A DNA stretch of 43,327 nt from an uncultured Porphyromonadaceae bacterium (lineage in GTDB: Bacteria; Bacteroidota; Bacteroidia; Bacteroidales; Muribaculaceae): positions 1 to 43,327 of the forward strand of contig CAMWIH010000004.1 in assembly GCA_947174305.1 (NCBI GenBank), given 5' to 3'. This document shows, piece by piece, positions 1 to 43,327 of this stretch; the stretch's first letter is position 1; each line of letters begins with the position of its first letter. Below the pieces are notes generated by a model. The model was given only the letters and a program-made list of their open reading frames with translations, was not told where the DNA came from and made no database searches. Position numbers and translations under genes: made by a program.

Positions 1-111
1 TTTATATAGTGCTTTTCATAATCTGTATAAGTAAAACATAACTCTACGGCACACGGTTGATAAATAAAAATAAGAAAAAGTTAAAATGTGTTTTCTAACA
101 TAAAAAAATAA

Positions 112-142
112 TTGTTGACTCCGAGAAGAGTTGCTATATTTA
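112..142 (+). promoter_or_regulatory. Candidate promoter of ald
   Basis: A TTG at 112-114 is followed after 20 bases by TATATTTA at 135-142, close to the Bacteroidetes pattern TTTG-N19-21-TAnnTTTG. The predicted start lies about 60 bases before the ald ATG. The last base of the -7 box is not the consensus G, so this is only a moderate match. Confidence 0.4.
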
Positions 143-211
143 CACTCGAAAAACAAATATTCCTCAAAAGGGAAGTTTATTAGTATTTCATATACTTAAA
201 TCTATACTACC

Positions 212-1318
212 ATGAAAATCGGAATTCCAAAAGAGATTAAGAACAATGAAAATCGCGTAGGCGCAACTCCCGCCGGAGTAAAAGAGCTTGTAGCTCACGG
301 ACATGAACTCTTCGTGCAGCACACTGCCGGAGAAGGCAGCGGGTTTGCAGATGAAGAATATGCAGCCGCCGGAGCCACCATCCTTCCTACTATAGAGGAT
401 GTTTATGCCACAGCCGATATGATTATAAAGGTAAAAGAGCCTATCGAACCTGAATATAAGCTTATCCGCAAGGGTCAGGTCCTTTTCACTTATTTCCATT
501 TTGCTTCCGAACGCGCACTTCTCGATGCAATGCTTGAATCAGGTGCCGTATGTATAGCATACGAAACTGTTACAGATCGCGATCATCGTCTTCCGCTCCT
601 CATACCTATGAGCGAAGTGGCCGGAAGGATGTCGATTCAGGAAGGTGCCCGTTTCCTCGAAAAACCGCAAGGCGGACGCGGTGTTCTCCTTGGTGGTGTT
701 CCGGGAGTGAAGCCGGCAAAAGTGCTTGTGCTTGGGGCAGGTGTGGTAGGACGCAACGCAGCTCTTATGGCAGCCGGTCTTGGTGCGGATGTCACCATAA
801 CCGACATATCGCTTCCCACGCTTCGTCATTGTGCAGAAGTTATGCCTAAGAACGTAAAGACACTTTATTCATCACGCCATAATATTGAGGGCGAGCTTCC
901 CACAACTGATCTCGTTATCGGTTCAGTGCTCGTGCCCGGTGCAAAAGCTCCACATCTTGTCACAGCTGATATGGTTAAGCTTATGCGTAAGGGTTCAGTT
1001 ATGGTTGATGTTGCAATCGACCAGGGCGGTTGCTTCGAAACTTCTCATCCTACTACCCACTCAGAACCCACTTTCGAGGTTGACGGCGTGCTGCAGTATT
1101 GCGTAGCCAATATACCGGGTGCCGTTCCCTACACTTCAACTTTGGCGCTTACAAACGCCACGATGCCATACGCACTTCGTCTTGCCGACCTTGGTTGGGA
1201 AGAGGCTTGTCGTCGCGACCCGGGTCTCGCAAATGGCGTAAACGTGGTTGATGGAGAGATCACCTTCAAGGCTGTGGCCGAAGCGTTCGATCTTCCTTAC
1301 CATGAGTTGAAGTTATAA
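212..1318 (+). CDS. ald: Alanine dehydrogenase
   Basis: NAD-dependent enzyme that interconverts L-alanine and pyruvate plus ammonia in the cytoplasm. At 368 residues it has the usual length (about 371). It opens with MKIGIPKE, typical of the AlaDH/PNT family. The expected substrate and catalytic residues sit at the same numbers as in characterised enzymes: Arg15, Lys75 (KVKEP), His96 (TYFHFA) and Asp270. A Rossmann GAGVVG loop is at 175-180, followed by an acidic residue (Asp198) that fits NAD rather than NADP. The gene stands alone, with a promoter candidate upstream and a strong terminator 85 bases downstream. The 62% similarity one might expect to pyridine nucleotide transhydrogenase alpha subunits is a family trait; the short single-chain length favours Ald. 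Confidence 0.96.
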   Translation: MKIGIPKEIKNNENRVGATPAGVKELVAHGHELFVQHTAGEGSGFADEEYAAAGATILPTIEDVYATADMIIKVKEPIEPEYKLIRKGQVLFTYFHFASERALLDAMLESGAVCIAYETVTDRDHRLPLLIPMSEVAGRMSIQEGARFLEKPQGGRGVLLGGVPGVKPAKVLVLGAGVVGRNAALMAAGLGADVTITDISLPTLRHCAEVMPKNVKTLYSSRHNIEGELPTTDLVIGSVLVPGAKAPHLVTADMVKLMRKGSVMVDVAIDQGGCFETSHPTTHSEPTFEVDGVLQYCVANIPGAVPYTSTLALTNATMPYALRLADLGWEEACRRDPGLANGVNVVDGEITFKAVAEAFDLPYHELKL

Positions 1319-1403
1319 TAAACTGCTACATTCTCTAACTTTTAAATCAATATCATTTACAACTCTAATCTTATTGACTAATTTAATACAAGAAACGAAG
1401 TTA

Positions 1404-1435
1404 AGGCTGCCTTCGGGAGAAGGCAGCCTATTTTT
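1404..1435 (+). terminator. Rho-independent terminator of ald
   Basis: Perfect 11-bp stem (1404-1414 with 1419-1429) around a GGGA loop, followed by a T run at 1431-1435. It lies 85 bases after the ald stop and just ahead of the convergent spoIID-like gene. Confidence 0.9.
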
Positions 1436-1494
1436 AGGCTCCATCCACTAAAATTTCTTTATGCCCGGGTCGCAGATGTGCCTCGGCAGGAGAG

Positions 1495-2613
1495 TCAATT
1501 ATTTGTTGGGATTTCTTTAGAAATGCGCGAGCCTGGGTAATAGAAAGCGAGAATCTCTCTATAATCATAGCCTTCAAGAGCCATTCGGGCCGCGCCAATC
1601 TGGCATAAGCCCACTCCGTGCCCCCATCCGTGTCCTCTTAACATCCATTTACCGTATGCAATCGGTTCAATGTCAAACCGGGAGGAATATAGATGGGAGT
1701 CGGCTAAAAGACGCCTAATCATCAATTCTTTTCCAATAAGCAAATCGGCTTTTGAACCTTTGACATGAAGTTCAGATACTCTTCCTGATGAACCACGGGA
1801 AATGACAATGAGATCAATAACTTTTCCGATATTCCTTTTGAATTTTTGCAAAAGGTTCCGTTCAATCTCCTCTGACGTTACAGTGGTTTCCCATGTAAAT
1901 CCTCCCGAATTGACAAGGTCATAATCCTTGAGAATGGCCTTCAGCACCTTTGTTCTTTCCTCCTTATCTAACGCATCAAGATTACACCAGGGGTCCTCGA
2001 AGCTTTCCAGACACTCTTCATCTCTCGGTTGCCAGCAGGTGGGAAAAACTTCTGTCTTGCCACCACAGCATTTAGAGAACCGTGCATCCACCAATCTTCC
2101 ATGAGGTGAAATCAGCACTTCCCCTTCAGTAGCCATGAGTGCATCTCTCACCGATTGAGGTATTGGTTGTATCCCTTGGTAACGTTGGCAATGGTCGTCT
2201 GAGCAGACATCAAAGCCATTGTGATCGCACGTATCCTCCCAGGTGATAATTGCATAAGGGAGATTTACCTTCCCCTCTTCCGAATGGTCGTGTACACCGA
2301 TGATTTTACCCAAAGCCCAACTGCGAGATATTACCGAATGAGCCTTGAGGAATTCCGGTGGGGCCTCCGGATTCATCTCACTACCAACCACACATTTAAG
2401 ATATTCCTCCAATGGAAGCCGATTAATCACCTTGAACACTTCATCTTCTGTTATCTCTATTTCTCCCGGCAGTAAAGCCTCGATGGTTTTCTGCCAATGA
2501 AAATCTTTGCCTATAAGCATATTCTTCAGAAGGGTAAGATCCCCCTGTTTTTCCAAAACAGGGGCTCCGATAGTCGGTATGCCGACAGATATTTTCAAGG
2601 CGTCAGTTTTCAC
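1495..2613 (-). CDS. SpoIID/LytB domain protein
   Basis: 372-residue protein of the SpoIID/LytB family. In Bacillus, relatives are a peptidoglycan lytic transglycosylase (SpoIID) and an amidase enhancer (LytB). Here the family core runs from about residue 65 (RLPLEEYLKCVVGSEM) to the C-terminal RGHGWGHGVGLCQIGA stretch and the FYYPGS motif. No N-terminal signal peptide or membrane segment is visible, which is odd for an enzyme acting on peptidoglycan. The middle is unusually Cys-rich (Cys in CDHNGFDVCSDDHC, SKCCGG, PTCW, EECLE and PWC), suggesting a bound metal or disulfides. It is a single gene in its own unit. The family assignment is firm; the substrate in this non-sporulating lineage is unknown. 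Confidence 0.85.
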   Translation of the reverse strand: MKTDALKISVGIPTIGAPVLEKQGDLTLLKNMLIGKDFHWQKTIEALLPGEIEITEDEVFKVINRLPLEEYLKCVVGSEMNPEAPPEFLKAHSVISRSWALGKIIGVHDHSEEGKVNLPYAIITWEDTCDHNGFDVCSDDHCQRYQGIQPIPQSVRDALMATEGEVLISPHGRLVDARFSKCCGGKTEVFPTCWQPRDEECLESFEDPWCNLDALDKEERTKVLKAILKDYDLVNSGGFTWETTVTSEEIERNLLQKFKRNIGKVIDLIVISRGSSGRVSELHVKGSKADLLIGKELMIRRLLADSHLYSSRFDIEPIAYGKWMLRGHGWGHGVGLCQIGAARMALEGYDYREILAFYYPGSRISKEIPTNN

Positions 2614-2655
2614 GATAAGATATTATTTAATAGATGAGATATGTCGTAGCATCTA

Positions 2656-2663
2656 CAAAGATA
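2656..2663 (-). promoter_or_regulatory. Candidate -7 box for the SpoIID-like gene
   Basis: Read on the minus strand the octamer is TATCTTTG, an exact TAnnTTTG match. It would give a 5' leader of roughly 36 bases before the ATG at 2613. No convincing -33 TTG is present at the expected distance. Confidence 0.45.
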
Positions 2664-2880
2664 ATGAAAAAATATATTCCGTGATAAATTATAACCTCTA
2701 ATCCCGTCTTTTGCTTCTTTAAAAAATTTGTGCTCATAACGCGAATGCGGCGGGTCGTCACGACTCGCCGCATTCGCGTGTTTTCCATAATACTTTCAAA
2801 CTAACCTAACATCATGAAACAAATTTACTTTTCTGATATTATAACATCGGGAAGGGGAGAAGAGTTTAAAATTTTGTCAT

Positions 2881-2922
2881 AAAAAAATCATCGCCCTCCA
2901 CGTTGACGCGAGAGGGCGATGA
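2881..2922 (-). terminator. Rho-independent terminator after the DUF4143 pseudogene
   Basis: Stem 2888-2898 with 2912-2922 (11 bp) followed on the minus strand by seven T (2887-2881). It lies about 80 bases past the stop at 3003, so it was probably the terminator of the now broken ATPase gene. Confidence 0.85.
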
Positions 2923-3002
2923 GTATAAGGACTTCTTATAATATGTTGAATTTAAAAATTGCTTTTCCTATTTCTCTTGTTCCCCTGTCAGAAATATCAG
3001 TC

Positions 3003-3600
3003 TTAATAATTCAATCCGAAATGCCAGAGGGGGATGAAGTTGGCGTGGCCATATTCAATATCGTCCCTTATGACAAAACCGTTTTCGGAACCTTCCAATT
3101 GCTTTTTACCTTTGCCGGCTCCTCCCACTTCAAATATGTTATCTCCTATGCGGAAGTCGGTGATTTTTGAGGATGTGACATCGTTATTCACCCTCATCTG
3201 ATTGTAGAAGAACGTTTAGCGCAAACTCCCGACATTGGTTCCGCTGTTTCCTAATGCATACATAAGGTTGGGATTGTCGATGAACACTTTCTCGACTTTC
3301 CCCAATCCCCTTAATCCTCCCGTGTCGTCGCGCAATTGGCCAATCATCCCTGCTGTTTCAAGATAGGCGAGATAATTGGGCAGATCGTTTTTGCTGACCT
3401 TAAGTTCTGTGCAGAGATTTGCCATATTGGGTTTGCAGGGTGCCGATTTACTTAAGATTACAAGAAGTTGCTTGAGTTTCCTTCCGGTAGCCACGTTCAT
3501 TCCGGCATACTGTGGGATATCACCCTCTATGGTCTGATTCACCACCTGCTGAAGGCGTATCTCATATCCCGGTTGTGAGGAGAATGGGTAGTAGCATAAT
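3003..3600 (-). pseudogene. Remnant of AAA ATPase with DUF4143 C-terminus
   Basis: Only the C-terminal third or so of a Bacteroidales AAA/DUF4143-type ATPase survives. Reading the minus strand in one frame from about 3600 to 3003 gives the winged-helix-like section (VVNQTIEGDIPQYAGMN, then TGRKLKQLLVILSKSAP), the DDTGGLRGLGKVEKVFIDNP section and the terminal DDIEYGHANFIPLWHFGLNY. A TAA at 3216-3218 interrupts this frame after GSLR. The following codons continue in the same frame (TFFYNQ), so a single substitution of a Glu codon (GAA to TAA) explains the break. The N-terminal P-loop half is missing, and the sequence stops making sense where the repeat at 3604 begins. Family members of this type are very common as multicopy genes in Bacteroidales. 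Confidence 0.8.
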
Positions 3601-3603
3601 AAA

Positions 3604-3690
3604 AATCCCCTTAAAGGGGAAGGTTTTTAATAAAAGTTTCCTCTTCAGGGTGACGTTTTTGAACTAAAATGTCACCCTGAAGAGGAAGGG
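3604..3690. repeat. Hairpin repeat, copy 1
   Basis: An element of about 85 bases matching a second copy at 8920-9005. It begins with a small palindrome (CCCCTTAAAGGGG) and continues through an AT-rich spacer to a 17-bp stem (3638-3654 with 3671-3687). It sits directly downstream of the minus-strand LRR gene and could serve as its terminator. Confidence 0.75.
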
Positions 3691-3712
3691 AAGTATAAAA
3701 GATTTATAAACT

Positions 3713-6349
3713 TTATTGTTTAATCAGTACCTTTCTGCCATTAATTATGTAGAGACCGTTGGAAAGTTTGGAGCCTTCATTCTGCTGTATTCCCCTAATA
3801 TCATAAATCTCCAGTTTACCATCTGTCGATATATTGGGATCTGCTACATTAGAACTTTCGCTCAAGACATTGCAGTACTTCCAAGGAGAAACTGATTTAT
3901 ATGCCGAAATTGACTCAGTCGGCACATATAGGTTAATCGACGAATAATTATTTCCCATAGCATAGAAATTCATTGCTTCTGGTGGAACAGTTGCAGTAAT
4001 GTGAATTTCTTCCACATTATCGCTCCCTTCCAATAGATAGTCGCATATAAAATGGAGTTGAGAGCCCATATATATTCTTTTCAGGGAAGGATTTTCAGCC
4101 AAACCCCAGTAACCAATTTCACGAAGGCTATCAGGATAACGTACTTCTTCAAGACTTGAACAATTTTGCAGAGCACCATCAAAAATATAAAGCAATCCTT
4201 CGGGGAGCTCTATGGAAGGCAGCGTCGAGCAGCCATAGAATGCATAACCATAAATATTGGTAATGGATGTGGGAAGTTTCACAGAACTTAATTCAGTACA
4301 ATATGAGAACGCATGTTCACCTATCTGTGTTACTCCGTCAACTACTTCATATGTAGTGCCCTTAGCAGCTGGATATCGTACTATCACACTACCGTCATAG
4401 TTATACAGAACACCATCGATATCTTTATAGTCTGCACATCCCGGTGCAACTGTGATGGTGGACAAGGCGGGACAATTGGCAAATGCAATTCCTGTTACTG
4501 CCTCAATTGTTGATGGTAATTTTATATTCTCAAGCGATAAGCAACCGTAAAAAACATTCCCCATAATTGTTGTGAAACCTTCCGGAAGTTCAATGGACTT
4601 TAGACTTACACATTCATAAAAAGAAGCTGAATCAAGCGATTTCAAGCCACTACCGAGTACCACTTCTTCAAGGGCGGAACAACCATAGAACATGCAGCTT
4701 CCAAGTGTTTCCACCTTGTCTGAAATAACAATCCGTTTTAATTTTGCACAATCTGCAAATGCAGAACCGCCTATATACCTAACAGTAGAGGGCAGGATAA
4801 TTTCTTCAATCGGAGTATAACAGAACGCGCCAGCTCCAATGGAGTCAAGACCTTCGCTTAAGGTTATTCTCTCAAGAATGCTTTCACAAAATGCGTTATC
4901 GCATATTTTTTTGACACTTTCAGGTATATTTATTTCCTTAATGTTACCATTACTGAAAAGCAGATCCGGTCCTATCTCTGTCACAGAATACTCCTTATCA
5001 GCAAGGTTAGCTGTAGCAGGAATTTTCAAGGTGTTTTGTCCTTCTGTATTTACACCTGTGACACTTACGGTCATTTCATCTTCTGATGTAACAGTGAATG
5101 TATATATATCATTTTCAAATACTACCGGTTGTGCAGGATCACCTACAACACTAAATCCCTTCCATCCGTTCGCTTCTGAGTAGGCTTCTACACTTGCCTG
5201 AGGAACATATAGACGGGTTTCCTTGCCATTCCCACCAATGCCATACTGATAATCAGTGATCACTGGAGGGGTTAATGTATGAATGTATATTTCTTTTATA
5301 GCTAAAGAAGATTCAAAAGGCGAAGCTCCAAAACTTTCAATTTTTTGGCCATAAAAATGAATGGTTTCAAGTTCCGCGCAGAAAGCGAATGTATACTCTC
5401 CAATTGTGGTGAGAGCTGACCCCTGCCATTTATTGCCAACTTTAATTTCTTTTACCTTACGACAATTCATAAAAGCTTTGTCTCCAATTTTTTCTACTGA
5501 AGGACTAATTGTCAAAGATTCTATGACAGAGGTGCAGAATGCATAAGGTGAGATTTCAAGAGTGCCATCCGGGACTGTATAGGACAAAGAATTTGCCGGC
5601 GGAAAACATATTAAAGTAGTTCCCTCCTTATCAAACACAACGCCATCTATATCCTTAAACAATGGGTTACCATTAGCCACGGTCAAGGTTTTCAAAGCCT
5701 CACAATTAAAAAAAGCATTTTCTTTAATCTCTGTCAAAGATGCAGGAAGAGAAAGACTTTCTAATGAAGAGCAACCATAAAATGAGTTGGTGGATATAGT
5801 TTCAAGTCCGTCTGATAGTTTTACGGTCTTTAGTTTCCCACAATTATAAAAACAGCTTTCTGGTATAATATCCAGTCCCTTTCCCCAAACAACAGTTTTT
5901 AAAGCCGCGCAGTCGCTGAATGTATCCGAATCGATCGACGTAACATTATCGGGGATGGTAATGGCCGTAAACGCACAACTTGAGAAAGAAGACCTTCCGA
6001 TTGATTTAAGCGACTCAGGCAATGCAACCAGGTTAAGAGATGTGCATAAATAGAAAGCTCCGTCACCAATCTTTGCTACGCCTTCTTCGATAGTTAGATT
6101 GGTAATCGTTTCATTCTCCAAAAATGACCAATCACCAACGGCTTCGACCGTATAATCCACTCCTTCATTTGTCACGGAAGCAGGGATAACCAGACTCTCA
6201 GGAGACTGACCGGATACTCCAGTCACTGCAACTGTTCTGTTTTCCGCTGAAACAATCTCAAAATTGAGACCTCCAGAAGAGAAACTTTGGCCCATGCAAG
6301 AGAAAATTGATATGCATGCAAGCATGAGCGAAGAGAATAGTTTCTTCAT
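3713..6349 (-). CDS. Secreted leucine-rich-repeat protein (BspA-like) with sorting tail
   Basis: 878-residue surface or secreted protein. It has a Sec signal peptide (MKKLFSSLMLACISIFSC), then two consecutive modules of about 400 residues. Each has a short beta domain (around 27-75 and 415-470) followed by LRR_5/BspA-type repeats (units such as 'IGDGAFYLCTSL' and 'LPESLKSIG'). Each also carries a KDIDGV insert and a closing 'LYVP...AY' segment. The C-terminus (EIYDIRGIQQNEG, then GLYIINGRK) resembles a T9SS type A sorting domain, so export to the cell surface is likely. The gene starts 2 bases after the receiver-like gene upstream and is probably co-transcribed with it. BspA-type proteins often bind host or matrix proteins; no ligand can be read from the sequence. 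Confidence 0.85.
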   Translation of the reverse strand: MKKLFSSLMLACISIFSCMGQSFSSGGLNFEIVSAENRTVAVTGVSGQSPESLVIPASVTNEGVDYTVEAVGDWSFLENETITNLTIEEGVAKIGDGAFYLCTSLNLVALPESLKSIGRSSFSSCAFTAITIPDNVTSIDSDTFSDCAALKTVVWGKGLDIIPESCFYNCGKLKTVKLSDGLETISTNSFYGCSSLESLSLPASLTEIKENAFFNCEALKTLTVANGNPLFKDIDGVVFDKEGTTLICFPPANSLSYTVPDGTLEISPYAFCTSVIESLTISPSVEKIGDKAFMNCRKVKEIKVGNKWQGSALTTIGEYTFAFCAELETIHFYGQKIESFGASPFESSLAIKEIYIHTLTPPVITDYQYGIGGNGKETRLYVPQASVEAYSEANGWKGFSVVGDPAQPVVFENDIYTFTVTSEDEMTVSVTGVNTEGQNTLKIPATANLADKEYSVTEIGPDLLFSNGNIKEINIPESVKKICDNAFCESILERITLSEGLDSIGAGAFCYTPIEEIILPSTVRYIGGSAFADCAKLKRIVISDKVETLGSCMFYGCSALEEVVLGSGLKSLDSASFYECVSLKSIELPEGFTTIMGNVFYGCLSLENIKLPSTIEAVTGIAFANCPALSTITVAPGCADYKDIDGVLYNYDGSVIVRYPAAKGTTYEVVDGVTQIGEHAFSYCTELSSVKLPTSITNIYGYAFYGCSTLPSIELPEGLLYIFDGALQNCSSLEEVRYPDSLREIGYWGLAENPSLKRIYMGSQLHFICDYLLEGSDNVEEIHITATVPPEAMNFYAMGNNYSSINLYVPTESISAYKSVSPWKYCNVLSESSNVADPNISTDGKLEIYDIRGIQQNEGSKLSNGLYIINGRKVLIKQ

Positions 6350-6351
6350 AA

Positions 6352-6741
6352 CTAATGATTTATTAAATGTGAATACCTATGTTCGTAAAGTCTAAGATAC
6401 TTAAATAAAAGACCGGCAGTAATTGGTTTTATAATTGTCCCTACCAAATTTGGCAATGTGTGATCACTTATACTTTCTTCAACGCATGTCAAAATTAGAG
6501 GTGCCGTATTATAACTGAATGCCGGTGTTTTGAATATGGAACCGTCAGCAAGAGTCACACTGCATATTATGAGATCAGGCAGTTCTCCGATTTCCATATA
6601 ATGCGTAAACTCTTGGCATGATTCAAGTATATGTGTAACATTATAGTTGCCGTCATATTCTTTTAGCAGGCGCATGATCTCACGGGCCGTATAAAACTCG
6701 TCTTCAAGTATCAGGCAATTTATGTTTTCTTTTGATCTCAT
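6352..6741 (-). CDS. Receiver-like protein lacking the phosphoacceptor Asp
   Basis: 129 residues covering a single response-regulator receiver fold with no output domain. The acidic pair (Glu13-Asp14 in LILEDEF), the beta4 Thr85 (LILT) and the beta5 Lys105 (IIKPI) align with the LytTR regulator encoded next door. The phosphoacceptor position, MD in the neighbour's LPELIFMDIELNDG, reads CS here (LPDLIICSVTLADG), so Asp is replaced by Ser61. It cannot be phosphorylated in the usual way. It lies between the LytTR gene (81 bases upstream) and the LRR gene (2 bases downstream). A pseudo-receiver that binds or titrates a partner is a plausible role. A -7 box lies so close to the ATG that the message may be leaderless. 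Confidence 0.75.
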   Translation of the reverse strand: MRSKENINCLILEDEFYTAREIMRLLKEYDGNYNVTHILESCQEFTHYMEIGELPDLIICSVTLADGSIFKTPAFSYNTAPLILTCVEESISDHTLPNLVGTIIKPITAGLLFKYLRLYEHRYSHLINH

Positions 6742-6745
6742 ATCG

Positions 6746-6753
6746 CAAAGGTA
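6746..6753 (-). promoter_or_regulatory. -7 box abutting the receiver-like gene start
   Basis: On the minus strand the octamer TACCTTTG matches TAnnTTTG exactly. Its last base is only 4 bases before the ATG at 6741, so transcription from it would begin at or next to the start codon. The -33 region is poor (TTTT). Confidence 0.45.
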
Positions 6754-6822
6754 TGTTGTGCCTTGGCAAATGAAAACAAAAAAATGACGAACTTAGGAAA
6801 ATCACACTTTAACTAAATAAAA

Positions 6823-7599
6823 TCATACTTTACCATGGCCGAACCATGAAAGAAATTCCTTTTTCTTTGCCATGCTTATATCTATCTTTTGTGTCTTTTG
6901 GGCGGCTTTTACCACAATATATAGTTTATAATTGAAAGCCTTCTTAACATCTGTTATTACGTCAATCGATACTATACACGAACGCGATGCTCTAAAAAAA
7001 TGTTTTGAGGGCAGTAAAACCTCAACTTCATTCAAAGTGGAGAAGGTTGTGAGATGTCGGTCTCCCCCCTTGTCAATTGCAAACACACATTTATCTTCGC
7101 TTTCAAACCAGGCAATGGAGTCGGCGGTAATGAACTTATAGGTGTCCCTATAGGATATAAGTATTCTTACATCGAGCCTTGGGATTGAAGATTCAGGGTG
7201 AATTGGAAGTTTTTCAGATATTGGCAATCCTCCACCGCGAGTGTTTTTAAGGTTTTCATATTTCCTAATGGCATACAGTAATGAATTTATAGTTATAGGT
7301 TTCAGCAAATAATCAATGCTATTGACTTTAAATGCCTGAAGACAATATTCATCATATGCTGTCGTGAAAATGATAGGGATATCTACTTTAGTTTTTTTGA
7401 AAATTGAAAAACTATTGCCATCGTTGAGTTCGATATCCATAAATATCAGCTCAGGCAGTTGTTCGCCGGCGAGCATGTTTATTGTTTCTTCAACAGTTTC
7501 TCCCCTAAACACAAGTTCCCAGTCAGGGCGTAAATCCTGAAGCATATTTTTAAGATGCTCCATGCAATGGTATTCGTTTTCTATTATGGCATATTTCAT
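6823..7599 (-). CDS. LytTR-family response regulator
   Basis: 258 residues. The N-terminal receiver (1-115) has Glu7/Glu9, phosphoacceptor Asp55 (FMDIEL), Thr80 and Lys100 (LLKPI). The C-terminal LytTR DNA-binding domain is at about 145-255 and contains the typical WFESEDK, HFFRASRSCIVSID and YKLYIVV sections. It acts as a transcription factor controlled by the kinase encoded immediately upstream, with which it overlaps by 4 bases (ATGA), a sign of translational coupling. Likely targets include the receiver-like and LRR genes downstream, but this is inference from order only. Confidence 0.92.
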   Translation of the reverse strand: MKYAIIENEYHCMEHLKNMLQDLRPDWELVFRGETVEETINMLAGEQLPELIFMDIELNDGNSFSIFKKTKVDIPIIFTTAYDEYCLQAFKVNSIDYLLKPITINSLLYAIRKYENLKNTRGGGLPISEKLPIHPESSIPRLDVRILISYRDTYKFITADSIAWFESEDKCVFAIDKGGDRHLTTFSTLNEVEVLLPSKHFFRASRSCIVSIDVITDVKKAFNYKLYIVVKAAQKTQKIDISMAKKKEFLSWFGHGKV

Positions 7600-8576
7600 A
7601 TCATTTGAATATAGGGTATATGGGCTGTATATGTTAAGTTATCACAGGTAGTGCTGAAATTTTTTTTGTGACATTGATAGAGCCGACTGAGATACTGGAG
7701 TCCGAAATTAGTTGCAACGTCGGTATCTTTTCGGCGTATTGGATTGCTTACCGTTATACCTTTTTCATTTGCAGTTATTTTCACTGTCATAGGCTGTATG
7801 GAGGTGATTACGTTGTGTTTGGTAACATTTTCGACAAGCATCTGCAGCGAATAAGGAATAATGTTTCTGTCTTCAAAGTTATCCGTGCCGGTTATCTCAA
7901 CCTGAAAATTATTATGGAATCTGATTTTCAAGATTTCATTATAAGCCTTTAGAAATTGGAGTTCTTCTTTAACGGTTACTTGGTTCTTTTCACCATGTTT
8001 AAGGGTGTATCTATATATTTGAGATAAATTTAAAATGTATTCCCGGGCTTCATTAAAATATGGAGGTATGAACGAGTAAAGAATATTGAATGAATTAAAA
8101 AGAAAGTGCGGGTTGACCTGGGCTTTTAAAACTTCATATTGATATTGAAGTATTTGCTGTTTGGCCAAAGCCTGTTGCTTTAATACAAGTTTGGAAACAT
8201 GTTGTTGATAAATGGATTCGATACTTAAATATAATAAGAGATTACTAAATATAGTGCCAGCCCATTCAACCCCCCTGCCCATCACAACTTTGAAGAGGAG
8301 ATTAATCAATATCAGTAAACACATTGAGATGGTAAGACCAAACGCATAGGTAGGGAAGGCCTTTCTGCCATGTGGTATTTTCCAGACTATTATATAGTTG
8401 AGAATTACTAACATCCATATAGGAACAGCATTCATACATAGACTTAATACCATATTAGGAATCGGCACGGGCAATACACTATCATATCTCATCCAGTTAT
8501 AAAAAACTTGAAAGACAAGAGTGTAGATTACAGCGGCCAATGAGAGAATCCCCAAAATTTTAAAATTTTTTCTCAT
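7596..8576 (-). CDS. LytS/YehU-type sensor histidine kinase
   Basis: 326-residue membrane kinase. Four hydrophobic segments lie at about 8-26, 41-63, 77-98 and 104-122, followed by a coiled linker (about 126-150) and the His_kinase domain with phosphoacceptor His157 in QVNPHFLFNSFN. An N-box-like region (LQMLVENVTKHN) begins near residue 242. No periplasmic sensor domain of any size is present, so it probably senses a signal within or near the membrane. It forms a two-component pair with the LytTR regulator overlapping its stop codon. Confidence 0.92.
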   Translation of the reverse strand: MRKNFKILGILSLAAVIYTLVFQVFYNWMRYDSVLPVPIPNMVLSLCMNAVPIWMLVILNYIIVWKIPHGRKAFPTYAFGLTISMCLLILINLLFKVVMGRGVEWAGTIFSNLLLYLSIESIYQQHVSKLVLKQQALAKQQILQYQYEVLKAQVNPHFLFNSFNILYSFIPPYFNEAREYILNLSQIYRYTLKHGEKNQVTVKEELQFLKAYNEILKIRFHNNFQVEITGTDNFEDRNIIPYSLQMLVENVTKHNVITSIQPMTVKITANEKGITVSNPIRRKDTDVATNFGLQYLSRLYQCHKKNFSTTCDNLTYTAHIPYIQMI

Positions 8577-9044
8577 TTCTGAGTTGCTTCCCGTTTTTTA
8601 GTTCTGTTTTGGTGTAGTAGGCATAGGCTGATTTGATATCCTCCTTTCAATGAGACAAATTTGCCAAGCCTTAATATAAAGTAGCGTCAGGATTAAAGGG
8701 AAAGTCTTAAAGACTCGTTTATGTTGGCGAAGTTACTAAAAATTTATTATATGTAAAAGCGTACACGTTCTAAATATTAACTATCTGTTTGGAGATTAGG
8801 CTAAATCTGATATATGGTACATAAAAAAATATGACGATTAAGAATTGCGCATAATCGAGCTATAATATATTGAACTGATTGTGAAGCAACGGTTGAAGAC
8901 TTTTACGATAAAGCCGTTTTCCCCTTAAGGGGGAAGATTTTTAATTAAAGTTTCCTCTTGAGGGTGACACTTTTGAGCAAAAGTGTCACCCTCAAGAGGA
9001 AACTTCGTTGCTTTATTCTGTTTAAAACATCAATAAATTACTAT
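8577..9044. other. Intergenic region between kinase and CobW genes
   Basis: 468 bases with no credible gene. On the minus strand TAACTTCG at 8728-8735 is a near match to the -7 box, about 150 bases before the kinase ATG. The second copy of the hairpin repeat occupies 8920-9005. The rest is AT-rich and shows nothing I can name. Confidence 0.5.
8920..9005. repeat. Hairpin repeat, copy 2
   Basis: Same element as at 3604-3690, in the same orientation. It has the CCCCTTAAGGGG palindrome, an AT spacer, then a perfect 27-bp stem (8948-8974 with 8979-9005) around a GAGC loop. As with copy 1, it lies just downstream of a minus-strand gene, here CobW. Confidence 0.85.
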
Positions 9045-10322
9045 TTAAGCCAAACAGTCATCGAGGTCGTGGGCGAGCTTCTCGCGGTCGAGGTCGCGGC
9101 CGATGAATACGAGTTTGATCATGCGGTCGCCATATTCCTCGTCCCAGTCGCGACGTAAAGCGGGATCGCGCATCATCATTATCTCCAGTTCCTCCTGTGG
9201 CGCTGTTGCATACCAGTAGCCGGCCTCCTTGAGGTTGACCTGTGTTCCCGCAGTTTCGAAGAGGAGCGACATATCGCGGTTATGACTGAAATAGATCACG
9301 CCCTTGCTGCGGATAATGTTCTTAGGCCAGTGAAGGTTGACGAAGCGGTCAAACTTATGGAAGTCGAAAGGACGACGACGGAAATACACATACGTCCCGA
9401 TGCCATACTCCTCTGCTTCCCCCTCTCCGTGATGATGATGATGACAATGCTCGTCACAGTGATGCCCCGGTTCGCCATGGGCCGGTTCATGATCGTGGTG
9501 ATGATGCTCATGCTCATTCTCATGTTCGTGATGATGCTCATGATCATGATGATGATGCTCTGCTTCCAATTGTTCCTCTGCTGGGCCTTCTATTTTCTGA
9601 ACCCAAGTGGCGGAGGTGGCCACATCCTCAAAGTCGAAAGAATGAGTGTCGATGATGTCATCGAGAGGAACATTGCAATAGTCGCATTCAATGATGCGAG
9701 CCTTGGGTTGCAGAGCGCGTATCACGCTCTTGATATGTGCGGCCTCATCGGGAGTGACTTCCGAAACCTTATTGAGAAGAATGATATTGCAGAACTCAAT
9801 CTGTTCTATGATAAGGTTCTCGATATCCTCCTCGTCTATATCCTCTTTCTGAAGATCGCCTCCGCATCCGAACTCGCTTTTGAGCCGGAGGGCATCAACT
9901 ACAGTCACTATCGCATCAAGGCGCGGACGCTCCGCCACGGCACCCTGAGGCGAAATCATCTGTTCCATGGAGCAAATGGTCTGGGCTATAGGCGCCGGCT
10001 CGCATACACCGGAGGCCTCGATCACGATGTAATCGAACATCCGGGTGGCGAGGAGGTCGTCAATCTGCTTCATGAGATCCATCTTGAGCGTGCAGCAGAT
10101 GCAGCCGTTCTGAAGAGCCACAAGGTCACCGGAGTCGTCCTGGCCTACGATTCCCCCTTTCTGGATAAGGTCGGCATCAATGTTGACTTCGCCTATATCG
10201 TTGACAATTACTGCGAAGCGGATCCCTTTCTTATTGGTGAGTATATGATTCAGGAGCGTAGTCTTTCCGCTTCCGAGGTAGCCGGTAAGCAAGAGCACCG
10301 GAATTTCTTTTGATTCTGACAT
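9045..10322 (-). CDS. CobW/ZNG1-type GTPase, putative zinc metallochaperone
   Basis: 425 residues of the COG0523 G3E GTPase family. Walker A is GYLGSGKTT (14-22), the metal-binding CxCC is at 74-77 (CICC), the switch/Walker B region EASG is at 102-105 and the NKxD-like NKVS at 184-187. The CobW C-terminal domain occupies about 305-424. Residues 256-298 form a His-rich insert with long runs of His, Asp and Glu plus two Cys, which should bind zinc or another transition metal. Family members deliver metal to client enzymes using GTP hydrolysis, often under zinc limitation. Genuine CobW for cobalamin synthesis is less likely as no cob genes are nearby. A 16-bp direct repeat lies in the upstream region. 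Confidence 0.9.
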   Translation of the reverse strand: MSESKEIPVLLLTGYLGSGKTTLLNHILTNKKGIRFAVIVNDIGEVNIDADLIQKGGIVGQDDSGDLVALQNGCICCTLKMDLMKQIDDLLATRMFDYIVIEASGVCEPAPIAQTICSMEQMISPQGAVAERPRLDAIVTVVDALRLKSEFGCGGDLQKEDIDEEDIENLIIEQIEFCNIILLNKVSEVTPDEAAHIKSVIRALQPKARIIECDYCNVPLDDIIDTHSFDFEDVATSATWVQKIEGPAEEQLEAEHHHHDHEHHHEHENEHEHHHHDHEPAHGEPGHHCDEHCHHHHHGEGEAEEYGIGTYVYFRRRPFDFHKFDRFVNLHWPKNIIRSKGVIYFSHNRDMSLLFETAGTQVNLKEAGYWYATAPQEELEIMMMRDPALRRDWDEEYGDRMIKLVFIGRDLDREKLAHDLDDCLA

Positions 10323-10330
10323 TTTTTTTA

Positions 10331-10362
10331 GGTTATAAGGTTATGGGGTTATAAGGTTATAA
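10331..10362. repeat. 16-bp direct repeat upstream of the CobW-type gene
   Basis: Two tandem copies of GGTTATAAGGTTATNN (10331-10346 and 10347-10362), containing three GGTTATAA octamers, 8 bases before the ATG. A near-consensus -7 box (TAACTTCG on the minus strand, 10402-10409) with CAAA at 10432-10435 lies further upstream. That would put the repeats in the 5' leader. Confidence 0.6.
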
Positions 10363-10595
10363 GAACCCTTTATTGTATAACAAAAAGTGTTCCATAAATA
10401 TCGAAGTTACAGCTCAGATATTTATTCATGGCAAATATCAGGCTAATGGGGGTTAAAAATAAAAAAATGAAAGAAATCAGATTCCTTTGCTTGATAGTAT
10501 GAAATTTTTTTTCTAATTTCACGAAACGGATGTGTATAAATTCTGCATCCTTTTTCTAAATTCCGAAAATTGTTTAACTTTTAAACCTTACTGCA

Positions 10596-12041
10596 TTGAG
10601 AAAATCTATACTATTCCTGGCTTTGGCAGCCGGTGTGTGTCTTGGCATGAACGCCGAGAGCAAAGTTTATTCTTTTGATACTTTGGGAGAAATTAACGGC
10701 GTGTCTGATAATGGCCGTTATGGCGTTGTGACTGATCCTGATTTTGGTATGGCTTATCTCTGGGATTCTGAAAATCCCGAATCCTTGATAAACATCACAG
10801 TCACAGCAGAATCATTCGATAATTTCTACGGAGAAGATGAGATGTGGATTACCACCGCAATGGATGTCTCAGATGAGGGAGTGGTCGTGGGAAGCATATT
10901 GCTTGGATACGAAAGCGTACCGGCTTATTATAAGGATGGTAAGTGGACGTTCCTTCCCCTTGACCCGATGTCAAGAAATACAAACGAGGCTGTGTGCATC
11001 ACTCCCGATGCGAAAGTGATTGCCGGTTATCAGTTCCTTAGTGATCCCACTTCTGATATAGGCGGCAAATATTATCCTTGCCAATGGTTCTTGCATGACG
11101 ATGGCACGTATGAACTCAAGATGTACAGTGATATCCAGCTTCCAAATCACCAAGGGTTCTTCCCCATGACTCAGTCGCCTGATGGAGAGGTTGTGGCCGG
11201 TGCTGTATATTGCGGAGTGCAGAGCACCATCGATGCTATTGTGAAAAACGGGGAGTTGATTCTTTTCGATAAGTTGGAAACAAAACTCGAACCCTTCGTT
11301 TACAATGGTAAATATTTTGCCGGCTGGGAAGAAAAAGACGGCCAAAAAATACAGGTATGGGTTGATGATGTAAATGATCCGCGAGTGGAGTATTATCCCA
11401 CTGTATATATTAATGGCTATAGGGATTCATCCTCAAATGGAGCGCTTGTGGGTTTCTTTACCAATTGCGACGGAAACGGCAACCTTTATGGATCAAGGAG
11501 CCGCGCGTTGAATGTTACTGAAGATGGTGCCGGTGAGGTCGTGACTGAAGCATGTATCTATAATTATAAGACCGACACATGGTATGTAGATGACAATTAT
11601 TACTTCTTCTCTGCCGGTATTGGCCAAGGCCTGCTTTTCACTGACAGTGGCGACGTGATAATGGACGGTGTCGTATCTTCTGTGGCTGAGACCTATAATG
11701 TTGAAACAACGTGTGAAGTTGAGGGAATTAACAAGATTTCGGCCAATGGCAGCGTGTTGGGAGGTGTGGCCTCTGAATTCAGCGAGATTATCAACGACGA
11801 CATGTATTTCCCGTTCTTTGTTAAGACAGAGGGATATTCAGGAGTGCAGAATATCGTGGGGACACCCGACAAGGGGCTTGTGATCACATCCCCGGGTCGC
11901 ATTGAGGTTGTGAATGCTGAAGAGATTGCTGTTTATGACCTTGAAGGACGTTTGATAAGCACGGATAAGATTACATACGTGAATGCCGGTATATATGTTG
12001 TAAAAGCCGGCAATTCGGTATATAAGGTAATGGTAAGATAA
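10596..12041 (+). CDS. Secreted protein with C-terminal sorting tail (HAF/propeller-like)
   Basis: 481 residues starting at a TTG codon. No ATG or GTG is available between the upstream in-frame stop and the signal peptide (RKSILFLALAAGVCLG). The mature part has repeated blade-like sections (GEINGVSDNGRYGVV, ISANGSVLGGVASEF) reminiscent of HAF/extracellular propeller repeats, though I cannot name a domain with confidence. The C-terminus (around 415-481: EEIAVYDLEGRLIS, then NAGIYVVKAG) looks like a T9SS type A sorting domain. The stop codon overlaps the next gene's ATG by one base, so the two are co-translated. Function unknown; secreted or surface-attached. Confidence 0.75.
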   Translation: MRKSILFLALAAGVCLGMNAESKVYSFDTLGEINGVSDNGRYGVVTDPDFGMAYLWDSENPESLINITVTAESFDNFYGEDEMWITTAMDVSDEGVVVGSILLGYESVPAYYKDGKWTFLPLDPMSRNTNEAVCITPDAKVIAGYQFLSDPTSDIGGKYYPCQWFLHDDGTYELKMYSDIQLPNHQGFFPMTQSPDGEVVAGAVYCGVQSTIDAIVKNGELILFDKLETKLEPFVYNGKYFAGWEEKDGQKIQVWVDDVNDPRVEYYPTVYINGYRDSSSNGALVGFFTNCDGNGNLYGSRSRALNVTEDGAGEVVTEACIYNYKTDTWYVDDNYYFFSAGIGQGLLFTDSGDVIMDGVVSSVAETYNVETTCEVEGINKISANGSVLGGVASEFSEIINDDMYFPFFVKTEGYSGVQNIVGTPDKGLVITSPGRIEVVNAEEIAVYDLEGRLISTDKITYVNAGIYVVKAGNSVYKVMVR

Positions 12042-13621
12042 TGGGAATGAACCGATTTTGGATATCATCACTGATAACGTGTGCAACTGCACTTGTTGCC
12101 TCTGCATCCACTTACGAGCTCGATCTCAGCCGGGGGGCTTTCCCCGGCGGGGTCGAGACCGCAAATTTAAATGGTGTTCTCCCTGACATCAGCGGCTATA
12201 AGCATGGTTTTGTGAAAACCGGTTGGACTGTTGACAGAATCGAGACCCGTGGCTATGTGGCGTTGTCTCCTACATACACTGGCACCGACAGTGGATGTGA
12301 AAATCTCCTGTCGCTTCCTGAATTGGAAATTGGGGATGGCTATATTCTCTGTTGGGAGGCGCGCTCGGTGTACAGACATTTTCCGGAAAGCTACCGTGTG
12401 ATGGCCTATCCGGCAGATGGCGGGGAACCGGTCCTGCTTGCAGAAGTTAACCCGGAAGATTACAATTGGAAAAAAAGAAAACTGTCACTGTCCGCTTTTG
12501 CCGGGAAGAAAGTGAAGATAGGATTCCTATGCACAAGCCAAGGCGGTTATATGCTGGCATTGACGGGAATAAGGGTAGCGGAGGATGTGGCGCCCACGAC
12601 GGAGCTGCAGTCTTCTGATGCACCTGATCACTCTGATCCGGATTTTGTGCGTGCCTTGGTGGTAGATAAGGGTACGGGTATGTGGTGCGTAAACTGCCCT
12701 TCGCGTGAAGTCGTGATTGATGATCTGGAAGATCGTTTCGGTTCGCGCCTTATAATGCTTGTAACTCATGTGCGAGACATATTGGATAATCCGGGTTACT
12801 GGGAAGCATTGGAATATAATTCCGTGCCACGAATGATGCTTAACCGCATAAAGGCTTCCCAGGGAGGAGGTGACGCAAATTTTGAAGAGTATTACGATCA
12901 ACCCACTTCTTTCGGAATACGTATAGATGGTCCGGTTGAGATTGCTGAGCGAAACCTGAAGGTGAAGGCTCGTGTTAAGGTTTCGGAGAGTATTGATAAT
13001 TCCGGTGAACGTTACAGGGTGGGTTATGTGATCACTGGAAATTTCTACAAGCCGGGTGATAATAAGTATATACAGGAAAACAATTGTACGAATCCATTTT
13101 TTGGAGCGTATTACTACTTGCCCGGTAAAATTCCTTCGGCATTGATGCATTATGAGAATGTCACCCTTACAAGTGAAACAGCGTTTACAGGCATTGAAGG
13201 GTCGCTTCCGGCTTCCTTAGTTCCGGGAGAAAGTTATGAGGTGAGCTGGGAATGTGTTACACCGACCCTCCTCGACTCTCCTGAGGATGCACGGGTAGTG
13301 GCTTTTGTGATCGATACAGTTACCGGGGAGTTGATGAATGCGTGTGCATTGGACGCTTCGACTGAGTCGGTTGTCAATGAAGCTGCTGTCATCTCTACCG
13401 AATCTCTGTTCCATATTACTTCAGATGGTATGATTCAGGCTTCAATTTTGCCGGGCGAGGAATATTGCCTTGAAGTGTTTGATGTGGCCGGAATCAGGAT
13501 AGACTTAAAGACCGGTCTGGGCACGGGGTGCGACCTATTCGAAATTCCGGATATGACCGGCCTGATGATAGTGACCCTATCCACTCCCAGAGGTAATAAA
13601 GCTATAAAATTTATAAGATAA
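12041..13621 (+). CDS. Secreted Omp28-like protein with WCVNC motif
   Basis: 526 residues with a signal peptide (about 1-22). The N-terminal third (25-185) resembles a jelly-roll 'choice-of-anchor' or cleaved-adhesin module. The next part (about 205-445) resembles the Bacteroidetes Omp28-related family and contains a thioredoxin-like WCVNC motif (about residues 217-221) after VDKGTGM. The C-terminal 75 residues look like a degenerate sorting tail (LEVFDVAGIRI, then LMIVTLSTPRGNKAIK). A second in-frame ATG two codons later is an equally possible start. The CxxC motif suggests a disulfide or redox-active site on a secreted protein. It forms an operon with the preceding gene and probably the next. 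Confidence 0.7.
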   Translation: MGMNRFWISSLITCATALVASASTYELDLSRGAFPGGVETANLNGVLPDISGYKHGFVKTGWTVDRIETRGYVALSPTYTGTDSGCENLLSLPELEIGDGYILCWEARSVYRHFPESYRVMAYPADGGEPVLLAEVNPEDYNWKKRKLSLSAFAGKKVKIGFLCTSQGGYMLALTGIRVAEDVAPTTELQSSDAPDHSDPDFVRALVVDKGTGMWCVNCPSREVVIDDLEDRFGSRLIMLVTHVRDILDNPGYWEALEYNSVPRMMLNRIKASQGGGDANFEEYYDQPTSFGIRIDGPVEIAERNLKVKARVKVSESIDNSGERYRVGYVITGNFYKPGDNKYIQENNCTNPFFGAYYYLPGKIPSALMHYENVTLTSETAFTGIEGSLPASLVPGESYEVSWECVTPTLLDSPEDARVVAFVIDTVTGELMNACALDASTESVVNEAAVISTESLFHITSDGMIQASILPGEEYCLEVFDVAGIRIDLKTGLGTGCDLFEIPDMTGLMIVTLSTPRGNKAIKFIR

Positions 13622-13696
13622 TCCAACAAGATAACATTGAGTTGTTTTAACTAATCGATTTCAATTACATAAAGTTAAACTCCCAATATTACTGAT

Positions 13697-14983
13697 ATGA
13701 AAAAATTCTTAACTTCAATTGCGGCCATAGTCATGGCATTCATTGCCTTTGCAGCCAATGAGGCTTATGCAGGACGCGCCGCTGATGAATTATCGTTTGC
13801 ATACAAATCTTCCCTCCCGGAGAATGAGTACCTGGCATATTTCGGCGCCCTCACCCTTGAGTTCACTGAAGTGGAAAGGGTGGCGTATTCCGGCAGTGGC
13901 GTTACTGTGAAAAAGGATGGAGAGCCGTTGGAAGATGTCAAGGTGGAAGCTGAGGCCAACAAACTGAACCTTACCCTCAAGGAGGCACTTAATTTTATAG
14001 ATGCAAAAGTGGAGGTGGAAATTGCTCCTGAAGCCTTGACTGCGGTGGCCGGGGATGTGACAGCCTCAAACAGCGAGGAGATCAGGATTACATATACAAT
14101 GGCCACTCCCGTGGAATATGATCTTACCTTAGCAATAAGCACGCCTAAACTGAATGATGAGGGTCAGATTGATTTCAGCAAATCGGTGGAATCGCTTTTC
14201 TTTATGTGTCAGGAGAAGGATCTTGTAGCCGCTGAGGGTTCGGTTGCAAATGTAACCATAAGATCTGAAGAAGGAGATTTTGTGGCAGCCGCTCACCTTC
14301 AGACGGCGGTAGGAGGAAATCCCAACTACTCCTATTTCTCTGCAAGTTTCGGGAAAGAGCCAGATTATAATGGAGTTTATATAGTGACTATTGATAAGGG
14401 AGCTTTCGGAACGGCTATATGGGGAGAAAATCCCAACTACGGACATTCAAATGACAAGATAGAGTTGCGTTTCGAGATGGTTGGTGGCCCGGATCGTGCC
14501 AGTTTCAGTGTTCGTCCCTTGTCGGTGGATCCTGAAGAGGGAACGTATGTGAATGGTAAAATCATATCTGAGATTACGCTTTCGTTTGAAGATGGGGTGC
14601 AGATGGTGGCGGGTGCTTCCGCCACACTCGCCGGTGTGGATAACACCTATCGTCAAACTGCCTCTTTCAGCGCTAATCCTGACGGTGGTTATACGGTGAC
14701 ATTCCCGGTGCCTACCGATGAAGGAAAATATCTGTTTACTGTACTTGCCGGTCAGTTTGGCGATGCCGGATTCGTTTCCAATGGCATCGGAAAAGGGAGC
14801 GGGCCAATAACGCTTACATACAACCTTAATTTCTCCAGTGGTATTGAAGCAGTTTCACAGGAAGAAGCTGACGCAAAAACCGAGATATACAGCATTCAGG
14901 GAACACGAATGAACTCAAATGAAAAAGACCTCCCGAACGGTTTGTATATCGTAAATGGTAAGAAAACGATGATAAGAAAATAA
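13697..14983 (+). CDS. Secreted protein of unknown function with sorting tail
   Basis: 428 residues. The signal peptide is MKKFLTSIAAIVMAFIAFA with cleavage near ANEAYA. The mature region is rich in beta-strand patterns, with two related Ig-like repeats around 150-255 and 260-380. Each starts with a DP/TP...L motif and ends in a VxIxKGxFG or VxVLAGQFG sentence. The C-terminus (EIYSIQGTRMN, then GLYIVNGKKTMIRK) closely resembles the tail of the LRR protein at 3713 and marks it as a T9SS-type cargo. It lies 75 bases after the preceding secreted gene. Function unknown. Confidence 0.75.
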   Translation: MKKFLTSIAAIVMAFIAFAANEAYAGRAADELSFAYKSSLPENEYLAYFGALTLEFTEVERVAYSGSGVTVKKDGEPLEDVKVEAEANKLNLTLKEALNFIDAKVEVEIAPEALTAVAGDVTASNSEEIRITYTMATPVEYDLTLAISTPKLNDEGQIDFSKSVESLFFMCQEKDLVAAEGSVANVTIRSEEGDFVAAAHLQTAVGGNPNYSYFSASFGKEPDYNGVYIVTIDKGAFGTAIWGENPNYGHSNDKIELRFEMVGGPDRASFSVRPLSVDPEEGTYVNGKIISEITLSFEDGVQMVAGASATLAGVDNTYRQTASFSANPDGGYTVTFPVPTDEGKYLFTVLAGQFGDAGFVSNGIGKGSGPITLTYNLNFSSGIEAVSQEEADAKTEIYSIQGTRMNSNEKDLPNGLYIVNGKKTMIRK

Positions 14984-15016
14984 TAGGATAGATATTGAGC
15001 TAACATAGAAATCAGA

Positions 15017-15060
15017 GACGGTGTGTCAAATTATGAAAATTTGACACACCGTCATACTTT
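15017..15060 (+). terminator. Terminator after the secreted-protein genes
   Basis: Perfect 16-bp stem (15017-15032 with 15038-15053) around a 5-base loop, then ATACTTTTATT. It is 33 bases after the stop at 14983. The T tract is broken but the stem is strong. Confidence 0.75.
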
Positions 15061-15267
15061 TATTCCGATTGTGTGGAAGGTTATCCATAAAAAATAGGGG
15101 AAGAAAACAGGAAATAAGGATTATTTTAAAAAATATACAATAGTTAAGGAATTGAAATATAATTTGTTAAAATCAAGTTAAAGTCTCTTCTGCTATTAAA
15201 CATTGAGTTGTTATTCTAATCAAAGCTTCGAAAAGAATGAAAAAAGAATAATTAAAACTCAATTAAG

Positions 15268-15789
15268 ATGAAAAAGAAAATTTTAAGTTTAGCAATTATC
15301 GCTATGTCGTTTATAGCCTTCTCCGGTGTGGCTCAGAATACTTCTTCCGAGACTTCAATCGGTAAGGAGAGAGTGGAGAATGTTAAGGGAAAGAAAGCTG
15401 CCAAGAAAGGTGACAGGAAATTCGATAAGAAAAACCCTTACGAGGGGATGACCCTCACTGAAACCCAGAAGCAGAAGCTTCAGCAGCTTGATGCCAACCG
15501 AAAGGCGGCGCGTGAGCAGCAGAAGATGGCCCGTAAGGAGAACAAGATGCGCAAGGATTCGTTGAAGATGGTGGAACGCCGTGCCGCCAAGAAATCATAC
15601 CTTGAGGAGGTGAAAGCCATTGTTGGTCCTGAGCAGTATGTGGTTTTCCTTGAAAACTTCTATATCAACGGCAACGGAGGAGGACATAACAAGGCTATCA
15701 AGCAGGCACCGCGTGGCGATAAAAGAGATTTTGCCCAGAAGAATCATAAAAAAGATAACCGCGGAAAAGAACAGCGCATCAGATCTTGA
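15268..15789 (+). CDS. DUF4890-like secreted basic protein
   Basis: 173 residues with a signal peptide (MKKKILSLAIIAMSFIAFSG, cleavage near VAQN). The remainder is highly basic and helical. A linker rich in Lys is followed by MTLTETQKQKLQQLDANRK and a long charged helix (RKAAREQQKMARKENKMRKD), then VKAIVGPEQYVVFLEN. This arrangement matches the DUF4890 proteins of Bacteroidales and recalls the LTXXQ/Spy-type periplasmic chaperone pattern (hydrolysis-resistant helical hairpins). It stands alone between the terminator at 15017 and the convergent HAD gene. It has its own upstream motif shared with the gene at 13697. Confidence 0.75.
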   Translation: MKKKILSLAIIAMSFIAFSGVAQNTSSETSIGKERVENVKGKKAAKKGDRKFDKKNPYEGMTLTETQKQKLQQLDANRKAAREQQKMARKENKMRKDSLKMVERRAAKKSYLEEVKAIVGPEQYVVFLENFYINGNGGGHNKAIKQAPRGDKRDFAQKNHKKDNRGKEQRIRS

Positions 15790-15828
15790 TTCATAAATAA
15801 GCAATGAAACCCGGTTAGGCAGGATTGT

Positions 15829-16620
15829 TTATTTTATTAGTCCGAAATGACGCAGGGCATTCACAATTCCGTGATCCGTATCAGCGGTGGTGGTATAATC
15901 CGCCACCGCTTTTACTTTCTCTTCAGCATTCCCCATAGCCACTCCTATTCCGGCGGCGCGAAGCATCCCGATATCATTGCTGCCGTCGCCGAATGCCATG
16001 GTTTCCGACATATCGAACCCGAAATGCTCAGCCATGGCGCGCAACCCACAACTTTTATCGCTCCCTGCAGGGATAATGTCGCAGAAATAAGGATTCCAGC
16101 TGGTGGCTTCGGAATGCTTCAACACCTCACCAAATAGTCCGCTTTCGCGTCGCTCCGTTTCCGAACCGAAAGCCATAAGCTGAACCACATCCTTGCCAAT
16201 GGCCGACTCCACTTTGTCCAGGGCAATGGGAGGTATGTGGAGTTCTTCGGCCACCATCTCCACTTCGGGTGTGAGGGAGGTTATGAATATGTCACCCTCT
16301 GCCGGCACAATCACTAATGGTATGTCGCATCTCTTTGAGAACTCATTGAGCCGTTCTATCTCTTCCGGCTCGATACACTGCTTATGAATACATGTCTTGC
16401 GGTCGGAAGCCACGCACATCCCTCCATTCACAGTCACAAACCCATCAAATTGGGTGTCTCCCAGATTGTTTATCCAGGCAAGGTGGCGTCCGGTGGAGAT
16501 GAAGACCTTCACACCGTTGCTTCTTACCTCAGCAATGGCCTTCGAAACTTCCTCCGGAATATGACCTGAGCCGTATGGAACCAATGTGCCGTCGATATCA
16601 AAGAATAATGCTTTAACCAT
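15829..16620 (-). CDS. Cof-type HAD-superfamily phosphatase
   Basis: 263 residues of the HAD IIB (Cof) subfamily. Motif I is FFDIDGTLVP with nucleophile Asp8 and Asp10, motif II is the Ser/Thr in VFISTGR, and motif IV is FGDGSNDIGML. A C2-type cap lies between about 80 and 185. Members dephosphorylate small cytoplasmic metabolites such as sugar phosphates or flavin and pyridoxal precursors. The substrate cannot be told from sequence. It lies upstream-to-downstream with lysA (60 bases apart) and might be read from the same transcript. Confidence 0.9.
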   Translation of the reverse strand: MVKALFFDIDGTLVPYGSGHIPEEVSKAIAEVRSNGVKVFISTGRHLAWINNLGDTQFDGFVTVNGGMCVASDRKTCIHKQCIEPEEIERLNEFSKRCDIPLVIVPAEGDIFITSLTPEVEMVAEELHIPPIALDKVESAIGKDVVQLMAFGSETERRESGLFGEVLKHSEATSWNPYFCDIIPAGSDKSCGLRAMAEHFGFDMSETMAFGDGSNDIGMLRAAGIGVAMGNAEEKVKAVADYTTTADTDHGIVNALRHFGLIK

Positions 16621-16681
16621 AGTGATTACTTAAAATTACCGAAGTTGATATGCAAACTTCATTTTATAACGCCCCCGGAAA

Positions 16682-17911
16682 TCATATATTATCGGAATTG
16701 TAGGATTTCGGGAGTTCGCGGCAATTATACTGTGAGGCCATTATCTCACCGTATGCCCCAGCCGAGCGCAGGGCTATGAAATCACCACGCTTTGTGAGAG
16801 GGAGATCGACCGCTTTACCGAAAACATCGGAGGATTCGCATACGGGACCCACCACATCGTATCGCTCCACAATTTCCGAATCGGAAGAGATGTTCTCAAT
16901 GCGATGATAGGCCTGGTATAAGGCGGGGCGAATGAGGTCGGTCATGCCGGCATCGAGGATTACGAATCGCTTCTTGGTTCCCTCCTTTACATAAATCACC
17001 CGGCTTATCAATGAGCCGCATTGCCCCACCACGGCGCGCCCTAACTCGAAGTGAAGTCTCTGACCCGGCCGGAGGTTGAGATGGCGCCGGTAGGTGTCAA
17101 AATATTCTTCGAAATTTGGAATCGAGTGGTGGTTGGGATGCTTATAATCAATTCCCAATCCTCCACCGACATTGATATTGGGCACATCGATGCCTCGGTT
17201 TTCCAGGCGCTCCACAAGTGAATTGACACGATTGCAGAGGGCTGTGAAATCGTTCATATCGAGAATCTGCGAGCCGATATGGAAATGAAGGCCTATGAAG
17301 CTTATATTGTCAAGACTTTTGGCCAAGGCAATCACTCGGTCGAGGTCGGTCATGGCGATACCGAATTTATTTTCAGCCAGTCCGGTGGTGATATTGGCAT
17401 GGGTATGCGCCCCCACATCGGGGTTTACGCGTATGGCAATGCGGGCGAGCTTCCCTTTTGCCCTTGCCAATTCATCTATGACGCGCAACTCCGGTTCCGA
17501 TTCCACATTAAAGCAGAAGATGTCGTTATCCAGGCCGATGTTTATCTCCCTGTCGGTCTTTCCGACACCGGCATAAACTATCTTGTGACCCGGAAAGCCG
17601 GCTTTTATGGCAGCCAATATCTCACCGCCGCTGACGCAATCGGCTCCCAGACCTGCCTGGGCAATGATGCGGAGCAACTGGGGGTTGGCATTTGCCTTCA
17701 CGGCATAGTGGACACAGAAATCAGGATCGCGTCGGGTGTTTTCATCGATGGCCCGCAACGTGGCGCGAAGCAGATCGAAATCGTAATAATAGAAGGGAGT
17801 CTCCAGCTCCTCAAATTTATCAATTGGGAAATTTCCTCTTAAAATCATAGGGTATGTTTTTGTCCCTGCTTCCGGCAGGGGGCATTGACCGAAGGGTGTC
17901 TCACTCTTCAT
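16682..17911 (-). CDS. lysA: Diaminopimelate decarboxylase
   Basis: PLP enzyme that makes L-lysine from meso-diaminopimelate. At 409 residues it is of normal length. The PLP-binding Lys72 lies in YAVKANANP, the HIGSQI motif is near residue 208, and the glycine-rich phosphate loop GGGLGIDY is near 247. The catalytic Cys lies in GPVCESSD near 353, and GAYGEIMASQYN is near the end. Its start overlaps the end of lysC by 11 bases, so aspartate kinase and the last step of lysine synthesis are coupled in one operon. Confidence 0.95.
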   Translation of the reverse strand: MKSETPFGQCPLPEAGTKTYPMILRGNFPIDKFEELETPFYYYDFDLLRATLRAIDENTRRDPDFCVHYAVKANANPQLLRIIAQAGLGADCVSGGEILAAIKAGFPGHKIVYAGVGKTDREINIGLDNDIFCFNVESEPELRVIDELARAKGKLARIAIRVNPDVGAHTHANITTGLAENKFGIAMTDLDRVIALAKSLDNISFIGLHFHIGSQILDMNDFTALCNRVNSLVERLENRGIDVPNINVGGGLGIDYKHPNHHSIPNFEEYFDTYRRHLNLRPGQRLHFELGRAVVGQCGSLISRVIYVKEGTKKRFVILDAGMTDLIRPALYQAYHRIENISSDSEIVERYDVVGPVCESSDVFGKAVDLPLTKRGDFIALRSAGAYGEIMASQYNCRELPKSYNSDNI

Positions 17912-19220
17912 TAAAAAGATGGCTGCTCAGAGAGCGCAGGGCGCGTTCCTTATCTTCTGCACGGATCAGGAAGGATATGTTATAGTTGCTGCCTCCGAAA
18001 GAGATCATGCGTGTGGGGATATCGCGCATTGCATCGAGTGCCTTTGCCTCAAAGCCTGCGTGGGTCCATTCCATATCGCCCACTACGCAGACGATGCACA
18101 TATCGGTATCGACAGTCACGGTGCCATATTTTTTCAGATCGTCAACAATTGCTTTCAGATGAGTGGTGTCGTCGATTGATAACGACACTCCCACTTCCGA
18201 GGTGCATATCATGTCGATGGAAGTGCGGTAGCTTTCGAAGATTTCAAACACCTTGCGCAGGAAGCCGTGAGCCAATAGCATACGGCTCGACTTGATTTTT
18301 ATGGCTGTGATATTGTCTTTTGCAGCCACTGCCTTTATGCGCTTGCTGTCTATTTTATTGCAGATTATTGTGCCCGGGGCATCGGGTTCCATAGTGTTGA
18401 GCAGACGCACCGGTATGTTGGCGAACTTTGCGGGCTGTATGCAGGTGGGGTGAAGGATCTTCGCACCGAAATATGCCAGCTCGGCGGCTTCCTCGAAATG
18501 GAGGGTGCGCACAGGTGAGGTTTTTTCTACAAATCTCGGGTCGTTATTATGCATACCGTCGATATCAGTCCATATCTGGATTTCATCAGCATTCACGGCC
18601 GCCCCGATTAACGATGCGGAGTAGTCACTGCCTCCGCGTTTGAGGTTGTCAACCTCTCCGTATGCATTCCGGCAGATGAATCCTTGAGTGATGTAGATGT
18701 CGGCCTCCGGGAGCTCGCGGAGAAGACGCGCCAGTTTATCCTTTATCTTGGCTGTGTCGGGTTCGCCATTTTCATCGGTGCGCATGAAGTCTAAGGCGGG
18801 AATCATGCAGGCGTTGACACCGCGTTCAAGCATAAGGTTGAGCATCATTCGGGTTGAAAGCAATTCCCCTTGCGAAACAATCACCTTCTCCTCATGAGGC
18901 GTGAAGACATCCTTGGTGAAGGTGCGTATATAGTCAAAATGTCCGCGTATGGCATCGATGGTTTGTTCGCGGTATTCTTCGGTGGAATATAATTCTTCTG
19001 CGTGACGGAGATATGTCTGTTCCAGACGGTTGATCACGTCGTTTGCCCCTTCCGGGTTCTTCTTATAAAGATAATCCGAAATTTCAATCAGGGTATTGGT
19101 GGTTTTGGACATGGCGGAGAGAACTACTATTTTTTGCTCTCCGTCGTTTACAAGCGTTGCGACCTCCTTGATCCGTTGGGGGGAACCTACGGATGTGCCG
19201 CCGAATTTCAAGACTTTCAT
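17901..19220 (-). CDS. lysC: Aspartate kinase
   Basis: 439 residues. It phosphorylates aspartate, the first step toward lysine, threonine and methionine. The N-terminal KFGGTSVG (5-12) is the family signature, the catalytic domain extends to about 290 (with GGSDYSASLIGAAV), and two ACT domains occupy the C-terminus for feedback control. It is a monofunctional enzyme without a homoserine dehydrogenase part. Co-transcription with lysA suggests it is the lysine-dedicated isozyme. A -7 box lies about 28 bases before the ATG. Confidence 0.95.
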   Translation of the reverse strand: MKVLKFGGTSVGSPQRIKEVATLVNDGEQKIVVLSAMSKTTNTLIEISDYLYKKNPEGANDVINRLEQTYLRHAEELYSTEEYREQTIDAIRGHFDYIRTFTKDVFTPHEEKVIVSQGELLSTRMMLNLMLERGVNACMIPALDFMRTDENGEPDTAKIKDKLARLLRELPEADIYITQGFICRNAYGEVDNLKRGGSDYSASLIGAAVNADEIQIWTDIDGMHNNDPRFVEKTSPVRTLHFEEAAELAYFGAKILHPTCIQPAKFANIPVRLLNTMEPDAPGTIICNKIDSKRIKAVAAKDNITAIKIKSSRMLLAHGFLRKVFEIFESYRTSIDMICTSEVGVSLSIDDTTHLKAIVDDLKKYGTVTVDTDMCIVCVVGDMEWTHAGFEAKALDAMRDIPTRMISFGGSNYNISFLIRAEDKERALRSLSSHLFNEE

Positions 19221-19247
19221 ATTATCTCATTCTGGGTATTTGATTTG

Positions 19248-19255
19248 CAAAATTA
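19248..19255 (-). promoter_or_regulatory. -7 box of the lysC-lysA operon
   Basis: Minus-strand octamer TAATTTTG, an exact TAnnTTTG match, leaving a leader of about 20 bases before lysC. The -33 element is not evident. Confidence 0.5.
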
Positions 19256-19351
19256 CATAATTCGGAGCGAATTGAGGATTATATGTCGGAATTATGTTGC
19301 TGTTTAATTAATTTTTATATTTCACTGCAATTAATTGGCATTATGCATATA

Positions 19352-19359
19352 TAATTTTG
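19352..19359 (+). promoter_or_regulatory. -7 box of the 153-residue orphan gene
   Basis: TAATTTTG matches TAnnTTTG exactly, giving a leader of about 70 bases before the ATG at 19434. Confidence 0.45.
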
Positions 19360-19433
19360 TAAGCGGATAAGGATATGGAATGAAAAAACTACAAACCGAT
19401 CCTGTGGAATAATAAGGAAAGTATCACTAAAAA

Positions 19434-19895
19434 ATGACAACTATGGATAGAGTGGCGACATTACGTCTTGGAGAGGGAGTTCATGGAGATAGTTATTACA
19501 AGCATGTTTATGCAGATTCTCGCGAGCGGTTCAACACCCCGTTCGGTAGCCGAAAGCCGATACGATATGGCGACCGTTTGTTTGCACGCATTGTGATGCG
19601 TGGCCGCACGGTGGTTGAGTTCGTGTTGAACCAGGTGAGCGATATGACAGAATTGTTAGGGGAACTCCGTAAAAAAGTGAAAGGATTGCGTGGCTTGGCC
19701 AAGGTGTATGTACGCAATTATTCCCGAGGCTGGAGCATGGAGCAGCCTTTGATGCTTTATGCCTCTTCATGTCAGCGAAACATTCCGGCTTCTAATTCCG
19801 AATTTCCATCTGATTTGTTCTCCGGTGGGATGCCGGAAGGCACAACAGTGGCTCAGCCTGAGAGGAGGATGCTTTTCCCCTGGGAGGTGCATTAA
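19434..19895 (+). CDS. Conserved-looking protein of unknown function
   Basis: 153 residues with no signal peptide or membrane segment. The N-terminal half contains RFNTPFGSRKPIRYGD and a helix LGELRKKVKGLRGLAKVYVRN; the end reads RRMLFPWEVH. The even codon use, exact -7 box and lack of any better frame support a real gene. I recall similar short proteins ending in MLFPWE in other Bacteroidales, but can attach no function. It converges on tatC with an 8-base gap. An alternative start is the ATG three codons in (19443). Confidence 0.65.
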   Translation: MTTMDRVATLRLGEGVHGDSYYKHVYADSRERFNTPFGSRKPIRYGDRLFARIVMRGRTVVEFVLNQVSDMTELLGELRKKVKGLRGLAKVYVRNYSRGWSMEQPLMLYASSCQRNIPASNSEFPSDLFSGGMPEGTTVAQPERRMLFPWEVH

Positions 19896-19903
19896 GCCAT
19901 GGA

Positions 19904-20716
19904 TTATTCCGATTCCTCTTCAATAGGTTTGGCCCATTTTTTCAATACCAGAATACTCAGTTCATAGAGTGCATAAATAGGGATTGTTACCATCACAAGG
20001 GTGAAGAGGTCGGGCGGTGTTATTATGGCGGCTATGATCATGATTATCACGAATGCGTATGGACGGTATCGTTTAAGCATCATGGCGTCGATGAATCCCA
20101 TCTTTCCTAATATGAACGCGAACACGGGGAGCTGAAACACTATCCCCATCATGAATGCCAGAGTGGTGAAGGTGGATATATATGAGTCGAGCGTAATGGT
20201 ATTGGTGATTTCCTTATCCACTTGATAGGTAGCCAGAAATTGAAAGGAGATGGGGAAGAGGATAAAATAGGTCATAAGCAGACCTATGATGAAGAGCAGA
20301 TAAATTATGCCGGCCACAAGATAGGAATAGCGCTTCTCGCTATCGTAAAGTGCCGGAGAGATGAAGCGGAAGAGCTCTGTCAGGATATAAGGTGAGGCAA
20401 ACAGTGCGCCCAGAATGCAGGAGACAGTGACGTGAGTCATAAACTGGGCCGATAGTTCGGTGCTTATGAGGGGGATGCTGTATTCATCAAATTTGAAGTC
20501 GATGTTCATCCTCCTGAGCATTCCTTCTATCCATTGGAAGGTGCAGAAATCGGAATTATGGGGTGCGAGGAGAATCTTGAAGGTCTCGTTTTTGAAACAG
20601 AATATGATTATGGCGAGGATTATCACCACAAGTAGTATTCTGAAGAGCATCTTGCGTAACACGTCAAGATGCTCTCCAAAAGTTAAAAGGGTGCCATTCT
20701 GTTCCTGCTCACTCAT
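19904..20716 (-). CDS. tatC: Tat translocase subunit TatC
   Basis: Polytopic membrane protein that recognises twin-arginine signal peptides and forms the core of the Tat pore. I place the start at 20716 (MSEQEQNGT), giving 270 residues. That ATG overlaps the tatA stop (ATGAGTGA) and precedes the conserved cytoplasmic motif [15 protein letters not shown], the family's usual (F)xEHLxELR. A longer reading to 20782 would only add residues lying over tatA. Six hydrophobic segments are visible, with the typical [13 protein letters not shown] loop (PxLy/xxE motif). It is the last gene of the CXXX-repeat operon and presumably exports its Tat-signal precursor. Confidence 0.93.
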
Positions 20717-20972
20717 TTCCCATCTCTTTGGAAGTTTCTGATGCCGGGAGGGAACCGGTATTGCTGAGATGGGCGTCGGCACGGCGTTGTATCTCCTCTT
20801 CTACGCGTCGGTTCATCTCCTCCTCCGTTGGCTCGCTCATGCCCTCCTTGAAACTCTTCACACCTTTTCCCATACCCTTCATAAGCTCGGGAAGTTTCTT
20901 ACCTCCGAAGATAAGGAGGATGACAGCGGAGATAAGTATAATCTCCGTTGCCCCAATCATGCATAGTATCAT
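20709..20972 (-). CDS. tatA: Tat translocase subunit TatA
   Basis: 87 residues when started at [11 protein letters not shown] (20972), which overlaps the upstream stop by ATGA. The alternative start at 20999 lies inside the upstream gene. One N-terminal membrane helix (about 3-20), the [12 protein letters not shown] hinge and the amphipathic helix ([12 protein letters not shown]) are typical of TatA, followed by a charged tail. TatA oligomerises to form the conducting part of the Tat system. Coupled translation with its neighbours on both sides ties it to the peptide-modification operon. Confidence 0.93.
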
Positions 20973-21244
20973 TCCGGTGTAACTAAATAGATTGCACAAT
21001 CATTGAAATCAATCTCCCAGTGGCCATCGGGTGCTGACTCCCATTGATATTTGGTGGCCATAGCGTCCCACCAGTTCTGGAACCTGGTTCCTGTTTCTCC
21101 CATATCTTTCACAAGCTTTTCATAAAGCTCTGTGTTATCAACGGTTAGAATCTTAGCCAATTCGTTGAGGCCATTTCTGCGCTCAAACAAAGTCTGTATC
21201 TCATCGCGTTCAGCTTCTGTGACGCGTCCAATCTCTTTTTTCAT
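20969..21244 (-). CDS. CXXX-repeat peptide modification system protein
   Basis: 91 residues, cytoplasmic and mostly helical, with no signal peptide ([19 protein letters not shown]; then [14 protein letters not shown] and a [10 protein letters not shown] ending). Its size, motif content and position match the small protein that accompanies CXXX-repeat radical SAM cassettes in Bacteroides, named in TIGRFAM style 'CXXX repeat peptide modification system protein' (from memory). Its role is unknown; it may bind the precursor or the maturases. It lies 6 bases after the secreted 136-residue gene and overlaps tatA by 4 bases. Confidence 0.7.
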
Positions 21245-21250
21245 CTGTCG

Positions 21251-21661
21251 TTATCGTTTATGGAATTCAGCATAGCAATTCCGATTGTTTATTGGTACTA
21301 ATCGAACAACCGTGTTAGAATTGTTTATAAGCAAAGATTGTGATCCCCAGGTAAATACATACCAGCCATTATTAGTGCCGGAATAACTGTAATTATTATC
21401 TCCTGCCATTGGAAGAGCGTACACGTTTGTTGCACCCCAAGGGGTAACTGTTGTGCCGGTTACAATAAGTTTAGACATCATCCCTGGTACCTCAAATAGA
21501 GTTATTTTTAACGAGGTGGTTCCTAAACTTGTTACATTACGATTAATCCGACTCCCATTTTCGTAGGAACAAACATAATCAAAGTTCCCACCTATTTGTT
21601 GAGCACCAACCGGAGTTAGGGTAGAAATAAGTAAAGCTATAATAAGAAGTATCTTTTTCAT
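21251..21661 (-). CDS. Small secreted protein of the CXXX operon
   Basis: 136 residues with a clear Sec signal peptide (MKKILLIIALLISTLTPVGA, cleavage near AQQ). The mature part of about 115 residues is beta-rich, with two Cys (in DYVCSYEN and NRNCYAEF) that could form a disulfide. I recognise no family. It overlaps the SPASM-type maturase gene by 4 bases (ATGA) and precedes the modification-system gene by 6, so it belongs to the operon. A periplasmic or surface partner for the exported peptide is a reasonable guess. Confidence 0.65.
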   Translation of the reverse strand: MKKILLIIALLISTLTPVGAQQIGGNFDYVCSYENGSRINRNVTSLGTTSLKITLFEVPGMMSKLIVTGTTVTPWGATNVYALPMAGDNNYSYSGTNNGWYVFTWGSQSLLINNSNTVVRLVPINNRNCYAEFHKR

Positions 21662-22584
21662 TTGTTTATAATTTTTTCAAAAGGATCAAGATAAGATATT
21701 TCATCAATGTTCATTGCATTAATATCTACTTCCTCTTTGTTTAATTCTTGTATGATTTTCCTTGCAGCCTCTCTTTCGAGATGAGCCATGACGCATTGTT
21801 CGTGACCGGGAGTGTTGACTTCGAGAGTGTATTTCTTGTTGAGCCAAACGCAACGACGACATTGCCATGCGTCGCAATTCCGGCAGATAGGGGCATGGTC
21901 GAGACGGAACAGTTGAGGATTCTTCACATCCGGTCCTTGTTCAATCGATCCAACAGGTTTCTCACCGGTGTAATAGAAAGCGGGACAGATATATAGATTC
22001 CCGTCGGGAGCCAAAGTCAGTGACTCCCATCCGGCATTGCAATTATTCATCTCCGTCAAAACCATACGGTCGGTAATGATATTGACCTGAAGATCATGGC
22101 CTGATTTCATTTCCTCCAACACTTTATCAGACAGTATGGAAAGGGAATTACGATAAGTCTCTATATCCGAATCATAAAAATTCTCAGGATCGGTTATCAC
22201 CACATTTACACGGGCTGCTTTCTCCAAAAGAGGGGATAGGGTTTCAGGCTTTTCAAGAATATCAGATAAAGAAATCCTTGCAACTACTGTCGCTGCTTCC
22301 GGACATAGACCATAATCCCTAGGCTCAGATACGATAACATCCGCGTCCGTTGTTAATGACACAGGAACAATATTCACATGGTCGATAGAGGAGATTATCT
22401 CCTTGTAGTCTTCCGGCAATTCATAGTCAGGCCAAACGAACTGGACATTCAGATTCTCTATCATGGCGAATCTGACCCCCTTTTTGAGATCCTCCTTTGA
22501 AATGAGTTTTCGTTCTCTTTTGCTGTCATAGTGACAGAAAGAGACGGAGGAGTCATCGAGAAGTATTATCAGGTATTTCAGCAT
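21658..22584 (-). CDS. CXXX-repeat peptide maturase, SPASM domain without radical SAM core
   Basis: 308 residues. The N-terminal 170 residues have no CxxxCxxC cluster motif, so it is not itself a radical SAM enzyme. The C-terminal part has seven Cys in a SPASM arrangement: Cys182 and Cys200 (C-x12-G-x4-C), then Cys234, Cys237, Cys242, Cys245 and Cys264. Such domains hold auxiliary Fe-S clusters. Relatives are named 'CXXX repeat peptide maturase' in Bacteroides cassettes (recalled). It probably works with the radical SAM protein whose gene overlaps its start by 7 bases. The N-terminal part looks like a degenerate TIM-barrel or receiver-like alpha/beta fold. Confidence 0.75.
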   Translation of the reverse strand: MLKYLIILLDDSSVSFCHYDSKRERKLISKEDLKKGVRFAMIENLNVQFVWPDYELPEDYKEIISSIDHVNIVPVSLTTDADVIVSEPRDYGLCPEAATVVARISLSDILEKPETLSPLLEKAARVNVVITDPENFYDSDIETYRNSLSILSDKVLEEMKSGHDLQVNIITDRMVLTEMNNCNAGWESLTLAPDGNLYICPAFYYTGEKPVGSIEQGPDVKNPQLFRLDHAPICRNCDAWQCRRCVWLNKKYTLEVNTPGHEQCVMAHLEREAARKIIQELNKEEVDINAMNIDEISYLDPFEKIINK

Positions 22585-23852
22585 ATCGGACTTTGGTGTT
22601 TAGGACGGTTCAATTCAAATTCCTCACGTTTCCCTTCGAGTTCAAGTTTGCGGAAAAGTTTGTTCCAATAGTAGTTATTGGCTCTTACACGCGCCTTGTG
22701 CATCTTGCAGATGGCGGTTGAACGTTGATAAATGGTATCCGTTTCGGCAGCATCATAGTTCTCTCCTTGGCACCATGCGCAGCCCGAGGCTATCTCGCAG
22801 TCGATACATTTCTGTGGAGACTGAGTTGTCCGGTCGAGGGTAAGGAATGGACGCAGTTTATTCTGGTCAATTCCATCTCTGACATTCCCAATTATTATCG
22901 GTTTCTTTTCTCGAAGAGAATATGCAGCGAAACGAGTGCATGGGTAGAAATTGCCGGCCGCGTCAATTGAAAGCATTTTCCCGGCACCGCACCAGTTGTG
23001 GTTATCTTCAACCGGATCAAGAGGTTTGCCAATATCTTCCTTAAAGAAAGAGCAGGCATTATCTATGTATAAATTATCATCGATAATGGTGTCTGCAAGT
23101 TTCATGAGTTGTTCTTCAAAGCGTATATCATCACTGGGATACCATACATTCTCAAATACAACATTAATATTGACTTCGTGGATTCCTAAGGAGAATAAAT
23201 GGATTACTGATTCATAGATATATGGGATATCAGCAGTGCTGATTGTAACTTTTGTACTTGCGCCGGGGAATTGTTTCAACCACAGAGGAATGTTTTTTAC
23301 TACGTCAACATAACTTCCTCTTTCTTCCTCTCCTTTCCATATTCGGTTTAGATCATGCTTTCTTTTTGTTCCGTCAATTGTGATTCCTATTGAAAGATGA
23401 TGGTAATATTTATTAATATAATTCTGCACTTTAGGGGAATCGTAATTTATTCCATTAGTGGAGAAGCTGAACATGTGGTTGGTGAACCAGGGATGATTCA
23501 ACCTATAAAGCTCAGCTGTGATATAATCACATATCTTTTCAATAAGATTAATTTCAAGGAATGGTTCGCCTCCTATAAAGTCCCATATAACAGCTGGTTG
23601 ATGAAATAGAGTGCGATTGCTAAGTATATAATCAATAGCTTTTTTTGCTGTCTCAAACGACATACGCTCTTTTTCATTCTTTCCTACCAGATAGCAATAT
23701 TTACAAGCAAGCTGACAATCCTTGGTAACAATGAACGTAATATTTTTTGCTGCACCTGACTGCCAATCTTTTGTTAGCATGGCAGTCAGGTCGGAAGCTT
23801 TATTTTCCATAAGGGAAATGAGATATTTAAAGGAATGATACAATCTTTCCAA
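22578..23852 (-). CDS. Radical SAM peptide maturase, CXXX-repeat target family
   Basis: 424 residues. Cys46, Cys50 and Cys53 (CQLACKYC) bind the radical SAM 4Fe-4S cluster; GGEP at 94-97 contacts SAM. The C-terminal SPASM domain has all seven Cys: 288, 305, 349, 352, 358, 361 and 382. These enzymes install carbon or thioether crosslinks in ribosomal peptides. It lies 16 bases after the Cys-repeat precursor gene, its obvious substrate. A second start (Met15, MENKASD) is possible, since the first 14 residues are not needed for the fold. The crosslink type cannot be read from the sequence. Confidence 0.88.
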   Translation of the reverse strand: MERLYHSFKYLISLMENKASDLTAMLTKDWQSGAAKNITFIVTKDCQLACKYCYLVGKNEKERMSFETAKKAIDYILSNRTLFHQPAVIWDFIGGEPFLEINLIEKICDYITAELYRLNHPWFTNHMFSFSTNGINYDSPKVQNYINKYYHHLSIGITIDGTKRKHDLNRIWKGEEERGSYVDVVKNIPLWLKQFPGASTKVTISTADIPYIYESVIHLFSLGIHEVNINVVFENVWYPSDDIRFEEQLMKLADTIIDDNLYIDNACSFFKEDIGKPLDPVEDNHNWCGAGKMLSIDAAGNFYPCTRFAAYSLREKKPIIIGNVRDGIDQNKLRPFLTLDRTTQSPQKCIDCEIASGCAWCQGENYDAAETDTIYQRSTAICKMHKARVRANNYYWNKLFRKLELEGKREEFELNRPKHQSPIC

Positions 23853-23868
23853 TCAATAAGTTAAGGAA

Positions 23869-24183
23869 TTAGTAACGATTGCTGCTTGTGTCGCAACCGC
23901 CTGAGCATGATCTGTAGCAACTGCCCTTACATGTCGTATCACAACCAGTGTGGCATGTGTAATAACAGTTAGCGGAATGACATGATGTTTGACAGCCGGC
24001 ACAGATTCTTGAGCAGGCGGCAGTACATCCATCATTACATCCTGTTGAAGGCAGATCAGATGCTTTCCCAAGTAGAGGCATATTTGCAATAGCGATAGCA
24101 CCAAGGATAGGGAGAGCCGATTTTGCAGCTTTCTTGAAGAACTGGCGACGTGACTGAAGCTCTTCGTTTCTCTTATCTTTCAT
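23869..24183 (-). CDS. CXXX-repeat Tat-exported precursor peptide
   Basis: 104 residues. The N-terminus carries a twin-arginine signal: SRRQFFK (11-17), then a hydrophobic stretch (ALPILGAIAIANMPLL, 23-38) and a likely cleavage around GKA. The C-terminal half has 13 Cys at 49, 53, 57, 61, 64, 68, 73, 77, 81, 85, 89, 93 and 97, i.e. every fourth residue except for one 3 and one 5 spacing. Spacers are small or polar (Gly, Ser, Thr, Ala, Asp, His). The family is known as radical SAM targets with CXXX repeats in Bacteroides. The Tat signal implies export after modification. Its ATG overlaps the stop of a possible upstream 70-codon ORF. Confidence 0.88.
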   Translation of the reverse strand: MKDKRNEELQSRRQFFKKAAKSALPILGAIAIANMPLLGKASDLPSTGCNDGCTAACSRICAGCQTSCHSANCYYTCHTGCDTTCKGSCYRSCSGGCDTSSNRY

Positions 24184-24392
24184 GATGAATTTATGATGTC
24201 CTCCCGACTCTCCTGTGAGAACTTTATGTATATAAAACGAAAAACGTGAGGGTCTGTACCTGTTGCTCGTTCCGCTTTTAGAGGCTCTCGCATTGCCTTA
24301 CTCCGTAGAACGAGCAACGCAGAGGCCTCACGCAAATATGTAAATATGCGTTTAAAAGCATATACCTTCTCACGAAGGCTATGCCATAGCAT
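24180..24392 (-). CDS. Doubtful leader ORF upstream of the precursor
   Basis: A 70-codon ORF whose TGA overlaps the precursor ATG (ATGA). It spans the inverted repeat at 24245-24332 and has a basic, unstructured-looking product (LLVLRSKAMREPLKAERATG). I vaguely recall similar strings as small hypothetical ORFs scattered in other Bacteroidales, which would make it part of a dispersed repeat rather than a gene. The stop-start overlap would still allow translational coupling. Confidence 0.2.
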   Translation of the reverse strand: MLWHSLREKVYAFKRIFTYLREASALLVLRSKAMREPLKAERATGTDPHVFRFIYIKFSQESREDIINSS

Positions 24393-24548
24393 CTACTTAC
24401 ATATCCACAAGGCGTCTAACGTTGCTAATTCTTGACGGAGTTATGAATTTGCGAGATTCCTAAAAGCCAAGAAAGAGTTTCGATATACGCTTTCTAATAA
24501 AATTATCATACCCACCCCTAAGCCCATATCGGGCCTCTGAATACGATA
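24184..24548 (-). promoter_or_regulatory. Long structured 5' leader of the CXXX operon
   Basis: About 365 bases between the predicted transcription start and the precursor ATG. An extended inverted repeat covers 24245-24332. Its inner stem is 11 bp perfect (24262-24272 with 24308-24318), with outer arms CGTGAGG/CCTCACG (24245-24251 with 24326-24332) and TCTG/CAGA between. The leader looks too long and too structured for a plain 5' end, but I do not recognise a known riboswitch. Confidence 0.5.
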
Positions 24549-24556
24549 TGCGGAGG

Positions 24557-24587
24557 CAAAGTTAAATTATATTTCTGATTTTTGCAA
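24557..24587 (-). promoter_or_regulatory. Promoter of the CXXX operon
   Basis: On the minus strand, TTGC (24587-24584), 19 bases, then TAACTTTG (24564-24557): a good match to the Bacteroidetes consensus in both boxes and spacing. The predicted start is near 24549-24553. Confidence 0.6.
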
Positions 24588-24627
24588 CAAAAATTTTAAT
24601 CTTATTTCAAATTGCTGTTTTTTATTG

Positions 24628-24635
24628 TAAATTTG
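24628..24635 (+). promoter_or_regulatory. -7 box of the first Rpn gene
   Basis: TAAATTTG, an exact TAnnTTTG match, about 20 bases from predicted start to ATG at 24659. It is divergent from the CXXX promoter. Confidence 0.5.
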
Positions 24636-24658
24636 TAATATAATAATGAAATTAGGAT

Positions 24659-25549
24659 ATGGATGATAACAGCTATATTAGGTTTGACTGGTTCATGAAG
24701 CACATGCTTCGTGACAAATCGAATTTTGAGATACTCGAAGGCCTCATCACTGTTCTTCTCGGTGAGGAGGTCAAGATTGTCGAGATACTTGAGAGCGAGG
24801 GGAACCAGGAGTCTGACGATGATAAGTTCAACCGTGTCGATATAAAGGCGAAGAACAGCAAGGGGCATATCATAATTGTGGAGGTGCAACTTACGCGTCA
24901 GCTTTATTATCTGCAACGCATCCTTTATGGCACTTGCAAGGCCATTACTGAACATATCAATATAGGGGATAAATATGATCAGGTCAAGAAAGTCTATTCG
25001 ATAAGCCTTCTGTATTGTGAATACGGGCAGGGAGACGATTACGTGTATCATGGCGAGACCCGGTTCAAGGGGATTCACACCGGCACCGATCTGTTGGTCA
25101 ATACCAAAGAGGAAGGCGTGATTGTGCCTCATCTTCCCAAAGAAGTTTTTCCGGAATATTATCTGGTCAGGGTTAACTCCTACGACAAGATACCTGATTC
25201 ACCTCTTGATGAATGGATGACCTATCTGAAGACCGGCAAGGTAAAGGAGAACACCCGTGTTCCGGGTCTCCGGCAGGTTAAAGAGAAACTCCGTTTGATG
25301 TCGATGAGTGTAGAGGAACGTCGTGCATACGACCGCCACATGGACAACATCATGGTTCAGAATGATGTTCTCGACACCGCCCGCGAGGAAGGTCGCGAGG
25401 AAGGTCGCGAGGAAGGCTTGGCGGAGGGTCTTGCTCAAGGAACATTAAATGTTGCCAAGAACATGATAAGTATGAATCTACCTGATGAAATAATTGCGCA
25501 GGCTACAGGTTTAAGTGTCGAAGAGATTCAGGAAATAAGAAAGAATTAA
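24659..25549 (+). CDS. Rpn/PDDEXK_2-family nuclease, first tandem copy
   Basis: 296 residues of the Rpn (recombination-promoting nuclease) / PD-(D/E)XK 'putative transposase' family (PF12784-like). The active site region is RVDIKAK followed by IIIVEVQ, in which the family's EVQ replaces ExK. The C-terminus has a short run of EGREEG repeats (about 244-262) and ends in the typical helix pair DEIIAQATGLSVEEI. Rpn proteins cut DNA and, in E. coli, are linked to defence and recombination. The gene has its own promoter and is followed 18 bases later by a near-identical copy. The two share a 509-bp block without a single difference. Confidence 0.85.
   Translation: MDDNSYIRFDWFMKHMLRDKSNFEILEGLITVLLGEEVKIVEILESEGNQESDDDKFNRVDIKAKNSKGHIIIVEVQLTRQLYYLQRILYGTCKAITEHINIGDKYDQVKKVYSISLLYCEYGQGDDYVYHGETRFKGIHTGTDLLVNTKEEGVIVPHLPKEVFPEYYLVRVNSYDKIPDSPLDEWMTYLKTGKVKENTRVPGLRQVKEKLRLMSMSVEERRAYDRHMDNIMVQNDVLDTAREEGREEGREEGLAEGLAQGTLNVAKNMISMNLPDEIIAQATGLSVEEIQEIRKN
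24860..25368 (+). repeat. Identical 509-bp block, copy A
   Basis: Identical by eye to 25769-26277 (offset 909) across the central part of both Rpn genes. Sequence on both sides differs at many silent sites. Confidence 0.9.
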
Positions 25550-25567
25550 GCAAATTAAAGATAGGAT

Positions 25568-26551
25568 ATGGATGACAACAGCTATATACGATTTGATTGG
25601 TTCATGAAGCACATGCTTCGTGATAAGTCTAATTTTGAAATTCTTGAAGGTTTCATCTCCGTTCTGCTCGGAGAGGATGTGAAGATTGAGGAGATCCTCG
25701 AAAGCGAAGGGAATCAGGAATCGGATGATGATAAGTTTAACCGTGTTGACATAAAGGCAAAGAACAGTAAGGGGCATATCATAATTGTGGAGGTGCAACT
25801 TACGCGTCAGCTTTATTATCTGCAACGCATCCTTTATGGCACTTGCAAGGCCATTACTGAACATATCAATATAGGGGATAAATATGATCAGGTCAAGAAA
25901 GTCTATTCGATAAGCCTTCTGTATTGTGAATACGGGCAGGGAGACGATTACGTGTATCATGGCGAGACCCGGTTCAAGGGGATTCACACCGGCACCGATC
26001 TGTTGGTCAATACCAAAGAGGAAGGCGTGATTGTGCCTCATCTTCCCAAAGAAGTTTTTCCGGAATATTATCTGGTCAGGGTTAACTCCTACGACAAGAT
26101 ACCTGATTCACCTCTTGATGAATGGATGACCTATCTGAAGACCGGCAAGGTAAAGGAGAACACCCGTGTTCCGGGTCTCCGGCAGGTTAAAGAGAAACTC
26201 CGTTTGATGTCGATGAGTGTAGAGGAACGTCGTGCATACGACCGCCACATGGACAACATCATGGTTCAGAATGATGTGCTCGACACGGCGCGCGAAGAGG
26301 GTAGAGAGGAAGGCTTGGCAGAAGGTCGTACGCAAGGGTTAGCAGAAGGCCGTACGCAAGGATTAGCAGAAGGCCGTGCGGAAGGCTTAGCAGAAGGCCG
26401 TGCAGAAGGTCGTGCGGAAGGTCGTGCAGAAGGTTTGGCAGAGGCCAAATTAAAGATGGCTGAAAATATGATTAAGCTGAGGCTCTCTGATGAAATTATA
26501 GCGCAGGCCACCGGTCTTAACATTGAAGAGATTCGACGCCTGAAAAAGTAG
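25568..26551 (+). CDS. Rpn/PDDEXK_2-family nuclease, second tandem copy
   Basis: 327 residues, paralogue of the preceding gene. The first 67 residues differ at only five positions but many silent changes are present. The central portion is identical at the DNA level. The C-terminal region has an expanded EG repeat (about residues 240-297: EGRTQGLAEG, EGRAEG and variants), then the same closing motif (LSDEIIAQATGLNIEEI). Active site as in copy one. The repeat expansion would lengthen a coiled or flexible tail. The two genes form one transcript. No transposon ends were seen. Confidence 0.85.
   Translation: MDDNSYIRFDWFMKHMLRDKSNFEILEGFISVLLGEDVKIEEILESEGNQESDDDKFNRVDIKAKNSKGHIIIVEVQLTRQLYYLQRILYGTCKAITEHINIGDKYDQVKKVYSISLLYCEYGQGDDYVYHGETRFKGIHTGTDLLVNTKEEGVIVPHLPKEVFPEYYLVRVNSYDKIPDSPLDEWMTYLKTGKVKENTRVPGLRQVKEKLRLMSMSVEERRAYDRHMDNIMVQNDVLDTAREEGREEGLAEGRTQGLAEGRTQGLAEGRAEGLAEGRAEGRAEGRAEGLAEAKLKMAENMIKLRLSDEIIAQATGLNIEEIRRLKK
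25769..26277 (+). repeat. Identical 509-bp block, copy B
   Basis: Partner of 24860-25368. The perfect match inside otherwise diverged genes points to recent gene conversion. Confidence 0.9.
26311..26452 (+). repeat. Short coding tandem repeats (EG-rich) in the second Rpn gene
   Basis: Runs of 12-24-base units encoding EGRxxGLA/EGRA. Near-identical units such as GCAGAAGGCCGTACGCAAGG recur, so length variation by slippage is likely. Confidence 0.7.
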
Positions 26552-26659
26552 TTTCCATGATTGGAGAAGTAAGGTATATTAACGTCTAATTAATGTTACA
26601 ACCGAACAGATTTTATCTGGATTAATGTTGCGACCTGTATAATCCGAATTAAGAATATA

Positions 26660-26944
26660 TCAGGGATTATAGAGGTCTTTATTGCGGTAATCCAAAATTT
26701 CCTGAGAAGCTTGGAGAGCAAGACGTGCACGTGATTCAGGATTTATGCGGATTGCTGCAAGATAGTCGTTGATTGCAAGGGAACGCTTCCCTGATCCCCA
26801 ATATTTCATGCCTCGCATCGTATATGCTTCGTCGCTCTCGGGATGTGACTCAATATAGACAGACAGTATCTCAATAGCTTCTTCCTGTGAAGAAGCTTTC
26901 TTTATTTCCATACGAAGCATTTCAAGTGTCATTTCCATACTCAT
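26660..26944 (-). CDS. Small TPR-like protein
   Basis: 94 residues made of helices. A tetratricopeptide-type pair is visible at about 20-80 (EAIEILSVYIESHPESDEAYTMRG; then AINDYLAAIRINPES), and the end is DYRNKDLYNP. No signal peptide. The start overlaps the stop of murI by 4 bases (ATGA), so the two are coupled. TPR proteins act as scaffolds; a partner is not apparent from sequence, and a link to murI is only positional. Confidence 0.75.
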   Translation of the reverse strand: MSMEMTLEMLRMEIKKASSQEEAIEILSVYIESHPESDEAYTMRGMKYWGSGKRSLAINDYLAAIRINPESRARLALQASQEILDYRNKDLYNP

Positions 26945-27765
26945 AATCTTATTCTTATTGCATCAACCCGCTCCTTCATGAAGATTGAAGCGAGATGATT
27001 GAATTTTTCTGTATTCTCCGTGGTGAGAAATTCCACAGTTCCGTTTTTGGAACATCTCCCTTCGATCTCAGGATGGCGTTTCAGATAATCGGCCAGGCTA
27101 TCGGCCACCAAATCTCCTTGTGCTATCACCCTTATCTTCTCCGAAGCATATTTGCGTATTTTGGGGAACAGCAGGGGATAGTGGGTACAAGCCAATACGA
27201 GCGTGTCGATGTCGGGGTCCTTTTCCATTATCATGTTGATATATTTGTTTACAAAATAGTCTGCTCCCGGGCCGGTTGCTTCTTCATTCTCAACCAAGGG
27301 CACAAACATGGGGCAAGCCAGTTCGTTCACGCAGATATCAGGAAACAGTTTCTCTATCTCCAGGGTATAGGAACCACTCTGGATGGTGCCCGGAGTGGCA
27401 AGGACACCGATATGACGATTCTTTGTTATTTCACCTATGATTTCAGCAGTGGGTCGGATCACCCCGAGAACCCTTCGGTCAGGATACTTATCCTTGATGA
27501 GGGTTTGCTGTATGGTTCGCAATGCTTTGGCTGAAGCGGTGTTGCAGGCTAAGATTACGAGCCGGCAGCCCCGTGAGAAAAGTTCCTCGACAGCTTCTCT
27601 TGTAAAGTCGAGCACTACATCGAAGCTTCGCGTTCCGTATGGGGCGCGTGCATTATCGCCTAAGTATAGATAGTCGTATCGGGGAAGACGTTTGCGCATC
27701 TCCCTCAGGATTGTCAGTCCTCCGTAACCAGAATCAAAAACTCCAATCTGTGTCATTTTTAGCAT
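26941..27765 (-). CDS. murI: Glutamate racemase
   Basis: 274 residues. It makes D-glutamate for peptidoglycan. The N-terminal IGVFDSGYGGLTI, the first catalytic Cys in ILACNTASAKA (about residue 75) and the second in LACTHYPLL (about 190) are diagnostic. The start may be the listed Met or Met4 (MTQIGVFDSG), which is the more usual family start. Other envelope genes lie upstream, but a hairpin region separates them. Confidence 0.95.
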   Translation of the reverse strand: MLKMTQIGVFDSGYGGLTILREMRKRLPRYDYLYLGDNARAPYGTRSFDVVLDFTREAVEELFSRGCRLVILACNTASAKALRTIQQTLIKDKYPDRRVLGVIRPTAEIIGEITKNRHIGVLATPGTIQSGSYTLEIEKLFPDICVNELACPMFVPLVENEEATGPGADYFVNKYINMIMEKDPDIDTLVLACTHYPLLFPKIRKYASEKIRVIAQGDLVADSLADYLKRHPEIEGRCSKNGTVEFLTTENTEKFNHLASIFMKERVDAIRIRL

Positions 27766-27826
27766 GAGGGGGGAGATTTACATTATGAAAAGAGGTGGTT
27801 TATATCGGGAGAGATGGCGGGATATT

Positions 27827-27858
27827 GAAATGCGGAATCCTGTAGGACTCCGCATTTC
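27827..27858. terminator. Hairpin between the ompH operon and murI
   Basis: Ten-base arms (27827-27836 with 27849-27858) plus a 3-bp inner extension around TGTA. It is 70 bases beyond the minus-strand ompH stop. No T run follows on the minus strand, so terminator function is uncertain. Confidence 0.5.
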
Positions 27859-27930
27859 CTTTATCTTATGGAAAATTGAAAAATTCGAGCTATTTGTCAA
27901 TTTACCGTTGCATTGTCGGGCGAAGCTCGA

Positions 27931-28428
27931 TTAGAGACCCAATTTCTGTTTTACTTTAGGAGTGATATCCTCCACGGGAGCGGCATAATAAATGAGGGCG
28001 GCCGCCTCCTGAATCATGGCATATCCATTCTCCTTTCCGACAGATTCGATTGCGCTTTTGATTTTGGCAACGATGGGGGCCATCAATTCCTGCTGCATTT
28101 TCTGAAGGTCTTGAGAAGCACTCTGCTGGAAAGTCTCGATTTTCTGATTCATGTCGGCCAATTCGCGTGTTTTGCGTTCACGGATAGCCTGCGGTTCAGA
28201 TTCCGGCATTTTCTGGAATTCTTCGTATAAACGTCCAAATTCTTGCTGGAGCTTTGCAAACTCATCTTCATATTTCTTTGAAGTGTCGGCAAGTTTGGTC
28301 TCGGCAGTTTTGGTGTCGGGCATTGCCTGCATGATAGTGCTGGTATCAACAACACCTACCTTTAAAGTCTGTGCCGAAACGAGCATTGGAATTGCAAGCG
28401 CTACGGCAAGTAAAATTTTTTTAATCAT
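27931..28428 (-). CDS. OmpH/Skp family periplasmic chaperone
   Basis: 165 residues when started at MIKKILLAVALAIP (28428), which gives a clean signal peptide with cleavage near VSAQ. The ORF extends further upstream, but the extra residues would bury the signal. The mature protein is a long charged coiled coil (about 45-125) followed by the Skp closing section (AIESVGKENGYAMIQEA). Skp holds outer-membrane proteins in the periplasm on the way to BamA. It follows a second ompH gene and bamA in order, the conserved Bacteroidetes arrangement. Confidence 0.9.
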   Translation of the reverse strand: MIKKILLAVALAIPMLVSAQTLKVGVVDTSTIMQAMPDTKTAETKLADTSKKYEDEFAKLQQEFGRLYEEFQKMPESEPQAIRERKTRELADMNQKIETFQQSASQDLQKMQQELMAPIVAKIKSAIESVGKENGYAMIQEAAALIYYAAPVEDITPKVKQKLGL

Positions 28429-28558
28429 TTCTGTATAGTTGTTATTGTATTCAAATTCGATGCTGAAACAGTGATTAACCACATCAATCTATGTGAATGC
28501 TTCGGATGAAAAAGGGATCCACAAATATCGATAGGTGACTTAATCAATTTTCACTACG

Positions 28559-28566
28559 CAAAATTA
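28559..28566 (-). promoter_or_regulatory. Possible -7 box of the distal ompH gene
   Basis: Minus-strand TAATTTTG just beyond the stop of the upstream ompH gene (28572), with a leader of about 120 bases. The -33 element is unclear. Confidence 0.3.
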
Positions 28567-28571
28567 CAATT

Positions 28572-29087
28572 TTATTTGGAATATCCCAACTTGGCGAGCA
28601 CTTCATTGCTGACATCTATGCTTGGTTTTGCATAAACGATGCTTTGTGAGGACGCCCGGTCGAAGATTGTGACATACCCTTTCTCTTCCGCCACAGCTTT
28701 AACTGCATTATACACATCTTCCTGAATGGGCTTGATAAGGCTCTGACGTTTCTTGTATAGTTCCCCTTCCGGACCGAAATATTTGTAACGTAGGTCGGTT
28801 GCCTCTTTCTCCTTGGCTGTTATCTCGCTTTCGCGTTTTTTCTTCTGGTCGTCGGTTAGGAATACCATTTCCGACTGATAATTCTTATACATTGTCTCCG
28901 CTTCCTTAGAAAGGTTGCTTACCTCTTTTTCCCAACGTTGCGACACTTGGTTCAACTGCTCGTTTGCCATTTCGTAGGATGGAACGTTGCGAAGGATATA
29001 ATCCATGTCGATGAGAGCATATTTCTGAGCGGATGCTCCGAATATGCATGCCATGACAAAGGCTAATGTAAAAAATATTTTCTTCAT
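28572..29087 (-). CDS. OmpH/Skp family periplasmic chaperone
   Basis: 171 residues with signal peptide MKKIFFTLAFVMACIFGASA. A coiled-coil Skp-type body (about 40-120, containing VSQRWEKEVSNLSKEAE) is followed by AVKAVAEEKGYVTIFDR. It is a paralogue of the next gene. Two tandem ompH genes after bamA are standard in Bacteroidales. It is expected to assist transport of outer-membrane proteins. Confidence 0.92.
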   Translation of the reverse strand: MKKIFFTLAFVMACIFGASAQKYALIDMDYILRNVPSYEMANEQLNQVSQRWEKEVSNLSKEAETMYKNYQSEMVFLTDDQKKKRESEITAKEKEATDLRYKYFGPEGELYKKRQSLIKPIQEDVYNAVKAVAEEKGYVTIFDRASSQSIVYAKPSIDVSNEVLAKLGYSK

Positions 29088-29219
29088 CTTTTCAGTTTTG
29101 TTTGCGATTAATATTTATTGTTGCTCCTACAGAACAGACATTAAATTCGGATAAAGGTTTATTTCAGGAGTATTAAATGATTTTAACGCCTTGGTCATAA
29201 ATTGATGTTAACCTCATCT

Positions 29220-31877
29220 TTAGAATTCCTGACCGAGCACGAAGTGAAGCTGTGAGCCACCGCGCGTGCCCCAAACCTTGTCGAAACCGTAAGCCCAGTC
29301 GATTCCGAGGAAACCAAGCACGGAAAGATACACACGAGCACCCACTCCGGCACTTCTCTTCATGTTGAAGGGGGAGAAGTCGCTTACGCTTGTCCAGCAG
29401 TTTCCTGCCTCGGCAAAGGCTATGGCATAAATGGTGGTGGTGGGTTGGAGCAGGAACGGGAAGTGAAGCTCCAGAGTGAATTTGCCGTAGGCATAGCCTT
29501 CATATCCGGAGGGAGTGAACTGGCCGTTTTCATAACCTCGCATCGAGATTGTCTCTGTTGCGTAGGTGTAGCTGCCGGTCATGCCGTCGCCACCGAAGTA
29601 GAATGTTTCAAACGGAGTCTTGATATTCTTGTTCCACGAACCGAGCAGACCGAAATCGGCACGGGTCATCAACACGAGCGTATAGTTGTTGTCGGGCGAG
29701 GTGAGGGGAGTGAATGTCTTGCTCTTGAAACGCAGTTTCCAATATTCAATCCATTTGTATAGCGAGGCGCGTGCACGTTCGCGTGAAGTCTGGTCGGTGT
29801 TTGCATAGCTTGCCTCCTCAGCAAGTGCGGCCCAATTCTTCTTTCCGAAAAGGGATGCGGGGGGAGTCATTGTAAGGTCAACCGAGAATTGGGAACCGCG
29901 ACGCGTATAAATGGGATTGTCGATACTTGTGCGCGACAGGTTAAGCCCGAGAGTGATGGAGTTTGACGTACCGTTCCTCATATAGTAGAGGTAATCCCAG
30001 TTCTTGAGATAATACCAACGATAGGCCAGAGACGCCTGGAACTGGAAATAATCGTCAGGCCATGTGAGGCGTGTGCCGAATCCGACGCTCACGCCCGCCA
30101 GCTGCAACACCTTGTTGGGGTCGTAGGCATTCTGGATTGCGTAAGAGTTGTAATTCTGGTTATAGGTTGAGTTGGTGTAGTAGGCATACTGGTAGGCATT
30201 CGCCCAGTTGTTGTTGTAGAACGCCGAGTTGATACCGGTGGAACGGCTATAATCAAGAGATACGGAGAGAGAGTTAGGTCGGCTTCCTCCGAACCAGGGG
30301 TCGAAGAACGATATGTTGTAGCTTTGGTAATACTTCGCGTTTGTCTGGGCTGAGATTGAGAAGGTCTGTCCGTCACCACGTGGTATTATTCCCTTGTAAC
30401 TGCTCGGATTGAATAGATTCTTCATCGAGAAGTTAGAGAATGAAAGAGCGAGCTGTCCGGTCACGCCCGTCTGTCCCCAACCGAAAGAGACCTGCACCTT
30501 ATCATTGGCTTTCTGCTCGAGGTTGAGGGCTATGTCAACGGTTCCGTCATTCTCGTTGGGCTGAATGTCGGGGTTCATGGTTTCAGGATTGAAATGGCCT
30601 CCGGCCGCAATCTCACGCATGGAGCGCATGATGTCGCTCTTAGAGAAAAGCGCACCCGGGCGAATGCGTAGTTCGCGGCGTATCACTTTCTCGTAAAGCT
30701 GATCGTTACCATTGATGTCAACGCGGTTGATGCGCGCCTGCGGACCTTCGATGACACGCATCTGAAGGGCAATGCTATCACCTTGAATCTTCTCCTCGAT
30801 CGGCACAAGGTTGAAGAAAAGGTAACCGTTATCAAGATAGAGATTCGACACGGCATCCTCATCGTCAGTGGTGCGTTTGGTGAGTTTCTTCTGGTTATAA
30901 ACCTCACCGGGATAGATTCCTAATACCTGCGAGAGTGTCTCGGTGGGGTAGATGGTGTTACCGACCCAAGAAATGTCGCTGATATAATATTTTTTCCCTT
31001 CATCAATATCAAGGAAGATGTCAACCGTGCCGTCGTCGTAACGTGCCACGGAGTCTTTCACTATGCGGGCATCACGATAACCGAGCTCGTTGTATTTCTC
31101 AATTATTCGGTTGCGGTCGTCGGCGAAATCGGAATCAACGAATTTCTTCTGACTGAAGATCTTGAGAAGGTCGCTCTTCTCATTGGTTTTCTTCATGGCG
31201 TTTTTGATCTTCCTGTCGGAGAGCATTTCATTTCCTTCGATATGGATCTTGTGAACCTTCACCTTCGAATTCTTATTAACCACGATGGTTAGGATCACCT
31301 GGTTTTCTTTTGAAAGGTCGGGAGTTTCGCGTATGGATACGAGCGCATTCTTGAACCCTTTCTTTTCAAAGAACTCCTCAGTGACCTGTTTTGCACGGGC
31401 AATGATGTTGGGCGTGAGCTGCTGCCCCGGCACCATGCCGAGACGTTGCTGGAGATCTTTTTTCTCACCCGATTTGAGGCCTTCAAACTGCAGTTCCGAC
31501 ATGCGGGGCTGACGCTGAAGGTCTATCTGAAGCCAGACCTTGTCGCCTGCCATCTTTTCCACATTGATCTGGACTTTGGAATAGAGACCCTGCCTCCAGA
31601 ATCGCTTGACGGCCTGGGTGATCTCGTCGCCCGGGATATCCACCCGGTCTCCCTCGGAGAGTCCGGAGTAACCTATTATGAGATATTGCTCCTCTTCGGG
31701 AATTCCTTTCACCGAAATGCCGGCGATTTCGTATGAGCGGGGAATGGGAGTGTATATGATATCCGGGTTATATATAGTGTCTGTAACCTCCGCAACCGGT
31801 GTTATGTCGAGCGCAATCGCTTTGGGTGAGGAAGCTACAGCTATGAAGAGGAGAAGGAGTTTCAGAAAATGTTTCAT
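29220..31877 (-). CDS. bamA: Outer-membrane protein assembly factor BamA
   Basis: 885 residues. Signal peptide (about 1-22), then five POTRA domains (about 45-465; several begin with patterns like 'ISVKGI', 'LQFEGL', 'IHIEGNE', 'ISWVGN', 'VDINGN') and a C-terminal 16-stranded barrel. The conserved L6 loop motif reads MRGY (around 775, in SMRGYENG). It inserts beta-barrel proteins into the outer membrane. A stretch of Tyr and Asn (about 555-590: NSTYNQNYNSY) forms a longer-than-usual loop. It lies in the order porG-like, uppS, bamA, skp, skp. Confidence 0.95.
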   Translation of the reverse strand: MKHFLKLLLLFIAVASSPKAIALDITPVAEVTDTIYNPDIIYTPIPRSYEIAGISVKGIPEEEQYLIIGYSGLSEGDRVDIPGDEITQAVKRFWRQGLYSKVQINVEKMAGDKVWLQIDLQRQPRMSELQFEGLKSGEKKDLQQRLGMVPGQQLTPNIIARAKQVTEEFFEKKGFKNALVSIRETPDLSKENQVILTIVVNKNSKVKVHKIHIEGNEMLSDRKIKNAMKKTNEKSDLLKIFSQKKFVDSDFADDRNRIIEKYNELGYRDARIVKDSVARYDDGTVDIFLDIDEGKKYYISDISWVGNTIYPTETLSQVLGIYPGEVYNQKKLTKRTTDDEDAVSNLYLDNGYLFFNLVPIEEKIQGDSIALQMRVIEGPQARINRVDINGNDQLYEKVIRRELRIRPGALFSKSDIMRSMREIAAGGHFNPETMNPDIQPNENDGTVDIALNLEQKANDKVQVSFGWGQTGVTGQLALSFSNFSMKNLFNPSSYKGIIPRGDGQTFSISAQTNAKYYQSYNISFFDPWFGGSRPNSLSVSLDYSRSTGINSAFYNNNWANAYQYAYYTNSTYNQNYNSYAIQNAYDPNKVLQLAGVSVGFGTRLTWPDDYFQFQASLAYRWYYLKNWDYLYYMRNGTSNSITLGLNLSRTSIDNPIYTRRGSQFSVDLTMTPPASLFGKKNWAALAEEASYANTDQTSRERARASLYKWIEYWKLRFKSKTFTPLTSPDNNYTLVLMTRADFGLLGSWNKNIKTPFETFYFGGDGMTGSYTYATETISMRGYENGQFTPSGYEGYAYGKFTLELHFPFLLQPTTTIYAIAFAEAGNCWTSVSDFSPFNMKRSAGVGARVYLSVLGFLGIDWAYGFDKVWGTRGGSQLHFVLGQEF

Positions 31878-31902
31878 ATCCTGTTAAAGGCGGGTTTCAA
31901 AT

Positions 31903-32709
31903 TTAGTTATTGTTGACGGGCGTGGAATCGTTGCCCGGTTCATCGTTATGATGTGCAACCGACACCTGATCGGATGTCATTCCGAAGCGTCGTTCGCGGT
32001 TCTGATAATCAAGGAGAGCATCGACAAAGGCATCATTGTCGAAGTCGGGCCATAACACGGGGGTGAAGTATAGTTCCGAGTAGGCGCATTGCCAAAGCAG
32101 GAAATTGCTGATGCGGTGTTCGCCGCCGGTGCGTATGAGAAGATCGGGGTCGGGAATGCCTGATGTTGAGAGTTCGGAAGCTATCGTATCCTCGGTTATA
32201 TTGTCGGGCGACAGCTCACCGGCCTTAACTTTCTTGGCAATCCTACGGGTTGCGTTGGTAAGCTCCCAACGTGACGAATAGCTTAGACATATCATGAGGT
32301 TGAGGCCTGTGCAATGTGCTGTGGCTTGGCGTCCGGCCTCAAGATCCTCGCGGACGCTTTCGGGGAGACGGTCAATCTCGCCCAAAAGATGAATCTTGAC
32401 ATTATTCTTGACCAGATCGGGGGTCTCCTTGCGAATGGTCCATCCGATGAGGTGCATGAGGGCGTCAACCTCGGCTTGCGGACGCTTCCAGTTCTCAGTG
32501 GAGAATGCATAAAGGGTTAGATATCTTATACCAAGGTCGGAAGAGAGGCGCGTGATCCTGTTCACACTGTTCACACCCTCCGCGTGCCCTTCGCTGCGCA
32601 TCATTGCACGACGACGCGCCCAGCGTCCGTTGCCGTCCATAATGATGGCCACATGCTCCGGAAGCCTGTTCATATCGAGAAGGTCTGTTTTATCCTTTTT
32701 TTCGTTCAT
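31903..32709 (-). CDS. uppS: Isoprenyl transferase (undecaprenyl diphosphate synthase)
   Basis: 268 residues. It makes the C55 lipid carrier used for peptidoglycan and surface glycans. The catalytic Asp25 lies in IIMDGNGRWARRR, and RTGGEHRISNFLLWQ and the YSELYF motif are present. The N-terminal extension is short and the C-terminal tail has a polar stretch. It starts 3 bases after the porG-like gene and is followed 25 bases later by bamA. This places it in the same envelope operon. Confidence 0.95.
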   Translation of the reverse strand: MNEKKDKTDLLDMNRLPEHVAIIMDGNGRWARRRAMMRSEGHAEGVNSVNRITRLSSDLGIRYLTLYAFSTENWKRPQAEVDALMHLIGWTIRKETPDLVKNNVKIHLLGEIDRLPESVREDLEAGRQATAHCTGLNLMICLSYSSRWELTNATRRIAKKVKAGELSPDNITEDTIASELSTSGIPDPDLLIRTGGEHRISNFLLWQCAYSELYFTPVLWPDFDNDAFVDALLDYQNRERRFGMTSDQVSVAHHNDEPGNDSTPVNNN

Positions 32710-32712
32710 CGG

Positions 32713-33399
32713 TCAGTCCTTATAGTTGCATACGGCACAGCGTTTGCTGAACTCGTAGCTGATTGTTACCGACATGGTGGAATACCAGTCGGTATTTTTC
32801 ATGAAAGAGCTTTTTATCCCAAGGGGATCGGCAAGCACTTCGCCGTCGAGCTTGTCGGAGAAGGTCTTTTTCATCAGAAACTCGAATCCGAGGTTCCATC
32901 TCTCCGAAAGCTTATATTTCACTCCGACACCCACCGGGATATTCAGGGCGGCACCGAATTTCCCACCTACCGACCATGCCGTGACTCCAAGGCCGGCAGC
33001 GATGTAGGGGCTTATCCTTTTAAGGTGCCGGTAAGTTTCCCCTATGCCGTAGTTGAAGAAGTTGAATTCCACGAGTTCCCCCAATTCAAAGAATGTGGTG
33101 GAGAATTTAAATGTATTGCCATCAGGAAATACATTGGTCATCTTTGCGGAATCTCCTCCAAGTGTGCCAACGTAGAAATTTGTCTTTACTCCCCAGCGGG
33201 GGCCGGGAAGATAGCGGAAAAGCAATTCCGCATCAAATCCTGGTTGGCTCCACAGGTTGGCAGTGTTGGCATCTCCGAGATATCCCGTCATGCCTATGCC
33301 TCCTCCGATATCAAAGCGATAGTCTTCCTGTGCTTTGCCGACAAAGGACGACAAAACTGCAAGAAGCAATGTAATGATTATTTTAAATTCTCTTATCAA
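32713..33399 (-). CDS. PorG-like outer-membrane beta-barrel protein (DUF6089)
   Basis: 228 residues with a signal peptide (about 1-23, ending VGKA). The remainder is a membrane beta barrel: alternating hydrophobic strands with IGGGIGMTGYLGD near the start and DWYSTMSVTISYEF near the end. Family: DUF6089, which includes PorG of the type IX secretion system. Its position directly before uppS and bamA is a conserved one in Bacteroidetes. If PorG function holds, this supports T9SS export of the cargo proteins seen earlier in the window. Confidence 0.8.
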   Translation of the reverse strand: MIREFKIIITLLLAVLSSFVGKAQEDYRFDIGGGIGMTGYLGDANTANLWSQPGFDAELLFRYLPGPRWGVKTNFYVGTLGGDSAKMTNVFPDGNTFKFSTTFFELGELVEFNFFNYGIGETYRHLKRISPYIAAGLGVTAWSVGGKFGAALNIPVGVGVKYKLSERWNLGFEFLMKKTFSDKLDGEVLADPLGIKSSFMKNTDWYSTMSVTISYEFSKRCAVCNYKD

Positions 33400-33444
33400 T
33401 TCGCAGGAAGTTCTGTTCGATTATACTTATGCCATCGGTAGCTG

Positions 33445-34980
33445 TCAGATTATCGGGGCATCCTGAAGACGGTTTAGAGCACCACGCCAGATGGTGTCAT
33501 AGAGGCTTCTGTCGGGGGCAAATCCACCGATAAGGTAGATGAACGGACAGTCCCAATAAAGCGTATTGCCGTCGATGTTCCATTTCACTTTGGCCGGTTT
33601 ATTTGAAGCCATCACTTTCCAGGCATCGGAAAGTTGGGTGTCTTTTTCTGTGTCAAGCACGATGTTGTCGCATTCGGTCATTGCAGGGATCACATCCGGA
33701 AGCTGAAGCAGGGTGTCTCCCTTGCGCCAGTTCACCCCATTATCGTATGAGATGTAAAGGGTGCGATTGAATGAGCCATCCGAAGTTTCCCCTCCCAAGA
33801 TCATCCATACTTCAAGCTCAGTCGGCTTCAAGGCAGAGGTTGTGGTCGTGCGGAAAGCATAGTAAGGTATGAGAGATGCTCCTTTCATTGCAGGGAACGA
33901 GCCTTCGGAAAGGGGTATCCAGTTTGACCCGTCGAAGGCCCATACGGCATCGGAAAGGGAGCCGTCAGCCATTTCACCGCCGCAGAAGAAACCGACAGGT
34001 GAAGAGGTCCATTTGTTTGAGTGAACCACGAAGTTTGAATGGCCTCCAATCGGGAAATCCGTATCGACAGCCTTCTCTTCAAGATTCTTGAGGGGATACT
34101 GGGCATAGCACAGTCCGGAAGAGGTTGTCTTTAAACCAATGGCTGTGTCGCCGTAGCCACCTATGATTTTATTCCAGAATTCACCTGTTGATGTCCAGGA
34201 AAGGCCGTCGGAAGAAGTGTATAGGGATCCCGTGCTGTCAAGAAGATAAAGTGCCGAGGAAGAAGCTGTCAAAGAGCGCACTTCGGGCTGGAATGGGAGG
34301 GTGACAGCATTTTTGGTCCAGACATTATTGTAGAGGTCGCCGGAAGTGGAGATGGTGAGGGAGCCATCTTTTTCCTCGATAAGCGTCACCGCAGTGCCAT
34401 TGAGCTCCACTGTTTTCTGATTTCTCGGTGAGGAGAGACGCGAGGGGAGTTGTGCGACAGCCATCTCATTCCAGACAAGAGAGTCGGGTTCCTGTTTATG
34501 AACATTGACTTTAAGCGTATATGTTTTTTTCATCTCGTCGTTTGCGGTTGCAATTACGAGACTCACATTTCCTGTAAAGTCGATTGAGTCACCCGGGTTT
34601 TTCACGTAGTTGACCGTATCATTACGTGTGGTGCCTCCCTTCATTATTATCGAGGCGGAAGTTATGTAGGAGGAATAGGAGATGCTTGGCACCAGTTTAT
34701 TGATGGGTGTCCCTTTTGGCAGGGAGTCTGCATTATATATGACGCCGTGCTCAAGGTCGATGGTAAAGAATACGGAATCAAGATTAGCCATCACATTCTT
34801 GTCGGCCTTTAGCTTGAAAGAAGTGACAGCTACATTGGGAAGATAGACAATTGTCGCCGTCTCATCGTCGGGGTCGTCATCCTTTTTGTTACACGATGCA
34901 ATTCCCATAACCATGACTGCTGAAATCAAAGCTATGGGGAGGAGTTTCAAAAGAGATGGTTTGTTCACCTTTACGTTCAT
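33445..34980 (-). CDS. DUF6242-like lipoprotein
   Basis: 511 residues. The signal peptide ends in IASC with lipid-modified Cys30 followed by NKKDDD, typical of surface lipoproteins. The N-terminal part (35-165) is a beta domain. The rest forms kelch- or propeller-like blades with 'WTSTGEFWNKIIGGYGD', 'PVGFFCGGEMADGSLSDAVWAFDG' and 'YLIGGFAPDRSLYDTIWRG' sections. DUF6242 proteins are widespread in Bacteroidales and of unknown function. It ends 45 bases before the PorG-like gene and could be its transcriptional partner. A -7 box lies about 85 bases before the ATG. Confidence 0.8.
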   Translation of the reverse strand: MNVKVNKPSLLKLLPIALISAVMVMGIASCNKKDDDPDDETATIVYLPNVAVTSFKLKADKNVMANLDSVFFTIDLEHGVIYNADSLPKGTPINKLVPSISYSSYITSASIIMKGGTTRNDTVNYVKNPGDSIDFTGNVSLVIATANDEMKKTYTLKVNVHKQEPDSLVWNEMAVAQLPSRLSSPRNQKTVELNGTAVTLIEEKDGSLTISTSGDLYNNVWTKNAVTLPFQPEVRSLTASSSALYLLDSTGSLYTSSDGLSWTSTGEFWNKIIGGYGDTAIGLKTTSSGLCYAQYPLKNLEEKAVDTDFPIGGHSNFVVHSNKWTSSPVGFFCGGEMADGSLSDAVWAFDGSNWIPLSEGSFPAMKGASLIPYYAFRTTTTSALKPTELEVWMILGGETSDGSFNRTLYISYDNGVNWRKGDTLLQLPDVIPAMTECDNIVLDTEKDTQLSDAWKVMASNKPAKVKWNIDGNTLYWDCPFIYLIGGFAPDRSLYDTIWRGALNRLQDAPII

Positions 34981-35064
34981 TCAGTAAGTTCATTACATCC
35001 GTTGGGATGGTGAGAGTGAGATTGCTCATTCTTACCATCTACGCGGATAATGTTATTCAACTTG

Positions 35065-35072
35065 CAAAATTA
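35065..35072 (-). promoter_or_regulatory. -7 box of the DUF6242 gene
   Basis: Minus-strand TAATTTTG, exact TAnnTTTG. A 15-bp imperfect hairpin (35006-35020 with 35025-35039) lies between it and the ATG; its two wobble pairs form only on plus-strand RNA. Confidence 0.45.
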
Positions 35073-35171
35073 GCATTTCTTTGTGAAATTGTGAGCAAAA
35101 GTTGGAAGGAAATTAAAATTTAAGGTATTTTAACTGAAAAAGGAGAAGAAAAAATGAGGGTATGTCAAATT

Positions 35172-35219
35172 TGAACTGCACCCCAAAAGTTTTTTGTCTA
35201 ACTTTTGGGGTGCAGTTCA
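35172..35219. terminator. Strong hairpin downstream of wbuC
   Basis: Perfect 19-bp stem (35172-35190 with 35201-35219), 80 bases past the wbuC stop. It probably ends the polysaccharide operon on the minus strand, although no clean T run follows. Confidence 0.6.
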
Positions 35220-35299
35220 TTTTAACCCACCCTTGGCGTTAAGGAGGAGTTGGCTCCGGCTATTTAAGGGGTTTTAAAATTTTCTGTCGGGGGGAGCTG

Positions 35300-35689
35300 T
35301 TAATCCATCATGTCTTCGGGTTGGATTGGAGTGTATGGACCATCCTTGACTTCGAAAATGGCGGAAGGTTCAATCACTTCAATTCCGTGCCATTGATTTT
35401 TCGGAATCTGCACGCCATAGTTCCCCATGGCGGGATCAAGTAGGAATCGCTCTGTCTGTGCACCCATATCGTTGTAAAAGACCACCACCATCTTTCCGCG
35501 GAGCAGTATGTAGGTTTCGGCAGTGTGCGGATGCCGGTGGATGGGGATGGCTGTGCCGGGGAGCAGCACATTGACGAGACGCTGGGCCTTGGAATCAAGG
35601 CTTTCGTGGAAGTTGTAGTTCATGCGGAGGCGAAGGCTTTCTGAAGCCTCGTGCTCGATTTTATCAAGAAGCTGGGAATTTATGAGCAT
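35300..35689 (-). CDS. WbuC-family cupin
   Basis: 129 residues of the cupin fold. Metal-binding candidates are in HRHPHTAETYILLRGK (the cupin motif 1 pattern HxHx(n)E...G) and a second half DPAMGNYGVQIPKNQWHGIEV. WbuC proteins are small metallo-cupins encoded in O-antigen loci; their exact reaction is not settled. It is the last gene of the polysaccharide cluster, about 140 bases after the WecA-type gene with a tandem repeat between. Confidence 0.85.
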   Translation of the reverse strand: MLINSQLLDKIEHEASESLRLRMNYNFHESLDSKAQRLVNVLLPGTAIPIHRHPHTAETYILLRGKMVVVFYNDMGAQTERFLLDPAMGNYGVQIPKNQWHGIEVIEPSAIFEVKDGPYTPIQPEDMMD

Positions 35690-35715
35690 ATCAAATGATT
35701 TAAAAATTTTTTACC

Positions 35716-35832
35716 GGGCAGAGCCCCAGCCGTAAACGGCTTCGCGATGGCAGGAGCGGGGCAGAGCCACAGGGGGAAACGGCTTCGCGATAGCAGGAGC
35801 GGGGCAGAGCCCCTGGTGGAAACGGCTTCGCT
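35716..35832. repeat. 43-bp tandem repeat, about 2.7 copies
   Basis: Units start at 35716, 35759 and 35802, each beginning GGGCAGAGCC and containing AAACGGCTTCGC. Between the WecA-type gene and wbuC. Copies differ at several positions in the middle. Confidence 0.85.
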
Positions 35833-36815
35833 TAATTTTTTATCTTAGGAAAGTTTATGCGGGCAAGATATTCTTCGTGGAGATGGTAGAATTTCTTCAT
35901 GAAGAGGAGATAGGCCGTGGCGAGCAGGAGTATCACGATTCCCAGATAGAGGTAGTGATTGATGGGGAGCCATATCATTCCGGCAGAAATCAGAAGCTGG
36001 AGAGCCATGTAAAAGGAGGAGACTGTTACATGAGGGATTCCTAATTCATTGGCCATAATCTGGAAGGCGTGTTTGCGGTGTGCTTCTCCCAGTTTTTCAT
36101 GGAGCTGAATGCGATGGCAGATTGTCAGCACAGTGTCAGCTCCATAAACTGCAAGGAAGACGATGTAGGCAAAATCACCTGTGGCGAGAATCAGCTTCCC
36201 TAAAGCGAACAGCACGATGAAGGCCATAGAGATCGAACCCACGTCACCGGCAAAGCATTTCGCCCTTTTGCGGAAATTGAAGAAGCAGAAAACCAGCAGG
36301 CTCAATCCGGCTACAAAGAGGAAATCCATGGATATGAAGCCGGTCCGTGAGTTTAGATATATCAGCGGAATGATAACGGCAAGGGAGTAACCTCCGGTGA
36401 TTCCGTTGATACCGTCCATAAAATTATAGGCGTTTATTATGCCAACGCACACCACCAGTGCAACGATCACCATCCACCAGTCGTGAAGGTTCAGTATGCC
36501 GAATTGCTCAAACATGAGGAACATTGCTATGAATTGTGCCACCAACCGCCAACTGTCGGGTAAGGAGCGGACATCATCTGCAAAACTGACAGCACCGATA
36601 ATTGTGAGGCCTGCCATGAACCAGGAATATTGGAAACCGAAGAAGAACCAGAAGAGCCAGGCCCCGAATAAAAAAATAATTCCTCCGCCACGCAGTGTGA
36701 CAGAGGAATGTGATGACCGTTGATTCGGTTTGTCGATTATGTTAAGCCGGTCGGCGACGCGGAAGTAAGCCAATTCCATCAGGATCAGCAGAAGAAAGAT
36801 TATCAGTAAAGTCAT
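35832..36815 (-). CDS. WecA/WbpL-type undecaprenyl-phosphate sugar-1-phosphate transferase
   Basis: 327-residue polytopic membrane enzyme of the MraY/WecA family. It starts surface-glycan synthesis by moving a HexNAc-1-phosphate from UDP to undecaprenyl phosphate. About ten membrane helices are visible. The cytoplasmic catalytic motifs are FADDVRSLPD (DDxx), NAYNFMDGINGI and CFAGDVGSISMAF, plus HRKHAFQ near residue 246. The upstream neighbour is a NAD-dependent epimerase, an arrangement like WbpV-WbpL or WreV-WreU, in which the epimerase makes the sugar that this enzyme transfers. The specific sugar cannot be fixed from sequence. Confidence 0.9.
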   Translation of the reverse strand: MTLLIIFLLLILMELAYFRVADRLNIIDKPNQRSSHSSVTLRGGGIIFLFGAWLFWFFFGFQYSWFMAGLTIIGAVSFADDVRSLPDSWRLVAQFIAMFLMFEQFGILNLHDWWMVIVALVVCVGIINAYNFMDGINGITGGYSLAVIIPLIYLNSRTGFISMDFLFVAGLSLLVFCFFNFRKRAKCFAGDVGSISMAFIVLFALGKLILATGDFAYIVFLAVYGADTVLTICHRIQLHEKLGEAHRKHAFQIMANELGIPHVTVSSFYMALQLLISAGMIWLPINHYLYLGIVILLLATAYLLFMKKFYHLHEEYLARINFPKIKN

Positions 36816-36900
36816 TGGGGAAAAGATATAATAGAATCAGCGCTATGAGGCCCAAAATTTGCCTTGTGGAGCTATAATAGATGAGAATGCGGGGAGACCT

Positions 36901-37857
36901 TTAGTGGCTTGAGAAGCTTTTGATTGTCAAAGTCAGGCCGTCTGTGGCATCAACAGGCATTTTATCAATCCCGAGAGCTTTCTTGATCTTTGCATTCGAG
37001 ACCACGTAATTTTCTGTAAGCTTCTCAAGGCGAAAAGTATTGAGAGGGAGGTGTAGAAGGTTGCCAGTCCCGGCTACGAGATTAATCAACCCTTTGTTTA
37101 TTTTCCAAATACGAGCTTTTTTATCCATAGCTTTGCACATCACCTGAATCAGTTCGTTGGTGGAAAGCGCGTGGTCGTCGGCCATATTATAAATTCCGCT
37201 TTCTACCTTTTTCCTGAGAAGTTCTGAGATGATGAAAGTGAGGTTACCAATAGAAGTGAAAGTGCGTTTATTCTCAAAAGCCCCGAGAGGCCACGGGAGT
37301 CCTTTTCGTACAAAGCCATAGAGAAGGTTCAGGTTTCCTTTATTCCCCGGCCCATGAATCATGCAAGGGCGGAGAATTATGACATCCCGACCTTTATACG
37401 CATCGGGGGTAGTCTCCAAATTACCCAATATATGCTCTTCGGCTTTTACTTTGCTCTCTCCGTAAGGACCCACGGGGGAGGGAGTGACATTTTCCGTGAG
37501 GATTTCCCCATGCACCTTATCCACAGCGGCTTTGACAGAGCTGAAGAATATGAATTTTTTAATTTCCTGTCTATTGGTGAAGTATTCAAAAATTCTCTTG
37601 GTAAGGTCGGTGTTGACTTTGAAATATATGTCAGCTCCAGACTTGTTTTTAGTGTCGTGAGCTTTACCGGCAAGATGGATGATTGCATCTACGGAAGGAA
37701 TCTGATCATCATCTAAATCCTCCCAGGAGAATGTTTTTATTACGCCCTCCTTTTCAGGTGCGATAATGTCGAGCCCATAAATTTCATGCTGATCTTTAAG
37801 AGCGTTGACAAGATTGGAACCCACGAAACCGTGGATTCCGGTTATAAGGATTTTCAT
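36901..37857 (-). CDS. NAD-dependent sugar epimerase/reductase (WbpV/WreV-like)
   Basis: Short-chain dehydrogenase of the extended type. I start it at MKILITGIHGFVGSN (37857), 318 residues, because the Rossmann GxxGxxG follows at once; the ORF runs further upstream but the extra residues look like noise. The catalytic Tyr and Lys lie in YGESKVKAEE, with the Ser in FFSSVKAA. It probably makes or alters a UDP-HexNAc donor for the WecA-type enzyme encoded next, 85 bases downstream. A UDP-glucose/GalNAc 4-epimerase or a 4-keto reductase are both possible. Confidence 0.85.
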   Translation of the reverse strand: MKILITGIHGFVGSNLVNALKDQHEIYGLDIIAPEKEGVIKTFSWEDLDDDQIPSVDAIIHLAGKAHDTKNKSGADIYFKVNTDLTKRIFEYFTNRQEIKKFIFFSSVKAAVDKVHGEILTENVTPSPVGPYGESKVKAEEHILGNLETTPDAYKGRDVIILRPCMIHGPGNKGNLNLLYGFVRKGLPWPLGAFENKRTFTSIGNLTFIISELLRKKVESGIYNMADDHALSTNELIQVMCKAMDKKARIWKINKGLINLVAGTGNLLHLPLNTFRLEKLTENYVVSNAKIKKALGIDKMPVDATDGLTLTIKSFSSH

Positions 37858-38155
37858 AGAGAGTTTTATTAAGTTATGGGGGATAAGAGAGTGATGAGAT
37901 AAAAGGATCTTCGAGATTATTGATATCAAGCAGAGTGGAGGGTTAAAAAAACTACTATTGTGCTGTTGCGATTAATAATCCACCCTGTCTATAAGTTCGC
38001 GACCACACCATTTGATATTTGGAGGAGATATATAAGACGATCCATACATTCCGTAATTATCAAAATTCTCGGAGATATCTTTGATCTTTTAAGATGCAAG
38101 AGATTCATATATATGAGGAAGCGGCTCTTTCTTGCTCATCCATGTTAAAAATACG
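37858..38155. other. Gap between nuclease module and epimerase
   Basis: 298 bases, AT-rich. No gene, promoter consensus or hairpin stands out. A 62-codon plus-strand ORF there lacks any sign of being coding. Confidence 0.5.
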
Positions 38156-38842
38156 TTATAAAAAGTCATTAACATTGAGATTTATGGAAGAATATCCTTC
38201 CGGAACTTCAACAAAATAGAAGTCACAGACATTTCCAAGGGAATTCATACCAATACCGAAATTGCTCAAACACAGCAGATCGGATGTATCACAACTTAAA
38301 TGGTGAATCTTTTCATTTTTCGGAGGGAAAAATAACCCTCTGGAAAATCTACGTTCAGGTGTTCGAGGATCTTCGAGAGGTAAATTGGTCATCATGTGCA
38401 ATTTCTGAAGGAAATCCTGCTTAGGAGGATGTCCGCAGATTATGAATTTGATTACATAATTTTTGCGGTCATAGAAATTTGCGAGTCCTAAGACCATATT
38501 TAATTTTAAGAAAGTTCCTACTAATTGTCTTTTAGCTTTATATGCGCGTTCGGTTCCAAAACCAGACTTTAATTCGGTTAGGAAAATATAGTTAATACCA
38601 TTGTGCTCAAAAACTAATACTCCGTCACAATCCTTTCTAAGTATTTCAGGAGAACCTCCCTTATCAAATATAGAGGTAAGTTTCTGAGCAAGAGCATGAT
38701 CAAAAAATAAACCATCTATACCTGTCCAACATACTTTACGGACAGTTGTAGATTGATTTACATCATGCTCCAGAACCTCACAAGAACCCTTAAATTCTTG
38801 TGGTAGGATATTAGGGAAAATATTTTGAAAGAATGTGAGCAT
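38156..38842 (-). CDS. Putative PD-(D/E)xK nuclease partner of the AAA ATPase
   Basis: 228 residues, cytoplasmic. I do not recognise a named family. A PD-(D/E)xK-like core can be read: Asp73 (DGVLVF), Glu90-x-Lys92 (FLTELKSGF) and Gln106 on the following helix (AKRQLVGTF). That spacing is right for this nuclease fold. It lies 3 bases after the ATPase gene, so the two are co-translated. Sequence is AT-richer to the eye than the housekeeping genes. ATPase plus PD-(D/E)xK pairs are common in antiphage systems, so a DNA- or RNA-cutting effector is likely but unproven. Confidence 0.55.
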   Translation of the reverse strand: MLTFFQNIFPNILPQEFKGSCEVLEHDVNQSTTVRKVCWTGIDGLFFDHALAQKLTSIFDKGGSPEILRKDCDGVLVFEHNGINYIFLTELKSGFGTERAYKAKRQLVGTFLKLNMVLGLANFYDRKNYVIKFIICGHPPKQDFLQKLHMMTNLPLEDPRTPERRFSRGLFFPPKNEKIHHLSCDTSDLLCLSNFGIGMNSLGNVCDFYFVEVPEGYSSINLNVNDFL

Positions 38843-38845
38843 AAA

Positions 38846-40138
38846 CTATATGTTACCCCTTTCTTCAAAATTATTAATATCATCTTCAATATTTAGACTC
38901 TCAATGATAGCAGGATTAAAGGACTCGAAAGGTATTCCAGATTTTACAGACACATCCATTTCTTCAATTTTAGAAGAGCCATCATCTTGTTTGCGCAGAA
39001 CGTAGGCTTTAATTTTGGATGGGTCAATAAGTGAATCAAACGGTATCTGATATTTGTTTAGCAAATTGTAAAACTCGACAGATCCATTATTGATGGAGAA
39101 TAATCTTACGAGCAAATTTAATCTTCGAATAAAGAAATCACTATGGGAAGTGATTTGTAAATTACAACCTTGATTAAGAGCGACCCCAAGAAGATCAGCC
39201 ATAAAATTCTGACGTTTAGGATGAAGATGGGCTTCCGGCTCTTCAAATAGGATGGATGTGTTTGCTAAATTATATTTGCTAATCAAAAGAATAAAAGGAG
39301 CTAATTCTTTTACTGATGAGGCTGCTGCAGTAAGAGGCATCATCACACCGTCTGTGGTTTGATAAGTAAAAGTAGCCCCCGATTGCTTAATATCACCGGT
39401 GATTAGTCGTTGTAAAAGAGAGATTAAAGAGAGATCAGGGATTGTTGCCTTTTTTACTGGTTGGAAAAGATTTATCTTGAAATCAAAAAATTCATTATAC
39501 ATCCCCGACATAAAAGGAGGACGCTCGTTTAATTCCATCAAAGCACCTCTGGAGGGAGGTAATATAAATTCATTGATGAATCCCTGGAATTCTCCAAAAA
39601 TTGCCTTAGAAATTTCAGCACGAATTAAAGATTGGAAGGCATTGACATACATATTTCGCCTCCCCATTTCAGTTTGGTCGGCGGAATAAAGGTTGAATGT
39701 AAAGTTCTCTGAACTTATTTTACTGATCACTTCCTCTTTGTTGGCGATCCCAATCATTTCCTCCTGATATCGGAAAACAAATTCCTTTTTTTGAATAGGC
39801 CATTCAATCTCGATTTCACCAGCGAATGTTTGATGACCAATCATATATCCGATGTAATAGATTGCATCGGAATTAATCCAAGAGAAAAGGCTTTGAGTTT
39901 CTACGTTTAAGAGAACATCTCCATTTTGGGGAGTTTGAGGAAGTCTATCAGAAGAGAGATAATCAAAATAATGAGTTAGGCGAGTGCCTCCTAAGATGGC
40001 AAACACATAATGAGCTAAGAAAGCAGCATAACTCTTCCCTAAACCTGATTCACCGGTAAAAATTAAAAAAGGACAGACCTCAATTTCAGAATTCCTAATT
40101 GCTCCTAAACGGTTTATCTTAATCTTTATATTCTTCAT
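38846..40138 (-). CDS. ABC-type AAA ATPase (AAA_15/21-like), putative defence sensor
   Basis: 430 residues. Walker A GESGLGKSY (29-37), signature-like helix AASSVKELAPF (272-282), Walker B ILFEEPEAHLHP (296-307) and H-loop TSHSDFF (330-336) define an SMC/ABC-type ATPase of the kind found in OLD, Septu, PARIS and similar systems. A long middle insertion (about 100-260) has no recognised domain. With the downstream nuclease-like gene it forms a two-gene unit inside the polysaccharide locus with its own promoter. It is not one of the defence systems I can name. Confidence 0.75.
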   Translation of the reverse strand: MKNIKIKINRLGAIRNSEIEVCPFLIFTGESGLGKSYAAFLAHYVFAILGGTRLTHYFDYLSSDRLPQTPQNGDVLLNVETQSLFSWINSDAIYYIGYMIGHQTFAGEIEIEWPIQKKEFVFRYQEEMIGIANKEEVISKISSENFTFNLYSADQTEMGRRNMYVNAFQSLIRAEISKAIFGEFQGFINEFILPPSRGALMELNERPPFMSGMYNEFFDFKINLFQPVKKATIPDLSLISLLQRLITGDIKQSGATFTYQTTDGVMMPLTAAASSVKELAPFILLISKYNLANTSILFEEPEAHLHPKRQNFMADLLGVALNQGCNLQITSHSDFFIRRLNLLVRLFSINNGSVEFYNLLNKYQIPFDSLIDPSKIKAYVLRKQDDGSSKIEEMDVSVKSGIPFESFNPAIIESLNIEDDINNFEERGNI

Positions 40139-40172
40139 TGATCCTCAGTTCTGATAAATCATACCTCAAATG

Positions 40173-40203
40173 CAAAGTTAAAATAATTTATTCAATTTGG
40201 CAA
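40173..40203 (-). promoter_or_regulatory. Promoter of the ATPase-nuclease module
   Basis: On the minus strand, TTG (40203-40201), 20 bases, TAACTTTG (40180-40173): full Bacteroidetes consensus, about 30 bases before the ATG. It shows that the module can be expressed on its own. Confidence 0.6.
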
Positions 40204-40401
40204 TATCAAATGCTGCTTAAATGTAATGGATATTGAACAAGTGAATAACAAAAACGTTTCGGATTATACAATCTTGATGAATCCCTCTTTTGCTTGATGG
40301 CTTGTCTTCTCAATTTTTTGGATTACTATAATAACTGGATAAGAATAGTAAAAGGGTATTTAAAGTTCGGCATTGACTCACATCTTTGTGAAGTTTCTCT
40401 T

Positions 40402-41016
40402 TTACATGCTTTCATCATCTGATATGGAAATAGTCTTAACAACTCGTGCAGGGACACCTACGGCAATAGAATGAGATGGAATATCATTTACAACAACGCT
40501 TCCTGCCCCAATTGTCACATTGTCCCCTATGTGAACATCTCCAACTATGGTTACGTTTGCCCCAAGATTTACATTATTGCCGATGATGGGTCTTTTACCT
40601 CCATTATCTCCAATCGTAGTTAAATGTATGCACTTGAAATTATCCCCTATGCTTTCAGCGTTAATAATTGTCCCATAAGGATGGGCAAACCAAAAAGAAT
40701 AACCTATTTTGGTTGTTTTTGAAATAGAAAAATATCTATCGCCAGGTCTAAGCCACCCTATCAGCAGTGAAGGTATAATTCCTATTCTATGATAGAAGAC
40801 GCTCCGATAATATCGATTGTTGTGAAGGAAATACAATAATAATCCTAAGGAAGTTGATATATTAATGGAAAGTTGAGTTTTTAAAATATTCAAATCACTT
40901 TCCATATAAATTCTCTTAGATTTTCTAACCAATAAAAATATCAATATATGAGGCAAGTATATCCAAAAGCATAATATTGCCCCGATAAGCCGTAAAATGT
41001 CTCGATACTTTTTCAT
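40402..41016 (-). CDS. Serine acetyltransferase-like hexapeptide acyltransferase
   Basis: 204 residues. The N-terminal half has two hydrophobic stretches (about 8-30 and 52-66). The C-terminal half is a left-handed beta helix of hexapeptide repeats (PIIGNNVNLGANVTIVGDVHI and onward to VGVPARVV), with the acetyl-CoA-binding end AGSVVVNDIPSHSIAVG. Related to serine O-acetyltransferase, but in this polysaccharide locus it more likely acetylates a sugar. The N-terminal membrane-associated part supports that. It lies 20 bases from the epimerase gene upstream. Confidence 0.8.
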   Translation of the reverse strand: MKKYRDILRLIGAILCFWIYLPHILIFLLVRKSKRIYMESDLNILKTQLSINISTSLGLLLYFLHNNRYYRSVFYHRIGIIPSLLIGWLRPGDRYFSISKTTKIGYSFWFAHPYGTIINAESIGDNFKCIHLTTIGDNGGKRPIIGNNVNLGANVTIVGDVHIGDNVTIGAGSVVVNDIPSHSIAVGVPARVVKTISISDDESM

Positions 41017-41036
41017 GCATTCCTTATATTGAAGGT

Positions 41037-42107
41037 TTATGAGAGCTTATAGTAGTCTTTAAACCATGCCACTGTCCGATTAATACCCTCCTGAAGGTCT
41101 GTATTAGGCTTAAACCCGGTAGCCTCGGCCAGCGCTGATGAGTCAGCATATGTCTGATATACGTCTCCCTGTTGCATAGGGAGAAAGTCTTTCTTTGCTT
41201 CTTGGCCAACGGCTTTTTCGATGCATTGGATATAGTCCATCAATTTAGTCGGATGAGAATTACCGATGTTGTAAATACGATATGGTGCGGGAGATGTGGC
41301 GGGGTCTGGATTCTCTTCATCCCAATTTTCGTTCCCTTTCGGAATAACATTAATAATTCTTACAATTCCCTCTACTATATCATCAATATAAGTGAAATCC
41401 CTGAGCATATCTCCGTTGTTGAAAACTTTTATTGATCGGTTATGAAGGATTGCATCTATGAAAAGGAATGGTGACATATCAGGACGTCCCCACGGACCAT
41501 AAACGGTGAAAAACCGTAATCCTGTAGTGGGAAGGTTATAGAGCTTCGAATAGGCGTGGGCCATGAGTTCATTGCTCTTCTTAGTGGCAGCATATAGACT
41601 TACCGGATGGGCTATGCCATGATGTTCAGAGAAAGGTACCTGGCCGTTAAGTCCATACACACTGGAAGAAGAGGCATATACTAAATGTTTAACTTGATTA
41701 TTTCGACAGCCCTCCAGAATATTAATGAAACCATCAACATTGCTCTCGATATACGCATGAGGATTTGTAATTGAATACCTTACTCCGGCCTGGGCTCCAA
41801 GATTGATCACCACATCAAATTCCTCATTCGCCATCAACATTGCCATTGCTTTTGTATCTTCAAGATTCATGCGAATGAAGCGGAAGTGGTTGCCGAATCG
41901 ATCAGACTTGATAAATTTATACCAGGGGAAATCAATTATGTTGTCAGATATGAAAATACCATTATCCTTAAGGCGTGCCAATTTCAGGTTTTGTTCATAA
42001 TAGTCATTAATGTTATCGAGCCCAACTACTTTATAGTCCGTCTCCATTAAACGTCTTACTACCGCAGATCCAATAAATCCGGCCGCTCCGGTTACAAGTA
42101 TTTTCAT
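41037..42107 (-). CDS. NAD-dependent epimerase, UDP-glucuronate 4-epimerase-like
   Basis: 356 residues of the extended SDR family. The Rossmann motif GAAGFIGSAV starts at residue 7, ASSSSVYG (about 144) holds the catalytic Ser, and Tyr-x3-Lys is in YAATKKSNE. The NDYYEQNLKLARL region near the N-terminus is typical of UDP-GlcA/UDP-GalA 4-epimerases. It makes a uronic acid donor for the surface polysaccharide. It lies between the GT4 and the acyltransferase genes with gaps of 38 and 20 bases. Confidence 0.88.
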   Translation of the reverse strand: MKILVTGAAGFIGSAVVRRLMETDYKVVGLDNINDYYEQNLKLARLKDNGIFISDNIIDFPWYKFIKSDRFGNHFRFIRMNLEDTKAMAMLMANEEFDVVINLGAQAGVRYSITNPHAYIESNVDGFINILEGCRNNQVKHLVYASSSSVYGLNGQVPFSEHHGIAHPVSLYAATKKSNELMAHAYSKLYNLPTTGLRFFTVYGPWGRPDMSPFLFIDAILHNRSIKVFNNGDMLRDFTYIDDIVEGIVRIINVIPKGNENWDEENPDPATSPAPYRIYNIGNSHPTKLMDYIQCIEKAVGQEAKKDFLPMQQGDVYQTYADSSALAEATGFKPNTDLQEGINRTVAWFKDYYKLS

Positions 42108-42145
42108 AATATATGCTTATAATCAATAATTATTGTATGCCAAGC

Positions 42146-43267
42146 TTACATATTGAGTTCGTTATAGATTTTCATATGCTTCTCCACCACTTTGTCAATA
42201 GAGAAGTCTCGTTCAGCAATTTTTCTGGCTTCCTTGCCCATTTTCCTTCTCAAATCGGGATCATTTACTAAGATTCTGATTTTTTCTGCCAGCCTCTCGC
42301 TATCCTTAATGGGGATTATAAATCCATTTACGCCATCTTCCACAGTGTCGCGACATCCGATGGAGTCGGTGGTAATTATTGGGCGCCCTATGGCGTTTGC
42401 TTCAATCAGAGACTTGGGTAATCCTTCGCGGTAATAACTCGGGAAGGCTACGATAGATGATTTTGTAAGTAGCTCTTTTACATCAGTTCGGTAACCGAGC
42501 CATTGAACATAGTCACCATCGCAAAGAGCCTCAATCTCCTCCCTCTTTAAAGCAGAGGGATTCGACCATAGACCGCCCACCAAGATAAATTTAATTTTGT
42601 CCTTAAATTCAGGTTTCAATTTTTTTGCGGCGTCAATGAGTACTAACACACCTTTTTCCTCTATCATGCGGCCTGTAAAGATTATGCGAACCTTTCCAGT
42701 CTCCGGCAGAGTGGTGAAATTAAACTTGGTTAAATCGACTCCCGACCCTTTAATAAATTCTTTTTTAGAAGGTTCTATAATATTCTTATGCAAAAATAAT
42801 TCCTCATCATCATGGTTCTGGAAAATAACTTTTAGGTTTTTGTGCTTATGACCAATTTTCACTACTTTCAGCAGCGACTTGCTTAAAAGAGACTTCTCAT
42901 TGGTAAAAAGTGATCCCAAACCGCTTACAGCGTTTACTACTCCCTTTACATTATTGTATTTTGCAGCCAATCCCCCCCAAAGTATGCTTTTTAATCCGAC
43001 ATGATGTATAATCGCGTCTTTGTTCTTTCCGTATAGCTTTATAAGGAAGGAAAGTGTCTTAATCTCTTTGAAAGGATTCATCCCAGTGGCTTCCATGGGA
43101 AGATTGATGAACTTCAGGCCTAATTTCTTAATTTCATCACTTTTCCCGGTGTCATTTGTCACAATAGTCACATCCCAACCGGCTTCTTTAGCTTTCACCG
43201 CAATCTCTTTGCGATGAGAAAGAAAGAACCAGTCAACATTCACGACCATTAATAATTTCTTTGTCAT
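42146..43267 (-). CDS. GT4 family glycosyltransferase
   Basis: 373 residues with a GT-B fold. The N-terminal domain starts MTKKLLMVVNVDWFFLSHR. The C-terminal nucleotide-sugar domain has IIFTGRMIEEKGVLVLIDAA and the Ex7E motif EGLPKSLIEA (about residue 294) with GRPIITTDSIG next. It adds a sugar to the lipid-linked glycan in the cytoplasm. Donor and acceptor are unknown. It is the first gene of the minus-strand polysaccharide block in the window. Its start lies 60 bases from the window edge, so upstream partners are probably cut off. Confidence 0.9.
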   Translation of the reverse strand: MTKKLLMVVNVDWFFLSHRKEIAVKAKEAGWDVTIVTNDTGKSDEIKKLGLKFINLPMEATGMNPFKEIKTLSFLIKLYGKNKDAIIHHVGLKSILWGGLAAKYNNVKGVVNAVSGLGSLFTNEKSLLSKSLLKVVKIGHKHKNLKVIFQNHDDEELFLHKNIIEPSKKEFIKGSGVDLTKFNFTTLPETGKVRIIFTGRMIEEKGVLVLIDAAKKLKPEFKDKIKFILVGGLWSNPSALKREEIEALCDGDYVQWLGYRTDVKELLTKSSIVAFPSYYREGLPKSLIEANAIGRPIITTDSIGCRDTVEDGVNGFIIPIKDSERLAEKIRILVNDPDLRRKMGKEARKIAERDFSIDKVVEKHMKIYNELNM

Positions 43268-43327
43268 AATCTTTTGTGTTTGTAAGTTGGGGATCTTGTA
43301 TTAAGTTAAAGTTGAGCGTATATATCC

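Follow-up and report, generated by a model that had tools for sequence, protein, structure and literature searches.

What does a bacterial operon make when the maturases of a cysteine-repeat peptide stand beside genes for a twin-arginine translocase, and do those translocase genes belong to the system? The window (the whole stretch of 43,327 nucleotides that was analyzed, from a gut bacterium of the order Bacteroidales) contains seven ORFs on the minus strand, from 24183 to 19904, all in the same direction. With the likely starts, neighbors from the radical SAM gene onward share 4-8 nt or leave 6 nt between them, and 58 nt separate the precursor gene from the radical SAM gene. The coordinates thus confirm the overlapping or near-touching seven-gene set of the preliminary description. 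The reading we favor, at a probability of about 60%, is of an operon whose product, a Cys-repeat, RiPP-like protein, is crosslinked in the cytoplasm and exported folded via the operon's own TatAC.

The first gene (23869..24183, minus strand, as are all that follow) encodes a CXXX-repeat precursor of 104 aa with 13 Cys, which scores 48.2 bits against the NCBIfam model TIGR04117 (cut-off 50). It is followed by a radical SAM/SPASM maturase (22578..23810; TIGR04115, 609 bits, cut-off 350), a pseudo-radical-SAM partner (21658..22584; TIGR04119, 234.8 bits, cut-off 150), a small secreted accessory protein with a Sec-type signal recognized by eye (21251..21661), and a TIGR04116 CXXX modification-system protein (20969..21244; 98 bits, cut-off 50). 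TatA (likely ATG 20972, stop 20709; TIGR01411, 65.8 bits, cut-off 53.9; PF02416) and TatC (likely ATG 20716, stop 19904; TIGR00945, 156.8 bits, cut-off 132.7) complete the operon. The families first proposed for the radical SAM enzyme, its partner, the TIGR04116 protein, TatA, and TatC therefore hold, each over its NCBIfam cut-off. As a CXXX-repeat radical SAM system (TIGR04115, TIGR04116, TIGR04117, TIGR04119), the operon is matched by three passing proteins, with the target just under its threshold. The small secreted protein has no NCBIfam or Pfam family over cut-off; with the window counted, its relatives occur in 6 of 42 cassettes, and its profile was built from five of those six. Rfam gave no match at gathering scores in the window. 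The 42-cassette set comprises 41 relatives and the window. A genome scan gave 396 relatives, the best 80 of which were compared; 17 of these 80 loci have the same radical SAM tail as members of the 42-cassette set.

The precursor begins with a leader, EELQSRRQFFKKAAKSALPILG, in which SRRQFFK occupies residues 11-17. RRQFFK is followed by a hydrophobic stretch whose best 12-residue hydropathy is 2.12, which makes the leader a predicted Tat signal, and by eye a plausible signal peptidase I site lies after Ala41. A strict Tat-motif DNA pattern, run for a single motif on a single assembly of 88% completeness, gave 31 matches in the window genome versus 43 in the reversed control. RR is encoded by 15 of the 31, and among these a strong hydrophobic stretch follows only in the window precursor (next best 1.32). 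Gaps between Cys are exactly 4 in 10 of 12 cases in the window precursor and in 88% across precursors. When ORFs were picked by Cys spacing alone, RRxF/L-h was found at most 80 aa ahead of the repeat in 150 of 160. Across 129 leaders, position +12 from the first Arg is L in 90%, and position +13 is P in 98%. Besides the twin-arginine leader, 36 of 155 precursors carry a lipobox-like site. TIGR04117 matches at E 1e-4 were obtained in 8 of the 19 genomes searched, all eight with a cassette and none over the cut-off. One of the named loci, L158, counts against the twin-arginine leader reading: it has a Tat-type cassette, but its precursor-like ORF has AKQFFKK instead of RRxFFK.

The radical SAM ORF (22578-23852) opens with TTG, and alignment with relatives favors the ATG at 23810 as the start. 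Its cluster motif CX3CX2C lies at C46, C50, and C53 of the ORF. CteB (5wgg, E 2.3e-29) is its only solved relative at E 1e-10, and the PapB model NF047865 is its second-best NCBIfam match, at 187 bits under a cut-off of 340. The preliminary description took the partner for a SPASM-only protein. This was wrong: in the predicted structure (pLDDT 90.9; best fold match CteB 5why, TMq 0.70) a degenerate radical SAM barrel without CX3CX2C precedes a SPASM part with a complete Cys set, so that the partner is a full-length pseudo-radical-SAM protein. The radical SAM enzyme resembles the ranthipeptide/SCIFF enzymes PapB and CteB. Unlike PapB and CteB, which carry an N-terminal recognition domain, the window enzyme has at most 45 residues before its cluster motif, too few for such a domain. 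Another difference concerns the substrate: PapB joins Cys to Asp/Glu in CX3D (PMC9413430, in the text available), whereas Asp/Glu are rare here. The share of CXXX units that contain Asp/Glu is just 18.8%, and the share with Thr is 34.8%, so that known crosslink rules do not transfer; crosslinks by the PapB rule are unsupported by these frequencies. The TIGR04116 protein is modeled as a beta strand, two long helices forming a hairpin, and beta-beta (pLDDT 95.1), and a Foldseek search with this model gave nothing at E <0.5 (best E 0.58). PqqD-like RiPP recognition elements have a winged-helix topology; that of the predicted TIGR04116 model is not winged-helix, and this identity was rejected. Wherever a named locus offers at least 3 kb of downstream sequence (66 loci), the pseudo-radical-SAM and TIGR04116 proteins are both present.

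From these features we infer a division of labor. The leader would have two overlapping roles, with RRxFFK serving Tat and the LP motif, 12-13 residues past the first Arg, serving maturase binding. The TIGR04115 enzyme may act in the cytoplasm in complex with the pseudo-radical-SAM protein TIGR04119, which would supply SPASM clusters or substrate docking, and with TIGR04116. This complex would put thioether-type bonds onto the C-x-x-x repeats, and the rigid product would then be passed to the operon's TatAC pair. After export, a window-type product would be cleaved by signal peptidase I, and a lipobox-type product would receive a lipid anchor and end up on the outer membrane. The job is most likely that of a periplasmic or surface Cys-rich protein, either structural or metal/redox-handling.

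Whether the translocase belongs to the system can be judged from its genomic company. The order radical SAM, pseudo-radical-SAM, TIGR04116, TatA, and TatC on a single strand is found in 36 of 42 cassettes, and TatA and TatC lie downstream in 65 of the 80 named scan loci, or in 56 of the 66 with at least 3 kb downstream. Homologues in which the tat genes are consistently elsewhere, looked for as a possible refutation, are thus not what is seen. In a midpoint-rooted tree of 64 rows, 32 of 36 cassette TatCs, the window's included, form one clade (support 100/95) apart from TatCs encoded elsewhere. At least two TatC matches were found in 18 of 30 cassette genomes versus 6 of 168 others of the same family (Fisher 5e-13, relatedness ignored), and at the order level in 5 of 12 versus 15 of 381 (Fisher 1e-4, relatedness ignored). 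Clade and duplicate counts strengthen the earlier claim of an "own Tat." Like Bacteroidales TatAC translocases, the operon encodes TatA and TatC with no TatB among its genes; unlike them, cassette TatCs mostly form a clade of their own and are tied to a single substrate family. Over 35 loci, Mantel tests found radical SAM and TatC distances uncorrelated (r 0.12; 281 of 2000 permutations as high), which speaks against the favored reading, but distances did correlate for partner and TatC (0.44) and for TIGR04116 and TatC (0.39; 0 of 2000 permutations as high in both).

It could be argued that this is an ordinary housekeeping Tat that chances to adjoin a CXXX cassette. The window's genome assembly yielded no TatC besides this one, four of the 36 cassette TatCs group with other TatCs, and the family's three genomes whose cassette lacks Tat each have one TatC elsewhere. 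Yet synteny, clade, and copy number reject chance adjacency, and the neighborhood in the window's genus also argues against a housekeeping role. There the other Tat type (4 loci) adjoins an Fe-S membrane protein and a protein of about 470 aa with a twin-arginine start (Pfam on one of these loci: Fer4, aldo/keto reductase), and no TatC was found in 7 of the 11 members without a cassette. This idea is largely refuted and very improbable. In 9 of the family's 30 cassette genomes, no TatC turned up besides that of the cassette; these nine include 4 of the 5 cassette genomes from the window's genus, of which three are listed as 99% complete. Matches to TIGR01409, used to count Tat substrates, number zero in seven cassette-only genomes (nine are known in the family) and zero in seven genus members without TatC, and run from 1 to 4 in each of five with the other Tat type; these counts are weak evidence, because TIGR01409 also misses the CXXX precursors themselves. 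Tat is absent from 6 of the 42 cassettes; RR precursors persist in five of the six, so that in these five a Tat elsewhere seems to suffice.

Among distant members, five cassettes carry an ABC exporter gene inside, in place of Tat, and the RR motif is missing from all five of their candidate precursors. Tat is therefore not universal to CXXX systems. In two of ABC type (L053, L279) the two maturases are fused in one protein and the precursors have no LP motif; L283-L285 gave no TIGR04116 match. KTLPG is kept in three candidate precursors without RR. The phylum-level comparison left out three matches under the TIGR04115 cut-off (G647, G905, G756). Among ORF clusters present in at least 4 of 42 loci, excluding ORFs antisense to or overlapping cassette genes, those recognized by eye were a small helix-turn-helix gene in 9 loci, an outer-membrane-barrel-like gene in 6, ABC transporters in 5, and ClpB-like and Sel1-like genes in 4 each. 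A conserved wider neighborhood was rejected, no function being readable from these clusters.

If biosynthesis and Tat export are left unchanged, the product could be a diffusible bacteriocin or signaling RiPP instead of a surface protein with a structural or metal-handling job. Relatives of the radical SAM enzyme do make RiPPs, 40 of 119 loci encode between two and six precursors, and on an Anaerococcus plasmid a distant cassette adjoins lanthipeptide genes. However, precursors reach 429 aa and 62 Cys, the lipobox-like sites would anchor the product, no immunity gene or peptidase was recognized by eye among the shared clusters, and among the ABC-transporter-like ORFs of the five loci only that of L053 lies inside the cassette; a diffusible product is accordingly unlikely. 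Less probable still are Cys repeats that stay free thiols and bind metal in the manner of copper-storage proteins or metallothioneins, with the metal acquired in the cytoplasm, ahead of Tat export, and a minor role for the radical SAM enzyme. Tat is the classic route for proteins loaded with cofactors in the cytoplasm, and Cys-rich copper storage proteins exported by Tat exist. Against this stand the window precursor, without a Pfam match at E 0.1, the constant pairing of pseudo-radical-SAM and radical SAM proteins in the 66 loci with sufficient sequence, the thioether-forming activity of CteB, the nearest solved relative of the radical SAM enzyme, and the shared clusters, in which no metal-transport family was recognized by eye. 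A crosslinked surface or periplasmic protein remains the preferred reading.

Bufferins and other MNIO-modified RiPPs have a Sec signal peptide in the leader's place, Cys motifs, some very long precursors, and, for about 16% of Buf2, predicted lipoproteins; the same paper calls it rare for a signal peptide to take the place of a RiPP leader, and its examples depend on Sec (PMC12452194, in the text available). On that description the CXXX cassettes compared here share the signal peptide as leader, the Cys motifs, some very long precursors, and a predicted lipoprotein character in part. They differ in their enzyme superfamily and in the use of Tat rather than Sec; "Tat" and "twin-arginine" are absent from the main text of that paper, and no MNIO family was found among the seven proteins with NCBIfam and Pfam. 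DAG-RiPPs, Bacteroidota included, are RiPP-lipoprotein hybrids (PMC12636315, in the text available) and in this respect resemble the lipobox-type precursors; they differ in their MNIO chemistry, with radical SAM and Tat unmentioned in the main text. The enzyme families here are already named, and their listed names carry no mention of Tat. Literature searches found no paper naming these NCBIfam model numbers or "CXXX repeat," none on this system among the matches listed for Tat- or signal-peptide-borne RiPPs, and no match to the search terms in PMC9062424. The dedicated Tat arm is thus the new part, with no paper on it found.

More broadly, and more tentatively, at somewhat less than even odds, these loci may define a RiPP class with a Tat signal as leader and a substrate-specific TatAC in its own cluster, whose folded, crosslinked Cys-repeat proteins would be Tat-exported, partly as surface lipoproteins, with some relatives keeping a whole Tat pathway for one product. 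The system is directly testable, because the cultured Leyella stercorea DSM 18206 (L154), among the best 80 of the 396 relatives, carries precursor, maturases, TatA, and TatC. If the reading is true, it would give a product to enzyme families which, to judge from the literature searches, have been named but apparently not characterized, and would offer a simple system for how Tat handles a crosslinked substrate. The passage of such a RiPP through a Tat translocase of its own would then show that maturation and folding can finish before export.

The preliminary description placed seven genes at 19904-24183, and a reading of the open reading frames bears this out, with all seven on the minus strand. 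Comparison with NCBIfam models, the check proposed there, assigns four specific proteins to the CXXX-repeat radical SAM system: the radical SAM enzyme (rSAM; TIGR04115, 609 bits, likely start ATG 23810), its pseudo-rSAM partner (TIGR04119, 234.8 bits), the CXXX accessory protein (TIGR04116, 98 bits), and the target precursor (TIGR04117, 48.2 bits, slightly below the cut-off of 50). TatA (likely start ATG 20972) and TatC (likely start ATG 20716), on which Pfam was also run, score over their NCBIfam cut-offs, and no NCBIfam or Pfam model passed for the small secreted protein, whose gene follows that of the pseudo-rSAM and precedes that of TIGR04116. The starts of rSAM, TatA and TatC were chosen from the relatives' alignment and DNA reading, and the downstream genes therefore overlap or almost touch. 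The precursor has 13 Cys, 10 of its 12 Cys gaps being exactly 4, and a leader with SRRQFFK; by eye, cleavage after Ala41 is plausible. The assembly (2.8 Mb, 225 contigs, 87.9% complete) yields a single TatC, the operon's own. Upstream of the precursor, 24184-24460 is a dispersed structured repeat with 10 genome matches counting itself; the remaining nine are partial (72-83% identity). Folding of the minus strand over 24180-24420 gives a z of -3.8, and the repeat is possibly a leader RNA or a MITE-like element. Two tandem, closely alike PDDEXK_2 transposase-family genes (Pfam) follow on the plus strand at 24659-25549 and 25568-26551, both with EGREEG-type repeats close to their C-termini.

The tat genes are not consistently elsewhere in homologues, the finding that was to count against an operon with its own translocase. 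In 42 loci, comprising the window and 41 relatives taken with as much as 20 kb of surrounding sequence, TatA and TatC lie within the cassette in 36; the same-strand order rSAM, pseudo-rSAM, TIGR04116, TatA, TatC is strictly kept in 36/42, with a twin-arginine (RR) precursor in all 36 strict-order loci. Among named genome contigs, a scan detected 396 relatives; of the best 80, which were retained, 65 have both tat genes. Where these named loci have at least 3 kb downstream, the tat pair is found in 56/66, and the partner with TIGR04116 in 66/66. The two sets overlap, since 17 of the 80 named loci have their rSAM tail in common with the first 42. The titles of the best 80 are almost all Bacteroidota assemblies, many from rumen or gut, and the three titled Firmicutes look mislabelled. 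Each genome with one of the six Tat-less cassettes among the 42 (L050, L051, L053, L060, L063 and L076) has one TatC elsewhere. Genome G562, which belongs to the window's genus, carries two separate CXXX cassettes (L070 and L071), each with TatA and TatC, and a third TatC elsewhere.

The translocase could be dedicated to the cassette or serve as a housekeeping one. Across the order sample, most genomes have TatC (327/393) and few have the cassette (TIGR04115 matches in 12/393); such matches occur in 30/198 genomes of the family sample and in 9/375 of the phylum sample, 6 of them above cut-off. With related genomes taken as independent in all these counts, TatC is present in 30/30 cassette genomes of the family versus 140/168 others (Fisher 0.007), and at least two TatC matches in 18/30 versus 6/168 (Fisher 5e-13); in the order, at least two TatCs occur in 5/12 versus 15/381. 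The cassette TatC is the sole one in 9/30 cassette genomes of the family, and TatC is solely elsewhere in 3/30. Two genomes counted as cassette-less, G455 and G462, have a cassette-type TatC close to a contig start, in G455 beside partner and TIGR04116 matches, so their rSAM may merely be absent from the assembly. In a tree of 64 TatCs, 32 of the 36 from cassettes, including the window's, form one clade (support 100/95). The other four (genomes G173, G383, G378 and G039, the last a long branch) group with the 28 from elsewhere, which argues that Tat joined the cassette more than once or was swapped. Against a dedicated Tat counts the lack of correlation between rSAM and TatC distance matrices (r 0.12; 35 loci, L052 omitted), although correlation with TatC is seen for the partner (0.44), TIGR04116 (0.39) and TatA (0.55). 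In the window's genus, 4/5 cassette genomes have the cassette TatC alone, and no TatC was found in 7/11 cassette-less genomes. In each of the four loci read for the genus's other TatC type, its neighbours are two proteins, one of ~499 aa and one of ~470 aa that begins with a twin-arginine motif; Pfam on one of these loci identifies the neighbours as Fer4 and aldo/keto reductase. Thus this type of Tat, too, seems to move together with a substrate.

The leaders were searched in two ways. A motif search of 122 loci, which permitted KR besides RR, found 155 distinct precursors in 119 of them, with RR in 154/155. A search by Cys spacing alone, ignoring the leader, returned 160 ORFs, of which 150 have RRxF/L no more than 80 aa ahead of the repeat. 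The ten remaining are two with RR farther upstream, those of L053 and L158 (AKQFFKK replacing the RR motif in the latter's precursor-like ORF) and six that look truncated or frameshifted by eye. Precursors are 66 to 429 aa long; of their Cys gaps, 88% are exactly 4, and the consensus is C-(S/K/T)-G-(S/G/T). A lipobox-like site is found in 36/155, as in LMSCSKDDDDDDD from Leyella stercorea DSM 18206 (L154), and in many of these acidic residues follow, as in the surface-lipoprotein signals of Bacteroidota. Counted from the first Arg of the twin-arginine motif, 129 aligned leaders have L at +12 in 90% and P at +13 in 98%, a conservation that, to our knowledge, exceeds what Tat requires. A general Tat model fails to detect the CXXX precursors. 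A scan of the window's own genome with one strict motif gave 31 DNA matches versus 43 for the reversed control; 15 encode RR, and among these a strong hydrophobic stretch behind the motif is found solely in the precursor. In genome G399, the precursor of L081 has CANGSYNNGGSGCTS repeats preceding its CXXX part, and there are two further TatC matches, one partial at 71% identity. In L055, L075 and L077, the slot between pseudo-rSAM and TIGR04116 holds small secreted- or lipoprotein-like proteins whose CxxCxGxG repeats are, by eye, reminiscent of DnaJ zinc fingers.

Five cassettes with an internal ABC exporter gene and no Tat serve as a natural control: L053 (Bacteroidales, with a subtilase also present), L279 on plasmid pAPRE01 of Anaerococcus prevotii, and L283-L285, three loci in another Bacteroidota family. 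The RR motif is missing from their candidate precursors in 5/5. In L283-L285 the candidates are short, carry 5 Cys and retain KTLPG, a sequence resembling ALPILG in the Tat-type leader. This retention without RR points to the Leu-Pro motif as the putative handle for the maturase and to RR as that for export. The candidates of L053 and L279 lack the Leu-Pro motif, and TIGR04116 had no match in L283-L285. RR precursors also occur in L281 and L282, whose cassettes lack Tat, and in L052, L061, L063 and L075, where ABC-like ORFs lie ~6-9 kb from rSAM and were treated as lying outside the cassettes. In L279, the fused CXXX maturase and the ABC exporter gene directly adjoin a class III lanthipeptide cluster, and pAPRE01 is typed as conjugative.

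Fusions of rSAM with pseudo-rSAM (L053 and L279) and of pseudo-rSAM with TIGR04116 (L281; L282 has an ORF of equal length in the same place) support a putative working complex of the three. CteB is the sole solved relative of rSAM at E 1e-10 (5wgg, E 2.3e-29). The partner, initially taken as SPASM-only, proves to be more than that: its model (pLDDT 90.9) matches CteB through the barrel as well as the SPASM part (TMq 0.70, E 1.3e-11). It lacks CX3CX2C, and seven SPASM-region Cys are kept in 35/35 aligned rows. The TIGR04116 model is confident (pLDDT 95.1), and Foldseek gave no convincing match for it. PapB joins Cys to the Asp of CX3D (PMC9413430). Unlike that substrate, the cassette precursors have Asp/Glu in just 18.8% of CXXX units and Thr in 34.8%, frequencies that do not support a PapB-type acceptor; a carbon of Ser or Gly may serve instead.

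The enzyme families of the cassette are already named in NCBIfam, and reportedly date to an in-silico study by Haft and Basu around 2011. Searches in which subscription journals were mostly outside scope, and which are weak for that reason, found no papers with CXXX model numbers or "CXXX repeat", nor, among the matches listed, any on a Tat-exported RiPP; the main text of a Bacteroidales RiPP survey (PMC10352776) has no match for CXXX, Tat or twin. Nearest in logic are the bufferins (PMC12452194), which are yet Sec-borne MNIO products, and the DAG-RiPPs (PMC12636315), lipidated MNIO products. Residue modification and translocation of the operon's product are sequence-based predictions, any phenotype is hypothetical, and we file the operon as a putative Tat-exporting variant of the CXXX system.
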